A DNA stretch of 64,000 nucleotides, from contig JAJDTU010000013.1 of the NCBI GenBank assembly GCA_022826965.1, forward strand, positions 372,001 to 436,000, given 5' to 3'. Position numbers and translations under genes: made by a program. This document shows, piece by piece, positions 1-64,000 of the stretch. The DNA is from Dehalococcoidia bacterium. Its GTDB lineage: Bacteria; Chloroflexota; Dehalococcoidia; Bin125. Each line of letters begins with the position of its first letter. Position 1 is the stretch's first letter. A model generated the notes under the pieces. It was not told the origin of the DNA. It saw nothing but the letters and a program-made list of their open reading frames with translations, and searched no databases.

Positions 1-833
1 CTGAGGAATCGATCCTGGACGGCGTGCCGGTCGTCGCCGTTCATGCCGGCGTGATAGAACTCGGCTGCAATTCCGCGTCCGCGCAGATCTGCGGCGGTCT
101 TCTCCGTGTTCCTGCGCGACAGACAGTAGACGATGGCCGAGCCGGCGGACAGTCGCTTCAGCCGCGCAACGAGCTGATCCACGGCCCGACGCTTGGGCAC
201 GATGCGCAATGTGAGGTTCTCGCGCATGAAGCTGGTGATGTAGGTCTGCATGCGGGGACGGTCGAGCTGGTCGATGATGTCGCGCTGGACCTGAGGCGTC
301 GCGGTCGCGGTACAGGCGACAGTGGGGACATCGACAAAGCCCTCGGTCAAGCGTCTCAGCACGCGGTAGTCGGGACGAAACTCATGTCCCCATTCGGAGA
401 TGCAGTGCGCTTCGTCGATCGCGATCAGGCTGGGGTTGCGCCGCTCGAGGAGGTCGCGGAAGCGGTCGGTGTTGACCCGCTCAGGCGCGACGTAGAGCAG
501 CTTGACCGAGCCGTCGGCGACCAATCGCTCGACCTGCGACATCTCCATCGGCGACAGCGTGCTGTTCAGGTATTGCGCGTTCGCGCCGGCTCGCTGCAGT
601 GCGGTGACCTGATCGTGCATCAGCGCGATCAGGGGTGAGACGACGACGGTCAGCCCATCCGAGAGGATCGCCGGGAGTTGGTAACAGAGTGATTTGCCGC
701 CGCCGGTCGGCATCAGGACGAGCGCGTCGCCGCCCGCCATGACGTGCTCAATGGTCTCCCGTTGCTGGGGCCGGAAGGAGTCATATCCGTAGGATTCTTT
801 GAGTTCGCCGAGGAGACGATCGGACTCACTCAC
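1..833 (-). CDS. recQ: ATP-dependent DNA helicase RecQ, N-terminal part (cut by window edge)
   Basis: This is a superfamily 2 DNA helicase that unwinds recombination and repair intermediates. The reverse strand reads open from a GTG at 833 to the left edge, about 277 codons. Walker A MPTGGGKS lies at residues 41-48. Motif II is the RecQ form DEAH followed by CISEWGH, at about 140-150, and FRPDYR follows directly. Motif Ia (VVSPLIALMHDQ) and the start of the second RecA domain (AIVYCLSRR, EFYHAGM) are also visible. The zinc-binding and HRDC regions would lie beyond the window. No ATG fits the conserved N-terminus, so the GTG is the likely start, although its ribosome site is weak. It lies 72 bp downstream of the selenoprotein pair on the same strand. 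Confidence 0.93.
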   Translation of the reverse strand, partial: MSESDRLLGELKESYGYDSFRPQQRETIEHVMAGGDALVLMPTGGGKSLCYQLPAILSDGLTVVVSPLIALMHDQVTALQRAGANAQYLNSTLSPMEMSQVERLVADGSVKLLYVAPERVNTDRFRDLLERRNPSLIAIDEAHCISEWGHEFRPDYRVLRRLTEGFVDVPTVACTATATPQVQRDIIDQLDRPRMQTYITSFMRENLTLRIVPKRRAVDQLVARLKRLSAGSAIVYCLSRRNTEKTAADLRGRGIAAEFYHAGMNGDDRHAVQDRFL

Positions 834-905
834 GACTACCGTTCACCCCGTCCAACCAGATATGTGGTGCGGGGAGCGTAGCGGGAATCCGCCCGTTGGG
901 CGAGC

Positions 906-2234
906 CTATGCGTCTTCGCCGGCGAGGTAGGCGCGGGAGCGGATGATGAAGCTGAGCCGCTCTTCGCCCGAGGGTGTTTCTCCCCAGCTCACTCCGCCCT
1001 TCCAGAAGCCTTCGGGAATGATCAGGCCTCGGATCATCTTCAGTCTCTGCTCGTCGTCGGCGGCAATCTGGTGGCCGATCTGGATGATGGCCTGTCCCAG
1101 AGCGGTCTTTTCGAAGATCCAGGAGTGCATGTCATGCTGCGAAGGCGGCTTGGTGCCCTCCTGTGAGGTGACCGCCTCCTGGTAGAAGGCGCGCAGGTCC
1201 TCGACGACGAATCGGACCAGCATCGGGAAGGTATGGTTCCAGTTCGGCCCTTGCGCCGACGCGGGAATCTCCTTGAAGCCGGAGCCTTCGGCGATGGCGA
1301 CGATGAACGACACCACCTTGTCGATTTCCTCCGGTTTTGCCCCGCTGATCCCGACCGTGGTGCGACCGCGCCGTCGGCGCGCCTCCTCGTACCACGGAGT
1401 CAGCAGGTCGACCTCGGATCGGAGCGCGGCTTCGAGGTCGCTGACTTCGGGTTCGGGCAACTGAATCGAGCAGGACCACACTCCGTCGCCGCCACCGTCG
1501 GGTGCGTCGTGCGGGTAGTCCTCGATCGTCGGCTCGGTCGCCGTCTCCAGCAGGCGCAGGGCGCTGTGCAGGACGTCGCGTTGGAAATCGGGGTCGTCGG
1601 CGACGCCGAACGGTCGGCCGAGGGGGAACGGCACCCAGAGCGCACGCGGCTGCCGCGTGTACTCGGTGTGTTCACGAATGAGGCTGATGGTCGTGGTGGA
1701 GATGCCGTTGCGCTGGAGGTAATGCGAGATCACACCGACGGTGGATGTGCAGGCCGGTCAAACGGGGGCCAGCATGGCGGCATCGACGCCCAGTTCCCGC
1801 ATCCGGTTCGCCATATCCGCAGCCGACGCCTCGAAGGTCTTGGCATTCGGGCTCGCGCCCTGTACCGAGAAGTGCATGGCAGAGACGCCGCCGATTTCGC
1901 CCGCCTCGTGGAGTTCGTGGAGGCGATCGATCGGCAGCACCACATTCATGTCGCGCTGGTAATGGGTGCGGTCGAAGTTGACGCTGACCTGTGATTGGAC
2001 CAAGTCGTCCGGATTGATGTCGTCGGGAATCAGCCGGTAGCCGGAGTCTCCGAAGCGGAAGGGGACGTCGTCACGGCGATGCAAGGCCGCGGAGGTGACG
2101 AGGCAGATCGTCGACTCGGCCAGTGGCGGAGGGTCAATCCATGGCGTCGCCTCGTGGTCGATGTCGCCGAAGCGAGGGGCGGCGGCGAGCATGCCCGCGG
2201 CTTCCTCTGGGTGCAGATCACTGAGTCGGACCAT
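906..2234 (-). CDS. GrdB/PrdB-family selenoprotein, copy 1 (in-frame TGA read as Sec159)
   Basis: This resembles the glycine/sarcosine/betaine reductase selenoprotein B family, whose members use a Sec-x-x-Cys redox pair in reductive cleavage. The frame opens at ATG 2234 (ribosome site GGAGAAG). It runs 158 codons to a TGA at 1758-1760, then continues in the same frame for 283 more codons to 906. Read through, the site is APV-Sec-PAC, which matches the family UxxC. Before it lie family features such as SVNFDRTHYQRD and the MHFS segment. After it lie the GVISHYLQRNGI segment and the proline-rich VPFPLGRP. The two halves are not separate genes: the second has no independent start and the homology is continuous. 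TGA ends other genes here, so the recoding is local. The substrate is unknown. A pseudogene is the alternative, made unlikely by the identical layout of copy 2. Confidence 0.88.
1723..1751 (-). promoter_or_regulatory. SECIS-like hairpin in copy 1 mRNA
   Basis: This lies inside the coding sequence just after the TGA. Reading 5' to 3' on the minus strand: UGC, AC, AUC, CACC, loop GUC, GGUG, bulged U, GAU, CUC, GCA. AUC-CACC pairs with GGUG-GAU around the bulged U, giving 7 bp. UGC pairs with GCA outside an internal loop. The apical loop begins 18 nt after the UGA and its first base is G. Both fit what is known of bacterial SECIS elements (short loop with an early G, loop about 16-37 nt after the UGA). 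Binding by SelB is inference. Confidence 0.72.
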
Positions 2235-2289
2235 GGCTCTTCTCCACTCGTGGGGTGTTCAGGCTAGCCACTCGGCGGTAATGGTTCGC

Positions 2290-3621
2290 TCAGGCTTCCT
2301 GGCCCTGGAGATATCTGCGGCTGCGGATGAGGAACTCCCGTGGGTCTTCGCCCGGCGGCGGGCCTCCGAAGGTTGGTCCGCCCTCCCAGAAGCCTTCAGG
2401 GATGAGCAGGCCTCGGATGAAGAGCAGACGCGGATCGTCGTCGTCGGTGATCAACTGGGCAATCTGCATGATGAGGCGGCCGAGGGCGGTCTCGCGGAAG
2501 ATCCAGGCGTGCATGTCGTGTTGAGAAGGCGGGCCGGCATCGGCATCGGATGTGACCGACTCCTGGTAGAAGGCTCGGAGGTCCTCGACGACGAAGCGGA
2601 TCAACATCGGCGTCGGATGCGTCCAGTCCCGACCCGTTGCCGACGCTGGGATCTGGTCGAAGCCGCCGCCTTCCGCCACGGCGACTGCGTAGGACACCAG
2701 TTGATCGATCTGCTCGAGCTTGGCGCCGCTCATGCCGAACGTCGAGCGGCCTCGCCGACGGCGCGCCTCGAGATATCGAGGCATGAGCAGGTCGATCTCT
2801 GCGCGCAGCGACGCCTCCAGTTCGCTCACTTCGGGGGTCGGGAGTTCAATTGCGCAAGCCCAGAGACCGTCGCCGCCGCCGTCCGGCGCCTCGCGCGTGT
2901 AGTCGACGATAGTCGGCTTCGTCGCCGACTCCAGCAACCCGAGCGCGCTGCGCAGCACGTCGGTCTGGAACTCAGGGTTGTCGGCGACGCCGAGCGGACG
3001 TCCCAGCGGGAACGGCACCCAGAGCGCGCGTGGCGGATGGACCGCTTCCGACTGTTCGCGGATCAGGCTGATGCTGGTCGTTGCGATTCCGTGGCGTTGG
3101 AGGAAGTGCGAGAGCACGCCGACGGCGGCCGTGCACACCGGTCAAACGGGGATCAGTAGGGCGGTGTCAACACCGAGGTCGCGCATGCGCTGGGCCATCT
3201 CAGCGGCCGAGGGCTCGAGCAGGAACGCCTCGGTCGCGCCGAGGATGGAGAAGTGCATCGGCGACACGCCGCCGATTTCGCCGGCGTCAGCGAGTTCGTG
3301 CATTCGGTCGAGCGGGAGCACGACGTTCAGGTCGCGCTGGTAGTGGGTGCGGTCAAAGTTGACGCTGATGTGTGACTGGACCAAGTCGTTGCGGTCGATG
3401 TCGTCCGGGATTATTCGATAGCCGGAGTCGGCAAAGCGGAATGGCGGGTCGTCGCGGCGATGCAACGCCGCGGTCGTGATGAGGGCGATCTTCGACTCGG
3501 TGAGCGGCCGTGGCGTGATCCATGGCGTCGCGTCATGGTCGAACTGGCGGCGCCGCAGTTGCTCGGCGCGCTGCAGCATGTGTTCCGCTTCTTCGGGATG
3601 GAGATCGCTGAGTCGGACCAT
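2290..3621 (-). CDS. GrdB/PrdB-family selenoprotein, copy 2 (in-frame TGA read as Sec160)
   Basis: This is a tandem paralogue of the gene at 906-2234, with 443 residues when TGA 3142-3144 is read as selenocysteine. The start is ATG 3621, preceded by AGGAG. The longer open frame upstream of it overlaps clpS and the TPR gene and is an artefact. Residues 1-159 carry HISVNFDRTHYQRD and the MHFS segment. The redox site is IPV-Sec-PVC, and GVLSHFLQRHGI and VPFPLGRP follow, each matching copy 1 closely. Copies 1 and 2 are 55 bp apart and codirectional, and clpS ends 29 bp upstream, so they are probably one transcript. The Sec machinery (selA, selB, selD, selC) is not in this window. The function is known only at family level: a thiol- or Sec-dependent reductase component. 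Confidence 0.88.
3107..3135 (-). promoter_or_regulatory. SECIS-like hairpin in copy 2 mRNA
   Basis: This has the same architecture and spacing as the element at 1723-1751. Reading on the minus strand: UGC, AC, GGC, CGCC, loop GUC, GGCG, bulged U, GCU, CUC, GCA. The loop again starts 18 nt after the UGA. Against copy 1, an A-U pair becomes G-C in the upper stem. Below the bulge, U-A becomes G-C and A-U becomes G-U, so pairing is kept while sequence changes. This covariation is the best evidence here that the RNA fold is selected. Confidence 0.72.
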
Positions 3622-3650
3622 GGCGTCGCTCCTGTTAGTCGGATGGCAGG

Positions 3651-3995
3651 CTAGGGCGCTTCCTCGATCGTGGCGGAGAGAGAACCGGCGCAATGCGGGA
3701 TTCGTGGGTCGGGGCCCCAGTTGTGGATTTGATCCTGGTGACCGCGAACCGTCTCGTAGTCGGCCGTCTCGACGATGCCTCGCCCATGGCCGTCGATCAT
3801 CGAGGCGATGGCGAACGCTTTCTCTTTCGAGTAGCCGAAGACGGCGCCCAGCATCTCGATCACGTACTCGTAGGTGTGGTCGTCGGAGTCGTGCAGGAAG
3901 AGGTGAAAGCGTTTTTCCAGTTCGCTGGCGCGTTCGGCGTCGACATCGTCCTCGACAACCACATCGGGTCGCGGAACGGACGGCTGAGAGGTCAC
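3651..3995 (-). CDS. clpS: ClpS-like Clp protease adaptor
   Basis: This adaptor delivers N-degron substrates to a ClpA/ClpC-type unfoldase in the cytoplasm. The 114-residue protein has a flexible, acidic N-terminus of about 25 residues. The ClpS fold follows: FHLFLHDSDDHTYEYV (the usual NDD loop appears as HDSDDHT), then EMLGAVFGYSKEKAF and GRGIVETADYE. The C-terminus runs about 25 residues past the usual end. It overlaps the upstream TPR gene by 4 bp (ATGA), implying translational coupling, and lies 29 bp before the selenoprotein pair. A likely partner is the ClpC-type ATPase encoded at 31949-34378. The divergence of the substrate loop leaves the exact N-degron specificity open. Confidence 0.82.
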   Translation of the reverse strand: MTSQPSVPRPDVVVEDDVDAERASELEKRFHLFLHDSDDHTYEYVIEMLGAVFGYSKEKAFAIASMIDGHGRGIVETADYETVRGHQDQIHNWGPDPRIPHCAGSLSATIEEAP

Positions 3996-5422
3996 GCGGC
4001 GGCCTCGTGCAGGGCCTGCATCTCCGGGGCTTCGGGGTCGCCGTCAGCCCAGAACTCGGCCGCGCGTCGGAACGAGGCCTTGGCCTCTTCGAGCTCGCCC
4101 TTGGCCGTTTGCAACCGGCCCCAGCGGAACAGGTCGCGAGCGGTCGCGCCGCGATCGAGGCGCTCGGTGAGCAGCTCCGCCGCTTCCTCCGTCTGGCCGG
4201 CTCGAAGCCGAGCCTCGACCAGCGTCTCTTCAAAGACGTCACGCTGGGCGTTGGAGCCGCCCAACGTGACCAGCAGTTCGCGGACATCGGAAAGGCCCGA
4301 GGCGGCCGCCCCGTAGTCGCCCTGGGCAAACGCCGAGAGCGCCTCGACCACCGGCGCGACCACAGAGGCGGCGGTGGTGTGTCCGCGATCCGCTGCTGCC
4401 TGCAATCCGTCCAGCAGCTTGCCCAGGCCAATCCCGTCGCCCAGGGCGGCCAGAGCCATCGCGCGGTGAACGTCGACCCACGCCGTACCCGGGCGCGGGA
4501 ACGCGGACTCAGCGAGATCTGCGATCGCCTGCCAGTCGGTGTGCTCGCCACTGGCGCCAGCGACGGTGTCATGCAAGCGGCAGCGCCAGAGCAGCGACGC
4601 TCCATCGGCCACGCCGCCCAGGGCGTCGCCCTGTACGTCCGCTCCGGGTCGAATCGTGTCGTCGTGCAGGGCCAGAGCATCGGAACGTCGGCCGTTGGCG
4701 AGCAGGAAGAGCGCCTGGTGCCAGGTCAGATGACGATAGAAGCCGGCGCGCTCGGGGAACTCGGTCAGCCATTCTCCAAGGAAGTCGGCGCCGCCGGTCA
4801 GGTTGTGCTCCTCGAAGAACACGTGCGACATCGCGTGAGCCGCCTGTCCGTTCTGGCGACGCAGCTCGAGTGCACGTTGGACCAGCTCCCGGGCTCGTTC
4901 GAGCTCGTCCATCTCGTGGTTGGCGAACGCGTGCCAGCTGAGGAACCACCAGTCGTCGCCGTAGGCCGGTGCGAGGCTGTCGAACTTGTCCAGCATGCGC
5001 TCGCGCTTCTCGACCCCGCCTCCGTAGAAGTTGGCGCCGAACCATTGCATGAGGATCGGGGCGTCGCGCGGGGTCTCGCGCAGATGCTCATCGATCAGCG
5101 CCGGCGCCTGCGAAGCCTTGCCGCGGGCCGTCGCGCCGAGGATGGCCACGTGACGTTGTTCGCGCGGCGTCGCCCCAGCGACCAGGTCGTGCGCCTGATT
5201 GGCCAGTTCGGCCGCTCGTTTGCCGTTGCCGCGGAAGAGGTAGAAGAGTCCAAGCTGGGCGTGGGCCAGGGCGAAACCCGGATCGAGCTCGATCGCGCGT
5301 TCCAGGGCATCGTCAACGCCGAGCGTGTAGGAGAGCATTCGATCGACGCCCTCGCGGTAAGCCTCGGCTGCGTCATCTGAAGTTGTCAGGGACAGTCCCC
5401 AAGCGTCGTTGGGCAAGGTCAT
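3992..5422 (-). CDS. Tetratricopeptide-repeat protein, TTC38-like
   Basis: This is a 476-residue alpha-helical repeat protein without a signal peptide or membrane segment. TPR-like units are visible throughout, for example ALERAIELDPGFALAHAQLG near residue 40 and RARELVQRALELRRQNGQ near 190. The central part (HAMSHVFFEEHN, WHQALFLLANGR) resembles the TTC38 family, which has no settled biochemical role. The start at 5422 has GAGGA upstream. It is the first gene of the minus-strand unit that continues into clpS and the two selenoprotein genes. It faces the ADP-ribosylglycohydrolase gene across an 88-bp divergent gap that should hold both promoters; I saw no clear operator there. A scaffold role is inference. 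Confidence 0.72.
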   Translation of the reverse strand: MTLPNDAWGLSLTTSDDAAEAYREGVDRMLSYTLGVDDALERAIELDPGFALAHAQLGLFYLFRGNGKRAAELANQAHDLVAGATPREQRHVAILGATARGKASQAPALIDEHLRETPRDAPILMQWFGANFYGGGVEKRERMLDKFDSLAPAYGDDWWFLSWHAFANHEMDELERARELVQRALELRRQNGQAAHAMSHVFFEEHNLTGGADFLGEWLTEFPERAGFYRHLTWHQALFLLANGRRSDALALHDDTIRPGADVQGDALGGVADGASLLWRCRLHDTVAGASGEHTDWQAIADLAESAFPRPGTAWVDVHRAMALAALGDGIGLGKLLDGLQAAADRGHTTAASVVAPVVEALSAFAQGDYGAAASGLSDVRELLVTLGGSNAQRDVFEETLVEARLRAGQTEEAAELLTERLDRGATARDLFRWGRLQTAKGELEEAKASFRRAAEFWADGDPEAPEMQALHEAAA

Positions 5423-5510
5423 GGGCGATTCCTCAGCGTCGCGGTTTCGGGCTAAGGGTAGCTGGCGACCAGCGGCGATTGAGTCGTGGGCTGGCTACGC
5501 TGCGAGGGCA

Positions 5511-6497
5511 ATGTCAACAAGCAACATCAATGGCATCGTCCGTAGGGCGCCGAACCTTGCCGAGTTGATGGGATCGCTTCCCCCACAACCCATCGATCAG
5601 GATCGAGCCAGAGGCATTCTCCTCGGGCTGGCGGTCGGCAACCTCCTGGGCCTGCCGGTTGAGGGCGCCAGTCGGTCGACAATCGAGCGCGCCTATCCCG
5701 ACGGCCTCCGCGACATCGATCCACGTGAACGCGATCGTCCGATGGACGACGATCTCGCGCAGGCCGTCGATCTGGCCGAAGCGCTGGCGCACGATCCGGA
5801 TCCATCTTCCGGACTCGCCCAACGGCTCGTGAAGTGGAGGAGCAACAACGGCCGCGGCATCGGGATTATGACGTCGACCGTGATTGACTACCTAGAAGTC
5901 GGTCTTGGCGTCCCGGGCGCGGCGCGGGCGTTCTGGCAGGAGCGCGGAAGTCCCGAGACCCAGCCCAACGGCGCTCTGATGCGCTGCGCTCCGGTGGCGC
6001 TCCGGCACGCGCTCGATCCGGACGGGTTAATCGAGCACACGGCGGCCACATGCGCGGTCACGCATTTCGCGCCGGGAGCGCAATGGTCGTGCATCCTCGT
6101 CAACGCGACGATCGCGATGCTCGTACGGGGCCGGACGCCGCGTCGGGACGACCTGATCCTGGCCGCCTCGCAGGACGGCGCGCCGGCCGAGTTGATTGCC
6201 TGGACACTCGCCGTTCCAGACGCGATCGAACAGCGAATCGCCGAGGAGCGGGTGAGCGGCCATACCTACCTGTGCATGCAGGCCGCGCTCTGGTGCCTCG
6301 ATACCGATGACGGTCTGGAAGATGCACTGATCAGAATCGTGAACGCCGGCGGCGACACCGACACCAACGGCGCCGTTGCCGGCGCGGTGCTCGGCGCGCG
6401 CTACGGTGCATCGGCGATTCCTCAGCGCTGGTTGGACTGTATTCCGGAGCGCGAACGGATCGAGGCGGCGACGAGGTCGCTATTGAAGAGCGGCTAG
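5511..6497 (+). CDS. ADP-ribosylglycohydrolase family protein
   Basis: DraG/ARH-type enzymes remove ADP-ribose from proteins or small molecules using two magnesium ions. The 328-residue protein starts RGILLGLAVGNLLGLPVEG after about 30 residues. It has the first metal motif MDDDLAQA and ends with the diagnostic second one, GGDTDTNGAVAGAVLGA. ATG 5511 is preferred: the 34 codons upstream in the same frame overlap the divergent promoter region and are not conserved-looking. It is a single gene, transcribed away from the TPR-clpS-selenoprotein unit. The target is unknown. A macrodomain protein that could share ADP-ribose chemistry is encoded at 48598-49131. Confidence 0.9.
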   Translation: MSTSNINGIVRRAPNLAELMGSLPPQPIDQDRARGILLGLAVGNLLGLPVEGASRSTIERAYPDGLRDIDPRERDRPMDDDLAQAVDLAEALAHDPDPSSGLAQRLVKWRSNNGRGIGIMTSTVIDYLEVGLGVPGAARAFWQERGSPETQPNGALMRCAPVALRHALDPDGLIEHTAATCAVTHFAPGAQWSCILVNATIAMLVRGRTPRRDDLILAASQDGAPAELIAWTLAVPDAIEQRIAEERVSGHTYLCMQAALWCLDTDDGLEDALIRIVNAGGDTDTNGAVAGAVLGARYGASAIPQRWLDCIPERERIEAATRSLLKSG

Positions 6498-6508
6498 CCG
6501 GGAACGGT

Positions 6509-7315
6509 TCAGACGCGGGCGGTTGCTGCGCCGTCGACGGCGATCGTTTCGCCGGTGATGAATCCGGAGTCGGCGGCCAGACCGACGACGGCCGCGCCGA
6601 CATCTTCCGGCTTGACCAGGGCCTTGGCCGGCAGCATTCGTGCGAGCTGCTGCACGGCCTCGGGATTATCGCCGAAGCCCTGTTGCCCCTCGTAGATGCC
6701 GACCTGCAGCGCATTGACGGTGATGCCGGAGCGCGCCCACTCCTGCGACAGGGCTCGCGTTAACGCCAGGACGCCGGCATGGGCGGCGGCGTAGGAGGAG
6801 GTGTTGGCCACGCCTCGGGCGGCGAGCACCGAGACGATGTTGATGATGCGCCCGTAGCCGTTGAGCTTCATTACCCGTCCGGCGGCGCTCGAGGTCATCG
6901 CCGGAGCCAACAGATTCGCGGCAAGCACGGCGTGCCAGTCATCCGGAGAGAGTTCGTCGACCGGAATCGCGACGGGCAAATCGGCCGCGTTCACGAGAAT
7001 GTCCAGACTGCCCAGCTCGGAGGTCGTGCGGGCGATCGCGGCGTCGACGCTGTTCTGGTTCGAGGCGTCGAGGGTGATCGCTGCGTTGGCGCGACCGAGT
7101 GACCAGATCTCGTTGGCGACGGAGTTCACCCTCACCACTTCTTGCGGGCCCGCTCGCAAACTGGCCACGGCCACATCGGCACCGGCCTCGGCCAACGCGA
7201 CCGCTGCGGCCCGCCCCAGCGGATCGCCTGCGCCGACGACCAGCGCCGCCTTTCCCTTGAGCAGGAACGGATCCTCAGGCTGTTCGGGATTGGGAGTCGG
7301 GACGAAGTCGGACAT
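6509..7315 (-). CDS. SDR-family protein, catalytic Lys replaced by His (pair b, second gene)
   Basis: This is a Rossmann-fold short-chain dehydrogenase/reductase homologue of 268 residues. The nucleotide motif VVGAGDPLGRA is near residue 30 and the NAG-like motif is VNAAD. The catalytic Ser is present (INIVSV). The YxxxK pair reads SYAAAH, so Tyr is kept but Lys is replaced by His. The N-terminus has a Pro-rich extension (TPNPEQPEDP). The ribosome site GGGAG precedes ATG 7315. It starts 10 bp after the stop of the SDR gene at 7326-8132 and looks like its partner. With the lysine gone it may be a structural or weakly active subunit. Its ordinary partner SDR has the full triad. The substrate is unknown. 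Confidence 0.85.
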   Translation of the reverse strand: MSDFVPTPNPEQPEDPFLLKGKAALVVGAGDPLGRAAAVALAEAGADVAVASLRAGPQEVVRVNSVANEIWSLGRANAAITLDASNQNSVDAAIARTTSELGSLDILVNAADLPVAIPVDELSPDDWHAVLAANLLAPAMTSSAAGRVMKLNGYGRIINIVSVLAARGVANTSSYAAAHAGVLALTRALSQEWARSGITVNALQVGIYEGQQGFGDNPEAVQQLARMLPAKALVKPEDVGAAVVGLAADSGFITGETIAVDGAATARV

Positions 7316-7325
7316 CGTTGCTCCC

Positions 7326-8132
7326 TCAGGTCGGCTCGGTCAGGCGCACGCGCGGGGCCCAGCCAGTCGGTCCAATCATCGCCAGTCCGCCGCCGTCCTG
7401 CGCGATCGTCTCGCCGCTGATCCCTGCCGCTGCGTCGGAGGAGAGGAAGACCGCCAGCGGTCCCATCTCCCAGGCCAGGCCAACCCTACCTATCGGGATG
7501 TAGCGACCGCCGCGCCAGCGCTCGAGCGCCTGCGGCGTATGCGGGAAGATGCCCGGCGCGATGCAGTTGGTGCGGACGCCGGCCGGGCCATAGCTGACGG
7601 CAAGGGAGCGAGTGAAGTTGACCACGCCGGCCTTGGCCGAAACGTACATCCAGTTGTCGCGCCCGCCGCGCAATCCAAAGCCGCTGGCCACGTTGATGAT
7701 CACCCCGGAGCCGCGCTCGGTCATGTGGGGCAGCACGGCGCGAGCGCAGAGCATCTGCGACGTGAGGTTCATGTCGATGCCCCAGCGCCACTGCTCGTCG
7801 GTGAGCTGTTCCAGCGGCGAGCCGTCGCCCGCCGCGCCGCCGCCGGCGTTGTTCATGAGGATGTCGACGCGACCGAAGCGGTCGATCGTCTCTGCGACCA
7901 TCGCCTCCACCGCCTCGGCATCGGTGACATCGGTGGCAATCGAGATGGCCTCACCGCCGCGTTCGGCGACCAGCTCAGCGGTCTCCTCGAGCTGGGACAA
8001 CGTCCGCGATGCACCGGCAAGCCTTGCGCCGGCGTCGGCGTACGAGAGCGCCATCGCGCGCCCCAGGCCGCGTCCGGCTCCGGTGAGCAGGACGACCTGA
8101 CCGTCGAGTCGGAATCGATCGGGCGTGGCCAT
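7326..8132 (-). CDS. SDR-family oxidoreductase with complete triad (pair b, first gene)
   Basis: This is an NAD(P)-dependent short-chain dehydrogenase/reductase of 268 residues. TGAGRGLGRA is the cofactor glycine motif, MNNAGGG the NNAG motif, NVASG carries the catalytic Ser and MYVSAK the Tyr-Lys pair. The C-terminus ends in a GGGLAMIGPTGW segment that is also found in the SDR at 9871-10698, so the two are duplicates. The open frame extends upstream into the hydratase gene, but ATG 8132 fits the family start and lies 5 bp after the hydratase stop. The context (enoyl-CoA hydratase upstream, degenerate SDR downstream) suggests oxidation or reduction of a CoA ester or ketone. The substrate is not deducible. 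Confidence 0.9.
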   Translation of the reverse strand: MATPDRFRLDGQVVLLTGAGRGLGRAMALSYADAGARLAGASRTLSQLEETAELVAERGGEAISIATDVTDAEAVEAMVAETIDRFGRVDILMNNAGGGAAGDGSPLEQLTDEQWRWGIDMNLTSQMLCARAVLPHMTERGSGVIINVASGFGLRGGRDNWMYVSAKAGVVNFTRSLAVSYGPAGVRTNCIAPGIFPHTPQALERWRGGRYIPIGRVGLAWEMGPLAVFLSSDAAAGISGETIAQDGGGLAMIGPTGWAPRVRLTEPT

Positions 8133-8137
8133 CGTGG

Positions 8138-9019
8138 CTAGGTCGCTGCAGCTTTGCGCTGCTGAGCAGCGGCCGAGCCGCGGCCGTCGCCGAAGCGATT
8201 GTCGCGCCATTCGAGCGCGGCCTTGAGTCCCTTCTCTCGCGACATCTTGCCGAACTCCTGGACCGCCGGTGCGAGGTGGGCCCGAGCGTCGTTCTCGGAG
8301 GCCAGTCGCTGGAGGGTGCGCGCGCCCATGATCTCGAGACCGAGGTTGACGATCCGTTTGTTCGCGGAAAGCAGCTCGTGGTCGATCATCGCCATCTTGT
8401 TGGCCAGCGCTTCGACCTCCTCGTCGAGCTTGTCGGCTGGTACGGCGTCGTAGACCAGCCCGCGCTGTGCCGCCTCGGCCCCGGAGATACTGTCGCCGGT
8501 CAGCAGCATGCGCTTGGCGAACTGCGGGCCGCCGTGGTAGAGCCACATGTGCGCCGGCGGGGCACCCATCGCGCGAACCGGCGGGAAGCCAATCACCGCG
8601 TCCTCGGCGGCGATGATGATGTCCGACAGCAGCACCAGGTCGGTGCCGCCGGCCAGGCAATAGCCGTGCACCTTTCCGATCACCGGCTTGTGCATGTCGA
8701 AGATCGCCATCCGCGCGCGCTGCGCCTTCTCCATGCCCCAGGTGTCGTCGTCGAACGTGACGCGTCCCCGGTAGACCTTGTCGTAGGTCTCCTGCGAGTC
8801 GCGGGTCGAGCCGGTCAGGTCGTATCCGGCTGAGAAGGCACGCCCGGCGCCGCTGAGGATGACGCAGTGAACGCCGGTGTCGTTGTCGGCTTCCCACATG
8901 GCCTGGGACAACTCGTCTTGCAGGGCAATCGAGAGCGCGTTCAGTTTCTCGGGGCGGTTCAGCGTCACGTACGCCTTGCGGTCCTCGACGCGGTACAGAA
9001 TGTTCTCAAAGTCGGTCAT
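8138..9019 (-). CDS. Enoyl-CoA hydratase/isomerase family protein
   Basis: This is a crotonase-fold enzyme acting on acyl-CoA thioesters, 293 residues. The first oxyanion-hole segment is SGAGRAFSAGYDL, near residue 60. The second is HGYCLAGGTDLVL, near 125. The position that in classical hydratases carries the second catalytic Glu reads FPPVRAMGAPP, so ordinary hydratase chemistry is doubtful. Isomerase, hydrolase or decarboxylase activity is possible. GGAGAG precedes the start. It sits between two SDR pairs in one minus-strand operon (10698 to 6509), with 60 bp to the upstream SDR pair and 5 bp to the downstream one, consistent with a short catabolic CoA-ester pathway. Confidence 0.88.
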   Translation of the reverse strand: MTDFENILYRVEDRKAYVTLNRPEKLNALSIALQDELSQAMWEADNDTGVHCVILSGAGRAFSAGYDLTGSTRDSQETYDKVYRGRVTFDDDTWGMEKAQRARMAIFDMHKPVIGKVHGYCLAGGTDLVLLSDIIIAAEDAVIGFPPVRAMGAPPAHMWLYHGGPQFAKRMLLTGDSISGAEAAQRGLVYDAVPADKLDEEVEALANKMAMIDHELLSANKRIVNLGLEIMGARTLQRLASENDARAHLAPAVQEFGKMSREKGLKAALEWRDNRFGDGRGSAAAQQRKAAAT

Positions 9020-9079
9020 GGAGACTCTCCAGATGTCGGTTTGTGGGCGCCGCCAGTCTAGCCGAGACTGCAGTCTGCC

Positions 9080-9874
9080 TCAGAGATGTTTGAGCACCCC
9101 GCCGTCGACCTGGATTGTCTGGCCGGTGATGAAGCCGCTCGCCTCGGAGGCGAGGTAGACAGCCAGGGGTGCGGCTTCGGACGGCTCGCCGAAGCGGCGC
9201 ATCGGGATGAAGCGCAACAACACGTTCTCATCGACTGCCGAGGGGCCGCGACCCGGGGTGGAATCGGTCCAGCCGACCACGATCGCGTTAACGGTCGTGC
9301 CTGTTGAGGCCAGTTCCTGGCTGAGGGCGCGCACCAGACCGATGACTCCGGATTGCGCCGCGCTGTAGATGCTGAGATTGCTCAGCCCCCTCACCGCCGT
9401 GGCGTCCAATACCGCGATCAACCGACCCGGCCGGCCTCGCAGCTCTCTGGTGGCACTGCGGAACGCAGCGTAGGTTCCCCCGAGGTTGCCCATCAGCACG
9501 CGCTGAATGTCGGCATCGAGGGTCTTGCGGATCGGCGCGGCGTGATAGAGGTTGGGCGCGACAATCGCCACGTCCACGCCGCCCAGCTCCTTGCTGATCT
9601 TGCGTGTTGCGACCTGCACGTTGGTGCCGTTGGACAGGTCGACCGCCTCGTTGGGCCCGCCGCCTGCCGCCTTCTTGAGCCGGAAGAGCGAGGTGCCGTC
9701 CGTGTTCGCGCTGGTCACGCCGACAGACGCACCGGCCTCGCGCAGGGCCTCGACGATGGACGTCGCGACCGGCTTCTCAGCGCCGTAGACGATCGCCCGC
9801 CGGCCGGCGAGGTCGAAGCCCTGGAGCCGGCCTTCACTCACTTGCGGCGGGGTAACCGGATTCTGCAGGCTCAT
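9080..9874 (-). CDS. Degenerate SDR-family protein (pair a, second gene)
   Basis: This is an SDR-fold protein of 264 residues with an N-terminal extension of about 20 residues like the pair-b counterpart at 6509-7315. The catalytic Ser position is Asp (AVLDAT), the YxxxK site reads IYSAAQ (Lys to Gln), and the cofactor glycine motif is eroded to VYGAEKPVA. The fold is kept, including the C-terminal SEASGFITGQTIQVDGG segment. It overlaps the SDR at 9871-10698 by 4 bp (ATGA), so the two are translationally coupled. By analogy with heteromeric SDRs such as BbsC/BbsD of anaerobic toluene metabolism, it may be a non-catalytic subunit. That role is inferred. Confidence 0.85.
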   Translation of the reverse strand: MSLQNPVTPPQVSEGRLQGFDLAGRRAIVYGAEKPVATSIVEALREAGASVGVTSANTDGTSLFRLKKAAGGGPNEAVDLSNGTNVQVATRKISKELGGVDVAIVAPNLYHAAPIRKTLDADIQRVLMGNLGGTYAAFRSATRELRGRPGRLIAVLDATAVRGLSNLSIYSAAQSGVIGLVRALSQELASTGTTVNAIVVGWTDSTPGRGPSAVDENVLLRFIPMRRFGEPSEAAPLAVYLASEASGFITGQTIQVDGGVLKHL

Positions 9875-10698
9875 GTCGGAACGCCGCCAATCCCGGATTG
9901 CACATCCCAGCCGGTTGGCGCGAGCCCGCCGGCCAGTCCACCACCGTCGATGATGAATACCTCGCCGGTCATGTAGGCGGAGGCCTCGGATGCCAGGTAG
10001 ACGGCCAGCGGTCCGAGCTCCCAGGCTTCTCCCACTCGCCCGACCGGGATTCTCGATCCCCGGTTGCGTGCGACCTCGATCTCTTCGGCGTCCTCGAGCG
10101 TCTGCTGTGCGATGAAGCCCGGGACGATGCAGTTCGCTCGGATCTGGTCCTTCGCCAGTTGAATGGCGAGTGACTGTGTCATGTTGATCACGCCCGCCTT
10201 GGCCGCGCCGTCGACGAAGAAGAGCGGACCGCTGCCGCGCAACGACGTTCCAGATGAGACCGTGATGATGTTGCCTGGCTTGCCTTCGGCCAGGAAGTGC
10301 CGAACAGCCGCGCGTGCGCTGTAGAAGACGCTGGAGAAGTTGATATCGACCGTTTCGCGCCAGTCTTCGTCGGTGATCTCGGTGACGTGCTTCATCGAGG
10401 CCGGACCGCTCGCGCCGGCGTTGGCGAGCATCACCTCAAAGCCTCCCCATTCGTCGATTGTTTGCTGGACCATCGCGTCGACTTGCGCCGAGTCGCTCAC
10501 ATCGGTCGGAATGACCAATGTTCGGCGGCCCCTGGCCTCGATTTCCGCGGCGACCGCGGCGATCTGCGACCGGGTACGGGCGGCGCAGACGATATCGGCG
10601 CCGGCGTCGGCCAGATGCAATGCCATCTGGCGGCCGAGGCCGCGCCCGGCTCCGGTGACGATTACCCGCTTGCCGTCCATGCGCAGCGATTCCAGCAT
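9871..10698 (-). CDS. SDR-family protein, catalytic Tyr missing (pair a, first gene)
   Basis: This is an SDR of 275 residues and the first gene of the operon running down to 6509. The cofactor motif TGAGRGLGRQ and the LANAGAS motif are intact, and the Ser segment is TVSSGTS. The YxxxK site reads VDGAAKAGV, so Lys is present but Asp stands where Tyr should be, next to a one-residue insertion. The C-terminal GGGLAGGLAPTGW segment is shared with the SDR at 7326-8132, marking them as paralogues. Its partner at 9080-9874 also lacks key residues, so pair a has no complete triad in either chain. It diverges from the ABM gene across 123 bp. Confidence 0.85.
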   Translation of the reverse strand: MLESLRMDGKRVIVTGAGRGLGRQMALHLADAGADIVCAARTRSQIAAVAAEIEARGRRTLVIPTDVSDSAQVDAMVQQTIDEWGGFEVMLANAGASGPASMKHVTEITDEDWRETVDINFSSVFYSARAAVRHFLAEGKPGNIITVSSGTSLRGSGPLFFVDGAAKAGVINMTQSLAIQLAKDQIRANCIVPGFIAQQTLEDAEEIEVARNRGSRIPVGRVGEAWELGPLAVYLASEASAYMTGEVFIIDGGGLAGGLAPTGWDVQSGIGGVPT

Positions 10699-10821
10699 GC
10701 CGGCAGTCTACGTCGTGTCCGTACCAGTACAGGATGGGGCGAGCGCTAACATGTTGCCCGTAAACATCCACATCGGATGCGGTGTACGCCGCATCGTGCA
10801 ACGACCTGAATGGAGTTGGAT

Positions 10822-11112
10822 ATGGCAATCGGTTTGACCGTGGAATTCACCATCGGCGAGGGCCAGAACGACGCGTTCGAAGCGTTCATGGCCGGAGCGA
10901 CGGCCAAGGTCAAGGCGGAAGACTCGGGCTGCAACAACTACGACCTGTTTCGCTCGGTCGACGACGACACGAAGTACATCCTCTTCGAGAACTGGGCGAC
11001 GGAGGAAGATCTGACCGCCCACGGCACGTCCGAAGCGATGGCCGGCATGGCCGGAATCCGCGAGTTCACAACCGCGCGTCCGGTCCTGCACCGCTACGAC
11101 GTGCCTGACTAG
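10822..11112 (+). CDS. Antibiotic biosynthesis monooxygenase (ABM) domain protein
   Basis: This is a small ferredoxin-like alpha/beta-barrel protein of 96 residues, of the ABM/YgiN type. These proteins usually act as dimeric cofactor-free monooxygenases on quinols or aromatic compounds. It begins with a beta strand (GLTVEFTIGEGQND), has CNNYDLFRS in the middle and the typical FENWATEEDLTAH near residue 65. An upstream in-frame ATG at 10810 exists, but GGAG at 10812-10815 is well placed for ATG 10822. It is followed after 38 bp by the ThDP enzyme gene and probably cotranscribed with it. The substrate is unknown. Confidence 0.82.
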   Translation: MAIGLTVEFTIGEGQNDAFEAFMAGATAKVKAEDSGCNNYDLFRSVDDDTKYILFENWATEEDLTAHGTSEAMAGMAGIREFTTARPVLHRYDVPD

Positions 11113-11150
11113 AGCTGACTCCCCACTGCGGAGATTGAGAGGACACCAAC

Positions 11151-12794
11151 ATGCCAGACCAGATGGGTTCTGAGCTCCTGGCCCGACAGATGGTCAATGA
11201 GGGGGTCGAGGACCTCTTCTACATCATGGGCGGGCCAATCATCGAGGCCGCCGGTTTCGCTGCCGAGCACGGCATCCGCACGATCGACTGCCGGCACGAA
11301 CAGGGCGCAGCCATGGCGGCCCACGGCTACGCGCGCGTCAAGCGCCTGCCCGGTGTGTGCATGGCCGCCTCGGGACCGGCCACGACCAACCTGCTGACCG
11401 GTGTCGCCAACGCCTATCTCGACGGCGTGCCGATGGTCGCCCTTGGCGGCGCGGCGGCATTCTCGTCGTTCGAGCGCGACGACTTCCAGGAGTACGACCA
11501 GCTCGCGATGGCGGTGCCGGTCACTCGCTGGGCCAGCCGCGTGACGCACTCGGCGCGGATGCCGGAGTTCTTCAATCTCGCCTACCGCGAGGCACAGGGA
11601 CCGAAGCCCGGACCGACCTACCTCGACCTGCCCGGCGACACGCTCTACCAGCAATCGGATGACGATACCGTCTGGTTCCCCGACGCCGCTGCCGCGCGCT
11701 CGCGTCCCGGCGCCGACCCCGACCAGGTCAAGGAAGCGATCGAGCTGCTGTCCAATGCCCAGCGCCCGATCATCCTGACCGGCACCGGCATCTTCTGGTC
11801 AGACGCCTCGGCCGAGCTGCGCGAGTTCGTCGAGACGTCAGGCATTCCCTTCTACACCACTCCGCAGGGTCGCGGCGTCGTCCCCGAGGACCACGACCTC
11901 TGCTTCATCGCTGCGCGCTCCAAGGCCTTCCGCGAGGCGGACGTCGCGCTCGTCGTGGGCACGAGGCTGAACTTCGTCGTCGGATCCGGCCTGCCGCCGC
12001 GCTGGGCGCCCGACCTCAAGGTGATCCACGTCGATACCGACCCCACGGAGATTGGCCACAACAAGGAAGCGACCGTCGGCATGGTCGCCGACGCCAAGCG
12101 CGCACTGGTGGCGCTGACCGCCGCCGCGAAAGAAGCCGGCCTCAACGGTCCGACCGACTGGGTCGCCGACCTGCGCGAATCCGACGACAACCGCCGCCAA
12201 CAATCGTTGGAGCAGGCCCACTCCTCGACCGTGCCCATTCACCCGTTGCGCCTGGCCGACGAGGTCGTGCAGCGCATGGACCGCGACGCGGTCGTCTGCG
12301 TGGACGGCAACGCGACCCTGGCCTTCGCGCGGCAGTACATCCCGTCCTACGCCGAGGGCGGTCGGCTCAATCCCGGCCCCAACGGCTGCATGGGCGTTGG
12401 CCTGCCCTACGTGCTCGGCGCCAAGGCCGCCGCGCCCGAGCGACAGGTGATCGGATTCGTCGGCGACGGCTCGTTCCTGATGAATGTCCAGGAGATCGAC
12501 ACGATGGTCCGGCACAACCTGCCGGGCACGATCGTGATCTCCAACAACGCCGGCTGGACCGCGGGCACGAACGACACGCCGGGCCGACCGCTCGGCTACG
12601 GCCAGCGCTACGAAGACATTGCTGTCGCCCTCGGCGGCCACGGCGAGCACGTGACCAAGCCCGAGGAGATCGGCCCCGCGATTGAGCGGGCGATGGAGTC
12701 CGGCCTCCCTGCCGTCGTCAACGTCGAGGTCGAGCAGCACGCCATGCCGGGTCAGGCCCGCTTCGGCGGATACTCGGCGACGCTGAGCCGCTAG
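11151..12794 (+). CDS. Thiamine diphosphate-dependent enzyme, acetolactate synthase/2-hydroxyacyl-CoA lyase type
   Basis: This 547-residue protein has the three-domain layout of the ThDP decarboxylase/ligase family. The N-terminal PYR domain carries the catalytic Glu in RHEQGAAMAAHGYAR (about residue 49). The central domain resembles the acetolactate synthase FAD/ADP-binding region. The C-terminal PP domain has VGDGSFLMN then ISNNAGW, the GDG-NN thiamine motif. GAGAGG lies before ATG 11151. Family members include acetolactate synthase, oxalyl-CoA decarboxylase and 2-hydroxyacyl-CoA lyase. No small regulatory subunit gene is nearby, which argues against branched-chain amino-acid synthesis. The CoA-ester genes across the divergent gap favour a lyase or decarboxylase, by inference. 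Confidence 0.85.
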   Translation: MPDQMGSELLARQMVNEGVEDLFYIMGGPIIEAAGFAAEHGIRTIDCRHEQGAAMAAHGYARVKRLPGVCMAASGPATTNLLTGVANAYLDGVPMVALGGAAAFSSFERDDFQEYDQLAMAVPVTRWASRVTHSARMPEFFNLAYREAQGPKPGPTYLDLPGDTLYQQSDDDTVWFPDAAAARSRPGADPDQVKEAIELLSNAQRPIILTGTGIFWSDASAELREFVETSGIPFYTTPQGRGVVPEDHDLCFIAARSKAFREADVALVVGTRLNFVVGSGLPPRWAPDLKVIHVDTDPTEIGHNKEATVGMVADAKRALVALTAAAKEAGLNGPTDWVADLRESDDNRRQQSLEQAHSSTVPIHPLRLADEVVQRMDRDAVVCVDGNATLAFARQYIPSYAEGGRLNPGPNGCMGVGLPYVLGAKAAAPERQVIGFVGDGSFLMNVQEIDTMVRHNLPGTIVISNNAGWTAGTNDTPGRPLGYGQRYEDIAVALGGHGEHVTKPEEIGPAIERAMESGLPAVVNVEVEQHAMPGQARFGGYSATLSR

Positions 12795-12817
12795 ATACCG
12801 AGCGTCGAGACACAGTT

Positions 12818-12846
12818 ACAGAGGCGGGGCCAAACCCCGCCTCTGT
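12818..12846 (+). terminator. Strong hairpin after the ThDP enzyme gene, likely terminator
   Basis: A perfect 12-bp stem (ACAGAGGCGGGG with CCCCGCCTCTGT) closes a 5-nt loop CCAAA. It sits 23 bp past the stop of the ThDP gene and is followed by CGTTTGT, a weak T tract. It separates this gene from the split-barrel genes, the first of which starts 20 bp later. Confidence 0.7.
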
Positions 12847-12866
12847 CGTTTGTAAAGGACCGATTC

Positions 12867-13691
12867 ATGACCTCAGTCCCGGCCGAGCACGCCGACCTCG
12901 TCGGCGCGCCGCACTTTGCCCACCTGGTGACCGTCAACCGCGACGGCTCGCCGCAGTCCTCGCCGATCTGGATCCGCCCTGAACGCGTTTCCGCCGACGG
13001 CGCCGTCGAGTCGATCTTCTTTGTGACCGGCCTGCGCTATCGCAAGGCGTTGAACATGCAGCGCGAGCCGCGCGTGGCGCTCTCAATCCACGGTGCCGAT
13101 CAGCCCTACCGGATGCTCGAGATCGTTGGCACGGCCTCGATGGGGCCCCGCACATCGTGGGACGAGCTTGACGCCATTTCCAACACCTATCTCGGAACCG
13201 ACTACCCCTACAAGGGAGACGACCCCGCCGGCTGGCATGTGACGGTCGAGATCGACCGCGTCACCCTGCCCAACGACGGCGAACAGCCGCCCTCGGTCGA
13301 CGCTCCAGGAGCCGGTTCCGACCTGCTCAGCCCGCCCCACTTCGCCCATGTGGCGACCGTCAGCTCGACCGGTCAGCCCCGCTCGTCCGTGGTCTGGCAT
13401 CGGCGTCCCGAAGGCGGCGGCGAGAACGACATCGAGTTCTGGACCGGCGCCGAAACGCTCAAGACCCGACACCTGCGCAACAACCCGGCTATCGCCGTCA
13501 GCGTTCACGACGAGGTTGACCCCTACCGCTACACCGAGCTACGCGGCCAAGCGCACATCACCCCAATCGACGGCCGTCAGATGGCCGACGAGCTGACTCG
13601 CCTCTATTGGAAGCTGGACCAGTTCCCGATGGACGTGAGCGAGATGGAGAGCGTCGCGATTCGGATCGAGACGACCCACCGAGTCGGCTAA
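12867..13691 (+). CDS. Two-domain split-barrel (pyridoxamine 5'-phosphate oxidase-like) protein, copy 1
   Basis: This 274-residue protein is made of two PNPOx-like FMN/F420-binding split-barrel domains in one chain. Domain 1 opens PHFAHLVTVNRDGSPQSSP (about residues 15-33) and domain 2 PHFAHVATVSSTGQPRSSV (about 156-174). Both contain the later NMQREPRVALSIHG or NNPAIAVSVHD strand. These enzymes normally dimerise with cofactor sites at the interface, so the fusion mimics a dimer. PPOX-class relatives bind FMN, F420 or heme; which applies here is not visible. A 38-bp gap separates it from its paralogue. Confidence 0.85.
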   Translation: MTSVPAEHADLVGAPHFAHLVTVNRDGSPQSSPIWIRPERVSADGAVESIFFVTGLRYRKALNMQREPRVALSIHGADQPYRMLEIVGTASMGPRTSWDELDAISNTYLGTDYPYKGDDPAGWHVTVEIDRVTLPNDGEQPPSVDAPGAGSDLLSPPHFAHVATVSSTGQPRSSVVWHRRPEGGGENDIEFWTGAETLKTRHLRNNPAIAVSVHDEVDPYRYTELRGQAHITPIDGRQMADELTRLYWKLDQFPMDVSEMESVAIRIETTHRVG

Positions 13692-13729
13692 ATCCGGTTC
13701 CTGACTCCGTACCTGCCTGGGAGAAGACC

Positions 13730-14575
13730 ATGGCATCCGTTCCAGTCGAATTCGCCGACCTCTGCGGCGCGCCCCATTTCGCCCACGTGGTGACGGTCAA
13801 CCGCGACGGCTCGCCGCAGTCGTCACCGGTCTGGTTCAGGCCCGAGCAGGTCAACGCCGACGGCTCGGTTGCCTCCGTCTACTTCAGCACCGGCAAGCGC
13901 TTTCGCAAGTCGCTCAACATGCAGCGCGAGCCGCGGGTCGCGATCTCGATTCACGACGCGGCAAATCCGTATCGCGCCCTCGAGATCGTCGGAACCGCAT
14001 CACTCGCTGCCCGATCGGATTGGAACGATGTTGACGAGATCTCCCGCAGCTACATCGGCGCCGATTACCCGAACAAGGGGGAGGGAAGCGCCGACGGCTG
14101 GGGCGTGACCGTTTCGGTCGAGCGCGCGGTCAGCTTCGACTTCGTGCCTGAAGACGTGGTTGATCCACCGGAGCCGGGTACCGACCTGCTCAGCCCGCCG
14201 CACTTCGCCCACATCGCGACGGTCAGCTCCACGGGACAGCCGCGTTCGTCGGTCGTCTGGCACCGCCGGGCTTCAGGCGGCGGCGAGGACGATCTCGAGT
14301 TCTGGACCATGCCGACGACGCTGAAGGCGCTGCACCTGAAGCGCAATCCGGCGATCGCGGTCAGCATTCACGATGAAGCCAACCCCTATCGCTACACGGA
14401 ACTACGCGGACGCGCGACGTTGACCTCGGTGCAGGGCCACGAGATGCTCGACGAACTCACGCCGCTCTACTGGAAGCTGGACAAGTACCCGGACGAGCGT
14501 AACGACGGTTACGACTTGACCCAGGGCGTCGTCGTACGAGTCGAGACCACACATCGGGTGGTCTACGGGGAGTAG
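13730..14575 (+). CDS. Two-domain split-barrel (pyridoxamine 5'-phosphate oxidase-like) protein, copy 2
   Basis: This is a tandem paralogue of the preceding gene, 281 residues, again with two split-barrel domains beginning PHFAHVVTVNRDGSPQSSP and PHFAHIATVSSTGQPRSSV. ATG 13730 aligns with the start of copy 1 and follows GGGAGAAG. The frame upstream lies inside copy 1 and is discarded. It differs from copy 1 mostly in the inter-domain linker and the C-terminal tail. Each chain could form a pseudo-dimer, and the two gene products might pair. The role is unknown beyond a likely flavin- or deazaflavin-dependent redox function. It converges with the VOC cluster 27 bp away. Confidence 0.84.
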   Translation: MASVPVEFADLCGAPHFAHVVTVNRDGSPQSSPVWFRPEQVNADGSVASVYFSTGKRFRKSLNMQREPRVAISIHDAANPYRALEIVGTASLAARSDWNDVDEISRSYIGADYPNKGEGSADGWGVTVSVERAVSFDFVPEDVVDPPEPGTDLLSPPHFAHIATVSSTGQPRSSVVWHRRASGGGEDDLEFWTMPTTLKALHLKRNPAIAVSIHDEANPYRYTELRGRATLTSVQGHEMLDELTPLYWKLDKYPDERNDGYDLTQGVVVRVETTHRVVYGE

Positions 14576-14602
14576 CCGAGTTAACGGACTCGCCGGTTCC
14601 GG

Positions 14603-15070
14603 CTACTCCTCAGCCATCGCGTCTATCGCTGCCTGCATCTCATGGCCCGTGACCTCGTGCAGCTCCTGGTGGAACCACCATCGTCCGCCTTCGGGGTCGG
14701 CAGCGCGATAGGTTCGGTCGCCAAAGAACTGGTCCTCCGGCTCTTGCAGAATCGTGGCGCCCTCGGCGACGGCGCGAGCGTGGTGCGCATCGACATCGTC
14801 GACGTAGACCATCACGCTGGCGTGCAGGTGCGGGAGCCGGCTGGGTCCGCCGAGGCCACCTTCGGGATAGGCCGACGCCAACGTCACTTCGTCCTCACCG
14901 CTGAGCAGCGAGGCATGACCAATGCTGCCGTCCGGCATGTCGAGACGAAATCGCTCGACGAAACCGAACGCGCGGCAGAGGAACTCAATCATCGCGGGCG
15001 CGTCGTCGTACGACAGCGCCGGTACGATTCCTTGTCTGCGTCCGGCGGAGAGATCTGGTTGGTCGGTCAT
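14603..15070 (-). CDS. VOC (glyoxalase/bleomycin-resistance) family protein, array member 5
   Basis: This is a 155-residue protein of the vicinal-oxygen-chelate superfamily, PhnB-like branch. It starts with SYDDAPAMIEFLCRAFGF, has DGSIGHASL and ends with the array signature EDQFFGDRTYRAADPEGGRWWFHQ. VOC proteins form beta-alpha-beta-beta-beta barrels that bind a metal, a substrate or a drug. The metal ligands cannot be assigned from sequence alone. It is the last gene of a five-gene minus-strand array and starts 4 bp after the stop of member 4. The function is unknown. Confidence 0.85.
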   Translation of the reverse strand: MTDQPDLSAGRRQGIVPALSYDDAPAMIEFLCRAFGFVERFRLDMPDGSIGHASLLSGEDEVTLASAYPEGGLGGPSRLPHLHASVMVYVDDVDAHHARAVAEGATILQEPEDQFFGDRTYRAADPEGGRWWFHQELHEVTGHEMQAAIDAMAEE

Positions 15071-15074
15071 TGAT

Positions 15075-15536
15075 TCACTCTCCAGCTGGCGACTCGGACA
15101 TCGCCGCCATCATCTCTTCCGGCGTCACATCGCGCACGTGCTGATGAAAGTCCCAGCCGACGCCTTCCGGATCGAGCGCCCGATAGGTACGGTCGCCGTA
15201 GAACTGATCCTCGGGTTCCTGCACGATCTGCGCGCCGGCCTCCCGGGCCCGCTCGCAGTGCGCGTCCAGATCGTCGACGTAGACCACGACGGACGCATGC
15301 ACGCCGCCCAGCGACTTCGGGCTGCTCAGACCGCCCTCGGCGAACTCGCCCGCCAGCATCAGCGTCTCGCCGCCCATCTGCAACTCGCAGTGTCCGATGT
15401 TGCCGTCCGGCATTTCCAGCAGCAGTCCCTGCTCGAAACCAAACGCGTGAGTCAGGAACTCGATCGCCGCTTTGGGATCGGAATAGTTGAGATAGGGCAA
15501 AATGCGTTGGCTGCCATCGGGTGGATTCTGAACCAT
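15075..15536 (-). CDS. VOC family protein, array member 4
   Basis: This is a 153-residue VOC protein with PYLNYSDPKAAIEFLTHAFGF near the start, DGNIGHCEL in the middle and EDQFYGDRTYRALDPEG near the end. The N-terminal MVQNPPDGSQR is nearly shared with member 3, so these two are recent duplicates. The inter-gene distances (44 bp upstream, 4 bp downstream) support cotranscription. A detoxification or extradiol-type role is possible. Nothing in the sequence chooses between them. Confidence 0.85.
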   Translation of the reverse strand: MVQNPPDGSQRILPYLNYSDPKAAIEFLTHAFGFEQGLLLEMPDGNIGHCELQMGGETLMLAGEFAEGGLSSPKSLGGVHASVVVYVDDLDAHCERAREAGAQIVQEPEDQFYGDRTYRALDPEGVGWDFHQHVRDVTPEEMMAAMSESPAGE

Positions 15537-15580
15537 GGTCGACGCCTTTCCTGTTTGCTGATGCTGGGATGAGCAGCGGC

Positions 15581-16048
15581 TCAGCCCTGGCCGCTACCCA
15601 TTTGCTCCACAGCCGCCGCCAACTCTTCCGGTGTGACGTCGCGGATGTGCTGCGAGAAGATCCACTGGTGACCCTCAGGATCGACAGTGCGATAGTTCCG
15701 GTCGCCGAAGAACTGATCGGCGATCTCTTCGACGATCTCGGCGCCGGCTGCCTTCGCGTGCTCGTAGTGGTCGTCGACGTTGTTCACATAGACCATCACC
15801 TGGCTGTGCACGGCGGTCAGGCTGCGGGGACTGGCGAGGCCGACCTCATCGAACGCCGTGGACAGGAAGACGACGTTGTCGTCCAGATGTAACTCAGCGT
15901 GTCCCAGCACGCCGTTGCCCATATCCATCTGAACGCCGGCCTCGAAGCCGTAGGCGCGACAGAGAAATTCAATCGCGGCCGGCGCATCGGCGTATGCCAG
16001 GTAGGGAATCACCCGCTGATTGCCCTCCGGTGGGTTCTGAACCATCAT
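15581..16048 (-). CDS. VOC family protein, array member 3
   Basis: This is a 155-residue VOC protein. The conserved blocks are PYLAYADAPAAIEFLCRAYGF, NGVLGHAEL, VNNVDDHYEHAKAAGAEI and DQFFGDRNYRTVDPEGHQW. Two adjacent ATG codons open the frame, with AAGGA upstream. Its N-terminus (MMVQNPPEGNQR) matches member 4. It is in line with the other array genes, with 49 bp to member 2. The function is not predicted. Confidence 0.85.
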   Translation of the reverse strand: MMVQNPPEGNQRVIPYLAYADAPAAIEFLCRAYGFEAGVQMDMGNGVLGHAELHLDDNVVFLSTAFDEVGLASPRSLTAVHSQVMVYVNNVDDHYEHAKAAGAEIVEEIADQFFGDRNYRTVDPEGHQWIFSQHIRDVTPEELAAAVEQMGSGQG

Positions 16049-16097
16049 CCCGTCCTTTCGTTCCAGGCCGTCGCAGCACGGCGTAAGCCACGCCCGC

Positions 16098-16562
16098 CTA
16101 CTCTCGCTCGCTCACGATCTCCCGCATCGCCGCTGCCGATTCCTCGTCGGGCACAACGCGCAGATGCTGTTGGAAGGTCCAACGGTGGCCTTCCAGGTCC
16201 TGAACCCAGTAGGTGCGGTCGCCCCAGAACTGGTCTTCAGGCTCAGACAATATGGCCGCGCCTTCCGCCTGCGCGTGCGTAAAGTGCGCATCGACGTCGT
16301 CGACATACACGGTGATCTGTTGGTGCAGAGCGGGCAGCTCCCGAGGCGATCTGGTGCCGGCTTCTTCGAAGGCAGAGGAAATCATGACCTGTTCGCCCAT
16401 GAAGCTGAGCGCCGCGTGTCCGATCCGGCCATCGCCGGTCTCCATGCGGCGGAGTTCGTGGAACCCGAACACCCGGCAGAGCCAGTCGATCGCGGCGTGC
16501 GCATCGGCGTAGGTCAGGTAGGGAACGATCCGCTGATGATCGAGTTCTGCCGAGTCCGACAT
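16098..16562 (-). CDS. VOC family protein, array member 2
   Basis: This is a 154-residue VOC protein starting at ATG 16562. The frame continues 34 codons upstream, but that stretch (with a Cys-rich MSRRPALGG start) has no counterpart in the other members, and GAGAGG precedes 16562. The blocks PYLTYADAHAAIDWLCRVFGF, DGRIGHAAL, VDDVDAHFTHAQAEGAAI and EDQFWGDRTYWVQDLEGHRW match the array. The function is unknown. Confidence 0.83.
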   Translation of the reverse strand: MSDSAELDHQRIVPYLTYADAHAAIDWLCRVFGFHELRRMETGDGRIGHAALSFMGEQVMISSAFEEAGTRSPRELPALHQQITVYVDDVDAHFTHAQAEGAAILSEPEDQFWGDRTYWVQDLEGHRWTFQQHLRVVPDEESAAAMREIVSERE

Positions 16563-16681
16563 CGAATCCGTGCCTCTCGCTCCGTCAACGCGTACGAATC
16601 CGACGTTAGCGCATATATGTTCTGAAAAGCAAGTCGCCCCGCCAAGCGCGGGGCGACGTGACATATCGTGCGGCGGTGCGG

Positions 16682-17179
16682 CTACCAGGTCAGGAGCTGG
16701 CGCTCGACCTCCTCGCGCGCAACCTCACGCACCCGCTGACAGAAACTCCAGCGGTAGCCTTCCGGGTCGAGCGCGTGGTAGGACCGCAGACCCCAGAAAT
16801 GGTCCTGCAGGCCCTGGACGATCGTGGCGCCCTCCAGCAGGGCTCGCTGGTAGTGTGCCTCGATGTCGCGCACGTGGATGTGAATCCGCGAGGTCGCCCG
16901 AGCTTCGCCGTCGGGAGCGCAGTTGCCGAGCTGGTCCATTTCGGACGAGAGCATCATGTACAGCCCCTCATGGCACAGCGCCGCGTGAGCGATCCGTCCG
17001 TCCGCCACCGGGTAGGAGCTCGCGAGCTCGAACCCGAACACGCGGCAGAGCCAATCGATCGCGGCCGGCGCGTCGGCGTAGGTCAGGTAGGGAAAGATCT
17101 GCTGCTGATCGACCAGCGCGTCGGGGACGTCAGGGACTGCGGTCACGTTGCTGGCCCGGGGCATTGTCGTGCGCGTCAT
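16682..17179 (-). CDS. VOC family protein, array member 1 (promoter-proximal)
   Basis: This 165-residue VOC protein is the most divergent member. It has a 25-residue N-terminal extension before FPYLTYADAPAAIDWLCRVFGF. The signature is altered to QDHFWGLRSYHALDPEGYRW, losing the acidic EDQF start, and VHVRD stands in place of VDDVD. GGGAGGT precedes ATG 17179. The 212 bp upstream, to the end of the amidase gene, should hold the array promoter. I see no obvious -35/-10 pair or operator there. Confidence 0.83.
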   Translation of the reverse strand: MTRTTMPRASNVTAVPDVPDALVDQQQIFPYLTYADAPAAIDWLCRVFGFELASSYPVADGRIAHAALCHEGLYMMLSSEMDQLGNCAPDGEARATSRIHIHVRDIEAHYQRALLEGATIVQGLQDHFWGLRSYHALDPEGYRWSFCQRVREVAREEVERQLLTW

Positions 17180-17391
17180 GTCATCTACCTCCCTGTTGCG
17201 TGGTGAAGCACACCGTGCGCCTCTACCTGGAACCGACCATATGCCCGAGCGCGCGCGCTAAGTCTTGTGGTCCGAATCACAAGTTTTGCCGAGCACACGC
17301 AACGTGTATCGCACCAACCGCAACGATGGACTCTGCACAGCCGGCTACAAGATTCGAGTGAACCGCGACGCAAGGCGACCTCGCGTGCTGC

Positions 17392-19503
17392 TTACTCGAC
17401 GCCGAGAAACTCCAGAATTCCGTCCGCAATCGCCTGGGCAATGACCTCGCGGGCGCCCGGATCTCTCAAGATTCGGGCGTCCCCTTCGTGCGTTACGTAC
17501 AGAAGCTCCAACAACACGGTCGGCATCAGGTTGCCGCGAATGATCTTCCCCGGTCCTGTTTGTGTGTCCGGATCGATCAAATCGATCGGCGGTTCGCCAA
17601 CGGTGATGTCATTCCGCCAGAGCCAGTGGTTGACGGCTGATCCGAAGGGATCCTCGGACAGCCCGAGCTCTGCCGGTTCGTATCCCCACCGACGCGCAGC
17701 GTCCGCATCGACTTGCAGAAAGGGGGCCAGCACGTAGATCGGATCGCAAGTGTTGTTGATGATCTCCCAGCAACTCGAGTCATAGACCAATGTCGAGGTT
17801 GGATAGCCGTACTCGGCCAGGCCGCGCTGCAGATGGTCGAGCAGCAGCTCGGAGAGGCGAAGGTTCGCTTCGTCCCCGTGCCAACGAGGCAGATACCACG
17901 CCTCAAGACCGTTGATTGGCAGGCGGAAGTTGGCGTTGGAGTGAATCGAGACGAACAGATCGGCCTTGGCTCGATGTGCCAGCTCGGCCCGCGCCTGGTA
18001 ATCCGGTCTCCACAGAGCCTCGTCGAGATTCAGGTACGGGCGTCCGGCTGAGCGTCGCGTCAGGGCTACGTACACACCCCTGGCTTCCAACAGCTGCTCG
18101 ATCCGAAGCGCGAACCTCAAGTTCGACTCAGCCTCCAGTACCCCGTTGTCCCAGGCGCCCGTATCGACGCCGTGGCCCGGATCGAGCACCACCACCAGCG
18201 CGTCGCCCGGCGGCTCCTCAACGACACCCGCCGCTCTCAGTTCCGCGTGATAGCGAGGGTCCTCCGTTCCAGTCCGTTCGCGAGCGACCCACGGGGTGGG
18301 CAACGCCGGCGGTGGGTGAGGAACATCCAACCACTGAGGTCGCGACAACGTCCAGGTTCCGTCGGAGTTCTTCACACTCGCTTGCCAGCGAATCCGCTCA
18401 TCGGCGGTGCGACCGCTCCAGCGCATCACCAACGTGTCGAACCCATCAGCCGACACGTAGCCACGCTCAATCCACTCGCGGTTCTCGAAGGACCATAGGC
18501 TCCAGTTCCGCCCGTCCAGCGAACGCAGCAGGAACTCCCACTCGTCCGCCTGACCGGGGTCCGGGTCGGTATCGATCCAGACACGCAGTCCGCTGCGTTG
18601 CGACAGCGGCCCCCATTCGCCCTCGAACGAGAACTCCGCCAGGCCCGGCGAGCCTGCAGCCGCGATCGACCCAATCCGAAGTCTCGACTGCTGCGGCTCC
18701 GGAAGAACGAACTCTCGCTCCGGCGCGGTGCCCCGTCGGGTGATGCCAAACGCGTAGCTGCCAGTCATCCAGGTTTCTCTGGCCTGCACGGCGATGATGG
18801 CCAGACCGTCCCTTGACGGCTCGAGGATGTCGCTGAAGGCAGGCCCCTTGGTCTGTACCTCGTCAAAGCCGGTCGATTCCGGCTCTCTCACGCTCGCCGA
18901 GAGACCGGCCACGGATCCCGGCACTGACCAGATCTCGTAACGATTCCCGGCCGCCACCGCGAAAGCGAACCAGTCCACGTCGCCCGGATTGTCGATCAGC
19001 GAGCGCTCGATCAGGACACCGGCTGCGTCGTACGAGCCGAGCCTGGCGGTAGCCAAATCCGAGCCGACCGCGTCGGAATGGCCCTGGATGCGCAGCCGGT
19101 AGGAACCGGTCGAACCTCTCACGCCCGACACGCGAGCGCGCCAGGCGCCGCTGCTCGGCGCCGTCCAGATCATCGGATGGGGAGAGCCAGGAGCCCGAGC
19201 GACCATCCGAGCTTCGGACTCGTCGCTCGCCGGCTGCCAGATCGTGATCTCCCCCGCGGGCAGCGTGTGGCGCTCGAGCGTCAGCGAATAGGTCTCCCCG
19301 GCCAGCGCGAAGAGGACGAACCAGTCCACGTCCAACGGACCATCGATCTGGGCCGTGCGGACGATCGGATCGAACGTCTCGGCCACGGCCGATCGCGGCG
19401 CCCAGGGCCCGGATACGGCAAGTGCGATCAGAGCCGCGAACGCCGCGACTGCGATACAGGCAGCCAACCGCCCGCGCAACGCCCGCTCGATGGCCCCGAC
19501 CAT
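17392..19503 (-). CDS. Secreted N-acetylmuramoyl-L-alanine amidase with PPC-like N-terminal domains
   Basis: This is a zinc amidase that cleaves the glycan-peptide bond of peptidoglycan. The N-terminus has a signal/anchor (RLAACIAVAAFAALIALAVS). Two PPC-like beta domains follow, marked by DVDWFVLFALAGETYSL and GDVDWFAFAVAAGNRYEI, then a linker of about 150 residues. The C-terminal 250 residues are Amidase_3: LDPGHGVDTG (zinc His), EAESNLRFAL (zinc Glu), SIHSNANF (zinc His) and LLELLYVTH (catalytic Glu). An in-frame ATG at 19575 would add 24 residues. Neither start has a clear ribosome site, and 19503 gives a more normal signal peptide. Acting outside the membrane on the wall is inferred from the signal. 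Confidence 0.87.
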   Translation of the reverse strand: MVGAIERALRGRLAACIAVAAFAALIALAVSGPWAPRSAVAETFDPIVRTAQIDGPLDVDWFVLFALAGETYSLTLERHTLPAGEITIWQPASDESEARMVARAPGSPHPMIWTAPSSGAWRARVSGVRGSTGSYRLRIQGHSDAVGSDLATARLGSYDAAGVLIERSLIDNPGDVDWFAFAVAAGNRYEIWSVPGSVAGLSASVREPESTGFDEVQTKGPAFSDILEPSRDGLAIIAVQARETWMTGSYAFGITRRGTAPEREFVLPEPQQSRLRIGSIAAAGSPGLAEFSFEGEWGPLSQRSGLRVWIDTDPDPGQADEWEFLLRSLDGRNWSLWSFENREWIERGYVSADGFDTLVMRWSGRTADERIRWQASVKNSDGTWTLSRPQWLDVPHPPPALPTPWVARERTGTEDPRYHAELRAAGVVEEPPGDALVVVLDPGHGVDTGAWDNGVLEAESNLRFALRIEQLLEARGVYVALTRRSAGRPYLNLDEALWRPDYQARAELAHRAKADLFVSIHSNANFRLPINGLEAWYLPRWHGDEANLRLSELLLDHLQRGLAEYGYPTSTLVYDSSCWEIINNTCDPIYVLAPFLQVDADAARRWGYEPAELGLSEDPFGSAVNHWLWRNDITVGEPPIDLIDPDTQTGPGKIIRGNLMPTVLLELLYVTHEGDARILRDPGAREVIAQAIADGILEFLGVE

Positions 19504-19702
19504 CACGGTCTGAGAATATCGGGCGGTCGATGGTCCGCGATTCAGTTTGCGGTTGGCCGTCGATGATTGAAGCATCAGCTATCAATCTGGCGCGATACCG
19601 ACCTTTCCGATAGCCTCTGAAACGTTGCGCGTTTGCGCGTGCCCATTTCACTTGCAACTACTGCGGTCCATCGAAAGCCGGTGAGCCGCCACGGAGGATG
19701 AC

Positions 19703-20833
19703 ATGGACCTCGGACTGACCGAAGAACAGGAACTGCTGAAGAATTTCGCCCGCGACTTCCTCACCAACGAGTGCACGGAGAAGCTCGTGCGCGACATGGA
19801 AGAGGACGAACGCGGCTACACCGACGACCTCTGGAACGGCATGGCCAACCAGGGCTGGATGGGCCTGATCACGGCTGAAGAACTCGGCGGCGCCGGGCTC
19901 TCCTTCCTCGACCTGTGCGTGCTGCTGGAAGAGTTCGGCCGCGCCCTGGTCCCGGGACCGTTCATCAACACCGTGCTCACCGCCGGCTTCGTCGAGGCGA
20001 TCGGCAGCGACGCGCAGAAGCAGCAGTACTGCACCGCCGTCGCGGCCGGGCAGCACGTGATGACGTTCGCCCTGACCGAGCCTTCCGCCCGCTTCGACAG
20101 TTCCGGCATCGAGACCACCTGCGAGCCGGATGGCGACGGCTACGTACTGAACGGCACCAAGCTGTTCATCCCCGACGCGCACGTCGCCGACACGATTCTC
20201 GTCGCGGCGCGCGCGGCTGGCTCCGAGGGCGACGAAGGCGTATCGCTCTTCCTCGTCCCCCGCAGCAGCGAGGGCCTGAGCACCACCGTTCTCCAGACGA
20301 TCGCCGCCGACAAGCAGTGTGAGGTCAAGCTGGACGGCGTCCGAGTCGGTTCCGACGCCCTGCTCGGCGAAGAGGGCAACATCTGGCCGATCATTGAAGT
20401 CGCGAAGCGCTACTTCACGGTCGCCTACTGCGCCTACCTCGTTGGTCTGGCCCAGCGCGACTTCGAGATCTCGGTTGACTACGCCAAGGAGCGGATCCAG
20501 TTCGGCCGCCCGATCGGTTCGTTCCAGGCGATCCAGCACAAAGCCGCGGACATGATCACCGACGTCGACGGCTCGCGCTTCATCATGTACCGCGCCGCCT
20601 GGGCGGTGACCGAAGGCGAAGACGACGCCGACCTGCAGGTCGCGATGGCGAAGGCGTGGTGCTCCGACGCGACCCGCCGGGTAGTCGCGCACGGGCAGCA
20701 GATCCACGGCGGCATCGGCTTCACCAAGGAGTACATCATCCAGCTTTACTTCCGCCGTCAGAAGATGGCCGAGCTGATGTGGGGCGACGCCGACCACCAC
20801 CGCGAGAAGGTCGCCGAACTGCTCGAGATCTAG
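19703..20833 (+). CDS. Acyl-CoA dehydrogenase family protein
   Basis: This is an FAD-dependent flavoenzyme of 376 residues for alpha,beta-dehydrogenation of acyl-CoAs. The N-terminal helices (LTEEQELLKNFARDFL), the middle beta domain with FALTEPSARFDSSG and the C-terminal helical domain with the QIHGGIGFTKEY segment are all present. The C-terminus ends LMWGDADHHREKVAELL. The general-base Glu of classical short/medium-chain enzymes is not obvious, as in many FadE-like members. It is a single gene with a terminator behind it. It may act with the enoyl-CoA hydratases elsewhere in the window, although it is not linked to them. The substrate chain is unknown. Confidence 0.9.
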   Translation: MDLGLTEEQELLKNFARDFLTNECTEKLVRDMEEDERGYTDDLWNGMANQGWMGLITAEELGGAGLSFLDLCVLLEEFGRALVPGPFINTVLTAGFVEAIGSDAQKQQYCTAVAAGQHVMTFALTEPSARFDSSGIETTCEPDGDGYVLNGTKLFIPDAHVADTILVAARAAGSEGDEGVSLFLVPRSSEGLSTTVLQTIAADKQCEVKLDGVRVGSDALLGEEGNIWPIIEVAKRYFTVAYCAYLVGLAQRDFEISVDYAKERIQFGRPIGSFQAIQHKAADMITDVDGSRFIMYRAAWAVTEGEDDADLQVAMAKAWCSDATRRVVAHGQQIHGGIGFTKEYIIQLYFRRQKMAELMWGDADHHREKVAELLEI

Positions 20834-20872
20834 GCGCTGCTCCCACGGGAGCTGTCGCGAAGCAACGAGACG

Positions 20873-20897
20873 GGGCCGCTGGCAGGCGGCCCTTTCT
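20873..20897 (+). terminator. Rho-independent terminator of the acyl-CoA dehydrogenase gene
   Basis: A 7-bp GC stem (GGGCCGC with GCGGCCC) closes a 6-nt loop TGGCAG and is followed directly by TTTCT. It lies 40 bp past the stop codon. Confidence 0.75.
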
Positions 20898-20952
20898 CAT
20901 TGCCCCGCGTTTGACAGCGGGCATTCATCGCCATGTTCGGACGTCTATCGGC

Positions 20953-21171
20953 CTACTCCGACGATTCGATCCGCGATCGTTTGCGTAGGAACCACACCCC
21001 GATCCCAAATCCAATCACACCCAGCCCGACCGCCACAACGATTGACGCGATCCAGGCCCACAGCGGCGCCGAGTAGCGACTCCCCGACATGATGAGCTCC
21101 TGGGCAGCGGCGGGCGACACCGCCATCGCCCAGGCCAAGACGGCCAGAGCGAGTCCCGGCCAGCGGAGCAT
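20953..21171 (-). CDS. Small secreted/membrane protein of unknown function
   Basis: This 72-residue protein has a signal peptide (LALAVLAWAMAVSPAAAQ) with an AxA-type site, a short exposed segment and one membrane helix (IASIVVAVGLGVIGFGIGVWF) followed by a basic stop-transfer tail. In-frame ATGs also exist at 21189 and 21258. 21171 is chosen because AGAGG sits at the right distance and the signal peptide starts at once. No family is recognised. It is transcribed divergently from the gene that opens at 21188. Confidence 0.6.
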   Translation of the reverse strand: MLRWPGLALAVLAWAMAVSPAAAQELIMSGSRYSAPLWAWIASIVVAVGLGVIGFGIGVWFLRKRSRIESSE

Positions 21172-21187
21172 CGGATAGCCTCTGATC

Positions 21188-21802
21188 ATGGCCCGCAGAC
21201 GACGCCGACGACCGGCCGACGGTCCTGAGCCGGCCGCTCCCAGAACGCGCTCTTCCATCGTGCGCCTCTCCTATCCGAATCAGGATACGTTGCGTCTCCG
21301 CACCTTTTGGTCACCGCTGCCCAACTGGGCGTATGGCGGAATCCCTGCGGTGATCACGGCGGTCATTGCCGTCGCGGCGTTCGGCGGTTCCGACCCGATC
21401 GGCGTAATCATGATCGGCGCGGCCGCGGGCTACTTTGGCGGCGGCATTCTCTGGGCCATTCTGGGCGTGGTGGGCGGCGATGTGCTGGAAGTGGATTTCG
21501 ACCTCTCCGAGGACATGGCTCGCGTCCACCAGTCGATGCTCTGGATCGTCAACCGGGACTGGAGCTTCGAGCTCTACGATGTCGAGACGATCACGATGAA
21601 GGAGCAGCGCGCACGGCCGCTCCTGCTCCAGTTCAGCGGCTCGCACAGCGCTCACATTGCCTTCGCCAATGGCAACCTGATGCGTATCGGTCGCTTCCCA
21701 ACCGAAGCCGAGGCGCTCGATGTCGGCAATGCCGTGTCGGACTTCATCGGCGTCCAGCTTGAGCGGCCCGACGCCGAGAACCGTCGCCGAGGACGCCGAT
21801 GA
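21188..21802 (+). CDS. Membrane protein of unknown function, two predicted helices
   Basis: The 204-residue frame starts with a very Arg-rich stretch. It then has two hydrophobic helices (IPAVITAVIAVAAFGG and GVIMIGAAAGYFGGGILWAILGVVGG) and a soluble, beta-rich C-terminal half (WSFELYDVETITMKEQ, LLQFSGSHSAHIAFANGN) that looks like a PH-like or YcxB-type domain. The true start may be GTG 21260, since the Arg-rich start resembles non-coding DNA and has no ribosome site. It overlaps yqeK by 4 bp (ATGA) and so opens a three-gene unit with yqeK and ruvB. No function is assigned. Confidence 0.65.
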   Translation: MARRRRRRPADGPEPAAPRTRSSIVRLSYPNQDTLRLRTFWSPLPNWAYGGIPAVITAVIAVAAFGGSDPIGVIMIGAAAGYFGGGILWAILGVVGGDVLEVDFDLSEDMARVHQSMLWIVNRDWSFELYDVETITMKEQRARPLLLQFSGSHSAHIAFANGNLMRIGRFPTEAEALDVGNAVSDFIGVQLERPDAENRRRGRR

Positions 21803-22395
21803 GCGCGACCCTGACCGATCCTGAAGCGATCCGGGGGCGATTCGTCGAGGCCATGGCCGACCGGCCGGAGAAGCTGCAGAAGCACGCCAACCGCGTCGAA
21901 CGCGGCGCGCTGCATCTAGCCGCCGTGCATGAACTGGACCGCGACATCTGCGCAGCGGCTGCGGCGGGACATGATCTCTTTCGCCACTGCAAGGACGCCG
22001 AGCTACTTGCCCTCTCGCGCAGCTACTCAGTTCCGATCACCGAAGACGAACTGGCGGCGCCGATCGTCCTGCACGGTCCGCTCGCAGCGGTCTACGCGCG
22101 CGAGGCGATGCAGGTCGATCACGACGAGATCCTGTCGGCCATCACGTATCACACCACGGCTCACCCTGACTACTCGCTCGAGTCGCTGGCCGTGTTCCTG
22201 GCCGACAAGGTTGAACCGCGCAAGGCGCGCAACGACCCCGGCCTGATGGCGGTCGCGGCGGCCGCTGAACATGACCTCTACGCCGCCGCGGCGATGTTCC
22301 TTGAGCGGCGTCTGACGAGCCAACTGAACAGCGGCCAGCCGCTTCACCCGCTTGCGGTCGCCAGCCGCAACGCGTTCCTGCGGCGGGCGCTATGA
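21799..22395 (+). CDS. yqeK: HD-domain phosphohydrolase, YqeK-like
   Basis: YqeK enzymes are HD-domain hydrolases that cleave diadenosine tetraphosphate symmetrically. The 198-residue protein has [19 protein letters not shown] near residue 30, the HD pair in [12 protein letters not shown], an acidic [18 protein letters not shown] segment, ITYHTTAH and the family tail [15 protein letters not shown]. All of these belong to YqeK. It overlaps both neighbours by 4 bp (ATGA at each junction), so it is translationally coupled to the membrane protein and to ruvB. It commonly sits near nadD and rsfS elsewhere; neither is seen here. Confidence 0.84.
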
Positions 22396-23465
22396 CGACG
22401 CCGGAGAATGGCGGCGAGGAAGGCGCGGCGGCCGGACGAGTGATTGATTCGGCCGAGACCGAGGTCGACAGCCATGACCGCGCCTTGCGCCCGACCCGAC
22501 TGGACGACTTTGTCGGCCAATCCAGTGTCCACGAGGCGATCCGCATCGCCGTCGACGCCGCCAAACAGCGCGACGAGGCGCTTGATCATCTGCTGCTCTA
22601 CGGACCACCCGGCCTGGGTAAGACCACGCTCGCACGGATCGTCGCTCGAGAACTCGGCGTCAACCTGCGTCCGACGAGCGGACCGGCGATTCAACGCGCC
22701 GGCGACATCGCCGCCATCCTGACCACGATGCAGACGCACGACGTGCTCTTCATTGACGAAATCCACCGGGTCCCGCGCTCCGCTGAGGAAGTGCTCTACT
22801 CGGCGATGGAGGACTTCCGGCTGTTCATGATGATCGGCAGCGGACCGGCGGCGCGCAGCGTCCAACTCTCGGTCAAGCCATTCACCCTGATCGGCGCGAC
22901 GACCCGGTACGCCATGATCTCTCCACCCTTGCGAGACCGCTTCGGTATGGTCCAGCGACTCGACTTCTACAGCACCGGGGAGCTCGAACAGGTCATCGTT
23001 CGCTCGGCCGAAGCGCTGGAGGTCGAACTGGAACCGGCCGGCGCCCGCAACCTGGCAGAGCGCGCCCGAGGCACCCCGAGAATCGCAAACCGGCTACTCA
23101 GGCGGGTTCGCGACTACGCCGAGGTCCGTGCCGATGGCATCATCACGGACTCAGTGGCCGACGCGGCGCTGCGCGGCCTGCGCGTGGACGAACTTGGCCT
23201 CGATGAGCATGATCGCGGTCTCCTGCGCGCGTTGATCGAGGGCTTCAACGGCGGACCGGTCGGCCTCGACACCCTCGCCGCAGCGGTGGCCGAAGACGCG
23301 GACACGGTCATGGACGTCTACGAGCCCTACCTGATCCAGCTCGGCTTCCTCGCCCGCACCCCTCGCGGCCGAGTCGCCATGCCCGCCGCCTGGATTCACC
23401 TCGGCCTCACTCCGACGGCATCGAGCCCGGACCAGGGGACCCTCTTTGAGACGGGTTCCGGGTAG
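22392..23465 (+). CDS. ruvB: Holliday junction branch-migration helicase RuvB
   Basis: This is the AAA+ motor of the RuvAB complex, which drives branch migration of Holliday junctions. The 357-residue protein shows [12 protein letters not shown], Walker A GPPGLGKT (about residues 74-81), Walker B LFIDEIHR, sensor 1 IGATTR and the arginine finger region PLRDRFG. The winged-helix C-terminus is [20 protein letters not shown]. It overlaps yqeK by 4 bp; ruvA and ruvC are not adjacent. The N-terminus is about 30 residues longer than the minimum. It converges with the ABC exporter genes 28 bp away. Confidence 0.96.
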
Positions 23466-23493
23466 CGCGTCCCCGCAGGGTGATGTCCCGGCC

Positions 23494-25488
23494 TCAGTCG
23501 AGCGCCAAGGCCGGCTCAGAAGATGCGGCCGTGCCATTGCGACCGTTCGCAATTGTCCGCTCCCGCATCCGGTCCAAGACCGCCAGCGCCGCGTCCTCGT
23601 CGAACTCCACCGACTCCTGCTCCGCGTACATCATCCGGTACAGCCTGGCGTAGTGGCCATCCTGGGCCAGCAGGTCGTCGTGTGATCCCTGCTCGAGGAT
23701 CCGCCCGTACTCCAGCACGATGATCCGGTCGACCGAGCGAATCGTCGACAGCCGGTGGGCAATCACAAACGCGGTGCGGCCGGTGAGCACCCGGGCGATC
23801 GCCTGCTGGATCATCGCCTCCGTCTGCGAGTCAACGTTCGCCGTCGCCTCGTCGAGGACCAGAATCCGCGGGTCGCTCAGGATCGCCCGCGCAAAGGCGA
23901 TCAGCTGTCGCTGACCAATTGACAGGTTCTGCGCCCGCTCCGCGAGCGGCGTGTCGTAGCTCTGCGGCAGCCGTTCGATCCACTCGTCAGCTCCAACCAC
24001 CTTGGCCGCCGCGATCGCCTGTTCGCGGGTCGCCTCGAGGTTCCCGTACAGAATGTTGTCCAGCACCGTACCCGAGAACAGGAACGGATCCTGCAACACG
24101 ACACCGACTCGCTGCACCAACGAGGCCCGCGTCACCTCGCGGACGTCATGCCCGTCGATCAGCACCGCGCCTTCGGTGACTTCATAGTTCCGCGTGATCA
24201 ACGAGGTGATCGACGTCTTGCCGGCGCCGGTCTCGCCAACCAGCGCGACCGTCTCGCCGGGCTGAACTTCCAGATCGAGATCGAACAACACTCGCACGCC
24301 GTCGACGTACTCCAACGAGACGTTGTCGAAGTGCACGTGTCCGGCGATGTCGGGCAGATCCCTCGCCTCGTCTGAGTCCTCGATCTCCGGGTCGGTGTCG
24401 AGCACTTCAAACACGCGCTCCGCGCCGGCCATCGCCCGCTGGAACATCGTGTATTGCAGCACCAGGTCGCGTACCGGGTCGAGGAACCGCTGAATCCCGA
24501 TCGCAAACGCCACGATCCCGGCCACGCCGGCCGCCTCTTCGAGGCTGCCGTTCGTCAATCGAGCCACCGCGATGGCGATGACAATGGCGGTCGCAACGGC
24601 AATCAGGATCTCAACCAGCGGCATAATTGCCGCCGAGAGCAGACCCGCCCGCCGGGTCGCGCGGAGATTCCAGTTGTTGATCCGGTCGAATCGTCGCGCG
24701 TTCTCCGACTCCCGGTTCAGACTCTGCACCACCCGCACGCCGTTCAGATCCTCATTCAGCGTCGAGTTCACCGCCGCGATCGCCACGCGAGTCTCGAGGA
24801 ACGCGCGACGCGCACGCCGGCTCCAGAATGCCATGCAGACAACGAGGACGGGCAGAATCGTGAAGGTGCCCAGCGCCATCTGCCAGTCGATGTAGAGGAA
24901 CACACCGATCATGATCAGCAGGCCAAAGATGTCGCCGATCACCGTCAACACGCCGGAGGTCAGCATCTCCTGCAACACCTGCACGTCGGAGGTGACGCGC
25001 GACATAATCGCCCCGACCTCGCCGCGGTCGTAGAAGCGATGCTCCAGACGCATCAGGTGGTCGAAGACGTCCTGACGCATCCTGCGCAGGATCGGATGGC
25101 CGACATTGGCCATCAGCCACTGACGAACGAATTCGCTGCCCCACGACACCAACACCACGACCCCAAACAGGAGTGCGATGCGGTCGAGCGTCGCAACCAC
25201 GCCGTTGTCGAGCGCGCCTTGCAACGCTTCGTAGACGATCAGCACCTGCACGCTTTGCGCCACCGCGAAGATCGCGTTGGCGATGATCGCGGCGGCCAAC
25301 GGCTTCTTGTGCGGGCCGATGTAGCGGCCGAAGCGACGCACGAGCTGCGGGTTGTAGAGCGCGCCGTATTCCTTGTCCCAGCCGTCGGCCATCGAGGCGG
25401 AACTCGCCCAGCCGCTGCGCGGACCATGCCCGCCCCCGCCCAGGTTGGAGCTCCAACCGCCGGCCATGCCGCCGCCCATCATGCCCAT
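23494..25488 (-). CDS. ABC exporter half-transporter, subunit with degenerate LSIGQ signature
   Basis: This 664-residue protein has a six-helix permease domain after a Gly/Met-rich cytosolic N-terminus (MGMMGGGMAGG), and a C-terminal ATPase. Walker A is GETGAGKT, the signature is LSIGQRQ (usual LSGGQ) and Walker B ends in the canonical Glu, LVLDEATANVD. The coupling-helix region and SRVTSDVQ are typical of MsbA/LmrA-like exporters. The start codon abuts the stop of the upstream half-transporter at 25489-27381. The two should form a heterodimer in the inner membrane. The altered signature complements the altered Walker B of the partner. The substrate (lipid or drug) is unknown. Confidence 0.92.
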   Translation of the reverse strand: MGMMGGGMAGGWSSNLGGGGHGPRSGWASSASMADGWDKEYGALYNPQLVRRFGRYIGPHKKPLAAAIIANAIFAVAQSVQVLIVYEALQGALDNGVVATLDRIALLFGVVVLVSWGSEFVRQWLMANVGHPILRRMRQDVFDHLMRLEHRFYDRGEVGAIMSRVTSDVQVLQEMLTSGVLTVIGDIFGLLIMIGVFLYIDWQMALGTFTILPVLVVCMAFWSRRARRAFLETRVAIAAVNSTLNEDLNGVRVVQSLNRESENARRFDRINNWNLRATRRAGLLSAAIMPLVEILIAVATAIVIAIAVARLTNGSLEEAAGVAGIVAFAIGIQRFLDPVRDLVLQYTMFQRAMAGAERVFEVLDTDPEIEDSDEARDLPDIAGHVHFDNVSLEYVDGVRVLFDLDLEVQPGETVALVGETGAGKTSITSLITRNYEVTEGAVLIDGHDVREVTRASLVQRVGVVLQDPFLFSGTVLDNILYGNLEATREQAIAAAKVVGADEWIERLPQSYDTPLAERAQNLSIGQRQLIAFARAILSDPRILVLDEATANVDSQTEAMIQQAIARVLTGRTAFVIAHRLSTIRSVDRIIVLEYGRILEQGSHDDLLAQDGHYARLYRMMYAEQESVEFDEDAALAVLDRMRERTIANGRNGTAASSEPALALD

Positions 25489-27381
25489 CTACCCGCTCCC
25501 GCCCGCTGCGGCTGCCGCCTCCGCCTCCTCCGCCGCCTCCGCCGGTTCCTCGGCCTGGGCTTGCGCCGACTCCTGATCGCGCAGCTCCAACTCGTAAATC
25601 TCGCGGTACAGGCCGCCCTCCTCCAGCAACTCGTCGTGCTTGCCTCGCTGAACGATGCGGCCCTTGTCAAGAACGAGGATCTGATCTGCCTCACGCAACG
25701 AGCGCAGACGGTGAGCAATCACGAATGTCGTGCGACCTCGCATCAGCGCCGCCATCGCCTGCTGGATCTCGAACTCGGTCGCCGCATCCACGGATGACGT
25801 CGAGTCGTCGAAGATCAGCACCCGCGGATCCATCAGCAGCGCCCGCGCGATCGCGATCCGCTGCTTCTGGCCGCCCGAGAAGTTGGCGCCGCGCTCCCCG
25901 ACCCAGGTGTCGTATTGCTCGGGCAGTCGATTGATGAAGTTGTGAATCCGCGCCAGCTTGGCGGCCGCTTCAATCTCCTCGTCGGTCGCGTCGGGCCGGC
26001 CGTAGGCGATGTTCTCCTTGAGCGTGGCGGCGAACAGGAACACCTCCTGCTGGACGATCGCGACCTGCTGGCGCAATGCCTCCAACGGCCATTCGCGCAC
26101 ATCCTGATCGTCGAAGGTGACTCGGCCGGCGCTGACGTCGTAGAAGCGTGGAATCAGATTGACGACCGTGGTCTTGCCGCTGCCGGTCAAACCCAACAGG
26201 GCGATCAGCTCGCCCGGCCGGGCCTCGAAGTCGATGTTGCCGAGCACCGGCGAACGCGGGTCGTAGGCGAATCCGACCTTGTCGAATTTGATGTGCCCCT
26301 GAGGATTCTGCGGAGCAACCGCGAGCGGATCGTCCTGGACTTCCGATTCCTGATCGAGGATCTCAAAGATCCGCACTCCGGCGGTTGCCGCCCGCGGGAC
26401 CATCATGACCATCCAGCCGAGCCCGCGAATCGGCATCTGCAGCACGGTCAGGAACATCAGGAACATCGTGAGTTCGCCCACGGTGAAGTTGCCGTTCACA
26501 ACCTCGCGACCGCCGTACCAGATTGTCAGCACGATCGCGGCGGCGCCCAGCATCGTCATCAGCGGCATGTTCACGGCCTGGACCATCGACGCGTCGTAGG
26601 AGCGCTGCTGCAACCAGCCCGCCGCGCGGCCGAACTTCTGCCCCTCGAACTCCGAACGGCCGAAGGCCTTGACGACGCGAATTCCCGACAACGCCTCCTG
26701 CAGCACCGTGCCCAACTGGGCCTGCGATTCCTGCACGTCGTTCCAAATGGGGCGCAACCGGCGCGCGACAAAGGCCGAGCGCGCCGAGATCAGGATCATG
26801 ATGCCCCAGACCATCAGCGCCAGCGGCCAGTTGATGAGCAGCATGATTACCAGGGTGCCGACGCCCAAGACGAGCGTGAACGACAGTTGCACGCCGCCGA
26901 AGTTGATGAACATCCGCACGACTTCCACGTCCTGCGTTGCGCGCACCATGATCTGGCCGGTCTCGGCCCCGTCGTGATAGCGGAAGGAGAGCGTCTGCAG
27001 GCGCTGGTAGATGGCGTTGCGCAGGTCGTAGGCAACCGTCTGACCAACCCACTCGGCCAGGTAGCGCTGCACAAACATCGAGGTCCCGCGCAGCACGGCC
27101 GCGCCGACCAGCGCCAGGCCGGCCACGAGTACCAGCCAGCCGGTGATCTCAATGACCGTTTCGCCGTCAACGATGTTGGTCGAGATCGCGATGTCGATCG
27201 CCCAGCGCAACAGCACCGGCGTCGCAATCGCGAACGCCGCCGTCGCCAGGATCGCGACGGCCGTGACCGACAACCCCTTCCAGTAGGGCAGGGCGAAGCG
27301 CAGGACGCGGCCGAGGATCAGAATCGAGATCGGCACGCGAACCCGCCGCTGCGGCTCGACTTCACTGCTCAGGGTGGTCAA
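25489..27381 (-). CDS. ABC exporter half-transporter, subunit with Asp in Walker B
   Basis: This 630-residue half-transporter has an N-terminal six-helix domain and a C-terminal ATPase. Walker A is GLTGSGKT and the signature is canonical, FSGGQKQ. Walker B reads LIFDDSTSSVD, with Asp where the catalytic Glu belongs. That is the pattern of the TM287-type subunit in heterodimeric exporters, where one composite ATP site is degenerate. A low-complexity Ala/Glu tail ends the protein (EEPAEAAEEAEA). It is the first gene of the pair, transcribed divergently from rimI across about 170 bp. Export of lipids or xenobiotics is a family-level inference. Confidence 0.92.
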   Translation of the reverse strand: MTTLSSEVEPQRRVRVPISILILGRVLRFALPYWKGLSVTAVAILATAAFAIATPVLLRWAIDIAISTNIVDGETVIEITGWLVLVAGLALVGAAVLRGTSMFVQRYLAEWVGQTVAYDLRNAIYQRLQTLSFRYHDGAETGQIMVRATQDVEVVRMFINFGGVQLSFTLVLGVGTLVIMLLINWPLALMVWGIMILISARSAFVARRLRPIWNDVQESQAQLGTVLQEALSGIRVVKAFGRSEFEGQKFGRAAGWLQQRSYDASMVQAVNMPLMTMLGAAAIVLTIWYGGREVVNGNFTVGELTMFLMFLTVLQMPIRGLGWMVMMVPRAATAGVRIFEILDQESEVQDDPLAVAPQNPQGHIKFDKVGFAYDPRSPVLGNIDFEARPGELIALLGLTGSGKTTVVNLIPRFYDVSAGRVTFDDQDVREWPLEALRQQVAIVQQEVFLFAATLKENIAYGRPDATDEEIEAAAKLARIHNFINRLPEQYDTWVGERGANFSGGQKQRIAIARALLMDPRVLIFDDSTSSVDAATEFEIQQAMAALMRGRTTFVIAHRLRSLREADQILVLDKGRIVQRGKHDELLEEGGLYREIYELELRDQESAQAQAEEPAEAAEEAEAAAAAGGSG

Positions 27382-27550
27382 TTTCGGCTCCCGACCGGGC
27401 GGCTGGTCTGCATCGCCCCGGCGTCGGTGCGCCGCTGAAACTCACTCATAACTCGACCGCATTATAGTCGCGGCCCTGCAGGTGCACAGTTGCCCGCAAC
27501 GCACCGCCTTACTCTGACTCAATCAGGGGCGCCCGAGCAAGACCATCAGC

Positions 27551-28159
27551 GTGACCGACCAACTCCTCCTCCGACCGATGACCCTCGACGATCTCGATGA
27601 CGTCGCAGAGCTGGACCAACGCGCATTCGGGGAGTCGGGCTGGAGCCGCCGCTACTTCGCCGGCGAATTGACCCAGTCGCCGATCAGCATCTTCTACGTG
27701 CTGGCCGATGCTCGACAACAGATCGTCGGCTACTTCGGTACCTGGCACGTGGTCGATCAACTGCACCTCTGCACGTTTGCAGTCGATCCGGAACGACAGG
27801 GACGGGGACTCGGCGCCCTGCTGCTCAACTGCGTGGTCCGGCTCGCCCAACGGCTGCAGTGCGAGCTCATCCAGCTCGAAGTACGCGAGTCCAACGAGGT
27901 CGCGAGGTCGCTTTACCGCAGCCGCGGTTTCAACGACGAGGCCGTGCGCTCCAATCTGTACTCGAATCCGCGAGAGGACGGCGTCCTGATGGGTATGCCG
28001 ACGCCGGCACAGATCGACCATTCATCGTGGCGACGGCCCGGAGCCGGGAGGTCCAGCGGTCTGCTGCTTCGCTGGGACGATCGGGGCGGCGCGACGGAGG
28101 AACGCTGGGGGAACGGTGGGCGGACCGCTGACGCGCCTGCGATACACTTCCCGCCATGA
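27551..28159 (+). CDS. rimI: GNAT N-acetyltransferase, RimI-like
   Basis: This resembles RimI, which acetylates the N-terminal alanine of ribosomal protein S18. The 202-residue protein has LRPMTLDDLDDVAELDQRAF at the start, the acetyl-CoA loop DPERQGRGLGALLL (about residues 79-92) and LEVRESNEVARSLYRSRGF, the classic RimI motif, at about 117-135. The last 45 residues, after MPTPAQIDHSS, are a Gly/Arg-rich tail that RimI proteins do not have; it may be disordered. It overlaps the next gene by 4 bp. Substrate assignment rests on family resemblance only. Confidence 0.85.
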   Translation: MTDQLLLRPMTLDDLDDVAELDQRAFGESGWSRRYFAGELTQSPISIFYVLADARQQIVGYFGTWHVVDQLHLCTFAVDPERQGRGLGALLLNCVVRLAQRLQCELIQLEVRESNEVARSLYRSRGFNDEAVRSNLYSNPREDGVLMGMPTPAQIDHSSWRRPGAGRSSGLLLRWDDRGGATEERWGNGGRTADAPAIHFPP

Positions 28160-28431
28160 ACCTCAACGATCAAATCGAAGCGCTGCTGGAACGTTCCCGC
28201 TACATCCGCGCGATCGGACCGACCACCGAAGATTTCATGCGTTGGCGCGATTCAACCGAGGAGCTGCTGGCCGACGCTGTCGGCGAGGAGCATCCGGTCA
28301 TGGCCAGCTATCGAGACGCCATCGGCCCGCGCGAATCGCTCGACGCCGAGGGCCTGCAAATCCACGGCCCCTACGGCATGGCGCCGAGACTCATCGCCGC
28401 CGAAGATGTCCTGCGCACGCTGGTGACCTAG
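28156..28431 (+). CDS. Small protein of unknown function
   Basis: This is a 91-residue soluble, acidic protein with no signal or membrane segment and no recognised domain. It looks mainly alpha-helical (DQIEALLERSRYIRAIG, STEELLADAVGEEHP). It overlaps rimI by 4 bp (ATGA), which supports real translation, and converges with the cytidylate kinase-like gene 6 bp away. No function is suggested. Confidence 0.6.
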   Translation: MNLNDQIEALLERSRYIRAIGPTTEDFMRWRDSTEELLADAVGEEHPVMASYRDAIGPRESLDAEGLQIHGPYGMAPRLIAAEDVLRTLVT

Positions 28432-28437
28432 GCCGCC

Positions 28438-29139
28438 TCAGACCGCCGTCGCCGCCTTCTTCTCCACGACCTCGGCAATCAGCTCGGCAGCGTGCACGTA
28501 CGTCAGATGCGTCGTATTGATCACCATGTCGTAGAGCAGCGGCGACCACACATCGACCTTCCAGAACTTCTGGTGGAAGGCGGCGCGGCCCTTGTTGAAC
28601 TCTTCGATCGAGCGCGCCGCCTGAATCTCGTCGACGCCTTCCCACTCCTGCACCCGCGCGAGCGCGACCGCCGGTTCGGCGACCAACTGTACATGGGTCG
28701 CGTCGGGCATCTCTCGCAACACCATCTGGCTGCCGCGGCCGATGATCACGACGTTGCCTCGTTGCGCAATCGACTCCATGATCTGCGAGGTCGTGGCCAG
28801 GATCGCGCGGTCGTCGACGACGCCGGAGCCACTGTCGGTCAGTTCCTGGTAACTCTGCGAGAGCATCAGCTCCAGGTTGCCGGAACCGAGCATCGGATCA
28901 ATCGCCCCGCCCGCGGCCGAGCGTTCCAGGGCGCGCTGCAGGAAGTGCCCCAATCGGGCTCGCAGCGAGTCCGTCCGCTCGTCTTTCTCGGCCACCTCCG
29001 ACACCGTCCGACCGAGCTGTCGGGAGGCGTCAACCAACACCGTCTGGTCGATGTATTCGAGGCCGAGTTCGCGGCTCAGGCGCCGCGCGACATCGCGCGC
29101 GCCCGCGCCGTACTGGCTGGATACGGTCACGACCGGCAT
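28438..29139 (-). CDS. Cytidylate kinase-like family protein
   Basis: This 233-residue P-loop kinase-like protein belongs to the family that resembles cytidylate kinase but lacks firm substrate data. It begins VVTVSSQYGAGARDVARRLS, a GxGxx(K/R)-type loop with Arg in place of the usual GKS. GLEYIDQTVLVDA follows. GNVVIIGRGSQMVL is near residue 130, and the C-terminal segment FYNKG-like FNKGRAAFHQKFW and DMVINTTHLTY matches the family. The strong start is at ATG 29139. The neighbours give no pathway clue. Confidence 0.78.
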   Translation of the reverse strand: MPVVTVSSQYGAGARDVARRLSRELGLEYIDQTVLVDASRQLGRTVSEVAEKDERTDSLRARLGHFLQRALERSAAGGAIDPMLGSGNLELMLSQSYQELTDSGSGVVDDRAILATTSQIMESIAQRGNVVIIGRGSQMVLREMPDATHVQLVAEPAVALARVQEWEGVDEIQAARSIEEFNKGRAAFHQKFWKVDVWSPLLYDMVINTTHLTYVHAAELIAEVVEKKAATAV

Positions 29140-29265
29140 CGCGCACCTCCACGGCTGACGCCTATCCCCGATGTATCTGTCCCCGATTCGATGGGGGCAT
29201 CCGGAGTCGGCACGCTCAGATTACTCCACCAGAAGAGCGAGCAAGAGCGAGCGGGCCTGGACCGG

Positions 29266-29829
29266 CTAGAGGTCCGCCATCATCGAACCGAGCGCTAACG
29301 ATCGTCGCAGCGACCAGCCGGACGGCCCTTCAGCCTGCTCGACCTGATCGAACACCCCGACGTGGGTCACGACCAGGAAGTACTTCTGGGCCGACAGCGA
29401 CTCTGCCGCGCTCAGCGCCTCGGCCTCGCGCCGAAAGCGTCCGACGGTGAGCGCGGTCCGCTCCAGCGGCGAGCGCGAGCGGATCAGCGCGTTGGGCGCC
29501 TGCTCGGGGTAGAGGTCGCGATAGACGATTGATGAGATCCGCTGCGCGTCTTCGGCGCCCTGCTCGGCGACCATCTGCAGGAGGTGTTCGCCGTCGTCGT
29601 ACCACGATTGCGGCGCGCCCAGTTCGAGCATGAAGGGATGGAACAGGCCGAGGATGACCTCGAGCATCTGCTGTAGATCCTCGAGCCCGTAGTGGTCGTC
29701 GAACTGGTCGGTGACGGGTATGTGCGGTGGCGTGGCGTCGACTCGCTCACGGTCGTAGAGCGCCCGAACCAGGTCGATCTGAGCACGCGCCTGTTCGTCG
29801 GGCACCAGGGCCAGCATCCGTTGCACCAT
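29266..29829 (-). CDS. Uncharacterised protein, possible 2'-5' RNA ligase-like (2H) fold
   Basis: This 187-residue protein begins MLALVPDEQARAQIDLVRALYD and contains ATPPHIPVTDQF near residue 33. The order resembles the first half of 2H phosphoesterases (short hydrophobic strand, helix, then PHIT). The HxT/S motif would be degenerate (HIP), and no second copy is clear. The middle (EVILGLFHPFMLELG, YDDGEHLLQMVAEQG) is amphipathic. The assignment is weak; a plain hypothetical protein is equally likely. It lies between the hsp20 terminator and the cytidylate kinase-like gene on the same strand. Confidence 0.5.
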   Translation of the reverse strand: MVQRMLALVPDEQARAQIDLVRALYDRERVDATPPHIPVTDQFDDHYGLEDLQQMLEVILGLFHPFMLELGAPQSWYDDGEHLLQMVAEQGAEDAQRISSIVYRDLYPEQAPNALIRSRSPLERTALTVGRFRREAEALSAAESLSAQKYFLVVTHVGVFDQVEQAEGPSGWSLRRSLALGSMMADL

Positions 29830-29848
29830 GCGATCAGGTTAAACCAAG

Positions 29849-29873
29849 GTGGCTCCCCGCTTCGGGGAGCCAC
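29849..29873 (-). terminator. Hairpin downstream of hsp20, likely terminator
   Basis: A perfect 11-bp stem (GTGGCTCCCCG with CGGGGAGCCAC) closes a 3-nt loop. In the hsp20 direction it is followed by CTTGGTTTAA, a modest T tract. It lies about 74 bp past the hsp20 stop and just before the next gene's start. Confidence 0.7.
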
Positions 29874-29946
29874 TCGTGGAGCGATGTTCGCTGCTGCCAA
29901 GCAATCTTGAACCCGGGCTTGTTGACGTGAGCCCTGCGCTTCCGCG

Positions 29947-30456
29947 CTAGTCTTCCTCGACGACCTCGGCGACTGCCTCGCTGACCTGCCCGGTGTTGAT
30001 TGCGATCTTCTGCGGCTCGGGCTCGTCGCCCCTGGGCAGCGAGAGTTCGAGCACACCGTTGCTCAGGTGGGCGGAGATCCTCGAAGCGTCATACGACGGG
30101 TCGAGCCGGAACGTGCGGGAGAGCACGGTGCGCGTCACTTCGCGCCGGCGGTACCTGCGATCTTCGCCGTTGCCGCCTTCGGACCCTTCGTCGGTCGCGC
30201 GCTCGGCGTGGATGCGGAGCTGGCCGTCGTCGACGGTCACCGCGATCTCGTCCTCTTCGAAGCCCGGCACCCAAGCCTCAACGCCGACGCCGTCCTCGGT
30301 GTCGAACACGTTGACCGGCAACTGCCATGAACTCGTCGCTCCGGCCGGTGCAGGCGCCGACGTCCGACGTGGGCGACGCCCAAAGGCCCTGCCAAATGGC
30401 GCGTTGAACAGGCTGTCAAACTCCGCAAACGGATCGCGAATCAGGATCTTGCTCAT
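29947..30456 (-). CDS. hsp20: Small heat-shock protein Hsp20
   Basis: This is an ATP-independent holdase of 169 residues with an alpha-crystallin domain. The N-terminus is DPFAEFDSLFNAPFGRAFG, followed by an Ala/Pro-rich linker. The crystallin domain begins LPVNVFDTEDGVGVEAWVPG and includes FRLDPSYDASRISAHLSNGVLEL. The ILI-type anchor in the tail is relaxed to IAINTG. AAAGGG lies correctly before ATG 30456, so the upstream in-frame ATG at 30477 is not used. It is transcribed divergently from dnaJ-hspR-clpC. Both arms probably share the dyads at 30563-30617 and respond to HspR. Confidence 0.92.
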   Translation of the reverse strand: MSKILIRDPFAEFDSLFNAPFGRAFGRRPRRTSAPAPAGATSSWQLPVNVFDTEDGVGVEAWVPGFEEDEIAVTVDDGQLRIHAERATDEGSEGGNGEDRRYRRREVTRTVLSRTFRLDPSYDASRISAHLSNGVLELSLPRGDEPEPQKIAINTGQVSEAVAEVVEED

Positions 30457-30562
30457 TGTTTGTCCCTTTCTGAGCATTCGTCGTCGGCTCAGCCCGCTTG
30501 CTGATCCGACCGCTTGATGAAACCTTATATAGGCTCACTCAACTTATCAACTATCAGTTCCG

Positions 30563-30578
30563 TATGTTGCGAAACATA
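30563..30578. promoter_or_regulatory. Inverted repeat between hsp20 and dnaJ (candidate operator)
   Basis: TATGTT-GCGA-AACATA is a perfect 6-bp dyad lying midway between the divergent heat-shock genes, in an AT-rich stretch unusual for this window. It differs from the actinobacterial HAIR and from CIRCE. Binding by the HspR encoded downstream is inferred from position. Confidence 0.5.
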
Positions 30579-30600
30579 TCAGGATTCAAGCCCAAATAGC

Positions 30601-30617
30601 TGATAGCATAGCTATCA
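30601..30617. promoter_or_regulatory. Inverted repeat just upstream of dnaJ (candidate HspR operator)
   Basis: TGATAGC-ATA-GCTATCA is a perfect 7-bp dyad ending 13 bp before the dnaJ start. The half-site core TATCA recurs nearby (about 30545, 30552 and 30577), suggesting a repeated recognition element. MerR-type regulators such as HspR bind dyads of this size over promoters. Assignment to HspR is inference. Confidence 0.55.
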
Positions 30618-30630
30618 AGGACAGGAAAAC

Positions 30631-31605
30631 ATGCCCGGCGACTTCTACGAAATCCTCGGCGTGCCGCGCGACGCCTCCGATAAGGACATTAGTTCAGCAT
30701 ACCGCAAACTAGCCCGTCAATTCCACCCGGATGTGACAGGTGGCGATCATGATGCCGAAGCGCGGTTCAAGGAAGTCAACGCCGCGCACGACGTGCTCGG
30801 CGATCCCGACAAGCGCGCCGCCTACAACAGGTGGGGCGACCAGTGGGAACACGCGGAGCAGCTGGAGGAGATGCAGCGCCAGCGCGGCGGGTTTGGCGGA
30901 TTCGGCGGATTCGGCGGGGGGCCACCGTTCGGCGGACAAGCGGGCGCACGGCAAGGCAACATCCACTTCGATTTCGGCGAGCAGTTTGGCGACACATCTG
31001 ATCTTGGGGATCTGGGCGACCTGTTCGGCAACCTCTTCGGTGCGCGCGGCGGCTCGCGCGCGCCTCAGGCGCCGACCAGAGGCCGCGACATCGAGCACAA
31101 CCTCAGCGTCTCGCTGCGCGAGGCGTTCCGCGGCACCACCCGCACGATCCAACGACCCGGCGGCTCGCGGATCGAGGTCACGATCCCGCCAGGCGTCGAT
31201 AGCGGTTCGCGGATCAAGATCTCCGGCAAGGGCGAGGACTCGCCCTATCCCGCGCAGGGACAGCCCGGCGACCTCTTCCTGATCATCGGTGTCGACGAGG
31301 ACCCCGTCTTCGAGCGTCGCGGCGACGACGTTCACGTGTTCGTCGATGTCCCCATTGTTACGGCCGCGCTGGGCGGCGAAGCGGTTGTACGGACGCTGAG
31401 CGGGAGCGGCGGTCTCGCGCTCAAGATCCCGGCCGGGACCCAGAACGGCCGCGTCTTCCGGCTTACGGGGCAGGGCATGCCGCGGTTCAAGCGGGAGGGG
31501 CGGGGCGACATCCTCGCCGAGGTCTCTCTGCAACTCCCGGAACCGCTCACACCCGAACAGATTGAACTCTTCCAACAACTCCGTGACCTGGAAGGCGGAG
31601 CATGA
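30631..31605 (+). CDS. dnaJ: DnaJ/CbpA-type co-chaperone
   Basis: This is a J-domain protein that stimulates DnaK ATPase. The 324-residue chain has an N-terminal J domain (YEILGVPRDASDKDI, HPDVTGG with the HPD triad at about 32-34) and a Gly/Phe-rich linker (GGFGGFGGFGGG). Two C-terminal substrate-binding domains follow, with GRDIEHNLSVSLREAF. The CxxCxGxG zinc repeats of type I DnaJ are absent, so it is type II (CbpA-like). It is the first gene of an operon with hspR and clpC, joined by ATGA overlaps. No dnaK or grpE lies beside it, so it must serve a DnaK encoded elsewhere. Confidence 0.92.
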   Translation: MPGDFYEILGVPRDASDKDISSAYRKLARQFHPDVTGGDHDAEARFKEVNAAHDVLGDPDKRAAYNRWGDQWEHAEQLEEMQRQRGGFGGFGGFGGGPPFGGQAGARQGNIHFDFGEQFGDTSDLGDLGDLFGNLFGARGGSRAPQAPTRGRDIEHNLSVSLREAFRGTTRTIQRPGGSRIEVTIPPGVDSGSRIKISGKGEDSPYPAQGQPGDLFLIIGVDEDPVFERRGDDVHVFVDVPIVTAALGGEAVVRTLSGSGGLALKIPAGTQNGRVFRLTGQGMPRFKREGRGDILAEVSLQLPEPLTPEQIELFQQLRDLEGGA

Positions 31606-31952
31606 TGACCGACCAACCCGTCTACACGATCCGCATTGCCGCGCAGCTCGTCGGCGTCCACCAGCAGACGCTGCGCACCTACGAGCGCGAAGGCCTGCTC
31701 ATCCCGGCGCGGACCGCCGGCCGGCAACGCCTGTACAGCCAGAACGACATCGAGCGCCTGCTGATGATCCGCCGGCTGATCGACGAACTCGGCGTCAACC
31801 TCGCCGGCGCCGACATCATCCTTCGACTGCGGCAACAGATCGACGAACTGCAGCACGAGAACCGGCAGCTCAAGCGAGAGCTGCAACGAGTACGCGACCA
31901 ACAACTTCCCGCCGTCCAGCCCGACGGCACGAGAACGGAGCGACGACGATGA
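31602..31952 (+). CDS. hspR: MerR-family heat-shock repressor HspR
   Basis: This is a DNA-binding repressor of chaperone genes. The 116-residue protein has the MerR helix-turn-helix (YTIRIAAQLVGVHQQTLRTYEREGL, split here only by description) and the winged RTAGRQRLYSQNDIERL. A coiled-coil dimerisation helix rich in Leu and Gln follows (QIDELQHENRQLKREL), and the tail is basic. HspR typically represses its own operon and needs DnaK as co-repressor. It is coupled to dnaJ and clpC by ATGA overlaps at both ends. The dyads upstream of dnaJ are the natural targets. Confidence 0.92.
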   Translation: MMTDQPVYTIRIAAQLVGVHQQTLRTYEREGLLIPARTAGRQRLYSQNDIERLLMIRRLIDELGVNLAGADIILRLRQQIDELQHENRQLKRELQRVRDQQLPAVQPDGTRTERRR

Positions 31953-34378
31953 TGCGACGAGACCGGTTCACCAATCAGGCGCAGCAGTTGCTCGAAGCCT
32001 CGCAGCAACTCGTGCGCGAGAAGCGGCATGCGCAGTGGGACGTCGAGCACCTGCTGGCCAGCATCGCGCGGGTCGAGGACGGGCTCGCGAGCGACCTGCT
32101 CAACGCGCTCAACGTCGACCGCGCCCGCCTGCGGGCCGACGCGGACACCGCGATCGACGCCGCACCCAAGCTCAGCTACGACGTGGTCCAGCTCACGGTC
32201 ACACCGCGAGTGGTGCAACTGCTTGAGCGGGCCAACGTCGAGGCCGAGCGCCTCAACGACGAATACGTCGGGGTGGAGCACCTGTTGATCGCCCTGACCG
32301 GCGACTCCGGCGGTCCGGCCGCGCAGATCGTCCGCGCCCACGGCATCACGGCGGAGCGACTCTACTCGGCGCTCCAGCAGATCCGCGGCTCGCGGCGCGT
32401 CGACCAGCCGGACGCCGAGTCTCACTACGACTCGCTCAACCGCTACGCCACCGACATCACCCGGCTTGCGGCGGAAGGCAAGCTCGACCCTGTCATCGGC
32501 CGCGACGTCGAGATCCGGCGCGTCTTGCAGATCCTCAACCGGCGGACCAAGAACAATCCGGTGATCATCGGCGAGGCCGGGGTGGGTAAGACCGCAATCG
32601 CCGAGGCGCTGGCGCAGCGCATGGCGGCCGACGATGTGCCCGACACCCTGCGCGGCAAGCGCCTGATGTCGCTCGATATGGGCGTGCTGCTCGCCGGCGC
32701 CAAGTTTCGCGGCGAGTTCGAGGAGCGGCTCAAGTCGGTGATTGACGAGGTTCGCGATTCAGAGGGGCAGGTCATCCTGTTCATCGACGAACTGCACACC
32801 GTGGTCGGGGCGGGCGCGGCGGAAGGGGCGATCGACGCCGCCAACATGCTCAAGCCGCCGCTCGCGAGAGGCGAACTGCGTGTCGTCGGCGCGACGACGC
32901 TGGACGAGTACCGCCGGCACATCGAGAAGGACGCGGCGCTCGAGCGGCGCTTCGCGCCCGTCTATCTGGACGAACCGTCGACCGAGGACACGATCGAGAT
33001 TCTCAACGCGCTGAAGCCCCGCTACGAGGCCCACCACGGAGTTGTAATCAGCGGCGAGGCGATCGAAGCGGCGGTCCGGCTCTCGCAGCGTTACCTGACC
33101 GAGCGCCACCTGCCGGACAAGGCGATCGACCTGATCGATGAGGCCGCTTCGCGGCTCGTGATCGACAACCAGTCGCCGCCGACCCGGGTGGTCGAGCTGC
33201 GCCGCCGGGTCGATGAACTGAAGCAGGAGCAGGAAGCCGCCGCGCAGCGCGAGGACTACGAGACCGCCGCGCGGATCAAGCAGGAGTTGCTCGGCATCCA
33301 ATCGGAGGTCCAAGCCAGCCGCGAGGACTGGGACGCCGAACACGAGCAGCGCGACACGGTGCACGAGCGCGATATCGCCGAACTGATCGGCGAAATGACC
33401 GGCATCCCGGTCAGCCGGATGCTCGAAGACGACGAGGCGCGTCTGCTGCACATCGAGGAGGAGCTGCACGACCGGGTGATCGGCCAGTCCGACGCCGTCA
33501 GCGTCGTGTCCGACGCGATCCGCCGCGCTCGCGCGGGGCTCAAGGATCCGACCCGGCCGATCGGCTCGTTCATCTTCGTCGGACCGACCGGGGTCGGCAA
33601 GACCGAGCTGGCCAAGGCGCTGGCGGAGTACCTGTTCGACACCGAGGACGCACTGGTCCGGCTCGACATGTCCGAGTACCAGGAGCGTCACACCGTGAGC
33701 CGGATCGTCGGCGCGCCTCCGGGCTACGTCGGGTACGACGACGGCGGCGGTCTGACCGAACTGGTCCGCCGACGGCCCTTCCGCGTCGTCCTGCTGGACG
33801 AGATCGAGAAGGCCCACCCGGACGTCTTCAACCTGCTGCTGCAGGTGCTCGACGACGGCCGGATCACCGACGGCCAGGGGCGCACGGTCGACTTCCGCAA
33901 CACGGTCGTGATCATGACCAGCAACCTTGGCACGACGGCGAGGCTGCAAGGCGGCATCGGCTTCAACTCGAGCCACGACGAGCGTGCCAAGGACTCGGAG
34001 AAGGCGCTGCGCGACTTCTTCCGGCCCGAGTTCCTCAACCGGGTCGACGAGATCGTCGTCTTCGATCCGCTGGCTGAGGACGAACTGCTGCAGATCGTCG
34101 ATCTGATCGCGAACGAGGAACGCGGCCGGCTCGCGGAGATGGGGCGCAGCTTCGAGCTGACCGACGCCGCACGCCGACAGCTCGCCAGAGACGGCTACGA
34201 TCCCGCCTTCGGCGCTCGACCGCTGCGCCGTGTCTTCCAACGCCGGATCGAGAACCCGCTGAGCAAGCTGCTGATCGCCGGCGACTTCGCTGAAGGCGAC
34301 ACGGTACGGGTCGATTACGCCGAAGACGAGTACAGGTTTGCGAGCGCCGGCGCTCGTGAACCGGTTGCTGTCGACTGA
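31949..34378 (+). CDS. clpC: Clp ATPase, ClpC-type (two AAA domains, short UVR middle domain)
   Basis: This is a hexameric unfoldase of 809 residues. A Clp-N double repeat comes first, then AAA-1 with GEAGVGKT and LFIDELHT. The short middle region contains a UVR-like motif ([16 protein letters not shown]), then AAA-2 with [20 protein letters not shown] and [13 protein letters not shown]. The short middle domain makes it ClpC-like, not ClpB, which has a long coiled coil. QGGIGFNSS carries an IGF loop expected for ClpP docking. ATG 31949 overlaps the hspR stop; the frame continues upstream into hspR but that is not used. ClpS at 3651-3995 is a plausible adaptor. Confidence 0.93.
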
Positions 34379-34403
34379 GGGACGAAATGTGATCGGTAGC
34401 GGG

Positions 34404-34432
34404 GCCCCCACCCACTCGCAGAGGGAGGGGGC
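34404..34432. terminator. Hairpin between convergent clpC and the CxxC protein gene
   Basis: GCCCCC-A-CCC pairs with GGG-A-GGGGGC around a 9-nt loop, with one A-A mismatch. It lies 25 bp after clpC and just past the stop of the gene at 34438-34740, so it could end transcription from either side. There is no strong T tract. Confidence 0.5.
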
Positions 34433-34437
34433 AGGGG

Positions 34438-34740
34438 TCAGTGGGGGTCCTCGCTGTCTGCGGCGGCGTCTTCTTCCTGCTCCTCGCGCTCGCCCTCCTG
34501 GACATAGAAGTCCAACGACTCGAGCGCCTTGTTGCCGTGTCCGCACTTGGCGCAGCCGCGGATTCGGTCCGAGGCGCCGGACAGCTCGTCGGCCAGGCCC
34601 AGCTCGCGCATCACGTCGCCGTGACGGGCGTTGTTTGGCGACGTCTCGCGGACGATCGTGACCAGGGCCTTAACCCGCACGTATGCGGGGCCGTCCTTGG
34701 CGATGTCCGAGAGGTCGCACATCGCTTCGCGGTAACTCAT
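34438..34740 (-). CDS. Small protein with CxxC motif, unknown function
   Basis: This is a 100-residue soluble protein. GAGGAG lies 5 bp before ATG 34740; the much longer frame upstream is not used. The helical N-terminus (YREAMCDLSDIAKDGPAYV) is followed by ASDRIRGCAKCGHGNKALESL, where CxxC may bind zinc or be redox active. A very acidic tail (REEQEEDAAADSEDPH) ends it. No family is recognised. It converges with clpC. Confidence 0.65.
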   Translation of the reverse strand: MSYREAMCDLSDIAKDGPAYVRVKALVTIVRETSPNNARHGDVMRELGLADELSGASDRIRGCAKCGHGNKALESLDFYVQEGEREEQEEDAAADSEDPH

Positions 34741-34995
34741 CGGTCTCCTCACGGTGTATACCTCGCTCTTTCGTTCTATCCCACCGAAACTCACCATACT
34801 CGAACGGCTGTGCATATCAAGTGCGGTTGTGTTGTGGATGACAGGCGCTCGGGACGAGCGGGGGTGGGGGTGAGGTGAGGGAGGGAAAAAAGAAGGTGGT
34901 GGCTGATCCGCCTCGGACACTGCGCACCTGAGGAGGGCAGCGGCGTCGGTCGGGGGTGTGTATACACTCAGGACGACACAGGATCTGGAGGCCCA

Positions 34996-35817
34996 ATGAC
35001 CACCTTGACCGCACCCGCGACCGAGACGCTGCTCTATGAAGAGCGCGGGCACGTCGCGATCATCACGTTGAACCGACCGGAACGCCTGAATGCGATCACC
35101 AGCGAAATGCTCGAGGCGCTCTCGGCGCAATTGATCGCCTGTCAACGCGAGCCGAACATCCGCGTTATCGTCCTGACGGGCGCCGGACGGGGCTTCTGCG
35201 CCGGCCTCGACCTGGTCGACCAACAGCAGCGTCTGCAGGGGACCGGCGAGAGCAACGTCGGCGCGCCCGGGTACTCGTTGTTCGACCTGCGGGACGCTCC
35301 TCCCGTCGTCCTCAACAAGATGGACAAGCCAGTGATCTGCGCCGTCAACGGGGCGGCGGCCGGGTACGGCATGGACATGGCTCTCCTGGCCGACATCCGG
35401 ATTGCCTCGGACCAGGCCAAGATGGGCGCCGTGTTCGCCAAACGCGGCGTGCTGCCCGAGTCGGGCGGCACCTGGATCCTGCCGAGGCTGCTCGGCTGGG
35501 CGCGAGCCGCCGAGGTCGCGTTCCGCGGCCGAGTGCTCGACGCGCAGGAATCACTCGACGTGGGACTGGTCAACGAGATCGTGCCGCACGAGGAACTGAT
35601 GACGCGCACGATGGAACTGGCCGACGAAATCGCCGCCAACGCGCCGCTCTCGGTGCAGGCGACCAAGCGGATGATGCGGCTGGGCATGGACGAGCCGTTC
35701 GAGGCCGCGGTCGACCACATCTACCTGCAGCTTCTGCCGCTCTTCCGATCCGACGATTTCAAAGAGGGCGTCCGCTCCTTCATGGAAAAGCGCGACCCGG
35801 AGTTCCAGGGCCGCTAG
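34996..35817 (+). CDS. Enoyl-CoA hydratase/isomerase family protein
   Basis: This is a 273-residue crotonase. The oxyanion-hole segments are LTGAGRGFCAGLDL and NGAAAGYGMDMALL. The catalytic Glu is present in KRGVLPESGGTWILPR (about residue 155), so ordinary hydratase activity is likely, unlike the paralogue at 8138-9019. GGAGG precedes ATG 34996. It is followed 11 bp later by the DinB-like gene and probably cotranscribed. The CoA substrate is unknown. The 255 bp upstream hold a GTGTATACAC palindrome at 34958-34967 near the start. Confidence 0.93.
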   Translation: MTTLTAPATETLLYEERGHVAIITLNRPERLNAITSEMLEALSAQLIACQREPNIRVIVLTGAGRGFCAGLDLVDQQQRLQGTGESNVGAPGYSLFDLRDAPPVVLNKMDKPVICAVNGAAAGYGMDMALLADIRIASDQAKMGAVFAKRGVLPESGGTWILPRLLGWARAAEVAFRGRVLDAQESLDVGLVNEIVPHEELMTRTMELADEIAANAPLSVQATKRMMRLGMDEPFEAAVDHIYLQLLPLFRSDDFKEGVRSFMEKRDPEFQGR

Positions 35818-35828
35818 CGAGCACGAAC

Positions 35829-36389
35829 ATGCCACAACGACCAATCGCAGACGACGAGCGCCAGCGCGTCTCCGGCTACATGCTCTCGCAGGGGGAGAAG
35901 TACTCCTGGCTGGAACTGTGGCCGCGGGTCGTCGCCGGACGACTCGAGTTCCTGAACACCTTGAACCGCGTGACGCCTGAGCAGGCCGCCTGGAAGCCGG
36001 CCCCGGACGACTGGAGCATCGAAGAGGTCGCCCAGCATGTGCTTGACGGCTCGCGCCGGGTCGCGAGCCTGGTCACCGATCTCTCCAACGGACGCGAGCC
36101 AAGCGCCACGCCGCAGGGCATCGGCGCCGTCGACCCGGCCCAGCGCGAGGCCGATATGCCCTTCCCGGACCTGGTGAATGCGTTGCTGGACGACTCGCGC
36201 ATCTTCGCCAATGTGATCGACGGACTGCCGGAGCCTCCGTCGTACAAGCCAACGTCGCCGCACGGATTCTTCGGGGAGCTACACGGCCGCGCCTGGTTCA
36301 TCTTCCAACGTGTGCACGACATCGATCATGCGAACCAGGTGAACGCGATCAAGGGGAGCGAGGGGTACCCGGGAGGGCCCTCATCCTGA
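35829..36389 (+). CDS. DinB/YfiT-like metal-dependent four-helix protein
   Basis: This 186-residue protein has the DinB-superfamily layout. The helix WLELWPRVVAGRLEFLNTL comes first. APDDWSIEEVAQHVLDG carries the first metal His, and the C-terminal FQRVHDIDHANQ carries the second and third. These proteins include thiol-dependent transferases and detoxification enzymes. The function here is unknown. It is probably cotranscribed with the preceding hydratase gene, and two hairpins follow. Confidence 0.8.
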   Translation: MPQRPIADDERQRVSGYMLSQGEKYSWLELWPRVVAGRLEFLNTLNRVTPEQAAWKPAPDDWSIEEVAQHVLDGSRRVASLVTDLSNGREPSATPQGIGAVDPAQREADMPFPDLVNALLDDSRIFANVIDGLPEPPSYKPTSPHGFFGELHGRAWFIFQRVHDIDHANQVNAIKGSEGYPGGPSS

Positions 36390-36391
36390 CT

Positions 36392-36408
36392 CTCTCCCTC
36401 AGGGAGAG
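36392..36408. repeat. Short inverted repeat after the DinB-like gene
   Basis: CTCTCCC-TCA-GGGAGAG is a perfect 7-bp dyad starting 3 bp past the stop codon. A T or wobble pair could extend it. It may be a weak terminator or part of a repeat family; no T tract follows. Confidence 0.5.
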
Positions 36409-36485
36409 GGCACCGGATTGAGCGGAGGCCGACTCCTTCTGGGAGAGGGAATCGGAGGGGCGGCGCGCAGGCAGGAACGTTGCAG

Positions 36486-36505
36486 GGCCCCGCCTACGCG
36501 GGGCC
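36486..36505. repeat. GC-rich hairpin upstream of the LLM oxidoreductase gene
   Basis: GGCCCCGC-CTAC-GCGGGGCC is a perfect 8-bp stem with a 4-nt loop, followed by GACTTTGATT. It could end the upstream transcript. It lies 77 bp before the next start codon, where no coding is expected. Confidence 0.55.
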
Positions 36506-36581
36506 GACTTTGATTAGATTGCGCGCGGTTCTCCGCCAGGAGAGGGATTCTGCGCGTGATGCGCGAAGGAAGGAACGACTC

Positions 36582-37628
36582 GTGAGAGTAGCCATCGGAC
36601 TGCACCGCGACCGGATTGACGACTGGGACTCGGCTGCGCTGTATGCGCAGGAGGCGGAGAAACTGGGAGTCTATTCGATCTGGTCGGCCGAGGCGTGGGG
36701 CTACGACGGGATCACGCCGCTGGCCTACCTGGCCGGCAAGACGGAGACGATCAAGCTCGGCACCGGGATCATCCAGGGCGGCACGCGCACGCCGGCGCTG
36801 GTCGGTATGACGGCGATGAGCCTGCAGTCGATGTCGGGCGGTCGCTTCATGCTCGGCCTGGGCACGTCGGGACCGCAGGTGGTTGAGGGCTGGCACGGCG
36901 TTCCGTTCGCCCGGGCGACCTCGCGGCTCAAAGAGACGGCCGAGATCGTGCGGATGGTCTGCAACGGCGAGCGCGTCGTTTACGACGGCTGGCACTACAC
37001 CCTGCCGCTGCCCGGCGGCGAGGGCAAGGCGATCCGATCGGGATCGCCGCCGATCGAGCCGCCGCCGATCTACATGGCCTCGCTGGGACCGCGGAGTCTG
37101 CAGATGTGCGGCGAGATTGCCGACGGCTGGCTCGCTTCCTCGTTTGTGCCCGAGACCGCCGATGTCTTCTTCGACGACATCCGCGTCGGGGCGGAACGGA
37201 CCGGGCGCCGCATGGACGAGATCGACCTCGAGGCCGGCGGCGGCGTCGTGTTCAGCGACGACCCGGAGCGGGACGCAGCCCGACACGCGCGCGGAATCGC
37301 CTTCACGCTGGGCGCGATGGGCTCGGCCAAGACCAATTTCTACAACGACGCGTTCTGCCGCCAGGGCTGGGCAGACGCGGCCAAGGAGGTCCAGCGGCTC
37401 TGGATCTCCGGCGAACGCGACCTGGCCCGGGAGCGCGTGCCGGTCGAGTTGGCGTACAAGATCAACGTGATCGGCAACGACGAGCAGATCAAGGAGCGGC
37501 TACGGGTCTACCGCGACGCCGGCGTGAACACGTTCCGAGCGGGGGTCGAAGGGGAGACAGTCCGCGACCGAATCGCCAACCTCGAGCACTTCATGCACCT
37601 GATCAACGAGGTCAACGCCGAGTCATGA
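36582..37628 (+). CDS. LLM-class F420-dependent oxidoreductase
   Basis: This is a luciferase-like TIM-barrel flavin/F420 oxidoreductase of 348 residues. GTG 36582 is preferred: AGGAAGG lies just before it and the protein then begins at the first strand (RVAIGLHRDRIDDW). Other landmarks are SIWSAEAWGYDG, KLGTGIIQGGTRTPA, SGGRFMLGLGTSGPQVVEGWHG and GEIADGWLASSFVP, all typical of F420-binding LLM proteins. The substrate is unknown. Its 3' end overlaps the convergent CRTAC1 gene by 6 bp. Confidence 0.9.
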   Translation: MRVAIGLHRDRIDDWDSAALYAQEAEKLGVYSIWSAEAWGYDGITPLAYLAGKTETIKLGTGIIQGGTRTPALVGMTAMSLQSMSGGRFMLGLGTSGPQVVEGWHGVPFARATSRLKETAEIVRMVCNGERVVYDGWHYTLPLPGGEGKAIRSGSPPIEPPPIYMASLGPRSLQMCGEIADGWLASSFVPETADVFFDDIRVGAERTGRRMDEIDLEAGGGVVFSDDPERDAARHARGIAFTLGAMGSAKTNFYNDAFCRQGWADAAKEVQRLWISGERDLARERVPVELAYKINVIGNDEQIKERLRVYRDAGVNTFRAGVEGETVRDRIANLEHFMHLINEVNAES

Positions 37629-39398
37629 TCGGGGAGTGACCAGCTCGTAGCCGGCCTCGCCCTCGGTTACGCGAATCCAGCTATCGGCGGGAATGTCGGT
37701 GAGCGTGGTCACCAGGCCGCTGGCCGGCCAACGGATGACGATGTCGGCATTTCGGGACGTGCGTAGTCCGAAGTGGAGGGTGTCCTCGCTCTGGCCGAGG
37801 AAGTGGCTGGAGACGCCCATCTCGCGAATCTGTTCGGGCAGCCCCTGGGCGAACACCGATACGCGCGCGCCCAGTCCCTGGCGGTTACTGATCGTGCCCT
37901 CGAGCGAGACCCGGAGCCAGGATCCCGCGCCGCGCGATTCATTGCGATAGAAGCGCGGTTGCGACGCGTTGTTGACCACAAAGACATCCAGGTCGCCGTC
38001 ATTGTCGGCATCGAAGATCAGCAGGCCCTTGCCGTCCTCGATGTCGTCGAGACCGGCCGCGGTGCTCATGCTGCGGTATTGACCGCGACCGTCGTTCTGC
38101 CAGAACCGCATCGCGTCGGCGTGGTAGCCGGGCATCATCTCCATGCCGTTGGTCATGGTCAGGTCGAGGTCGCCGTCGTTGTCGGCATCGAAGAAGGCCG
38201 CGCCCCAGCCCCAGGAGCCGTCACGAACATTGGCGTCGTCGGTTGCGTCGCTGAATTGGCGTCCGCCGTCGTTACGGAACAAGCGGTTGCCGTCCTTGGT
38301 CCCCTCTTCGTCTCCGCCGGGACTGCCGCGCTGGAACGAGTAGATCGAGGTGACGAACCAGTCGAGGTCTCCGTCGGCGTCGTAGTCGCCGAAGGTGGTG
38401 CCCATCGCGTTCTGCGCGGTGCCGACGGCGGCCGCCAGGGTGCCGTCGCTGAACGTGCCGTCGCGGTTGTTCCAGAACAGGCGGCTGGTGCCGAAGTCAG
38501 AGGCGACTGCCAGCTCGGGCCAGCCGTCGCCGTCGAGGTCGACGAAGGTGGAACCGAAGGCGAACGTGCCTTCGGTCAGTTGGGCCTGGGTCTGCGAGAT
38601 CACGCCTTGCATCTGCACGCCGGCTTGCTCGGTTGTGTCCTCGAAATGGCCGGGCGCCTGAGCGCCAAGGTTGCGCAGCAAGCGCACGCCGGCGACGGCT
38701 TCGCCGACGAGCTGCGAGGGGCGCCATTCGGTCACGTGCAGATCGAGGAAGCCGTCGAGGTCGTAGTCGCCGAAGGAGGCGGAGAAGCCGATTCGGCGGT
38801 CACCGGTGTCGACGGCGACCCCGCGCTCGATGCCCTGCTCGGTGAACACGCCGTCATCGTTGATGAAGAGGTAGTGGCGGGTGTCGCCGACGGTGGTGAC
38901 GAAGAGATCGAGGTCGCCGTCGTTGTCGACGTCGCCCCAGACGGCGCCGTTGGTGGCCAGGTTCCAGCGTTCCAGTCCCGCCTCAGCCGATACCTCCTCA
39001 AACGTGCCGTCCCCGCGATTGCGGAAGAGCAGGTCGTGACCATCCAAGCGTGTGACGAGGAGATCGGTTGCGCCGTCGCCGTCGAAATCACCGGCCGCAG
39101 CGCCGCCGGTCATGCGCTCGGCATCGCAGAGCGTGCCGCTTCGCTCTTCTTCGGTCTCACGGGTCATGTTGTCGAACAGGCACGTGCCGGGTTCATTCTT
39201 CTCATGCTGGACGTAGGTCAACCCGGCAGCCTCGGCGGCCTCGGTGAAGCGGGCGGCCGTGGGTTCGACGACGCGAACCTCGCCTGCCGATTGCTCGGGA
39301 ATGTCGTCCACGCAGCCTGTGGTCAGCATCGCCACGGCTGCGCAACATGCCGCGAACGCCGCAACCCGTAACGCGAATCTGCTTGATACTGCCTGCAT
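37623..39398 (-). CDS. CRTAC1-family lipoprotein with FG-GAP/VCBS repeats and ASPIC/UnbV domain
   Basis: This 591-residue secreted protein has a lipoprotein signal (CCAAVAMLTTGC, lipobox Cys about 29). Calcium-binding beta-propeller repeats follow, for example GDFDGDGATDLLVT, GDVDNDGDLDLFVTT and DADNDGDLDLTMTN. The C-terminal ASPIC/UnbV-type domain is RQGLGARVSVFAQG ... HFGLRTSRNADIVIRWPASG. These proteins bind calcium and probably glycans or surface ligands; their biochemical role is not settled. AGGTGGGA precedes ATG 39398, so the longer frame upstream is not used. It overlaps the LLM gene 3' to 3'. Confidence 0.9.
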   Translation of the reverse strand: MQAVSSRFALRVAAFAACCAAVAMLTTGCVDDIPEQSAGEVRVVEPTAARFTEAAEAAGLTYVQHEKNEPGTCLFDNMTRETEEERSGTLCDAERMTGGAAAGDFDGDGATDLLVTRLDGHDLLFRNRGDGTFEEVSAEAGLERWNLATNGAVWGDVDNDGDLDLFVTTVGDTRHYLFINDDGVFTEQGIERGVAVDTGDRRIGFSASFGDYDLDGFLDLHVTEWRPSQLVGEAVAGVRLLRNLGAQAPGHFEDTTEQAGVQMQGVISQTQAQLTEGTFAFGSTFVDLDGDGWPELAVASDFGTSRLFWNNRDGTFSDGTLAAAVGTAQNAMGTTFGDYDADGDLDWFVTSIYSFQRGSPGGDEEGTKDGNRLFRNDGGRQFSDATDDANVRDGSWGWGAAFFDADNDGDLDLTMTNGMEMMPGYHADAMRFWQNDGRGQYRSMSTAAGLDDIEDGKGLLIFDADNDGDLDVFVVNNASQPRFYRNESRGAGSWLRVSLEGTISNRQGLGARVSVFAQGLPEQIREMGVSSHFLGQSEDTLHFGLRTSRNADIVIRWPASGLVTTLTDIPADSWIRVTEGEAGYELVTPRS

Positions 39399-39481
39399 CG
39401 TCCCACCTCTATCCGGGCGCGGCATTCGACAGGCTGGACACGGCCGCTGCCAAAGTCGCTCATGCGAAAGGGTAAACGAAC

Positions 39482-40780
39482 ATGACAACCACACACGACG
39501 GCTCGCCCCATCGAGGTCCGTTGAGCGGCATTCGCGTGCTCGAGTTCTCTCAGATCATCGCGGGGCCGTTCGGCTGCCAGAACCTCTCGGACCTGGGGGC
39601 CGAGGTGATCAAGGTCGAGCCTCCGGAGGGTGAGGCCTGGCGGCAGTTCTCGCAGTTCATGCCGGGCGAATCGAAGTGGTTCCAGTCGCTCAACCGGGGC
39701 AAGCGCTCGCTGGTGCTGGCCCTGCGCGATCCTGCGGCGCAGGCGATCGTGCACAAGCTGGTCCCGGAGATCGATGTCGTCGTGATCAACTATCGACCGG
39801 ATGTCGCCGCACGGCTTGGGCTCGACTACGACACATTGCGGGCGATCCGGCCCGATCTGATCTACGTCGACAACACGGCGTTCGGGCGGCAGGGACCGTG
39901 GGCTCAGCGGCCCGGCTACGACATCGTCGCGCAGGCGGTGACGGGCTTGATGGCGCTGGACGGCAAGCTCGACGACAACGGCACCGCGCCGTCGCCGGTA
40001 TCGGCTCCGGTGGCCGACTACGGCACCGGGATCGTGATCGCGATGGGCGTTTGCGCGGCGCTCTATCACCGTCAGCAGACCGGCGAGGGTCAGATGGTGG
40101 AGACCACGCTGCTCAACACGGCTCTGGCGATGCAGGGCAGCAACGTGATGCAGCTGCCCGCAGCCGACGCGCTGGCCGACGCCAAGATGGCGAGGATCGA
40201 TGAGCTGCGGGCGGAGGGGGCAGCGTACGCGGAGCTGCAGGAGGTCTACAAGGATCGCGGGGCACAGGGGGCGTTGAACATCTACTACCGCTGCTTCGCG
40301 ACCCGTGACGGCGCGGTCGCGATCGGGGCGCTCTCGGCATCGCTGTGGGCGAAGGTTCGGTCAGCGTTGGAGACGGACTTCCTGGGCTTTGCCGACCCGA
40401 ATCTGGATCCGACCGATCCGGAGCAACTGGCGGAGGCGACGGCGCGGGTGCGGGACATCGAGGCGCACGTCCGATCAGAGACGACTGAGTACTGGCTCGA
40501 GCGATTCGAGGCCTACGGGGTTCCCAGCGGGCCGATCCGGTTTCCGGAGGAACTGGCGCATGATCCGCAGATCGAGGCCAACGAGATGGTCGTGGACCTG
40601 AACCACGACCTGGCCGGGCCGCAGCGTCAGGTGGGGCCGCTGCTGAAGATGAGCGCGACTCCGACAGCGGCGCAGGGGTCGTCGCCGCCGCTGGGACGGG
40701 ATACGGACGCGATTGTCGGCAGCGCGGGGTACAGCAAGGAAGACATCACTGACTTGCGGGAGCGGAGGATTATTGCGTAG
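39482..40780 (+). CDS. Class III CoA-transferase (CaiB/BaiF family)
   Basis: This is a 432-residue family III CoA-transferase, which moves CoA between carboxylates through an Asp-CoA intermediate. Landmarks are LSGIRVLEFSQIIAGPFG, LGAEVIKVEPPEGE, LNRGKRSLVLAL, a PGYDIVAQAVTGLMAL block and the catalytic-Asp region APVADYGTG (about residue 178). The donor and acceptor are unknown. It stands alone after a divergent gap with the CRTAC1 gene. It converges with the esterase gene across a structured repeat. Confidence 0.92.
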   Translation: MTTTHDGSPHRGPLSGIRVLEFSQIIAGPFGCQNLSDLGAEVIKVEPPEGEAWRQFSQFMPGESKWFQSLNRGKRSLVLALRDPAAQAIVHKLVPEIDVVVINYRPDVAARLGLDYDTLRAIRPDLIYVDNTAFGRQGPWAQRPGYDIVAQAVTGLMALDGKLDDNGTAPSPVSAPVADYGTGIVIAMGVCAALYHRQQTGEGQMVETTLLNTALAMQGSNVMQLPAADALADAKMARIDELRAEGAAYAELQEVYKDRGAQGALNIYYRCFATRDGAVAIGALSASLWAKVRSALETDFLGFADPNLDPTDPEQLAEATARVRDIEAHVRSETTEYWLERFEAYGVPSGPIRFPEELAHDPQIEANEMVVDLNHDLAGPQRQVGPLLKMSATPTAAQGSSPPLGRDTDAIVGSAGYSKEDITDLRERRIIA

Positions 40781-40839
40781 GACTCTGGACCGCATCAGTT
40801 TGGCGGGATGGAGGGAAGTCGTCAGAGGCGTTGTTCGAG

Positions 40840-40896
40840 CCCCCCTCTGCCTGCGGCATCTCCCCCCGCTTCGCGGGGGGAGAAAGGAGTTGGGGG
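40840..40896. repeat. Structured palindromic repeat, copy A
   Basis: C-run, then hairpin 1 (TGCC-TGC-GGCA at 40848-40858), then hairpin 2 (11-bp stem TCTCCCCCCGC with GCGGGGGGAGA, loop TTC, at 40859-40883), then a purine-rich tail ending GGGGG. It lies between two convergent genes. It belongs to one family with the copies at 42555 and 44975. Confidence 0.8.
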
Positions 40897-40910
40897 ATCG
40901 GTCACCCCGC

Positions 40911-42413
40911 CTACAGGACGCCCTCCCAGGCGGCGACTTCTTCGCCTCGGAAGTCGTCTTCGATCCTGGCGGAGTCTCCGAGGACGACTGTCCGGCGGGT
41001 TTGTGAGTCCCACTTGGGCCAGGGGAGGTTGTCGGTCGTCGGGTTGCCGGTTCTGGCGAAGGCGAGCCAGGTGTGCATGGTGAGTTCGGCCAGCGCGTTG
41101 GCGGCGACGCCTTCGCCCGCGAACGCAGGGGCGACCTTGTGGGTGCCGAAGACGAAGGGGATGTCGAGGGCGTGACAGGAGCCGAGGGCTCCGTCGAGCA
41201 TGGGCGACTGCCAATCGAAGAGGTAGCACCAGGTCTGGTCGCTGTGCTGCGACTGCGCGTCGAGCAGGCGCTGGGCGGGGACGCGGAACAACTTGTCGCC
41301 GCCTGCGGCGGTCTGAATCTCGTAGGCGGAGGTTGATTCGCCGCGAGCACCGCGGGCGGCGCGATAGATGTCGTAGAGGCGGCGGCCGTCGCCGTGCATG
41401 TTCTCGAGCTGCGCGACGGCGTCTTCCTCGTTGGGCGGCCCCTGGGGCAACATCGCCGTGAACAGCTTGTTCTCCTCGTCCAGACAGCCGACGAGCGCCG
41501 CGACGCCGGCGGCCTGTCCGGCTCGGACGGCGTCGATCGGCATTTCGGTGAGGAACTCGCCGTCGATCACCGGGCGGAACCGCATCGAGGCTTCGCCGCT
41601 CGTCTCCAGATCGGTCATCATCATCGCTTCGAGTTGAGCCTGGGCCTCCAGCATGTCCTCAACGGAAGCCGCGCGCAGCGCATCGACGTCGTCGGGATCG
41701 ACTCCCAGCAGTTCGCAGAACTGCCGGCCGTTGGCGATCGCCTGTCCGTCTTCCATGCCGTGATGTCCTGCGCCGGACTGGGGGATCGCCTTGTGGAACA
41801 GGCCGGTCGCCTCGGGCGAGCCCATCAGCGAAGCGACCGACATGCCGCCGGCTGACTCGCCGAAGATGGTGATGTTGGCCGGATCGCCGCCGAAGTCGGC
41901 GATGTTGTCGCGGACCCAGCGGAGTGCCGCCACCTGGTCGCGCATGCCGAAGTTCGACTCCTCCAGCGCCGGCAGGTGCAGGAAGCCCAACGCACCCAAC
42001 CGGTAGCTGATCGTCACCACCACCACGTCTCCCCGCGACGCCAGAATCGCCCCGTCGTAGAGGCCGTCGCTGCCCGAACCGATGGTGAACGCTCCGCCGT
42101 GGATCCAGACCATCACGGGCCGAGCGGCGGCGTCCGTCCCCGGGGTCCAGATGTTGAGGAAGAGGCAGTCTTCCGATTGCTCCTGCGGGGCATCGCCCAG
42201 GAGGGCAGCGAGCGCCTCATTCGGAACCTGGGGCGCCATCGGGCGGAATGCCTCGCAGTCGAGGACGTCGTCCCAGCCGGGATGCGGGCGCGCGACGCGG
42301 AATCGCAACTCGCCGACGGGAGGAGCTGCGAACGGGATGCCTCGGTAGACGCTCAAACCGTCTTCCGACGATCCGTGAACTCGTCCTGCCTTTGTCTGGA
42401 TGATCGCTGCCAT
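40911..42413 (-). CDS. Type B carboxylesterase, copy 1
   Basis: This is a 500-residue alpha/beta-hydrolase of the carboxylesterase/para-nitrobenzyl esterase family. The N-terminus GRVHGSSEDGLSVYRGIPFAAPP is typical. SEDCLFLNIWTP carries the conserved Cys, HGGAFTIGSG is the oxyanion hole, GESAGG carries the nucleophile (about residue 192), and CHALDIPFVFG holds the catalytic His. There is no signal peptide, so it probably acts in the cytoplasm. A close paralogue is at 43370-44875 with the DM13 gene between. The ester substrate is unknown. Confidence 0.93.
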   Translation of the reverse strand: MAAIIQTKAGRVHGSSEDGLSVYRGIPFAAPPVGELRFRVARPHPGWDDVLDCEAFRPMAPQVPNEALAALLGDAPQEQSEDCLFLNIWTPGTDAAARPVMVWIHGGAFTIGSGSDGLYDGAILASRGDVVVVTISYRLGALGFLHLPALEESNFGMRDQVAALRWVRDNIADFGGDPANITIFGESAGGMSVASLMGSPEATGLFHKAIPQSGAGHHGMEDGQAIANGRQFCELLGVDPDDVDALRAASVEDMLEAQAQLEAMMMTDLETSGEASMRFRPVIDGEFLTEMPIDAVRAGQAAGVAALVGCLDEENKLFTAMLPQGPPNEEDAVAQLENMHGDGRRLYDIYRAARGARGESTSAYEIQTAAGGDKLFRVPAQRLLDAQSQHSDQTWCYLFDWQSPMLDGALGSCHALDIPFVFGTHKVAPAFAGEGVAANALAELTMHTWLAFARTGNPTTDNLPWPKWDSQTRRTVVLGDSARIEDDFRGEEVAAWEGVL

Positions 42414-42554
42414 GTGTTTGCTCCATCCGGGCTATGCGCGATTACGACTGGCAGGGTATCCGCTAGGCAGGAGCGATGACACCGGGCGACACCGGGGCGC
42501 CAGCGAGGCTGAAGGGGATGCACTCAGGGGTTGGCGGCGGGCCTGGGGAGTGTG

Positions 42555-42612
42555 CCCCCCTCTGCCTTCGGCATCTCCCCCCGCTGGCGCGGGGGGAGAG
42601 GGGAGTGGAGGG
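42555..42612. repeat. Structured palindromic repeat, copy B
   Basis: This has the same layout as copy A: C-run, hairpin 1 (TGCC-TTC-GGCA at 42563-42573), hairpin 2 (TCTCCCCCCGC with GCGGGGGGAGA, loop TGGC, 42574-42599) and a GA-rich tail. It lies in the 232-bp gap between the first esterase gene and the DM13 gene; nothing else is seen in that gap. Confidence 0.8.
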
Positions 42613-42645
42613 GACCAGCTGGAGAGAGGGGTTGGGGGGTCTGGG

Positions 42646-43287
42646 TCAGTTGGGGGTGAGAGGGGCGGTGCTGAAGACGACTCGGAAGGGTTTGCAGTAG
42701 ATGATGACCGAGTTGATCTCGTCGGGGGAGAGATCGGCGGGGAGGATGTAGTTCTGATTGCCGACGTTGCCCTTGAGCCTGGCGAGTTCGGTGTAGCCGG
42801 CATCGGAGATGTCTCCGCGGCCCTGGGGGTTGGGATGCGGACTGACGAGGACGAAGAGGGCGGGGCCGTTGGTCACGCGGAAGTCCTCGAAGCGGAGGAC
42901 GTGGGAGCCGTCCTCGAGCTGGTAGATCGTTGCGCTGCCTTGGCCCTGGTGGAATGCGTCGCCGTCGACGAACGCGCCGGTCTTGAAGGCGGTCGCGGCG
43001 GACATGGCGTCGGTCATCGATTCGTCGACTTCGATTTCGAGTTTCGATGCGGCCGACATCATGACCGTTGCCTCATCCTCGGTCAGTTCTTCGGGAATGG
43101 TGGCGTCTGCGCCAAGCGGGAAGGCTTCATCGACGACGGTGTCGACGAACAGGGGCCGGATGAGCCAACCGACCAAGAGCAGCAGCGGGATCGCGGCGGC
43201 GATCAGGCCGACCAATGTGATGCGGCCGTTCCTGGTCGTCCAGAGCCATGTCAAAATTCGCCTGGTGAGATTCATCAACTGTCTCAT
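42646..43287 (-). CDS. Membrane-anchored DM13-domain protein
   Basis: This 213-residue protein has an N-terminal membrane anchor (LVGLIAAAIPLLLLVGWLI). An acidic region follows, then a C-terminal DM13 domain: FHQGQGSATIYQLEDG, LRFEDFRVTNGPALFVLVS, LARLKGNVGNQNYIL and VIIYCKPFRVVFSTAPL. DM13 domains are predicted electron-transfer modules with a conserved Cys (here YCKPF). The domain should face outside the membrane. It lies between the two esterase genes on the same strand, but the gaps (82 and 232 bp) do not prove an operon. Confidence 0.86.
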   Translation of the reverse strand: MRQLMNLTRRILTWLWTTRNGRITLVGLIAAAIPLLLLVGWLIRPLFVDTVVDEAFPLGADATIPEELTEDEATVMMSAASKLEIEVDESMTDAMSAATAFKTGAFVDGDAFHQGQGSATIYQLEDGSHVLRFEDFRVTNGPALFVLVSPHPNPQGRGDISDAGYTELARLKGNVGNQNYILPADLSPDEINSVIIYCKPFRVVFSTAPLTPN

Positions 43288-43369
43288 TGCGCCCTCCTCC
43301 TGCCTGACGTGCGCGTATTCGAGCGAACCGGCCTATCCCAAACGTACGCCCGATAGACGGGGCCTGTAG

Positions 43370-44875
43370 CTAGAACACCCCGTCCCAGATAGCGCGTTCT
43401 GTGGCGCGCCATGCAGTTTCGACTCGGAGATCGGGTCCGAGCATCACTTGTGCTCGGGATTCGGTGTCGTACGACGGCCAATCGAGACCATCAATCGACG
43501 GGTTGCCGGTACGGGCGAAGGTGGTCCAGATGTCGATCATGGTGTCGGCCAGCGCGTCGGCGGCGGGCCCGGCTCCAGCGAAGTCGGAGGCCTGGTCGTG
43601 GGTGCCGAAGGCGAAGGGGATGTCAAGCGCGTGGCAGGACCCGAGCTCGCCGTTGTTCATCGGCGACTTCCAGTCGAGGGTGTAACCGAAGGTTGGCGCA
43701 GCGCCGCGAGACCAGGAGTCGGCGAAGCGGAGGGAGGGCATGATCTCGAGGAAATCGCTGGCGACGGCGTCGAGGATGTCGTCGGGCGCGGCGGGTTCGC
43801 CGCGGCCGGCGCGAGCGGTTCGGTAGGCGTCGTAGACGCGCTGGGCTCCGCCGGGGATTTGCTGGAGTCGGGTCATGACGTCGGACTGACTGAGTACTTC
43901 CGGGGGCATCATTGCCCTGATCAGCTTCATCTCCTCGTCAGGGTTGCCGGAGAGGAGCGGAATCGCGCGGTCTGCGCTCGCTGCGGCGGCGGTAGAGAGG
44001 GGTGGTTCGATAAGGAAGGAGCCGTCGACCAGCGGACCGAAGGGCAGGCGCACGGACCACATTTCCTCCAACGCCTCGAAGGCGGCCGCTTCGACGGCTG
44101 CCTGGGCTGCGAGCAGATCCGACGCCGGCAGGCTGCGTAGCTGCTCGGAGCTGGGGTCGTCGATGCCGAGTCGGGCGTAGAACTGGTCGGTCGTCGGCTG
44201 GGTTCCGTTGAAGAGGATGCCATGGTCGCCAGCGGTACTCATGCCGATGGCTCGGTGGAACAGGCCCCGGGCTTCAGGCGAGACGAGCAGGCAGGCGACG
44301 GCGGCTCCGCCGGCGGATTCGCCGAAGATGGTGACGTTATTGGGGTCGCCGCCGAAGTTGGCGATGTTGTCCTGGACCCAGCGCAGGGCGGCGAGCATGT
44401 CTCGCATTCCGAAGTTGGTGCCGCCTAGGGTTGGCTCGTGCAGGAATCCGAGAGCGCCAAGTCGGTAGTTGATCGTGACGACTACGACATCTCCGCGCTG
44501 CGCGAGGTTTGCTCCCGAGTAGAGCGGCTCGCTGCCGGAGCCGAGGGTGAATGCTCCACCGTGGATCCAGAGCATGGTGGGCCGGGAGGCGTCGTCGAGG
44601 CCGGGTGTCCAGACGTTGAGGTAGAGGCAATCCTCGCTCTGGGGCTGGGGCGGGGAGGGGAGGAGGGCGTCGAGGGCGTCCATGCCTTCCTGGAGTGAGA
44701 TTGATCCGAACTCGGTGGCGTCGCGGATCCCGTCCCAACCTGGATGAGGCTGGGGCGCGCGAAAGCGGAGGTCGTCGATTGGGGGCGCGGCGTAGGGGAT
44801 GCCTCGGAAGACGTTGAGGCCGTCTTCCTCAGCTCCCTGGAGTCGACCGGCGGTGGTTTCGACAATGACGGGCAT
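43370..44875 (-). CDS. Type B carboxylesterase, copy 2
   Basis: This 501-residue paralogue of the gene at 40911-42413 keeps the same landmarks: GRLQGAEEDGLNVFRGIPYAAPP, SEDCLYLNVWTPG, HGGAFTLGSGSE, GESAGGAAVACLL and CHALDIPFAFGTH. Divergence is concentrated in the middle, which shapes the substrate pocket in this family, so the two may act on different esters. There is no signal peptide. It diverges from the serine hydrolase genes across repeat copy C. Confidence 0.93.
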   Translation of the reverse strand: MPVIVETTAGRLQGAEEDGLNVFRGIPYAAPPIDDLRFRAPQPHPGWDGIRDATEFGSISLQEGMDALDALLPSPPQPQSEDCLYLNVWTPGLDDASRPTMLWIHGGAFTLGSGSEPLYSGANLAQRGDVVVVTINYRLGALGFLHEPTLGGTNFGMRDMLAALRWVQDNIANFGGDPNNVTIFGESAGGAAVACLLVSPEARGLFHRAIGMSTAGDHGILFNGTQPTTDQFYARLGIDDPSSEQLRSLPASDLLAAQAAVEAAAFEALEEMWSVRLPFGPLVDGSFLIEPPLSTAAAASADRAIPLLSGNPDEEMKLIRAMMPPEVLSQSDVMTRLQQIPGGAQRVYDAYRTARAGRGEPAAPDDILDAVASDFLEIMPSLRFADSWSRGAAPTFGYTLDWKSPMNNGELGSCHALDIPFAFGTHDQASDFAGAGPAADALADTMIDIWTTFARTGNPSIDGLDWPSYDTESRAQVMLGPDLRVETAWRATERAIWDGVF

Positions 44876-44974
44876 GGCGGAGCCTCCCGGGGGTTCAGTG
44901 CTGCGCCGCTCAGGCTAGGGCTGTTCAGGCGGGGGAGGCGGGCGGGGGGCCGGTGATTGTCGACTGTGGGGGCG

Positions 44975-45030
44975 CCCCCCTCTGTCACTCCGTGACATCT
45001 CCCCCCGCTGGCGCGGGGGGGAGAGGGGAT
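44975..45030. repeat. Structured palindromic repeat, copy C
   Basis: This has the layout of copies A and B, but hairpin 1 is changed and lengthened to TGTCAC-TCC-GTGACA (44983-44997), still perfectly paired. Hairpin 2 is TCTCCCCCCGC with GCGGGGGGGAGA, loop TGGC. It lies between divergent genes, so it is not simply a terminator. Confidence 0.8.
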
Positions 45031-45057
45031 CGGCGGGACGGCGGTAGTCTCTGGGTG

Positions 45058-46317
45058 ATGATCCAGACCGCGGTGCTGGCCCGTCTAGACCGACATCTGC
45101 TCGAACGCTACATCGAGCGGGGGAAGATTGCGGGGTGCGTGACGCTGGTGGCGCATCGGGGGGAGGTTGTTCATCTGTCGGCGCTGGGGATGATGGATCT
45201 GGAGGTTGGGCGACGGATGGGGGCGGACTCGATTTTTCGGATCTATTCGATGTCGAAGCCGATTACCTCTGTGGCGATGATGCAGCTGCACGAGCGGGGG
45301 TTGTTCCAGCTCACCGATCCGGTCAGCCGCTTCATCCCGCAGTGGCGCGACTTGCAGGTGCTGGCAGGCGGCGAGTATCCGGACTACCAGACCGGGCCCG
45401 CGGATCGTCCGATGAGCATGCGCGACCTGCTCTCGCACCAGTCGGGCCTGACATACGGGTTCGAGGGTGGACCGCTTGAAGACGGGTACTTCAAGCATCA
45501 GGTATACCGGGCGGGGACGATGCGCGGTCGTGACCTGCAGTCGATGATTGACCGGATGGCCGAGCTGCCGCTCAAGTTCTCGCCGGGCGACCACTGGAAC
45601 TACAGCCTCTCGACCGACGTTTGCGGCCACCTGGTCGAGGTCATCTCCGGGCAGGGCTTCGACGAGTACCTGCGGGAGCACGTTTTCGACCCGCTGGGCA
45701 TGGTGGACAGCGGCTTTCACGTGCCCGCCGACAAGCATCGGCGACTGGCAAGCAACTACGAGCTGGATCCTGAGGGTCGGCTGCAGGCGACCGACATGTT
45801 CGGCGCGGATGAGTTCCTCGAGCCACCGACGTTCCTTTCCGGGGGCGGTGGACTGGTCTCTACGGGGCGCGATTATTGGCGGTTCTGTCAGATGATGCTC
45901 AATGGGGGCGAGCTTGACGGGGTCAGAATCCTCGGTCGCAAGACCGTCGAACTGATGACGATGAATCATCTGCCAAACAACAGCGAGCTGACTTCGCGGG
46001 CGCTGGGCAGATGGGTCGATCCAGCGAATGACGGGATCGGGTTCGGGCTGGGGTTTGCCGTGGTGCTGGATCGGACGCGCACGCAGAGGCCGGGCTCGGT
46101 CGGCGAGTACTATTGGGAAGGCTCGGCCAGCACGATCTTCTGGATCGACCCGGTCGAAGACCTGATCGTGATCTTCCTCACCCAATTCATGCCCAGCGAC
46201 GCGTACCCGTTCCGCGACGAGATCTCACAGATCGTGTACTCGGGCCTCGTCGACCAGGCCAGCGAAAGCGACAGGGACGATGACCACAACCGTCGGCAGC
46301 ACCGGAATCTCGATTGA
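45058..46317 (+). CDS. Beta-lactamase-fold serine hydrolase, copy 1
   Basis: This 419-residue protein of the class C beta-lactamase/esterase family is active as an esterase, peptidase or lactamase. The nucleophile motif SxxK is SMSK in IYSMSKPITS (about residue 65), followed by MRDLLSHQSGLTYGF and the Tyr motif WNYSLSTDV. ATG 45058 matches the paralogue start; the frame upstream runs through repeat copy C and is rejected. Compared with copy 2, the end is extended by about 20 polar residues that overlap the start of copy 2 by 38 bp. There is no signal peptide. The substrate is unknown. Confidence 0.88.
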   Translation: MIQTAVLARLDRHLLERYIERGKIAGCVTLVAHRGEVVHLSALGMMDLEVGRRMGADSIFRIYSMSKPITSVAMMQLHERGLFQLTDPVSRFIPQWRDLQVLAGGEYPDYQTGPADRPMSMRDLLSHQSGLTYGFEGGPLEDGYFKHQVYRAGTMRGRDLQSMIDRMAELPLKFSPGDHWNYSLSTDVCGHLVEVISGQGFDEYLREHVFDPLGMVDSGFHVPADKHRRLASNYELDPEGRLQATDMFGADEFLEPPTFLSGGGGLVSTGRDYWRFCQMMLNGGELDGVRILGRKTVELMTMNHLPNNSELTSRALGRWVDPANDGIGFGLGFAVVLDRTRTQRPGSVGEYYWEGSASTIFWIDPVEDLIVIFLTQFMPSDAYPFRDEISQIVYSGLVDQASESDRDDDHNRRQHRNLD

Positions 46318-47503
46318 ATCGCTGGCCCGGCTCGACCGGCACTTGCTGGCTCGGTACATCGAGCCGGAGAAGATTGCGGGTTGTCTGACGCTGATCTCGC
46401 GGCGCGGGGAGATTGCTCATCTGTCGGCGATGGGACAGATGGATCGCGAGCGCGGGACGCCGATGGCGACGGATACAATCTTCCGGTTCTACTCGATGAC
46501 GAAGCCGATCACGTCGGTGGCTCTGATGCAGCTGCATGAGCGCGGCATGTTTCAGCTGACCGATCCGGTGAGCCGGTTCATCCCGCAGTGGCGGGATCTG
46601 CAGGTGATGTCCGATCCTGACGGAGCGGTCACGGACACCTGCGCGCCTGCGCGTCCGATGTCGATGCGCGACGTGTTGTCGCACCAGAGCGGTCTGACGT
46701 ACGGGTTCATGGAGGGGTCGCTGGAGCAGGCGTACGAGCGGACCGAGGTGTACTCGGCGGGGACGATGCGGGGGCGGGATCTGCAGTCAATGATCGACCG
46801 TCTGGCGGAGATGCCGCTGAAGTTCTCGCCGGGGAAGCAGTGGAACTACGGGGTGTCGACGGATGTGTGCGGGTACCTGGTCGAGGTGATTTCGGGGCAG
46901 CGGTTCGACGAGTATCTGCAGGAGCAGATCTTCGATCCGCTGGGGATGGTGGATACGGGGTTCGATGTGCCGGCGGAGAAGATCCAGCGGTTTGCGGCGA
47001 ACTACGAGCGCGGGCCGGACAAGCGTCTTCGATTGATGGACGATCCGGCGACCAGTCACTACGGGGAGCCGCAGACGTTCTTCTCAGGCGGCGGCGGGTT
47101 GGTGTCGACGGCGCACGACTATCACCGCTTCTGCCAGATGTTGCTGAACGGCGGCGAGCTGGATGGCGCTCGGCTGCTGGGTCCGAAGACGATCGAGCTG
47201 ATGACGATGAATCATCTGCCGGACGGTCAGGACCTGTCGGAGCGGGCGCTGGGCAGCTTCTCGGAGACGGCGAACGACGGGGTCGGGTTTGGTCTGGGGT
47301 TCGCGATGATCGTGGATATTCCGCGGACGCAGAATGTGGGCTCGCTCGGCGAGTACTACTGGGGCGGCGCGGCGAGCACGATCTTCTGGATCGACCCGGC
47401 AGAGGAGATGATCGTGATCTTCCTGACCCAGTTCATGCCGTCGGGGACGTTCAATTTCCGGGGTCAGATCAAGCAGATCCTGTATCCGGGTCTGGTTGAC
47501 TGA
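46280..47503 (+). CDS. Beta-lactamase-fold serine hydrolase, copy 2
   Basis: This 407-residue tandem paralogue of the previous gene has SMTK in FYSMTKPITS, MRDVLSHQSGLTYGF and WNYGVSTDV. AGGGACG precedes ATG 46280, which lies inside the end of copy 1, so translation is probably coupled. It ends right after the GLVD that copy 1 reads past. Codon choice is less C-rich here than in neighbouring genes (many GCGG and GGG codons), as it is in the following gene. The substrate is unknown. Confidence 0.88.
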   Translation: MTTTVGSTGISIESLARLDRHLLARYIEPEKIAGCLTLISRRGEIAHLSAMGQMDRERGTPMATDTIFRFYSMTKPITSVALMQLHERGMFQLTDPVSRFIPQWRDLQVMSDPDGAVTDTCAPARPMSMRDVLSHQSGLTYGFMEGSLEQAYERTEVYSAGTMRGRDLQSMIDRLAEMPLKFSPGKQWNYGVSTDVCGYLVEVISGQRFDEYLQEQIFDPLGMVDTGFDVPAEKIQRFAANYERGPDKRLRLMDDPATSHYGEPQTFFSGGGGLVSTAHDYHRFCQMLLNGGELDGARLLGPKTIELMTMNHLPDGQDLSERALGSFSETANDGVGFGLGFAMIVDIPRTQNVGSLGEYYWGGAASTIFWIDPAEEMIVIFLTQFMPSGTFNFRGQIKQILYPGLVD

Positions 47504-47550
47504 ACGGCTAGACTTCTTGCAAATTCGTTCTTGTTGAACCTGGATCTGAG

Positions 47551-48531
47551 ATGGCCGACATTCCTGACGCGCTTCCGACGTACGACCAGCTTCCCTACAA
47601 GTCGGGCAATCCGGCCAAGACGGCCTGGGGGTTGTTTGGCGACGACGACCAGGTGGGGATGTTCAACCTGCAGACGCCGGAGCGGATTGTCCAGGCGGCG
47701 TCGCTGATCAACAAGGGCAAGATGTTCCCGATGAACTGGGACCAGTCGCTGCCGAGTCCTCCGCTGTACAACCGCGGGGCGGTGCGGCACACGGTGATGC
47801 GGCGGGCGGGGTTTGGACACCACGGGGATGACGTGCTGGACAACTTCTACACGCAGCAGTCATCGCAGTGGGACGCTCTAACGCATGTGGGCGACTTTGA
47901 GCACGGTTTCTGGGGCGGCGTGACGAATGAGTGGCTGCTCGAGAATCGGGACGCGCCGAAGCTGGGGATCGAGCACTGGGCGCAGCGCGGGATCGCCGGG
48001 CGGGCAGTGTTGCTGGACCTGGGGCGCTGGTTCGAGTCGCAAGGGCAGCCGTTGTCGATGGATGAGTACCGACCGATATCGGCGGACGAGGTGGAGGCGT
48101 GCCGCGCGGCGCAGGCGGTTGAGCTGCGTGACGGGGATGTGCTGCTGATCCGGATCGGCTGGATCGGGTGGTATGAGCAGACCGACTTCATGAAGCGGCA
48201 AGAACTGTCACAGATGCCCAATCTCGCGTTCCCGGGGCTTGGGTGCTCGGAGGAGATGGCGGCTTACATCTTTGACCACCACCCGTCGGCGGTGTGTTCG
48301 GACAACCCGGCGCTTGAGGCGTGGCCGCCGCCGAACTTCGCCGATCCGGACGGCTTCCTGCACCACTGGATCATCGGCCGGTTCGGGATGGCGATTGGCG
48401 AGATGTTCACGCTCGACGCGCTGGCCGACGACTGCGCAGCGGACGGCGTGTATGAGTCGTTCTTCGCGGCGGCTCCGCTCAACGTGAGCGGCGGCACGGG
48501 GAGTCCACCGAATGGTCTGGCGATCAAGTAG
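47551..48531 (+). CDS. Cyclase-family protein (kynurenine formamidase-like metal hydrolase)
   Basis: This 326-residue protein belongs to the cyclase family (PF04199). Landmarks are WGLFGDDDQVGMFNLQTPERI, the metal region QQSSQWDALTHVG (about residues 107-119), GIAGRAVLLDLGRW and LRDGDVLLIRIGW. The HxGTHxDxPxH motif of the small enzymes is replaced by this longer family form. Members hydrolyse amides or lactones, often in aromatic or herbicide breakdown; the substrate here is unknown. It lies 47 bp after the serine hydrolase pair. Confidence 0.85.
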   Translation: MADIPDALPTYDQLPYKSGNPAKTAWGLFGDDDQVGMFNLQTPERIVQAASLINKGKMFPMNWDQSLPSPPLYNRGAVRHTVMRRAGFGHHGDDVLDNFYTQQSSQWDALTHVGDFEHGFWGGVTNEWLLENRDAPKLGIEHWAQRGIAGRAVLLDLGRWFESQGQPLSMDEYRPISADEVEACRAAQAVELRDGDVLLIRIGWIGWYEQTDFMKRQELSQMPNLAFPGLGCSEEMAAYIFDHHPSAVCSDNPALEAWPPPNFADPDGFLHHWIIGRFGMAIGEMFTLDALADDCAADGVYESFFAAAPLNVSGGTGSPPNGLAIK

Positions 48532-48597
48532 GCAAGTAGGAGTAGCCTCTGTGCGTGTTGAATGGTGGAGCGGGAATCGCGGACTAAGGCGCGGGAC

Positions 48598-49131
48598 ATG
48601 ACCGACTCGAAGATCGAAATTGTCCAGGGCGACATCACCAGGCAAGAGGTTGACGCGATCGTGAACGCGGCGAACAACCACCTGTGGATGGGCGCCGGGA
48701 CGGCGGGCGCGATCGTCCGCGCCGGCGGTCGCGAGATTGAGGACGAAGCGATACGCCAGGGCCCGATCGAGGTCGGTGAGGCGGTCGTGACCGGATCCGG
48801 CAACCTTTCCTGTCGTCACGTGATTCACGCGGCGGCGATGGGGCAGGATCTGCACACGTCGGCGGACAAGATCCGCGCGTCGACGGCCAACGCGCTCAAG
48901 CGGGCCGAGGAGCTGGGGATCAGTTCGGTCGCGTTTCCCGCGCTGGGCACGGGCGTCGGCGGCTTCGACTACACGCAGGCCGCTGAGATCATGCTCACGG
49001 TCTGCTACGAGCGATCCGGCAGCGCCCAGAGCGTCCGAACGATACGTTTCGTTCTGTTCGACCAGCGGGCCTTCGAAGCCTTCCACGAGGTGGCGGACAA
49101 CCTTGAGTCGGCTGCGGAGATGCATCAATAG
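48598..49131 (+). CDS. Macrodomain protein
   Basis: This is a 177-residue ADP-ribose-binding macrodomain. It begins IEIVQGDITRQEVDAIVNAANNHLWMGAGTAGAI, the classic macro motif. VIHAAAMGQD and FPALGTGVGGFDY follow, forming the phosphate loop. The start is ATG 48598; the earlier ATG at 48562 would add a polar, unconserved stretch. It may hydrolyse or sense ADP-ribose products, including O-acetyl-ADP-ribose. A separate ADP-ribosylglycohydrolase is at 5511-6497. Confidence 0.93.
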   Translation: MTDSKIEIVQGDITRQEVDAIVNAANNHLWMGAGTAGAIVRAGGREIEDEAIRQGPIEVGEAVVTGSGNLSCRHVIHAAAMGQDLHTSADKIRASTANALKRAEELGISSVAFPALGTGVGGFDYTQAAEIMLTVCYERSGSAQSVRTIRFVLFDQRAFEAFHEVADNLESAAEMHQ

Positions 49132-49169
49132 GCTGAAGACAGCTGACTGCTCACACTCTGGAGATCCAC

Positions 49170-49526
49170 ATGTCACGACGCATCGACCACTGCGAGCTGC
49201 AGGTTCAACGATCTGCGGGCGCTGAGTGGACCTCGGTGACCGCTCTCAGCGAGGCCGAATGGACGGGGTTCGCTCCGGCCGGCTGCGGCGTCGACCAGGG
49301 GCGGGTCATCGCGCTGCCGGACGATGCCGATTCACCGCTGCTCGATCCGAACGCGCCCGATCAAACGTGGCGGCTCGTCGATGCAGCGGGCGACCCGCTG
49401 TTCGAGTTTCTTGGCTATGTGGACGATCGACGGCCGCGTCAGCAGGGGCGAATCGTGCTGGGGATCAGCACGACTCCGGAGCTGCTGGGGGCGTGGACGG
49501 AACTGCAACCGGCAGCGATCGACTAG
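49170..49526 (+). CDS. Small protein of unknown function
   Basis: This is a 118-residue soluble protein of unrecognised family, with beta-rich content (CELQVQRSAGAEWTSVTAL, RLVDAAGDPLFEFLGYVDD). ATG 49170 has CTGGAG upstream. It lies between the macrodomain and adenosyltransferase genes in the same direction, with gaps of about 38 and 30 bp. No function is proposed. Confidence 0.6.
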   Translation: MSRRIDHCELQVQRSAGAEWTSVTALSEAEWTGFAPAGCGVDQGRVIALPDDADSPLLDPNAPDQTWRLVDAAGDPLFEFLGYVDDRRPRQQGRIVLGISTTPELLGAWTELQPAAID

Positions 49527-49556
49527 ATTCCATCGCCTCGCGGATACAATTGGGCC

Positions 49557-50129
49557 ATGCCGCATTACACGCGCTCAGGCGACGACGGCTCGACGACGCT
49601 CTGGGGCGGCGGACGGATTGCGAAGGATCATCCGCAGCCCGAGGCGTACGGAGCGATTGACGAGGCCTCATCGGCCCTGGGCCTTGGCCGCGCCCTGTCG
49701 ACGGACCCTCGGACCCGCGAAATCGCGGTTGGGATCCAGCGGCGGCTGTATCTGATCATGGCTGAGTTGGCGGTCGCGCCGGGTAAGCCGATCCCGGACG
49801 ACTTCACGACCCAGAGTTCGGACGTGGAGCAACTCGAGGCCTGGGCGGTCGAGCTGGAACGACTCGCGCCGCCGCCGAACGAGTTCGTGCTGCCGGGAGG
49901 CTCTCCCGGGTCGGCAGCGCTCGATCTGGCGCGGACGACGATACGGCGGGCCGAGCGTGAGACGGTTCGTCTGCGGGGACACGGCCATCCCGTGAACGAT
50001 GAGACGATCCGTTACCTGAATCGTGCGTCCTCCGTGCTCTTCGATCTGGCCCGCTACGAGGAACAACAAGCGGGCGTCGACGCGATCCGCTCGCGCCCGG
50101 GCTCTACCGCGGATGCGGCGACACAGTGA
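49557..50129 (+). CDS. Cob(I)alamin adenosyltransferase, PduO type
   Basis: This enzyme adenosylates cob(I)alamin to make coenzyme B12. The 190-residue protein is a helical trimer former. GAIDEASSALGLGRAL, FVLPGGSPGSAALDLARTTIRRAER and YLNRASSVLFDLARYEE carry the ATP- and corrin-binding residues of the PduO family. Its ATGA overlap with the following beta-propeller gene implies cotranscription. The need for B12 (for example methylmalonyl-CoA mutase) fits a CoA-ester lifestyle but is inferred. Confidence 0.92.
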   Translation: MPHYTRSGDDGSTTLWGGGRIAKDHPQPEAYGAIDEASSALGLGRALSTDPRTREIAVGIQRRLYLIMAELAVAPGKPIPDDFTTQSSDVEQLEAWAVELERLAPPPNEFVLPGGSPGSAALDLARTTIRRAERETVRLRGHGHPVNDETIRYLNRASSVLFDLARYEEQQAGVDAIRSRPGSTADAATQ

Positions 50130-51373
50130 GTGACATGACGCCGACGCCGCTCGCGTTGATCACGGACGACGCCTCGCTACAGATCGCACACATCTCGGGT
50201 GAGGGGGCGGACTGGACGGCCGAGCTCGAGCGGCGTCTCGACATGAAGGCGGAGGGCATGGTCTTCATGTGGCCGTCGTGGTCGCCGAACGGCGAACAGA
50301 TCGCCGTCTCGGCGTCTTCGCAGCGTCGCGATGACCCCAAACTGGAGCTCTGGCGGACCTCAGGCGAGGGCGGCGAGACCGAACCAATCTTCCAGAATCC
50401 ACGCGATGGTCGGCAGGTCATCGCTGCGGGTCTGGCCCACTACGTGAACTGGGCACCATCGGGGCGGGCGCTGGCCGTTGTCGCAAACGTGGGCAGCGGA
50501 CTGGCGGTCAACCTGGTTGCGGCGAGCGGGCAGGGTCGCCCGCGTCGGCTGGTCGACGGCGCGCCGCTGTACTTCGCCTGGGCGCCGGATGGTCGCGCGG
50601 TGATCGTTCATCGGGCGGCGCAACTGATCCTGTTCGATCTGACGGCTGAGTCCGAGGGCCCAATCCAGATTCAACGCGTGCGGCCGAGCTTTCGCTCGCC
50701 TGCCTGGTCGCCAGATGGATCCGCCGTGTATTTCGCCAAGCCCCGACCAGGCGGCGGCTCGATCATCGTCGGCGCTCGACGCAGCGAGATCGGCCAGGGC
50801 GGCGAGCATGAAGAGTTGATGGAGCTGACGGGCGCGGCCTCGTTCGTGGCCTCTCCCAGCGACAATCGACTGGCCGTGCTGACGCTCTCGTCGGGCGACG
50901 CGGAAGGCCGCGAGCTCACGATCCTCGATCCGATCACCGGCGTGCAACAGCCGATCATCGATCGGGCGATCAACGGTATCGTCTGGGATCCGGACGGGCG
51001 TGCGCTCTACGCCTTTGAACCGCAACCCTCGAGCACAATGATCGCCTTGACGAAGTACAAGCTCGACCGCCAGGGCGAGTACATCGGCAGCGAACGGCTG
51101 GCTCGTTTCCAGCCATCGGCCGAATTCGCGACGATGCTCAATTTCCACGATCAGTTCGCGCATTCGCACCAGATCATTAGTCCCTGCGGCCGCTGGATTA
51201 CATTTGCCGGCCTCGCGCTGGGGAACGGCGGCTCCGGCCGCCGAGGGTTTGGTCCGCAGAACGGTTCGTACATCGTTCCGACGGATGGGTCTGCGCCGCC
51301 GCGCCGCGTGTCGGCGGGTAGTATTGCCTTCTTCCCACCGGGACTTCCGGCAACGACAGGCCGAACAGACTGA
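50126..51373 (+). CDS. PD40/TolB-like beta-propeller protein
   Basis: This is a 415-residue repeat protein with several PD40 blades, visible as PSWSPNGEQIAVSA, NWAPSGRALAVVA, AWAPDGRAVIVHR, AWSPDGSAVYFAK and WDPDGRALYAFE. It has no signal peptide, so it is unlikely to be periplasmic TolB. It could be a cytosolic scaffold. It is coupled to the adenosyltransferase gene by a 4-bp overlap and followed 7 bp later by fur. No function is assigned. Confidence 0.8.
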   Translation: MSDMTPTPLALITDDASLQIAHISGEGADWTAELERRLDMKAEGMVFMWPSWSPNGEQIAVSASSQRRDDPKLELWRTSGEGGETEPIFQNPRDGRQVIAAGLAHYVNWAPSGRALAVVANVGSGLAVNLVAASGQGRPRRLVDGAPLYFAWAPDGRAVIVHRAAQLILFDLTAESEGPIQIQRVRPSFRSPAWSPDGSAVYFAKPRPGGGSIIVGARRSEIGQGGEHEELMELTGAASFVASPSDNRLAVLTLSSGDAEGRELTILDPITGVQQPIIDRAINGIVWDPDGRALYAFEPQPSSTMIALTKYKLDRQGEYIGSERLARFQPSAEFATMLNFHDQFAHSHQIISPCGRWITFAGLALGNGGSGRRGFGPQNGSYIVPTDGSAPPRRVSAGSIAFFPPGLPATTGRTD

Positions 51374-51380
51374 GGGGACG

Positions 51381-51818
51381 ATGGTCTGCACGATCGAATC
51401 GGAAGATCTCCTGCGCAGTAAGGAGCTGCGCGTGACCCGCCAACGTCTGGCGGTGCTGAGCGTGCTGCGCCACTCGGACCAGCACATCACGGCCTCGGAC
51501 GTGTTTGAGCTCGCCCGGCGGGAGGCACCGGAGCTGAACGCATCGACGGTGTATCGCACGCTGACGCAGTTGCGCGACCTCGGCCTGGTCTCGCAGACCG
51601 ACCTCGGTAGCGGGGAGCGCACCTTCAGTTGGCGAACGGAGCGCCCGCATCACCACCTGGTCTGCACTGCCTGCGGCATGCTGAGCGAACTGCCGCACGC
51701 CTTCCTGTCGGACTTCGCGATTCAACTGCAGTCGGAGTTTGGCTTTGAGGCCGACCCGGACCACTGGGCCGTCTACGGACGCTGCCGCGAGTGCGCCAGC
51801 GACGAGCAGCAAGGATGA
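51381..51818 (+). CDS. fur: Fur-family metal-dependent regulator
   Basis: This 145-residue regulator has a winged helix (VTRQRLAVLSVLRHSDQHITA, NASTVYRTLTQLRDLGLV) and a dimerisation domain with HHHLVCTACGML. The structural zinc pairs are CTAC and CREC. The Fur/Zur/PerR subtype is not clear; the HHH cluster and both CxxC pairs resemble Zur or Fur. GAGGGG lies 3 bp before ATG 51381, making this start firm. The frame upstream is inside the propeller gene. It overlaps the prenyl synthase gene (ATGA), so metal control of hopanoid synthesis is possible. Confidence 0.92.
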   Translation: MVCTIESEDLLRSKELRVTRQRLAVLSVLRHSDQHITASDVFELARREAPELNASTVYRTLTQLRDLGLVSQTDLGSGERTFSWRTERPHHHLVCTACGMLSELPHAFLSDFAIQLQSEFGFEADPDHWAVYGRCRECASDEQQG

Positions 51819-52867
51819 GCGCCACGCCGTCCTCGTTGACGCGATATCACGCCCTGGTGCAGGAGGAGATGCGGGCGACATTTCCTGAGGTTGCCCTGCC
51901 GATCTACGACATGGCGCGCTACGCGCTCGGCTGGCTGGATGAAGCGGGTCGTCGGGCCGACGCTTCGGGGAAGGGAGCGCGCGCGGCGCTGACCATGCTC
52001 GGCGCGGAAGCGATCAGCAGCGACGCCGACGCTCTGCGTCGCGCCGCTTCCGGAGCGGCCGCCGTCGAGATGGTTCACAACTTCTCGCTTGTGCACGACG
52101 ACGTTCAGGACGGGGATGCGGAGCGGCGGGGACGGCCGACGGTCTGGCGTGTCTGGGGAGTTGCGCAGGCGATCAATACGGGCGATCTGATGCGCGAGCT
52201 CGCAGATGCGGCCCTGAGACGGGCGTTGATCCATGGGGCGTCAGCCGAGTCCGTGGTCGAATCGATTCGGCGTCTGAACCAGGCCACGATGCTGATGATC
52301 GAGGGTCAGTACCTGGACCTGACCTTCGAGCAACGGCTGGATGTCGAGGTTGACGAATACCTGGCGATGGTGGAACGAAAAACGGGTGCGATGATGGGCG
52401 TGTCTCTGGCGATCGGGGCGACGCTCGCGGGAGCGACGGCGGAGCAGGCCGACACGCTGGACCGCGCTGGCAAGCGCCTCGGTCGGTGCTTCCAGATGCG
52501 CGACGACTGGTTGGGCATCTGGGCCGATCCCGAGGCGCTGGGTAAGCCGACCGACGCCGACATCCGTCGACGCAAGAAGTCGTTTCCGATCCTCTATGCG
52601 TTGAATCATGCGCCGTCGGCTGCGAGGCACGAGCTCGCGGAGATCTACGGCCGCGAACTCGCGGGCAACGGCGCCGATCTTGCGGACGAACAGGTCGATT
52701 GGATACACGATCTGCTCAGCGAAGTGGGCGCCGACTCAGCTACCGACCGTGCAGCGCGTGAGGAGTACGAGGCGTTCCGTCGCGAGCTTGCCGCCGGCGA
52801 GCCTCGAGCGGAGGCGGTGGCAGACCTGGAAGAGTTGGCGCTGTTCACGCTGGAACGGGATCGCTGA
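51815..52867 (+). CDS. Polyprenyl diphosphate synthase (FPP/GGPP type)
   Basis: This trans-prenyltransferase chain-elongates IPP with allylic diphosphates. The 350-residue protein has the first Asp-rich motif DDVQDGD (about residue 99, after VHNFSLVH). The second region is QMRDDWLGIWADPEALGKP, with RRRKKSFPILYAL following. It lacks a classic second DDxxD but matches bacterial short-chain enzymes. The chain length is not certain. The hopanoid genes beside it need FPP, so FPP synthase is most likely. It is coupled to fur by ATGA and followed 9 bp later by the cyclase. Confidence 0.88.
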   Translation: MSATPSSLTRYHALVQEEMRATFPEVALPIYDMARYALGWLDEAGRRADASGKGARAALTMLGAEAISSDADALRRAASGAAAVEMVHNFSLVHDDVQDGDAERRGRPTVWRVWGVAQAINTGDLMRELADAALRRALIHGASAESVVESIRRLNQATMLMIEGQYLDLTFEQRLDVEVDEYLAMVERKTGAMMGVSLAIGATLAGATAEQADTLDRAGKRLGRCFQMRDDWLGIWADPEALGKPTDADIRRRKKSFPILYALNHAPSAARHELAEIYGRELAGNGADLADEQVDWIHDLLSEVGADSATDRAAREEYEAFRRELAAGEPRAEAVADLEELALFTLERDR

Positions 52868-52876
52868 GGGTCGCCG

Positions 52877-54811
52877 ATGACGACGGTCTCGCCTGCGCAC
52901 GTACCCGACGCGGCACTGGGCCGCGCGATCAAGCGAGCCACGGACTGGCTGATCGAGGAGCAAGACCCGGCCGGGTACTGGTGGGGCGAACTGGAGTCGA
53001 ACGCGTCGATCACGGCCGAGTACCTGCTGCTGACCCATCACCTTGGCATCGCCGACCGGCAGCAGTGGGACGGCATCGCGCGGTACATCCGGGCGCAACA
53101 GCGGCCAGAGGGATTCTGGGCTCAGTATCTGAACGGCCCCGGGGACGTCTCCACGTCGGTCGAGGCATACTTCGCGCTCAAGCTGGCCGGTGACGATCCC
53201 GACTCGCCGCACATGGCCCGGGCCCGCGAGTGGATCCTCAAACAGGGCGGTATCGTCCGCGCCCGCGTGTTCACGAAGATCTGGCTGGCTCTGTTCGGGG
53301 AGTTCGACTGGGATCGCTTGCCGGCGATGCCGCCGTGGATCAACCTGTTGCCGTCCTGGCTGCCGGTGAACCTCTATGAGTTCGCCAGCTGGGCGCGCGC
53401 CACGGTGGTGGGCATCACCGTGATCATGACCCTGAGACCTACGGCGGCGCTGCCGGCCGGTGCGGGGGTTCCAGAACTCTGGGTCAAGCCATCCGACCGG
53501 CGTCGTTTTGCCGTGCCGCCGCCGAAGAATCCACTCTCGGCCGCGGGTGCGCTTTATGTCTTTGATTCGCTGCTTCGGTTGTTGGACCGCAACCGGATCA
53601 GGCCGTTCGAGCACCGGGCCCTGGCGTTCTCGGAGCGTTGGTTGCTGGATCGTCAGGAGGCGGATGGGTGCTGGGGCGGGATTCAACCGCCGTGGGTCTA
53701 CGCAATCCTGGCGCTGCGAGCGATGGGCTATTCGCTCGACCATCCCGTGATCAGACGGGCATTGGCCGGATTCGAACGGTTCACCTGGCGGCGAAACGGG
53801 TCGTCGGGGGAGCATGTGTGGACGGAGAGCTGTCAGTCTCCGGTCTGGGATACGTGCCTGGCGGCGCTGGGTCTGCTCGACGCGGGTCTCGATTCGCAGC
53901 ATCCGGCGCTGCAGGGGGCGGCTCGGTGGATGCTGCGGGAGCAGGTGCTGGCGGGCGGTGACTGGCAGGTCAAGAACCCGGATACGCCGCCGGGCGGTTG
54001 GGCGTTCGAATTCGACAACGATGTCTATCCCGATGTCGACGACACGGCCGTCGTGATGATGGCGCTGGAGCGCATCCCGCTGCCTGGCCTGGAGTCCGAG
54101 CGCCAACTCGCGCTCGACCGCGGGTTGCACTGGATGCTCTCGATGCAGTCGTCAAACGGCGGTTGGGGCGCGTTCGATGTCGACAACGAGAAGACGTTTC
54201 TCGCCGATATCCCGTTTGCCGATTTCGGCGAACTGCTCGATCCGCCGACCGCCGATGTGACTGCACATGCGCTGGAGTACATCGGCCAGCTCGGTTACAG
54301 CGGGCAGTATCCACCGGCCAGCCGCGGCTTGCGGTTCCTCTACGAACTGCAGGAGCCGGATGGCTCATGGTGGGGTCGATGGGGGGTCAACTACATCTAC
54401 GGTCTGGGCGCGGCACTGCCCGCCCTGAAGACGCTGGGTGAGCCGATGTCGGCGGCACCCGTGCGCAAGTCGGTGGAGTGGCTCTTTCGCCACCAGCTTG
54501 AGGACGGCGGTTGGGGCGAATCCTGCGATACCTACGCGGATCCATCGTTGCGGGGCCTGGGACCATCGACGCCCTCACAAACGGCGTGGGCACTGATGGC
54601 GTTGATTGCGGCGGGCGAAGCGGAACATGAGTCGGTCGCGCGCGGCATCCGATATCTCGTTGGGCGCCAACGCGAGGACGGCACGTGGGACGAACCGGAG
54701 TTCACCGGCACCGGATTCCCCGGCGATTTCATGATCAACTATCACCTGTACCGCCACTACTTCCCGCTGATGGCGCTGGGACGCTACGAACGGGCGATCG
54801 CGCCGCGCTAG
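52877..54811 (+). CDS. shc: Squalene-hopene cyclase
   Basis: This membrane-associated class II terpene cyclase turns squalene into hopene and diplopterol. The 644-residue protein has the catalytic motif DVDDT at residues 386-390. QW repeats are visible as QDPAGYWWGE, QRPEGFWAQY, QEADGCWGG, QSSNGGWGA, QEPDGSWWG and QLEDGGWGE. The membrane insertion region lies around 145-190. It is 9 bp after the prenyl synthase and upstream of the hpnC-hpnD-hpnE genes, so squalene supply and cyclisation are encoded together. Confidence 0.96.
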   Translation: MTTVSPAHVPDAALGRAIKRATDWLIEEQDPAGYWWGELESNASITAEYLLLTHHLGIADRQQWDGIARYIRAQQRPEGFWAQYLNGPGDVSTSVEAYFALKLAGDDPDSPHMARAREWILKQGGIVRARVFTKIWLALFGEFDWDRLPAMPPWINLLPSWLPVNLYEFASWARATVVGITVIMTLRPTAALPAGAGVPELWVKPSDRRRFAVPPPKNPLSAAGALYVFDSLLRLLDRNRIRPFEHRALAFSERWLLDRQEADGCWGGIQPPWVYAILALRAMGYSLDHPVIRRALAGFERFTWRRNGSSGEHVWTESCQSPVWDTCLAALGLLDAGLDSQHPALQGAARWMLREQVLAGGDWQVKNPDTPPGGWAFEFDNDVYPDVDDTAVVMMALERIPLPGLESERQLALDRGLHWMLSMQSSNGGWGAFDVDNEKTFLADIPFADFGELLDPPTADVTAHALEYIGQLGYSGQYPPASRGLRFLYELQEPDGSWWGRWGVNYIYGLGAALPALKTLGEPMSAAPVRKSVEWLFRHQLEDGGWGESCDTYADPSLRGLGPSTPSQTAWALMALIAAGEAEHESVARGIRYLVGRQREDGTWDEPEFTGTGFPGDFMINYHLYRHYFPLMALGRYERAIAPR

Positions 54812-54846
54812 CCGGCGCCAAGCCGCGGTGGGGACGATCGACGACC

Positions 54847-54887
54847 GAACGGTTGCCGGGTCGCGTTGGTGGCGGCGCGGAACGGTT
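54847..54887. repeat. Direct repeat upstream of the GNAT-zinc ribbon gene
   Basis: GAACGGTT occurs at 54847-54854 and 54880-54887, 33 bp apart, in the 138-bp gap after the cyclase gene. It may mark an activator site for a second promoter. With only two copies, chance cannot be excluded. Confidence 0.3.
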
Positions 54888-54949
54888 AGCATGACAGATC
54901 ATCGACCGGGTATCGCCCGATGCGCGAACCAAGTCAGGGAGGGGGCGGC

Positions 54950-55633
54950 ATGACTACGTCATCAGACACCAACGTTGACATTGAGATGCACCAGCTGCCT
55001 CGCGATTTGCGCAGTGGCGAACGTACCATCCGGCTGCGGCATCTGGCCGCCAACGACGGCAACGCCCTGCTCGAATTCGGCCGTCGCCAACCCAATGAGG
55101 ACCTGCTCTTCCAAGAACGAGATATCACCAACGTCGCCGATATCGGCGACTGGATTCACGAAACCGAAGCGGGACGAATTCGCACGGTCGTCGCGGAGGA
55201 GAATGGTGCGATCATCGGCTACACGACGATCGAGCGCGGTCGACTGCGCTGGACCCGACACGTGGCTGAAATCCGCGTCATGGTTGACGTGAGCGCGCGC
55301 CGTCTCGGGCTGGGGCACGTGCTGCTGGGTCTGGCCTTCGAGGGCGCGCTGGCGGATGATGTGTCCAAGATCATCGCGCAGATGACGCCGGACCAGGTCG
55401 GCGCGCGCAAGATCTTCGAGCGTCTCGGCTTCGTCGAGGACGCGGTGCTGACCCGCCACGTCGCCTCGGCAGACGGCGAATTGCACGACCTGGTCGTGAT
55501 GCGCTTCGACACCAAGCAACGCCTGCTCTGCAAGGAGTGCGGTCAGTACGTCCTCACGCTGATTCCGCTACAGGGCAAGCAACTCTGTTGGGCGTGTTAC
55601 GAAATCCTTGATCTCGAACTGGGAGCGGGGTAA
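54950..55633 (+). CDS. GNAT acetyltransferase fused to a C-terminal zinc ribbon
   Basis: This 227-residue protein has an N-terminal GNAT domain (RTIRLRHLAANDGNALLEF; acetyl-CoA loop VSARRLGLGHVLL; GARKIFERLGFVEDAVL) followed by a short zinc ribbon (LLCKECGQYVLTL ... LCWACYEIL). GGGAGG precedes ATG 54950. Acyl acceptors of such proteins vary. It sits inside the hopanoid locus between shc and dodecin, but no hopanoid role is known for this fusion. Confidence 0.82.
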   Translation: MTTSSDTNVDIEMHQLPRDLRSGERTIRLRHLAANDGNALLEFGRRQPNEDLLFQERDITNVADIGDWIHETEAGRIRTVVAEENGAIIGYTTIERGRLRWTRHVAEIRVMVDVSARRLGLGHVLLGLAFEGALADDVSKIIAQMTPDQVGARKIFERLGFVEDAVLTRHVASADGELHDLVVMRFDTKQRLLCKECGQYVLTLIPLQGKQLCWACYEILDLELGAG

Positions 55634-55663
55634 ATCCAGAAGTAGAAGGATATGGAGGAAATC

Positions 55664-55903
55664 ATGGCAGAACACCGAGACCACACATACAAGATCGTCG
55701 AGCTTGTCGGCTCCTCGCCGGACGGCGTTGACCAGGCGATTCGCAACGCGATCGAACGAGCCGGCGAAACGCTGCGCAATCTGGACTGGTTTGAGGTCCG
55801 CGAGATCCGCGGTGCCATGCAGGAGGGCGAGATCGGCTGGTTCCAGGTCAAGCTGGGCGTGGGCTTCCGCGTCCTCGACCCGGCGGACCTCGAGAAGGAA
55901 TAG
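55664..55903 (+). CDS. Dodecin, flavin-storage protein
   Basis: Dodecin assembles into a 12-mer that binds flavin or riboflavin. The 79-residue protein has YKIVELVGSSPDGVDQAI, the family start, and LRNLDWFEVREIRG with the flavin-stacking Trp, then GWFQVKLGVGFRV. GGAGG lies 5 bp before ATG 55664, so the ATG at 55652 is not used. It lies between the GNAT and hpnC genes. Its role in the locus could be flavin supply for HpnE, an FAD enzyme (inference). Confidence 0.9.
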   Translation: MAEHRDHTYKIVELVGSSPDGVDQAIRNAIERAGETLRNLDWFEVREIRGAMQEGEIGWFQVKLGVGFRVLDPADLEKE

Positions 55904-55927
55904 ACACGCGGCTGGCATCAGACGGCG

Positions 55928-56848
55928 ATGACGACGACGCCCCAGAGCATCGCGTTCGAGGGGAGCGCAGACGACGCGCTCCGCTGGTGTCGGCGCTACA
56001 CGCGCCGGCACGGCGAGAACTTCACCGTGGTCAGCTGGTTCCTGCCACGGGAGCTACGTGCGCCGATGTTCGCGGTCTACGCCTTTTGCCGCTTCACCGA
56101 CAACCTCGGGGACGAATCGGACGGATCGCCGGCCGAACGGCTGGAGCGTCTGGACCGGTGGCAAGCCGACCTCGAGCTCGCGTTTGACGGCTCGCAGCCA
56201 CAGCATCCGATCAACGTCGCCCTGCGACAGGTGGCTGGGGAGAAGCCGCTGCGCCCCGACCCGTTTCGTCGCCTGATTGAGGCAAACCGCCTCGATCAAC
56301 GCAACACCCGTTACGAGACGTTCCAGGACGTGCTCGCTTACTGCGACCTTTCGGCGAATCCTGTCGGCGAGATGGTCCTGGCCCTGTGGGGCATCGATAC
56401 CGAGACCGAGGAGGGCCAGTACCGTCGCGATCTCTCCGACGCGACCTGCACGGCGCTGCAGATCGCCAATCACTGGCAGGATGTGCGGCGCGACTTTCTC
56501 GACTCGGGGCGGATCTATCTGCCGCTCGAGGACATCCGCCGCTTCGGTCTCTCGGAGGCGGAGATTGCGGAGGGGATTGAGCAGAAACAATGTCCGGACG
56601 ACTTCCGCACGATGATGCGCTTCCAGGTCGACCGTGCCGAGGCGTGGTTTCGCAAAGGCGAGCGCCTGATCGAAGAGGTCCCGCGAGCACTGGCAATTGA
56701 CTTGCGGCTGTTCACCGACGGCGGACGGGCCGTGCTCAAGGCGATTGAACGCCAGGACTACGACACGCTGAGCCGCAGGCCGCGGGTGTGCAAGTCGACT
56801 CGTGCCTGGCTCGCGTTGCGCGCTGCGGCGAGACTCAAACTAGGCTGA
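55928..56848 (+). CDS. hpnC: Hydroxysqualene synthase HpnC
   Basis: This is a squalene/phytoene synthase-fold enzyme of 306 residues. In known HpnC it converts presqualene diphosphate to hydroxysqualene. The first Asp-rich motif is CRFTDNLGDE (about residues 54-63) and the second region is ALQIANHWQDVRRDFLDSGRIYLP. It is smaller and less DDxxD-perfect than HpnD, typical of HpnC. It lies 7 bp upstream of hpnD in one operon. Confidence 0.92.
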   Translation: MTTTPQSIAFEGSADDALRWCRRYTRRHGENFTVVSWFLPRELRAPMFAVYAFCRFTDNLGDESDGSPAERLERLDRWQADLELAFDGSQPQHPINVALRQVAGEKPLRPDPFRRLIEANRLDQRNTRYETFQDVLAYCDLSANPVGEMVLALWGIDTETEEGQYRRDLSDATCTALQIANHWQDVRRDFLDSGRIYLPLEDIRRFGLSEAEIAEGIEQKQCPDDFRTMMRFQVDRAEAWFRKGERLIEEVPRALAIDLRLFTDGGRAVLKAIERQDYDTLSRRPRVCKSTRAWLALRAAARLKLG

Positions 56849-56855
56849 CGCCACG

Positions 56856-57761
56856 ATGCAACGCCGAATCGACCCGCAGGTCTCCGATGCCTACCGCGAG
56901 TGCCAGGCGTTCACACGCCGACGGGCGACGAATTTCTACATCGCGTTCTCGGCATTGCCGCAGCGGAAACGGCAGGCGATCTACGCGGCCTATGCGTATG
57001 CGGGGACGGTCGATGATGCCGTCGACGATGCGGGGACCCAGGAGGAACGAGCCGCGGCTCTGAGCCAGGCGCATGCGCTGCTTCACGCCGCCTACTCGGG
57101 CGGCGAGGCGGAACCAGGCTGGCTTGCCGCGGGGCTGGCGGATGCCGTTGACCGCTACGACATCCCGCGAGATCACTTCGACGAGCTCGTACGAGGTATG
57201 GAACAAGACCTCACGCAGACGCGCTACGACACCTTCGAAGAGCTCGAGCAGTACTGTTACCGCGCGGCGTCTGTGATCGGGTTGATCTGCATCTGCATCT
57301 TCGGCTATGACCGGGCACAGAATGAGCTCGCGATCGACTCGGCGGTCGCGATGGGTAAAGCGCTGCAGATCACCAACATCATGCGCGACGTCAAGGAAGA
57401 TGCCGAGCGCGGGCGCATCTACCTCGCCCGCGAGGACCTGGCACAGCACGGAGTCTCCGAGGACGACATCCTGGGCAGCGTCTACAGCGCCGAGTTTCGC
57501 CAGCTGATGGCTGACTACGCCCAGCGCGCCTACGCCTTCTACGGCGAGGGCAACCGGCTGATCCCGCTGCTGAACGGGCCGCGCAGCCGCGCGTGCTGCA
57601 ACGGACTGCAGGGCGTCTACCGGATGATCCTCGACGCCATCGTGACGCGTGAATACGACGTCTACAGCCAGCGAGTGTCTCCGTCGAAGGCCGGTCGCGT
57701 GGTGCGGATGCTCGAGCTCTGGTTGATGGGCGCGCTGCCGAACTTCGCCCGCGTTCGGTAG
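56856..57761 (+). CDS. hpnD: Presqualene diphosphate synthase HpnD
   Basis: This 301-residue squalene/phytoene synthase-fold enzyme, in known HpnD, condenses two FPP to presqualene diphosphate. The motifs are AGTVDDAVDDAG (about residues 49-60) and ALQITNIMRDVKEDAERGRIYL, both DxxxD substrate/magnesium sites. YCYRAASVIGLICICIFGY is the typical central helix. It is 7 bp after hpnC and 7 bp before hpnE. Confidence 0.93.
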   Translation: MQRRIDPQVSDAYRECQAFTRRRATNFYIAFSALPQRKRQAIYAAYAYAGTVDDAVDDAGTQEERAAALSQAHALLHAAYSGGEAEPGWLAAGLADAVDRYDIPRDHFDELVRGMEQDLTQTRYDTFEELEQYCYRAASVIGLICICIFGYDRAQNELAIDSAVAMGKALQITNIMRDVKEDAERGRIYLAREDLAQHGVSEDDILGSVYSAEFRQLMADYAQRAYAFYGEGNRLIPLLNGPRSRACCNGLQGVYRMILDAIVTREYDVYSQRVSPSKAGRVVRMLELWLMGALPNFARVR

Positions 57762-57768
57762 CTCCACC

Positions 57769-59175
57769 GTGATCGATTACCGCGACAACGGGCCGATCGC
57801 CGTGATCGGCGGTGGACTCGCCGGGCTCAGCGCCGCGCTCGATCTGACGGACGCCGGCCGGGAGGTGGTGCTGTTCGAGCGCCGGCCCTACGTCGGGGGC
57901 AAGGCGTATTCGTTTCAGGATCCGAACCACGACGTCGTACTCGATAACGGTCAGCACATCACGATGCGTTGCTGCACGGCGTTCCAGTCGTTTCTGGAGC
58001 GAATCGGCTGCGCGGACATCGTGCGCTACCAGGACGATTTGGCAGTCGCAGTGATCGACCCGGATTCCGAGGGGCATCGCGTCAGCGTGATTGCGGGCGG
58101 CGGACTGCGTGGACTGGGTCGGCTTGGTCGACAGCTCTTTCCGGCACCGCTGCACATGTTTCCTTCGCTGGTCACCTATGAACACCTGAGCGTCGGCGAG
58201 AAGGCTCGGCTGGCGCTGGCGATCGAGCCGATCCGGCGGATGAGCGAGTTTGAGCGGATGGCGCTGGATCGGCAGTCGTTTGCAGACTGGCTGCGTGAGC
58301 ACCGTCAGACTGAGCGGGCGATCGATCGGTTCTGGGATCTGATCGTGCTGCCGACATGCAATGACCGCTCGAAGGACGTGTCGGCGACACAGGCGATCCA
58401 GGTGTTTCAGGAAGGGTTCAGCCGTGATGCGCGGGCGGCGGACATCGGCGTGTTCGTGCGCGGTCTGGGCGAGGTGGCGGAGACCGCCTATCGGCGGCTG
58501 GGCGAGCGGGGCTGCCGGATGGAGTTGAACACCACGGTTCGGGGGATTGTTGCGTCAGAGGCCGAAGCGAGGACCGTGCACTACGGGCGGGACGGGTCGC
58601 TCGATGTGAGCGCGGTGGTGCTTGCGTTGCCGCCCAAACACGCGTTTGAGATGATCCCGGCCGGCTGGCGTCGGCGGGAACCGTTCTGGCGGCTGGCGCA
58701 GCACGAGGTCAGCCCGATCGTCAACGTGCATATGCAGTGGGATCGGCCGGTGATGCGGCGCGACTTCGTCGCTGTGCTCGACCCGGACGCCCAGTTCATC
58801 TTTCATCGCTCGCAGATTCACGGCTGGCCGACTCCGCCGCACTGGATTTCGGTGTCGCTGAGCGGGGCGCACGAACTGGTCGAGCTGCCGCAGGACGCGA
58901 TTGTGGAACGGGTGGAGCGCGCCGTGCGTCGGGCGTTGCGGCGCACGGCGGGCGCGAAACTGCTGGCGTCTCGGGTTGTGAAGGAGGCGGAGGCAACGTT
59001 CCGACCGAAGCCGGGCATGAATGCACATCGGTTGCGTCCGCGAACCTCGATCCGCAACCTTGTGCTCGCCGGAGCCTGGACTGCGACGGGTTGGCCGGCG
59101 ACGATGGAATCGGCGGTCCGCAGCGGACGGGCCGCCGCCGAGGCGCTGCTGGAAGAACAGGATTATCGGCCATGA
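57769..59175 (+). CDS. hpnE: Hydroxysqualene dehydroxylase HpnE
   Basis: This FAD amine-oxidase-fold protein of 468 residues reduces hydroxysqualene to squalene in known HpnE. The N-terminal FAD motif is VIGGGLAGLSAAL and FERRPYVGGKAYSF follows. DNGQHITMRCC is a family signature, and the C-terminal FAD loop is AGAWTATGWPATMESAVRSG. GTG 57769 is the start. It overlaps ridA by 4 bp. Squalene made here feeds the cyclase at 52877-54811. Confidence 0.92.
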   Translation: MIDYRDNGPIAVIGGGLAGLSAALDLTDAGREVVLFERRPYVGGKAYSFQDPNHDVVLDNGQHITMRCCTAFQSFLERIGCADIVRYQDDLAVAVIDPDSEGHRVSVIAGGGLRGLGRLGRQLFPAPLHMFPSLVTYEHLSVGEKARLALAIEPIRRMSEFERMALDRQSFADWLREHRQTERAIDRFWDLIVLPTCNDRSKDVSATQAIQVFQEGFSRDARAADIGVFVRGLGEVAETAYRRLGERGCRMELNTTVRGIVASEAEARTVHYGRDGSLDVSAVVLALPPKHAFEMIPAGWRRREPFWRLAQHEVSPIVNVHMQWDRPVMRRDFVAVLDPDAQFIFHRSQIHGWPTPPHWISVSLSGAHELVELPQDAIVERVERAVRRALRRTAGAKLLASRVVKEAEATFRPKPGMNAHRLRPRTSIRNLVLAGAWTATGWPATMESAVRSGRAAAEALLEEQDYRP

Positions 59176-59567
59176 CGGACCGACAACGGACCCACTCGAA
59201 TCCCGCCTTCGAAGCCCGATTCGGCTACTGCCGCGCGCTGAGGGTTGGCAATTTGATTCACGTCAGCGGCACGGCGGCAGTCGAGGCCGACGGCAGCGTC
59301 ACTCCCGGCGGGGCCGGCGCGCAGACGGCTCGTTGCCTCGCGATCATCAAGACGGCGATCGAAGATCTCGGCGGCACGCTCGCGGATGTGGTCCGGCTTC
59401 GGATGTACATCACCGACATCGAGCAAGCCGCATCGATGGGCGAGCATCTCCGCTCCGCCTCTGCCGAGACACCTCCTACCTCGACGTTGGTCGAAGTCAG
59501 CGGTCTGGTCGACCCGGAGATGATCGTCGAGATCGAGGCCGACGCGATCATCGACGCAGTGGACTAA
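59172..59567 (+). CDS. RidA/YjgF/Endoribonuclease L-PSP-like protein
   Basis: This 131-residue trimeric-barrel protein of the RidA family includes enamine/imine deaminases. VSGTAAVEADGSVTPGGAGAQT is the family core. The Arg-containing VRLRMYITDIEQA follows and PPTSTLVEVSGLVDPEMIVEIEADA ends it, although the usual C-terminal Arg of RidA is not clear. ATG 59172 overlaps the hpnE stop (ATGA). Its 3' end overlaps the convergent release-factor-like gene by 20 bp. Confidence 0.88.
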   Translation: MTDRQRTHSNPAFEARFGYCRALRVGNLIHVSGTAAVEADGSVTPGGAGAQTARCLAIIKTAIEDLGGTLADVVRLRMYITDIEQAASMGEHLRSASAETPPTSTLVEVSGLVDPEMIVEIEADAIIDAVD

Positions 59568-60075
59568 GTCCCCGCTTGGAGCGGACGTCATTGGCGGCCG
59601 CCCACAGATGCGGCTCGGAGGCGAACAGTTTTGTCAGTTGATTCGACGAGCAGCCGACCAGCGCCGCGCAGTCCGCGGTCGAGCCACCCACAGCCTCGAA
59701 CAGATCGAGCAGCGGCCCGATGCCCGTCCAGAACTCGCGGTGCCGAGGTCCGACCCGATCGTGGCTCGGCACTTCTGTCCGGATTGAGCGCGGTAGCACG
59801 CGCTGCAACGCGACCGGCGGGTGATACATGCCGAGTTCGACTTCGCGTCGCACTTCGAGCGCGATTGCACGCCGCAGCCGGCTCAACGCCATTACGCGAT
59901 TCTGATGTTGGGAGCGCCGCTCCGCTGCATATCCGACCGCGCCGCTCGGTTCGTGGGTGAGGCGCACGGCCGAGTCGGTCTTGTTGCGATGCTGGCCGCC
60001 CGGACCCGAGACGCGAAAGCGCTCGAGCCGGCACTGTGCCAGCAGTTCATCATCGGGGAGAGCCAGCCAGTTCAC
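59548..60075 (-). CDS. Peptide chain release factor-like protein (GGQ domain) with C-terminal extension
   Basis: This 175-residue protein has the class I release-factor catalytic domain only. FRVSGPGGQHRNKTDSAVRLTH holds the GGQ that triggers peptidyl-tRNA hydrolysis, and RRSQHQNRVMALSRLRR continues the domain. It lacks the codon-recognition domains of RF1/RF2, so it is like ArfB/RF-H rescue factors, although the C-terminal part differs. That region (about residues 120-175, GSTADCAALVGCSSNQLTKLFA) is HTH-like and replaces the basic tail of ArfB. A ribosome-rescue role is inferred. Confidence 0.85.
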   Translation of the reverse strand: MNWLALPDDELLAQCRLERFRVSGPGGQHRNKTDSAVRLTHEPSGAVGYAAERRSQHQNRVMALSRLRRAIALEVRREVELGMYHPPVALQRVLPRSIRTEVPSHDRVGPRHREFWTGIGPLLDLFEAVGGSTADCAALVGCSSNQLTKLFASEPHLWAAANDVRSKRGLSPLRR

Positions 60076-60085
60076 GGCCGTGCGC

Positions 60086-61843
60086 TCAGAGGTCGACCGT
60101 CGCGGGCGGCGGCGCCAGCTCCGACGATTTCGAGATTTCGAAGCTGATGTAGTGCCAATCCGAAATCTTCGTGTGATTCACGCGCGAGGCCATCTGGTTG
60201 AGAATGACCAATCCCAGGTCGCTCAACTCGTCGCTGTCGGCTTGCAAGAGGTCGTGCGGAATGTTGGGCATCTCCACGTCGCGCGCCTCGGAGCGGTCGG
60301 TGACCATCACGTCGATCACGCTGTCGTCGGGCGAGACCTCGATTCGCATCGTGCGCTCCGGATCGCCCTGCTCCGACAGATATGTGAACACCTCTTCGAG
60401 GCACAGCTCCAACTGATTCGCGGCGCGCAGCGGCAGACGCATCGACTGCGCCGACTGTTGCGTGAACTGCAGCAAGCCAGGCAAATCGCTGGCGTCGGCG
60501 CGTCCACGCCAGCGGAAGCGCTGGCGCGGCGTCAAGCGGAAGAGCGCGGTCAGGACGACAGCCAACACGGATGAGGCCGAGATCGAATTGCCGGCGATCG
60601 GCTCCAGCGCCTGGGGAATCTTGTCCATGAAGAACAGGCCGTTCTGGGCGGCGAACCCGCCCCAGAAGGCGACTCCGATGATCAGCGTGGTGCGGCCATT
60701 GATCCCGCCGGAGACAGCGAGCTGCAAGCCCATCACGAAGAGCACCAGCATGGTGACGAAGGTCACCGCGCCGATTGCGGCGAGCGGCAGGTCGAGGACG
60801 AAACCGGTCAGCACGGGGAAAAAGGCCATGACGACCATCAGCCCCGCACCGTAGAGCGCGACCCAGCGCGAACCCACACCGATGATCGGGATCATGCCAG
60901 TCGGCGACGAGTAGGTGGTGTTGGGCGTGGTACACATGATTCCCGCGAGCGCGTTGCCGACCGCGTCGGCATTGAGCGAACCGCGCACGGATTCATAGTC
61001 AATCCGGCGGAAATTGCGCTGCGAGACCTTTTGCACCGCTATCGCGTCGCCGACGGTCTCGAAGGTGCCGGCCAGCGTTGCGATGACGAACGCGCCGAGC
61101 ACGGCGAAGGCCTCCGCCGAGCCGGGGAAGGTCGGCGCTTCCCACTCACCGATCGGAAAGCCGACGATCGCAGCTTCGCTCGTCTGCGTGAAGTGCCAGT
61201 CGCCAGTGGCGAGCGCGGTCAACGATCCTGCCGCGAGACCGAGGATGGGCGACCAGAGGCGATAGCGCGGCGGCGCCCAGACGATCATTGCGACCATGAC
61301 CAGGGCAGCGACCGCGCCGATCAACAGGAACTCGGAGGATCCTTGCTTGCCCTCGACAAATGAGCCCTGCCACTGATCGAGCGCAATCGGTATCACGAGC
61401 ACGGCCACCGACATGACCACGACGCCGCCGACGGTGGGCGTGAAGATGTTGCGCAGCACGCGGAAGAAATGGGCGATCAGCCACTCGGTCGGAGCCGCGA
61501 TCAGCGCCAATGCCGCCACGAAGCCGATACCGGCCAGTTCGATTGCGTCCATGGTCGCTGCGAAGAAGGCGCCGGAGGTGCCCATGAACAGCATGTAGCC
61601 GGAGCCGACGCGGCCGATGCGTATGGCCTGCACGGCGGTCGAGAGACCGGCTGTGAGCAGGGTTGCCGAGACCAGGAAGGCCGCCTGCTCGACGGTGACG
61701 ATGTCGAGCGAGCGCATCAGGATGGGCAGGAAGATGGCGCCGGAAATGACGAACAGCGCGTTCTGGAGTCCAAGCCCGGCCGCAATGAACAGAGGAGGAC
61801 GCTCGTGAACCTCGTACCGGAGGGTGGGTCCGCGCTCGCTCAT
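60086..61843 (-). CDS. NCS2-family nucleobase permease fused to a histidine-kinase-like ATPase domain
   Basis: This 585-residue protein has an N-terminal nucleobase:cation symporter-2 domain (about residues 1-440) with FETVGDAIAV at 261-270 and TPNTTYSSPTG at 306-316, typical uracil/xanthine permease elements. The C-terminal cytosolic part (about 450-575) resembles RsbW-type anti-sigma/HATPase folds: ANQLELCLEEVFTYLSEQG, VIDVMVTDRSEARD and SDELSDLGLVILNQM. N-box and glycine-rich sites are eroded (Tyr for Asn, no DxGxG), so ATP binding is uncertain. The fusion suggests transport gated or sensed by a regulatory domain. Confidence 0.85.
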   Translation of the reverse strand: MSERGPTLRYEVHERPPLFIAAGLGLQNALFVISGAIFLPILMRSLDIVTVEQAAFLVSATLLTAGLSTAVQAIRIGRVGSGYMLFMGTSGAFFAATMDAIELAGIGFVAALALIAAPTEWLIAHFFRVLRNIFTPTVGGVVVMSVAVLVIPIALDQWQGSFVEGKQGSSEFLLIGAVAALVMVAMIVWAPPRYRLWSPILGLAAGSLTALATGDWHFTQTSEAAIVGFPIGEWEAPTFPGSAEAFAVLGAFVIATLAGTFETVGDAIAVQKVSQRNFRRIDYESVRGSLNADAVGNALAGIMCTTPNTTYSSPTGMIPIIGVGSRWVALYGAGLMVVMAFFPVLTGFVLDLPLAAIGAVTFVTMLVLFVMGLQLAVSGGINGRTTLIIGVAFWGGFAAQNGLFFMDKIPQALEPIAGNSISASSVLAVVLTALFRLTPRQRFRWRGRADASDLPGLLQFTQQSAQSMRLPLRAANQLELCLEEVFTYLSEQGDPERTMRIEVSPDDSVIDVMVTDRSEARDVEMPNIPHDLLQADSDELSDLGLVILNQMASRVNHTKISDWHYISFEISKSSELAPPPATVDL

Positions 61844-61901
61844 GGCGCGCGTAGTCTATAGGCAGCGGCTATTGCGAAGCGCCCCAGCGACAGGCATTTC
61901 G

Positions 61902-62735
61902 ATGAACCATGGACTGACCGTCAACGTCAACGGGCTGGATCTGCACTACCTCGACCACGGCGGTGAGGCCGAAGTCAGCGCGGTCGCGCTGCACGGATTC
62001 GCGCTGAACTGTCACTCGTTCGACGAGGTCGCACCCGCGCTCTCCGACCGTTTGCGCTGGTACGCGCTCGATCAGCGAGGACACGGTCGCTCCGATCGAG
62101 CGAGCGAATTGTCGGATTACTCCCGCGATCACATGGCCGACGACATCCGGGGGTTCATCGATGCTCAAGATCTGGAGCGGCCGGTCGTTCTTGGTCATTC
62201 GATGGGGGTCATGAACGCTATGACCTTCGCCGCGCAGCATCCCGATCGGCTCCGCGCGTTGGTGCTGATTGACGTCGGGCCGGGCGTGAGCGTGGATGGC
62301 GTGCAGCAGGTTCGGCAGTTTGTGGCGGGGCCGTATGAGCTGGACTCGCTGGATGCGTGGGTCGAGATGACGCACAAGTACTATCCCTTCCGCTCAAAGG
62401 AGGGGATTCGCAAGCGGCTCGAGGTTTCTCTTCGCGAGACTCCCGAGGGCAAGATGGCCAAGATGTTCGATGTGCGGTTCCGCGAGGCCGACTTCCGCGG
62501 CGTCGCGGACGCGCGCAGCGGCATCTGGGAGACGGCCCGAGCGCTGAGCGTCCCAACCCTGCTGCTGCACGGCGAGAAGAGCCCCGTGCTCAAGCGAGAA
62601 CAGGCCGAGGAGTTCGCCGACAGCGTTGACTGCGTGCGGCTGGTGACGATCGCGGAGGCAGGCCACTCCGTCGCCGGAGACCAGCCGGCGGCGTTCACCG
62701 AGGCCGTACGCGAGTTCCTCGACGATGTCCTATAG
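61902..62735 (+). CDS. Alpha/beta hydrolase
   Basis: This 277-residue alpha/beta-hydrolase has the oxyanion loop LHGFALNCHSFDEV, the nucleophile elbow GHSMGV (about residue 99) and LDQRGHGRSDRA. The catalytic His is in AEAGHSVAGDQP. ATG 61902 is preferred: the frame upstream overlaps the divergent permease gene and its promoter. Epoxide hydrolase, esterase or dienelactone hydrolase types are possible; no substrate is evident. It overlaps the next gene by 11 bp. Confidence 0.9.
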   Translation: MNHGLTVNVNGLDLHYLDHGGEAEVSAVALHGFALNCHSFDEVAPALSDRLRWYALDQRGHGRSDRASELSDYSRDHMADDIRGFIDAQDLERPVVLGHSMGVMNAMTFAAQHPDRLRALVLIDVGPGVSVDGVQQVRQFVAGPYELDSLDAWVEMTHKYYPFRSKEGIRKRLEVSLRETPEGKMAKMFDVRFREADFRGVADARSGIWETARALSVPTLLLHGEKSPVLKREQAEEFADSVDCVRLVTIAEAGHSVAGDQPAAFTEAVREFLDDVL

Positions 62736-63315
62736 ACGCGGTTCAGGGCGGCGCTCCGGCGATACGCGCGCGCGCCGTTCATCGTCGCTGCTGATCCCGA
62801 TCGTCGGAGCGATCATCGGCTTCATCGCCGCGCTGTTCCTGCTCCGCGAACTCGACATCTTCGAGGGCGATCCCGCGCCGGTGGGGCCGATCGTCAATGG
62901 ATCCTGCGATTACCCAAGCGGCAGCTACTTCGATCAGCTGTGCAACCTCGTCGCCCGAGCCACCGTGGAGATCCAGACGGTCATTACCCCGGAGGTCGCG
63001 GAAGCCTGCGTCGAGCAGAACAGCGATTGCCGCACGCATCGGGAGAACCTGCGTCAGGGCCTGCCGACGATCGAACGCTTCCGCGACGCGCTGTTCGAGC
63101 TCGAACCACCTGAACAGGCCGAGGACTGGCACGGGCGGTATCTGACCGCAGTCGCACAGCTACACAGCGGCTACAACGCCCAGTTCCGTGCCCTGCAAGC
63201 AGGTGAGCGAGGGGAATTCCTCGAGGCGCACGACCGCACGACCGGCGCCGCAGAGGAAGCCGGAGCGTTGTTCGACGATTTTCAGGTCGCCTTCACCGAC
63301 GAGCGCAATCCCTAG
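62725..63315 (+). CDS. Single-pass membrane protein of unknown function
   Basis: This 196-residue protein has a basic N-terminus, one membrane helix (LLIPIVGAIIGFIAALFLL) and a 150-residue exported part with four Cys (GSCDYP, QLCNL, AEACVEQ, DCRTHRE) likely to form disulfides. The exported part is helical. No domain is recognised. It starts inside the end of the hydrolase gene and meets the convergent SRPBCC gene with a 4-bp overlap of stop codons. Confidence 0.72.
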   Translation: MSYRRGSGRRSGDTRARRSSSLLIPIVGAIIGFIAALFLLRELDIFEGDPAPVGPIVNGSCDYPSGSYFDQLCNLVARATVEIQTVITPEVAEACVEQNSDCRTHRENLRQGLPTIERFRDALFELEPPEQAEDWHGRYLTAVAQLHSGYNAQFRALQAGERGEFLEAHDRTTGAAEEAGALFDDFQVAFTDERNP

Positions 63316-63773
63316 GCGCCACTCGACTCGAGGATCGCCTTGAGCTGTCCCAGCTCTTTCTTCATCTGGCGGCTCATCATCAGCTTCGTCAGCGGCCGAA
63401 ACACGGTGAACATGATCGAGGTGAAGATGTGATCGCTGCCGGCCTGCATCGAGTTGGTCACGGTTGTTGAGGGACCTGAGCGCTGGAGGGTCAGCGTGCC
63501 GCTGAAGGGGAACGGGCCCTCGGAGGCGTTGATTGAGAGTTGCCGGCCCTCTCGAACCTCGGTGATCGTCATGAGCACGGGCGCCGAGCCTCCGCCATAC
63601 GTGTAGGTGCCGCGAATCTGCGTGCCACGCCCGATTGGTCCGTCGCCGAGCACTTCGGACTCGGACATGCCGTCGACCCAGTGGTCCTGGTTGGTCACGT
63701 CGGCAACGTAGGCCCAGACCTCGGCGGGATCGCGCTCAATCTCGATCGTCGCGCTGGCGGAGAGACTGACCAT
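63312..63773 (-). CDS. SRPBCC-fold (START/Bet v1-like) protein, second copy
   Basis: This 153-residue polyketide-cyclase/START-like protein starts with SASATIEIERDPAEVWAYVADVTNQDHWVDG, the family beginning, then FSGTLTLQRSGPSTTVTNS and a C-terminal helix (KKELGQLKAILESS). It binds a hydrophobic ligand in a cavity; the ligand is unknown. ATG 63773 overlaps the stop of the upstream gene (ATGA), with which it forms a pair. Confidence 0.82.
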   Translation of the reverse strand: MVSLSASATIEIERDPAEVWAYVADVTNQDHWVDGMSESEVLGDGPIGRGTQIRGTYTYGGGSAPVLMTITEVREGRQLSINASEGPFPFSGTLTLQRSGPSTTVTNSMQAGSDHIFTSIMFTVFRPLTKLMMSRQMKKELGQLKAILESSGA

Positions 63774-64000
63774 CAGCTTCCCAGTCCCAGGGCGCGGCGC
63801 AGCAGTGCGATCTCGTCCCTGAGCATCTTGTTGGCGATGATGCGGCCCAACGGTCGGAGTGGACCCATTACGACCTTCATCATCAGCGCCTTGGGAAAGA
63901 GGGTGACCTCGTATGTCATTCGGGAGGTCGTCTCGTCGCCCGAGCAGGTGATCACGGTAACGAACGGCGTATGCCCGTCGCTGTTCTCCCATGAGATCCG
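63773..64000 (-). CDS. SRPBCC-fold protein, C-terminal part (cut by window edge)
   Basis: The reverse strand is open from the right edge to the TGA at 63773-63775, about 75 codons. The visible part (VTVITCSGDETTSRMTYEVTLFPKALMM, then the helix LGRIIANKMLRDEIALLRRALG) matches the last strand and helix of the SRPBCC fold and resembles the neighbouring copy. It is therefore a duplicate pair. The N-terminus lies outside the window. Confidence 0.78.
   Translation of the reverse strand, partial: RISWENSDGHTPFVTVITCSGDETTSRMTYEVTLFPKALMMKVVMGPLRPLGRIIANKMLRDEIALLRRALGLGS

Follow-up and report, generated by a model that had tools for sequence, protein, structure and literature searches.

Tandem predicted selenoproteins of a two-domain PrdB/GrdB-related subfamily in a Dehalococcoidia bacterium

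Two adjacent genes on the reverse strand of a 64,000-nt stretch of the Dehalococcoidia bacterium contig JAJDTU010000013.1 (the window) each contain an in-frame TGA and are likely to encode selenocysteine (Sec)-containing oxidoreductases related to PrdB and GrdB. They would form a tandem pair within a two-domain subfamily in which the UGA is read by SelB with a SECIS hairpin and the protein probably acts alone. Gene A (positions 906 to 2234, reverse strand; ATG at 2234, TAG stop) encodes a PrdB-like product of 442 amino acids with Sec159 in a UPAC motif, and gene B (2290 to 3621, reverse strand; ATG at 3621) encodes a PrdB-like product of 443 amino acids with Sec160 in UPVC. The UGA codons, located at 1758 to 1760 and 3142 to 3144 (both reverse strand), respectively, were kept in all close relatives and lie within the contexts APV-U-PACT and IPV-U-PVCT. 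The two read-through products shared 68% identity across their whole length, and a GGAG-type ribosome site was identified 5′ of each ATG. These features agree with the preliminary description of the region, which had read four split reading frames as two single selenoprotein genes. It had also argued that TGA is not a reassigned sense codon in this organism, and this was borne out, as gene B itself ends with an ordinary TGA stop (2290 to 2292, reverse strand), an internal control against global reassignment, and TGA terminates 20 of the 39 long open reading frames (ORFs) of the window. A consensus scan found no promoter or terminator, and an Rfam scan of the window returned no match.

The genome (3.0 Mb, 97% complete) was searched for the machinery of Sec incorporation, as had been proposed for checking the selenoprotein reading, and all parts sought were found: selA (523 bits), selB (above cut-off), selD (352 bits), and a tRNA-Sec with a TCA anticodon (UCA in the RNA). 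The selD gene (L013, G000:C12:264989-265930) has one in-frame TGA of its own and probably encodes a Sec-containing selenophosphate synthetase. Relatives of genes A and B were collected by scanning approximately 85,000 genomes with search patterns that did not include the Sec-site residue, which gave 484 relatives. The best 80 stretches of these corresponded to 79 loci, spread across Chloroflexota, Acidimicrobiia, Pseudomonadota, and one Bacillota metagenome-assembled genome (MAG). Within a sample of Chloroflexota, family members were present in 73 of 301 genomes. Among close relatives and the genome's own copies, TGA occupied the Sec codon in all 90 site sequences and Cys in none. The distant, shorter homologues that were inspected carried Sec or Cys at this site and nothing else (Cys in L124, L127, L137, and L138), as would be expected if the TGA encodes Sec; no other sense codon was seen among them.

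For gene A, dN/dS against the nearest orthologue, in L032, was 0.049 before the UGA and 0.083 after it; gene B gave 0.074 and 0.072, respectively. Purifying selection is similarly strong on both sides of the UGA. The preliminary description had held that two independent copies exclude a chance stop. The exclusion itself stands, given the TGA at 90 of 90 sites, the dN/dS values, and the wider family, but the independence does not; genes A and B are paralogues that arose by duplication and cannot count as mutually independent evidence, which comes instead from the wider family. On these sequence grounds, insertion of Sec in vivo at the UGA of both genes is predicted with very high confidence.

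Putative bacterial SECIS hairpins were located at positions 1730 to 1746 in gene A and 3114 to 3130 in gene B (both reverse strand). The codons 3′ of the UGA align without gaps, and the RNA was compared in register across 81 distinct sequences, with the U of the UGA numbered 0. Positions 14 to 19 pair with positions 25 to 30 and close a five-base loop in which GU is invariant across the 81 sequences; in gene A, this corresponds to 6 bp and a 5-nt loop with GU. A seven-pair stem tested on the alignment had a mean pairing of 84%, compared with a shuffle maximum of 78% and with 37 to 56% in slid registers. Compensatory changes were identified at pair 15-29 (GC in 28 sequences, CG in 25, and TA in 8) and at pair 18-26 (GC in 58 and AT in 14). 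In single-sequence folding, the weaker line of evidence, 3.6% of the synonymous shuffles of gene B reached the stability of the native sequence, whereas the energy of the gene A hairpin was not below that of its synonymous shuffles. The prediction thus draws on family covariation for gene A and on both covariation and synonymous-shuffle energy for gene B, and the covarying hairpin just 3′ of the UGA is, as judged from the alignment, of SECIS type.

The best family match of both products was TIGR04483 (PrdB), with scores of 99.1 and 100 bits against an equivalog cut-off of 300 bits; a genuine PrdB, used as a control, scored 377.6 bits on the same profile. Scores on PF07355 (GRDB) were 32.5 and 28.9 bits and passed the gathering threshold of 22, and the GrdB equivalog, for which 602 bits are needed, gave 41.5 and 33.7 bits over only the C-terminal part of the profile. 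Similarity to PrdB and to the C-terminal half of GrdB was confined to the N-terminal 235 residues of the products. Two comparators were used for profile alignment, namely a genuine PrdB encoded beside PrdA and PrdC (L150:4723-5460) and a genuine GrdB-type protein (L147:4876-6204) from a locus where a GrdA-like gene and a match to PF09338 also occur. Using hhalign, Sec aligned on Sec with both PrdB (E value, 1.4e−31) and GrdB (E value, 8.6e−11). The UGA therefore falls where this one genuine GrdB and this one genuine PrdB have Sec, as had been proposed.

PrdB (TIGR04483, the L150 example) shares a homologous α/β domain with the products of genes A and B and carries Sec at the same position. However, genuine PrdB has approximately 240 amino acids, a UGTC motif, no C-terminal domain, and PrdA and PrdC encoded adjacently, whereas the products here have approximately 440 amino acids and UPxC, and no PrdA was found in the genome. 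GrdB/F/H (TIGR01917/01918 and PF07355), the protein B of glycine, sarcosine, and betaine reductases, is homologous to them through its C-terminal half. It has its extra domain at the N terminus and works with GrdE and GrdA, whereas the extra domain of the gene A and B products is at the C terminus. In the phylogenetic tree, the two-domain long forms were united in a single clade (100/98 support); genuine PrdB lay outside it and grouped with the short forms. Some of the short Chloroflexota homologues (L129, L130, L131, L135, L140, and L141) carry UGLC rather than UPxC, which is nearer to the UGTC of genuine PrdB. In L128, at approximately residue 125 of the match, the motif reads UPHIC with one extra residue, which may reflect a variant with an insertion or a misassembly.

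The C-terminal helical domain, which in gene B spans positions 2293 to 2919 (reverse strand; approximately residues 235 to 443), is found in neither genuine PrdB nor genuine GrdB and is not shared by the short forms. It has no Pfam match; even at an E value of 10, the search of Pfam returned one chance match only. An AlphaFold2 model (pLDDT, 88.9; pTM, 0.87) predicted an α/β domain with Sec at a strand-to-helix turn, together with a helical domain at residues 267 to 440. Foldseek searches against the PDB and viral models gave no match with an E value of ≤0.001, and a search for solved structures by sequence found nothing relevant. Across 42 sequences, the residues S86, N88, F89, D90, R91, D97, N99, H123, C163, R188, and R208 were invariant in the Sec domain, as were C256, E275, G296, D347, E354, and T378 in the C-terminal part. 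Judged by alignment, tree, and model, these proteins constitute a distinct two-domain subfamily, in which a PrdB-type α/β domain with Sec-Pro-x-Cys is joined to a conserved helical C-terminal domain.

Profile searches of the whole genome identified neither PF09338 (GrdE and PrdA type) nor PrdA. PF09338 was above cut-off in none of 20 family genomes and PrdA was found in none of 15; positive controls in Clostridia reached 679 bits for PF09338 and 842 bits for PrdA (G379). The best match to GrdA (PF04723) in the genome scored 17 bits, below the cut-off of 22, and was rejected as a chance match. With a completeness of 97%, PrdA is very likely but not certainly missing from the genome, and the doubt that stems from completeness is eased because PrdA is also absent from the relatives searched. 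As the PrdB and GrdB scores lie below their equivalog cut-offs and PrdA and GrdE are absent, the predicted products fall outside the definitions of both proline reductase and glycine reductase. The earlier suggestion of a system outside classical glycine reduction is supported by this, GrdE (PF09338) being absent and GrdA present only as the sub-threshold match.

In the explanation proposed here, SelB with Sec-tRNA would read the internal UGA, aided by the SECIS hairpin just downstream. The selenol of UPxC may attack or reduce a small substrate, the Cys three residues on would resolve the resulting selenenyl-sulfide, and a general thiol system could re-reduce the Cys/selenol pair, while the helical C-terminal domain may help shape the substrate pocket. 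As the genome encodes no pyruvoyl subunit of the PrdA/GrdE type, the protein probably acts on its own, and neither D-proline nor glycine is likely to be its substrate. A stand-alone, non-proline reductase is the assignment toward which the sequence evidence leans slightly. More tentatively, these proteins might represent a self-contained selenoenzyme subfamily in which the new helical domain at the C terminus takes the place of the pyruvoyl subunit and which reduces some probably common marine substrate.

An alternative is that the products are stand-alone thiol/selenol redox proteins, thioredoxin- or peroxidase-like, rather than enzymes that cleave C-N-type bonds, in which case the likeness to GrdB and PrdB would reflect the shared UxxC domain only. 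Such a role would fit with UxxC being the usual thiol-redox motif (PMC1088965, Table 3), with the absence of a pyruvoyl partner, and with the occurrence of the genes in many lineages among varied neighbors. However, the invariant S-x-N-F-D-R, D97, N99, H123, R208, and other residues lie far from the Sec motif along the chain and look like a substrate pocket, and no match to a thioredoxin-like fold was obtained; a pure redox role is therefore held to be possible but rather doubtful. It is considerably less probable that the genes encode genuine D-proline reductase PrdB, with PrdA either lost from the assembly or too divergent. TIGR04483 is the best family match, and earlier metagenome papers name such proteins PrdB (PMC1088965 and PMC2398784), but the scores of 99 to 100 bits compare poorly with the cut-off of 300 and with the 378 bits of genuine PrdB. 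In addition, PrdA is absent both here and in 15 family genomes against 842 bits in the Clostridia control, and the genuine PrdB that was examined has UGTC, lacks the C-terminal domain, and falls with the short forms in the tree.

The internal TGA in each gene would also be seen if these were split pseudogenes or sequencing errors, with the TGA a nonsense mutation and only fragments made. This appears highly improbable, as TGA is found at the same codon at 90 of 90 relative sites, purifying selection extends 3′ of it, the Sec machinery is present, distant homologues carry Cys at the same site, and the downstream hairpin covaries. Pseudogene, frameshift, and stop-codon reassignment were accordingly rejected on the basis of TGA conservation, dN/dS, and the use of TGA as an ordinary stop. 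The reading of genes A and B as tandem Sec oxidoreductases of a two-domain subfamily was retained.

Two further members of the family elsewhere in the genome had escaped the preliminary description. Four Sec paralogues of the family were identified in the genome: the tandem pair, a third with UPFC (L026, G000:C4:595543-596832), and a fourth with UPLC (L027, G000:C14:215734-216798), which adjoins a carboxyltransferase-like gene. The tandem pair is a duplication within one Chloroflexota group, and the presence of up to four paralogues per genome may point to several substrates or conditions. The pair was correctly placed behind clpS and a TPR gene. The clpS gene (3651 to 3995, reverse strand; PF02617, 49 bits) lies upstream of the pair and is probably cotranscribed with it; upstream of clpS is a TPR-like gene of 476 amino acids (3992 to 5422, reverse strand), whose TPR match was below the gathering cut-off. 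Downstream of the pair, a recQ-like helicase gene, named by eye (1 to 833, reverse strand), is cut by the window start and was found at 16 loci. Neighborhood clustering of the 79 loci revealed that the clpS, TPR, and recQ neighbors are common only to close Chloroflexota, where the gene order is also kept, and that, apart from scattered acyl-CoA and SDR genes, no neighbor recurs from one phylum to another. With no cross-phylum neighbor, no pathway was inferred, and the neighborhood offers no context for the substrate. A conserved antisense frame (neighborhood cluster 2) was rejected as an artefact of GC-rich coding.

Adjoining the pair, positions 6509 to 12794 of the window carry short-chain dehydrogenase, enoyl-CoA hydratase, and thiamine-diphosphate enzyme genes (named by eye), and this run is partly kept in close relatives. 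In a SAR116 genome (L091:7001-12027), genes resembling selA and selB (assigned by eye from their sequences) come directly after a family gene. A family member was also present in a MAG labelled Bordetella parapertussis (L100), a label that probably reflects an error in binning or naming. Among the nearest relatives are MAGs such as bin125 (the source of L037), from a sponge microbiome, and on this basis the host of the window is taken to be a marine, probably sponge-associated Chloroflexota bacterium.

The rarity implied by the preliminary description does not hold, since proteins of this family have been recorded as abundant marine selenoproteins since 2005 (PMC1088965 and PMC2398784). The Sargasso Sea survey of that year placed UxxC "PrdB" selenoproteins among the most abundant known families, with 42 Sec and 1 Cys sequences (PMC1088965), and so did the GOS survey of 2008, with 235 Sec and 110 Cys sequences for PrdB, listed there as pfam07355 (PMC2398784). 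As portrayed in these surveys, the "PrdB" family comprises UxxC selenoproteins that are abundant in marine bacteria, with Sec commoner than Cys, and genes A and B belong to that kind. In their accounts of PrdB, the two surveys do not set the two-domain subfamily apart or remark on the missing PrdA (PMC1088965 and PMC2398784). Relative to those accounts, the new point made here is a modest one, namely that a two-domain, PrdA-free subfamily can be set apart within a known kind of selenoprotein.

Proline reductase and glycine reductase are familiar chiefly from anaerobic Stickland metabolism, and for this reason an abundant marine "PrdB" without PrdA is a puzzle that the name has hidden. SelA and SelB are reported to be enriched in sponge symbionts, in a survey that includes bin125 (PMC5649159), and the family of genes A and B provides selenoprotein candidates for this enrichment. 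Setting the two-domain, partner-free subfamily apart makes it testable what these proteins reduce and why Sec is found at all 90 sites.
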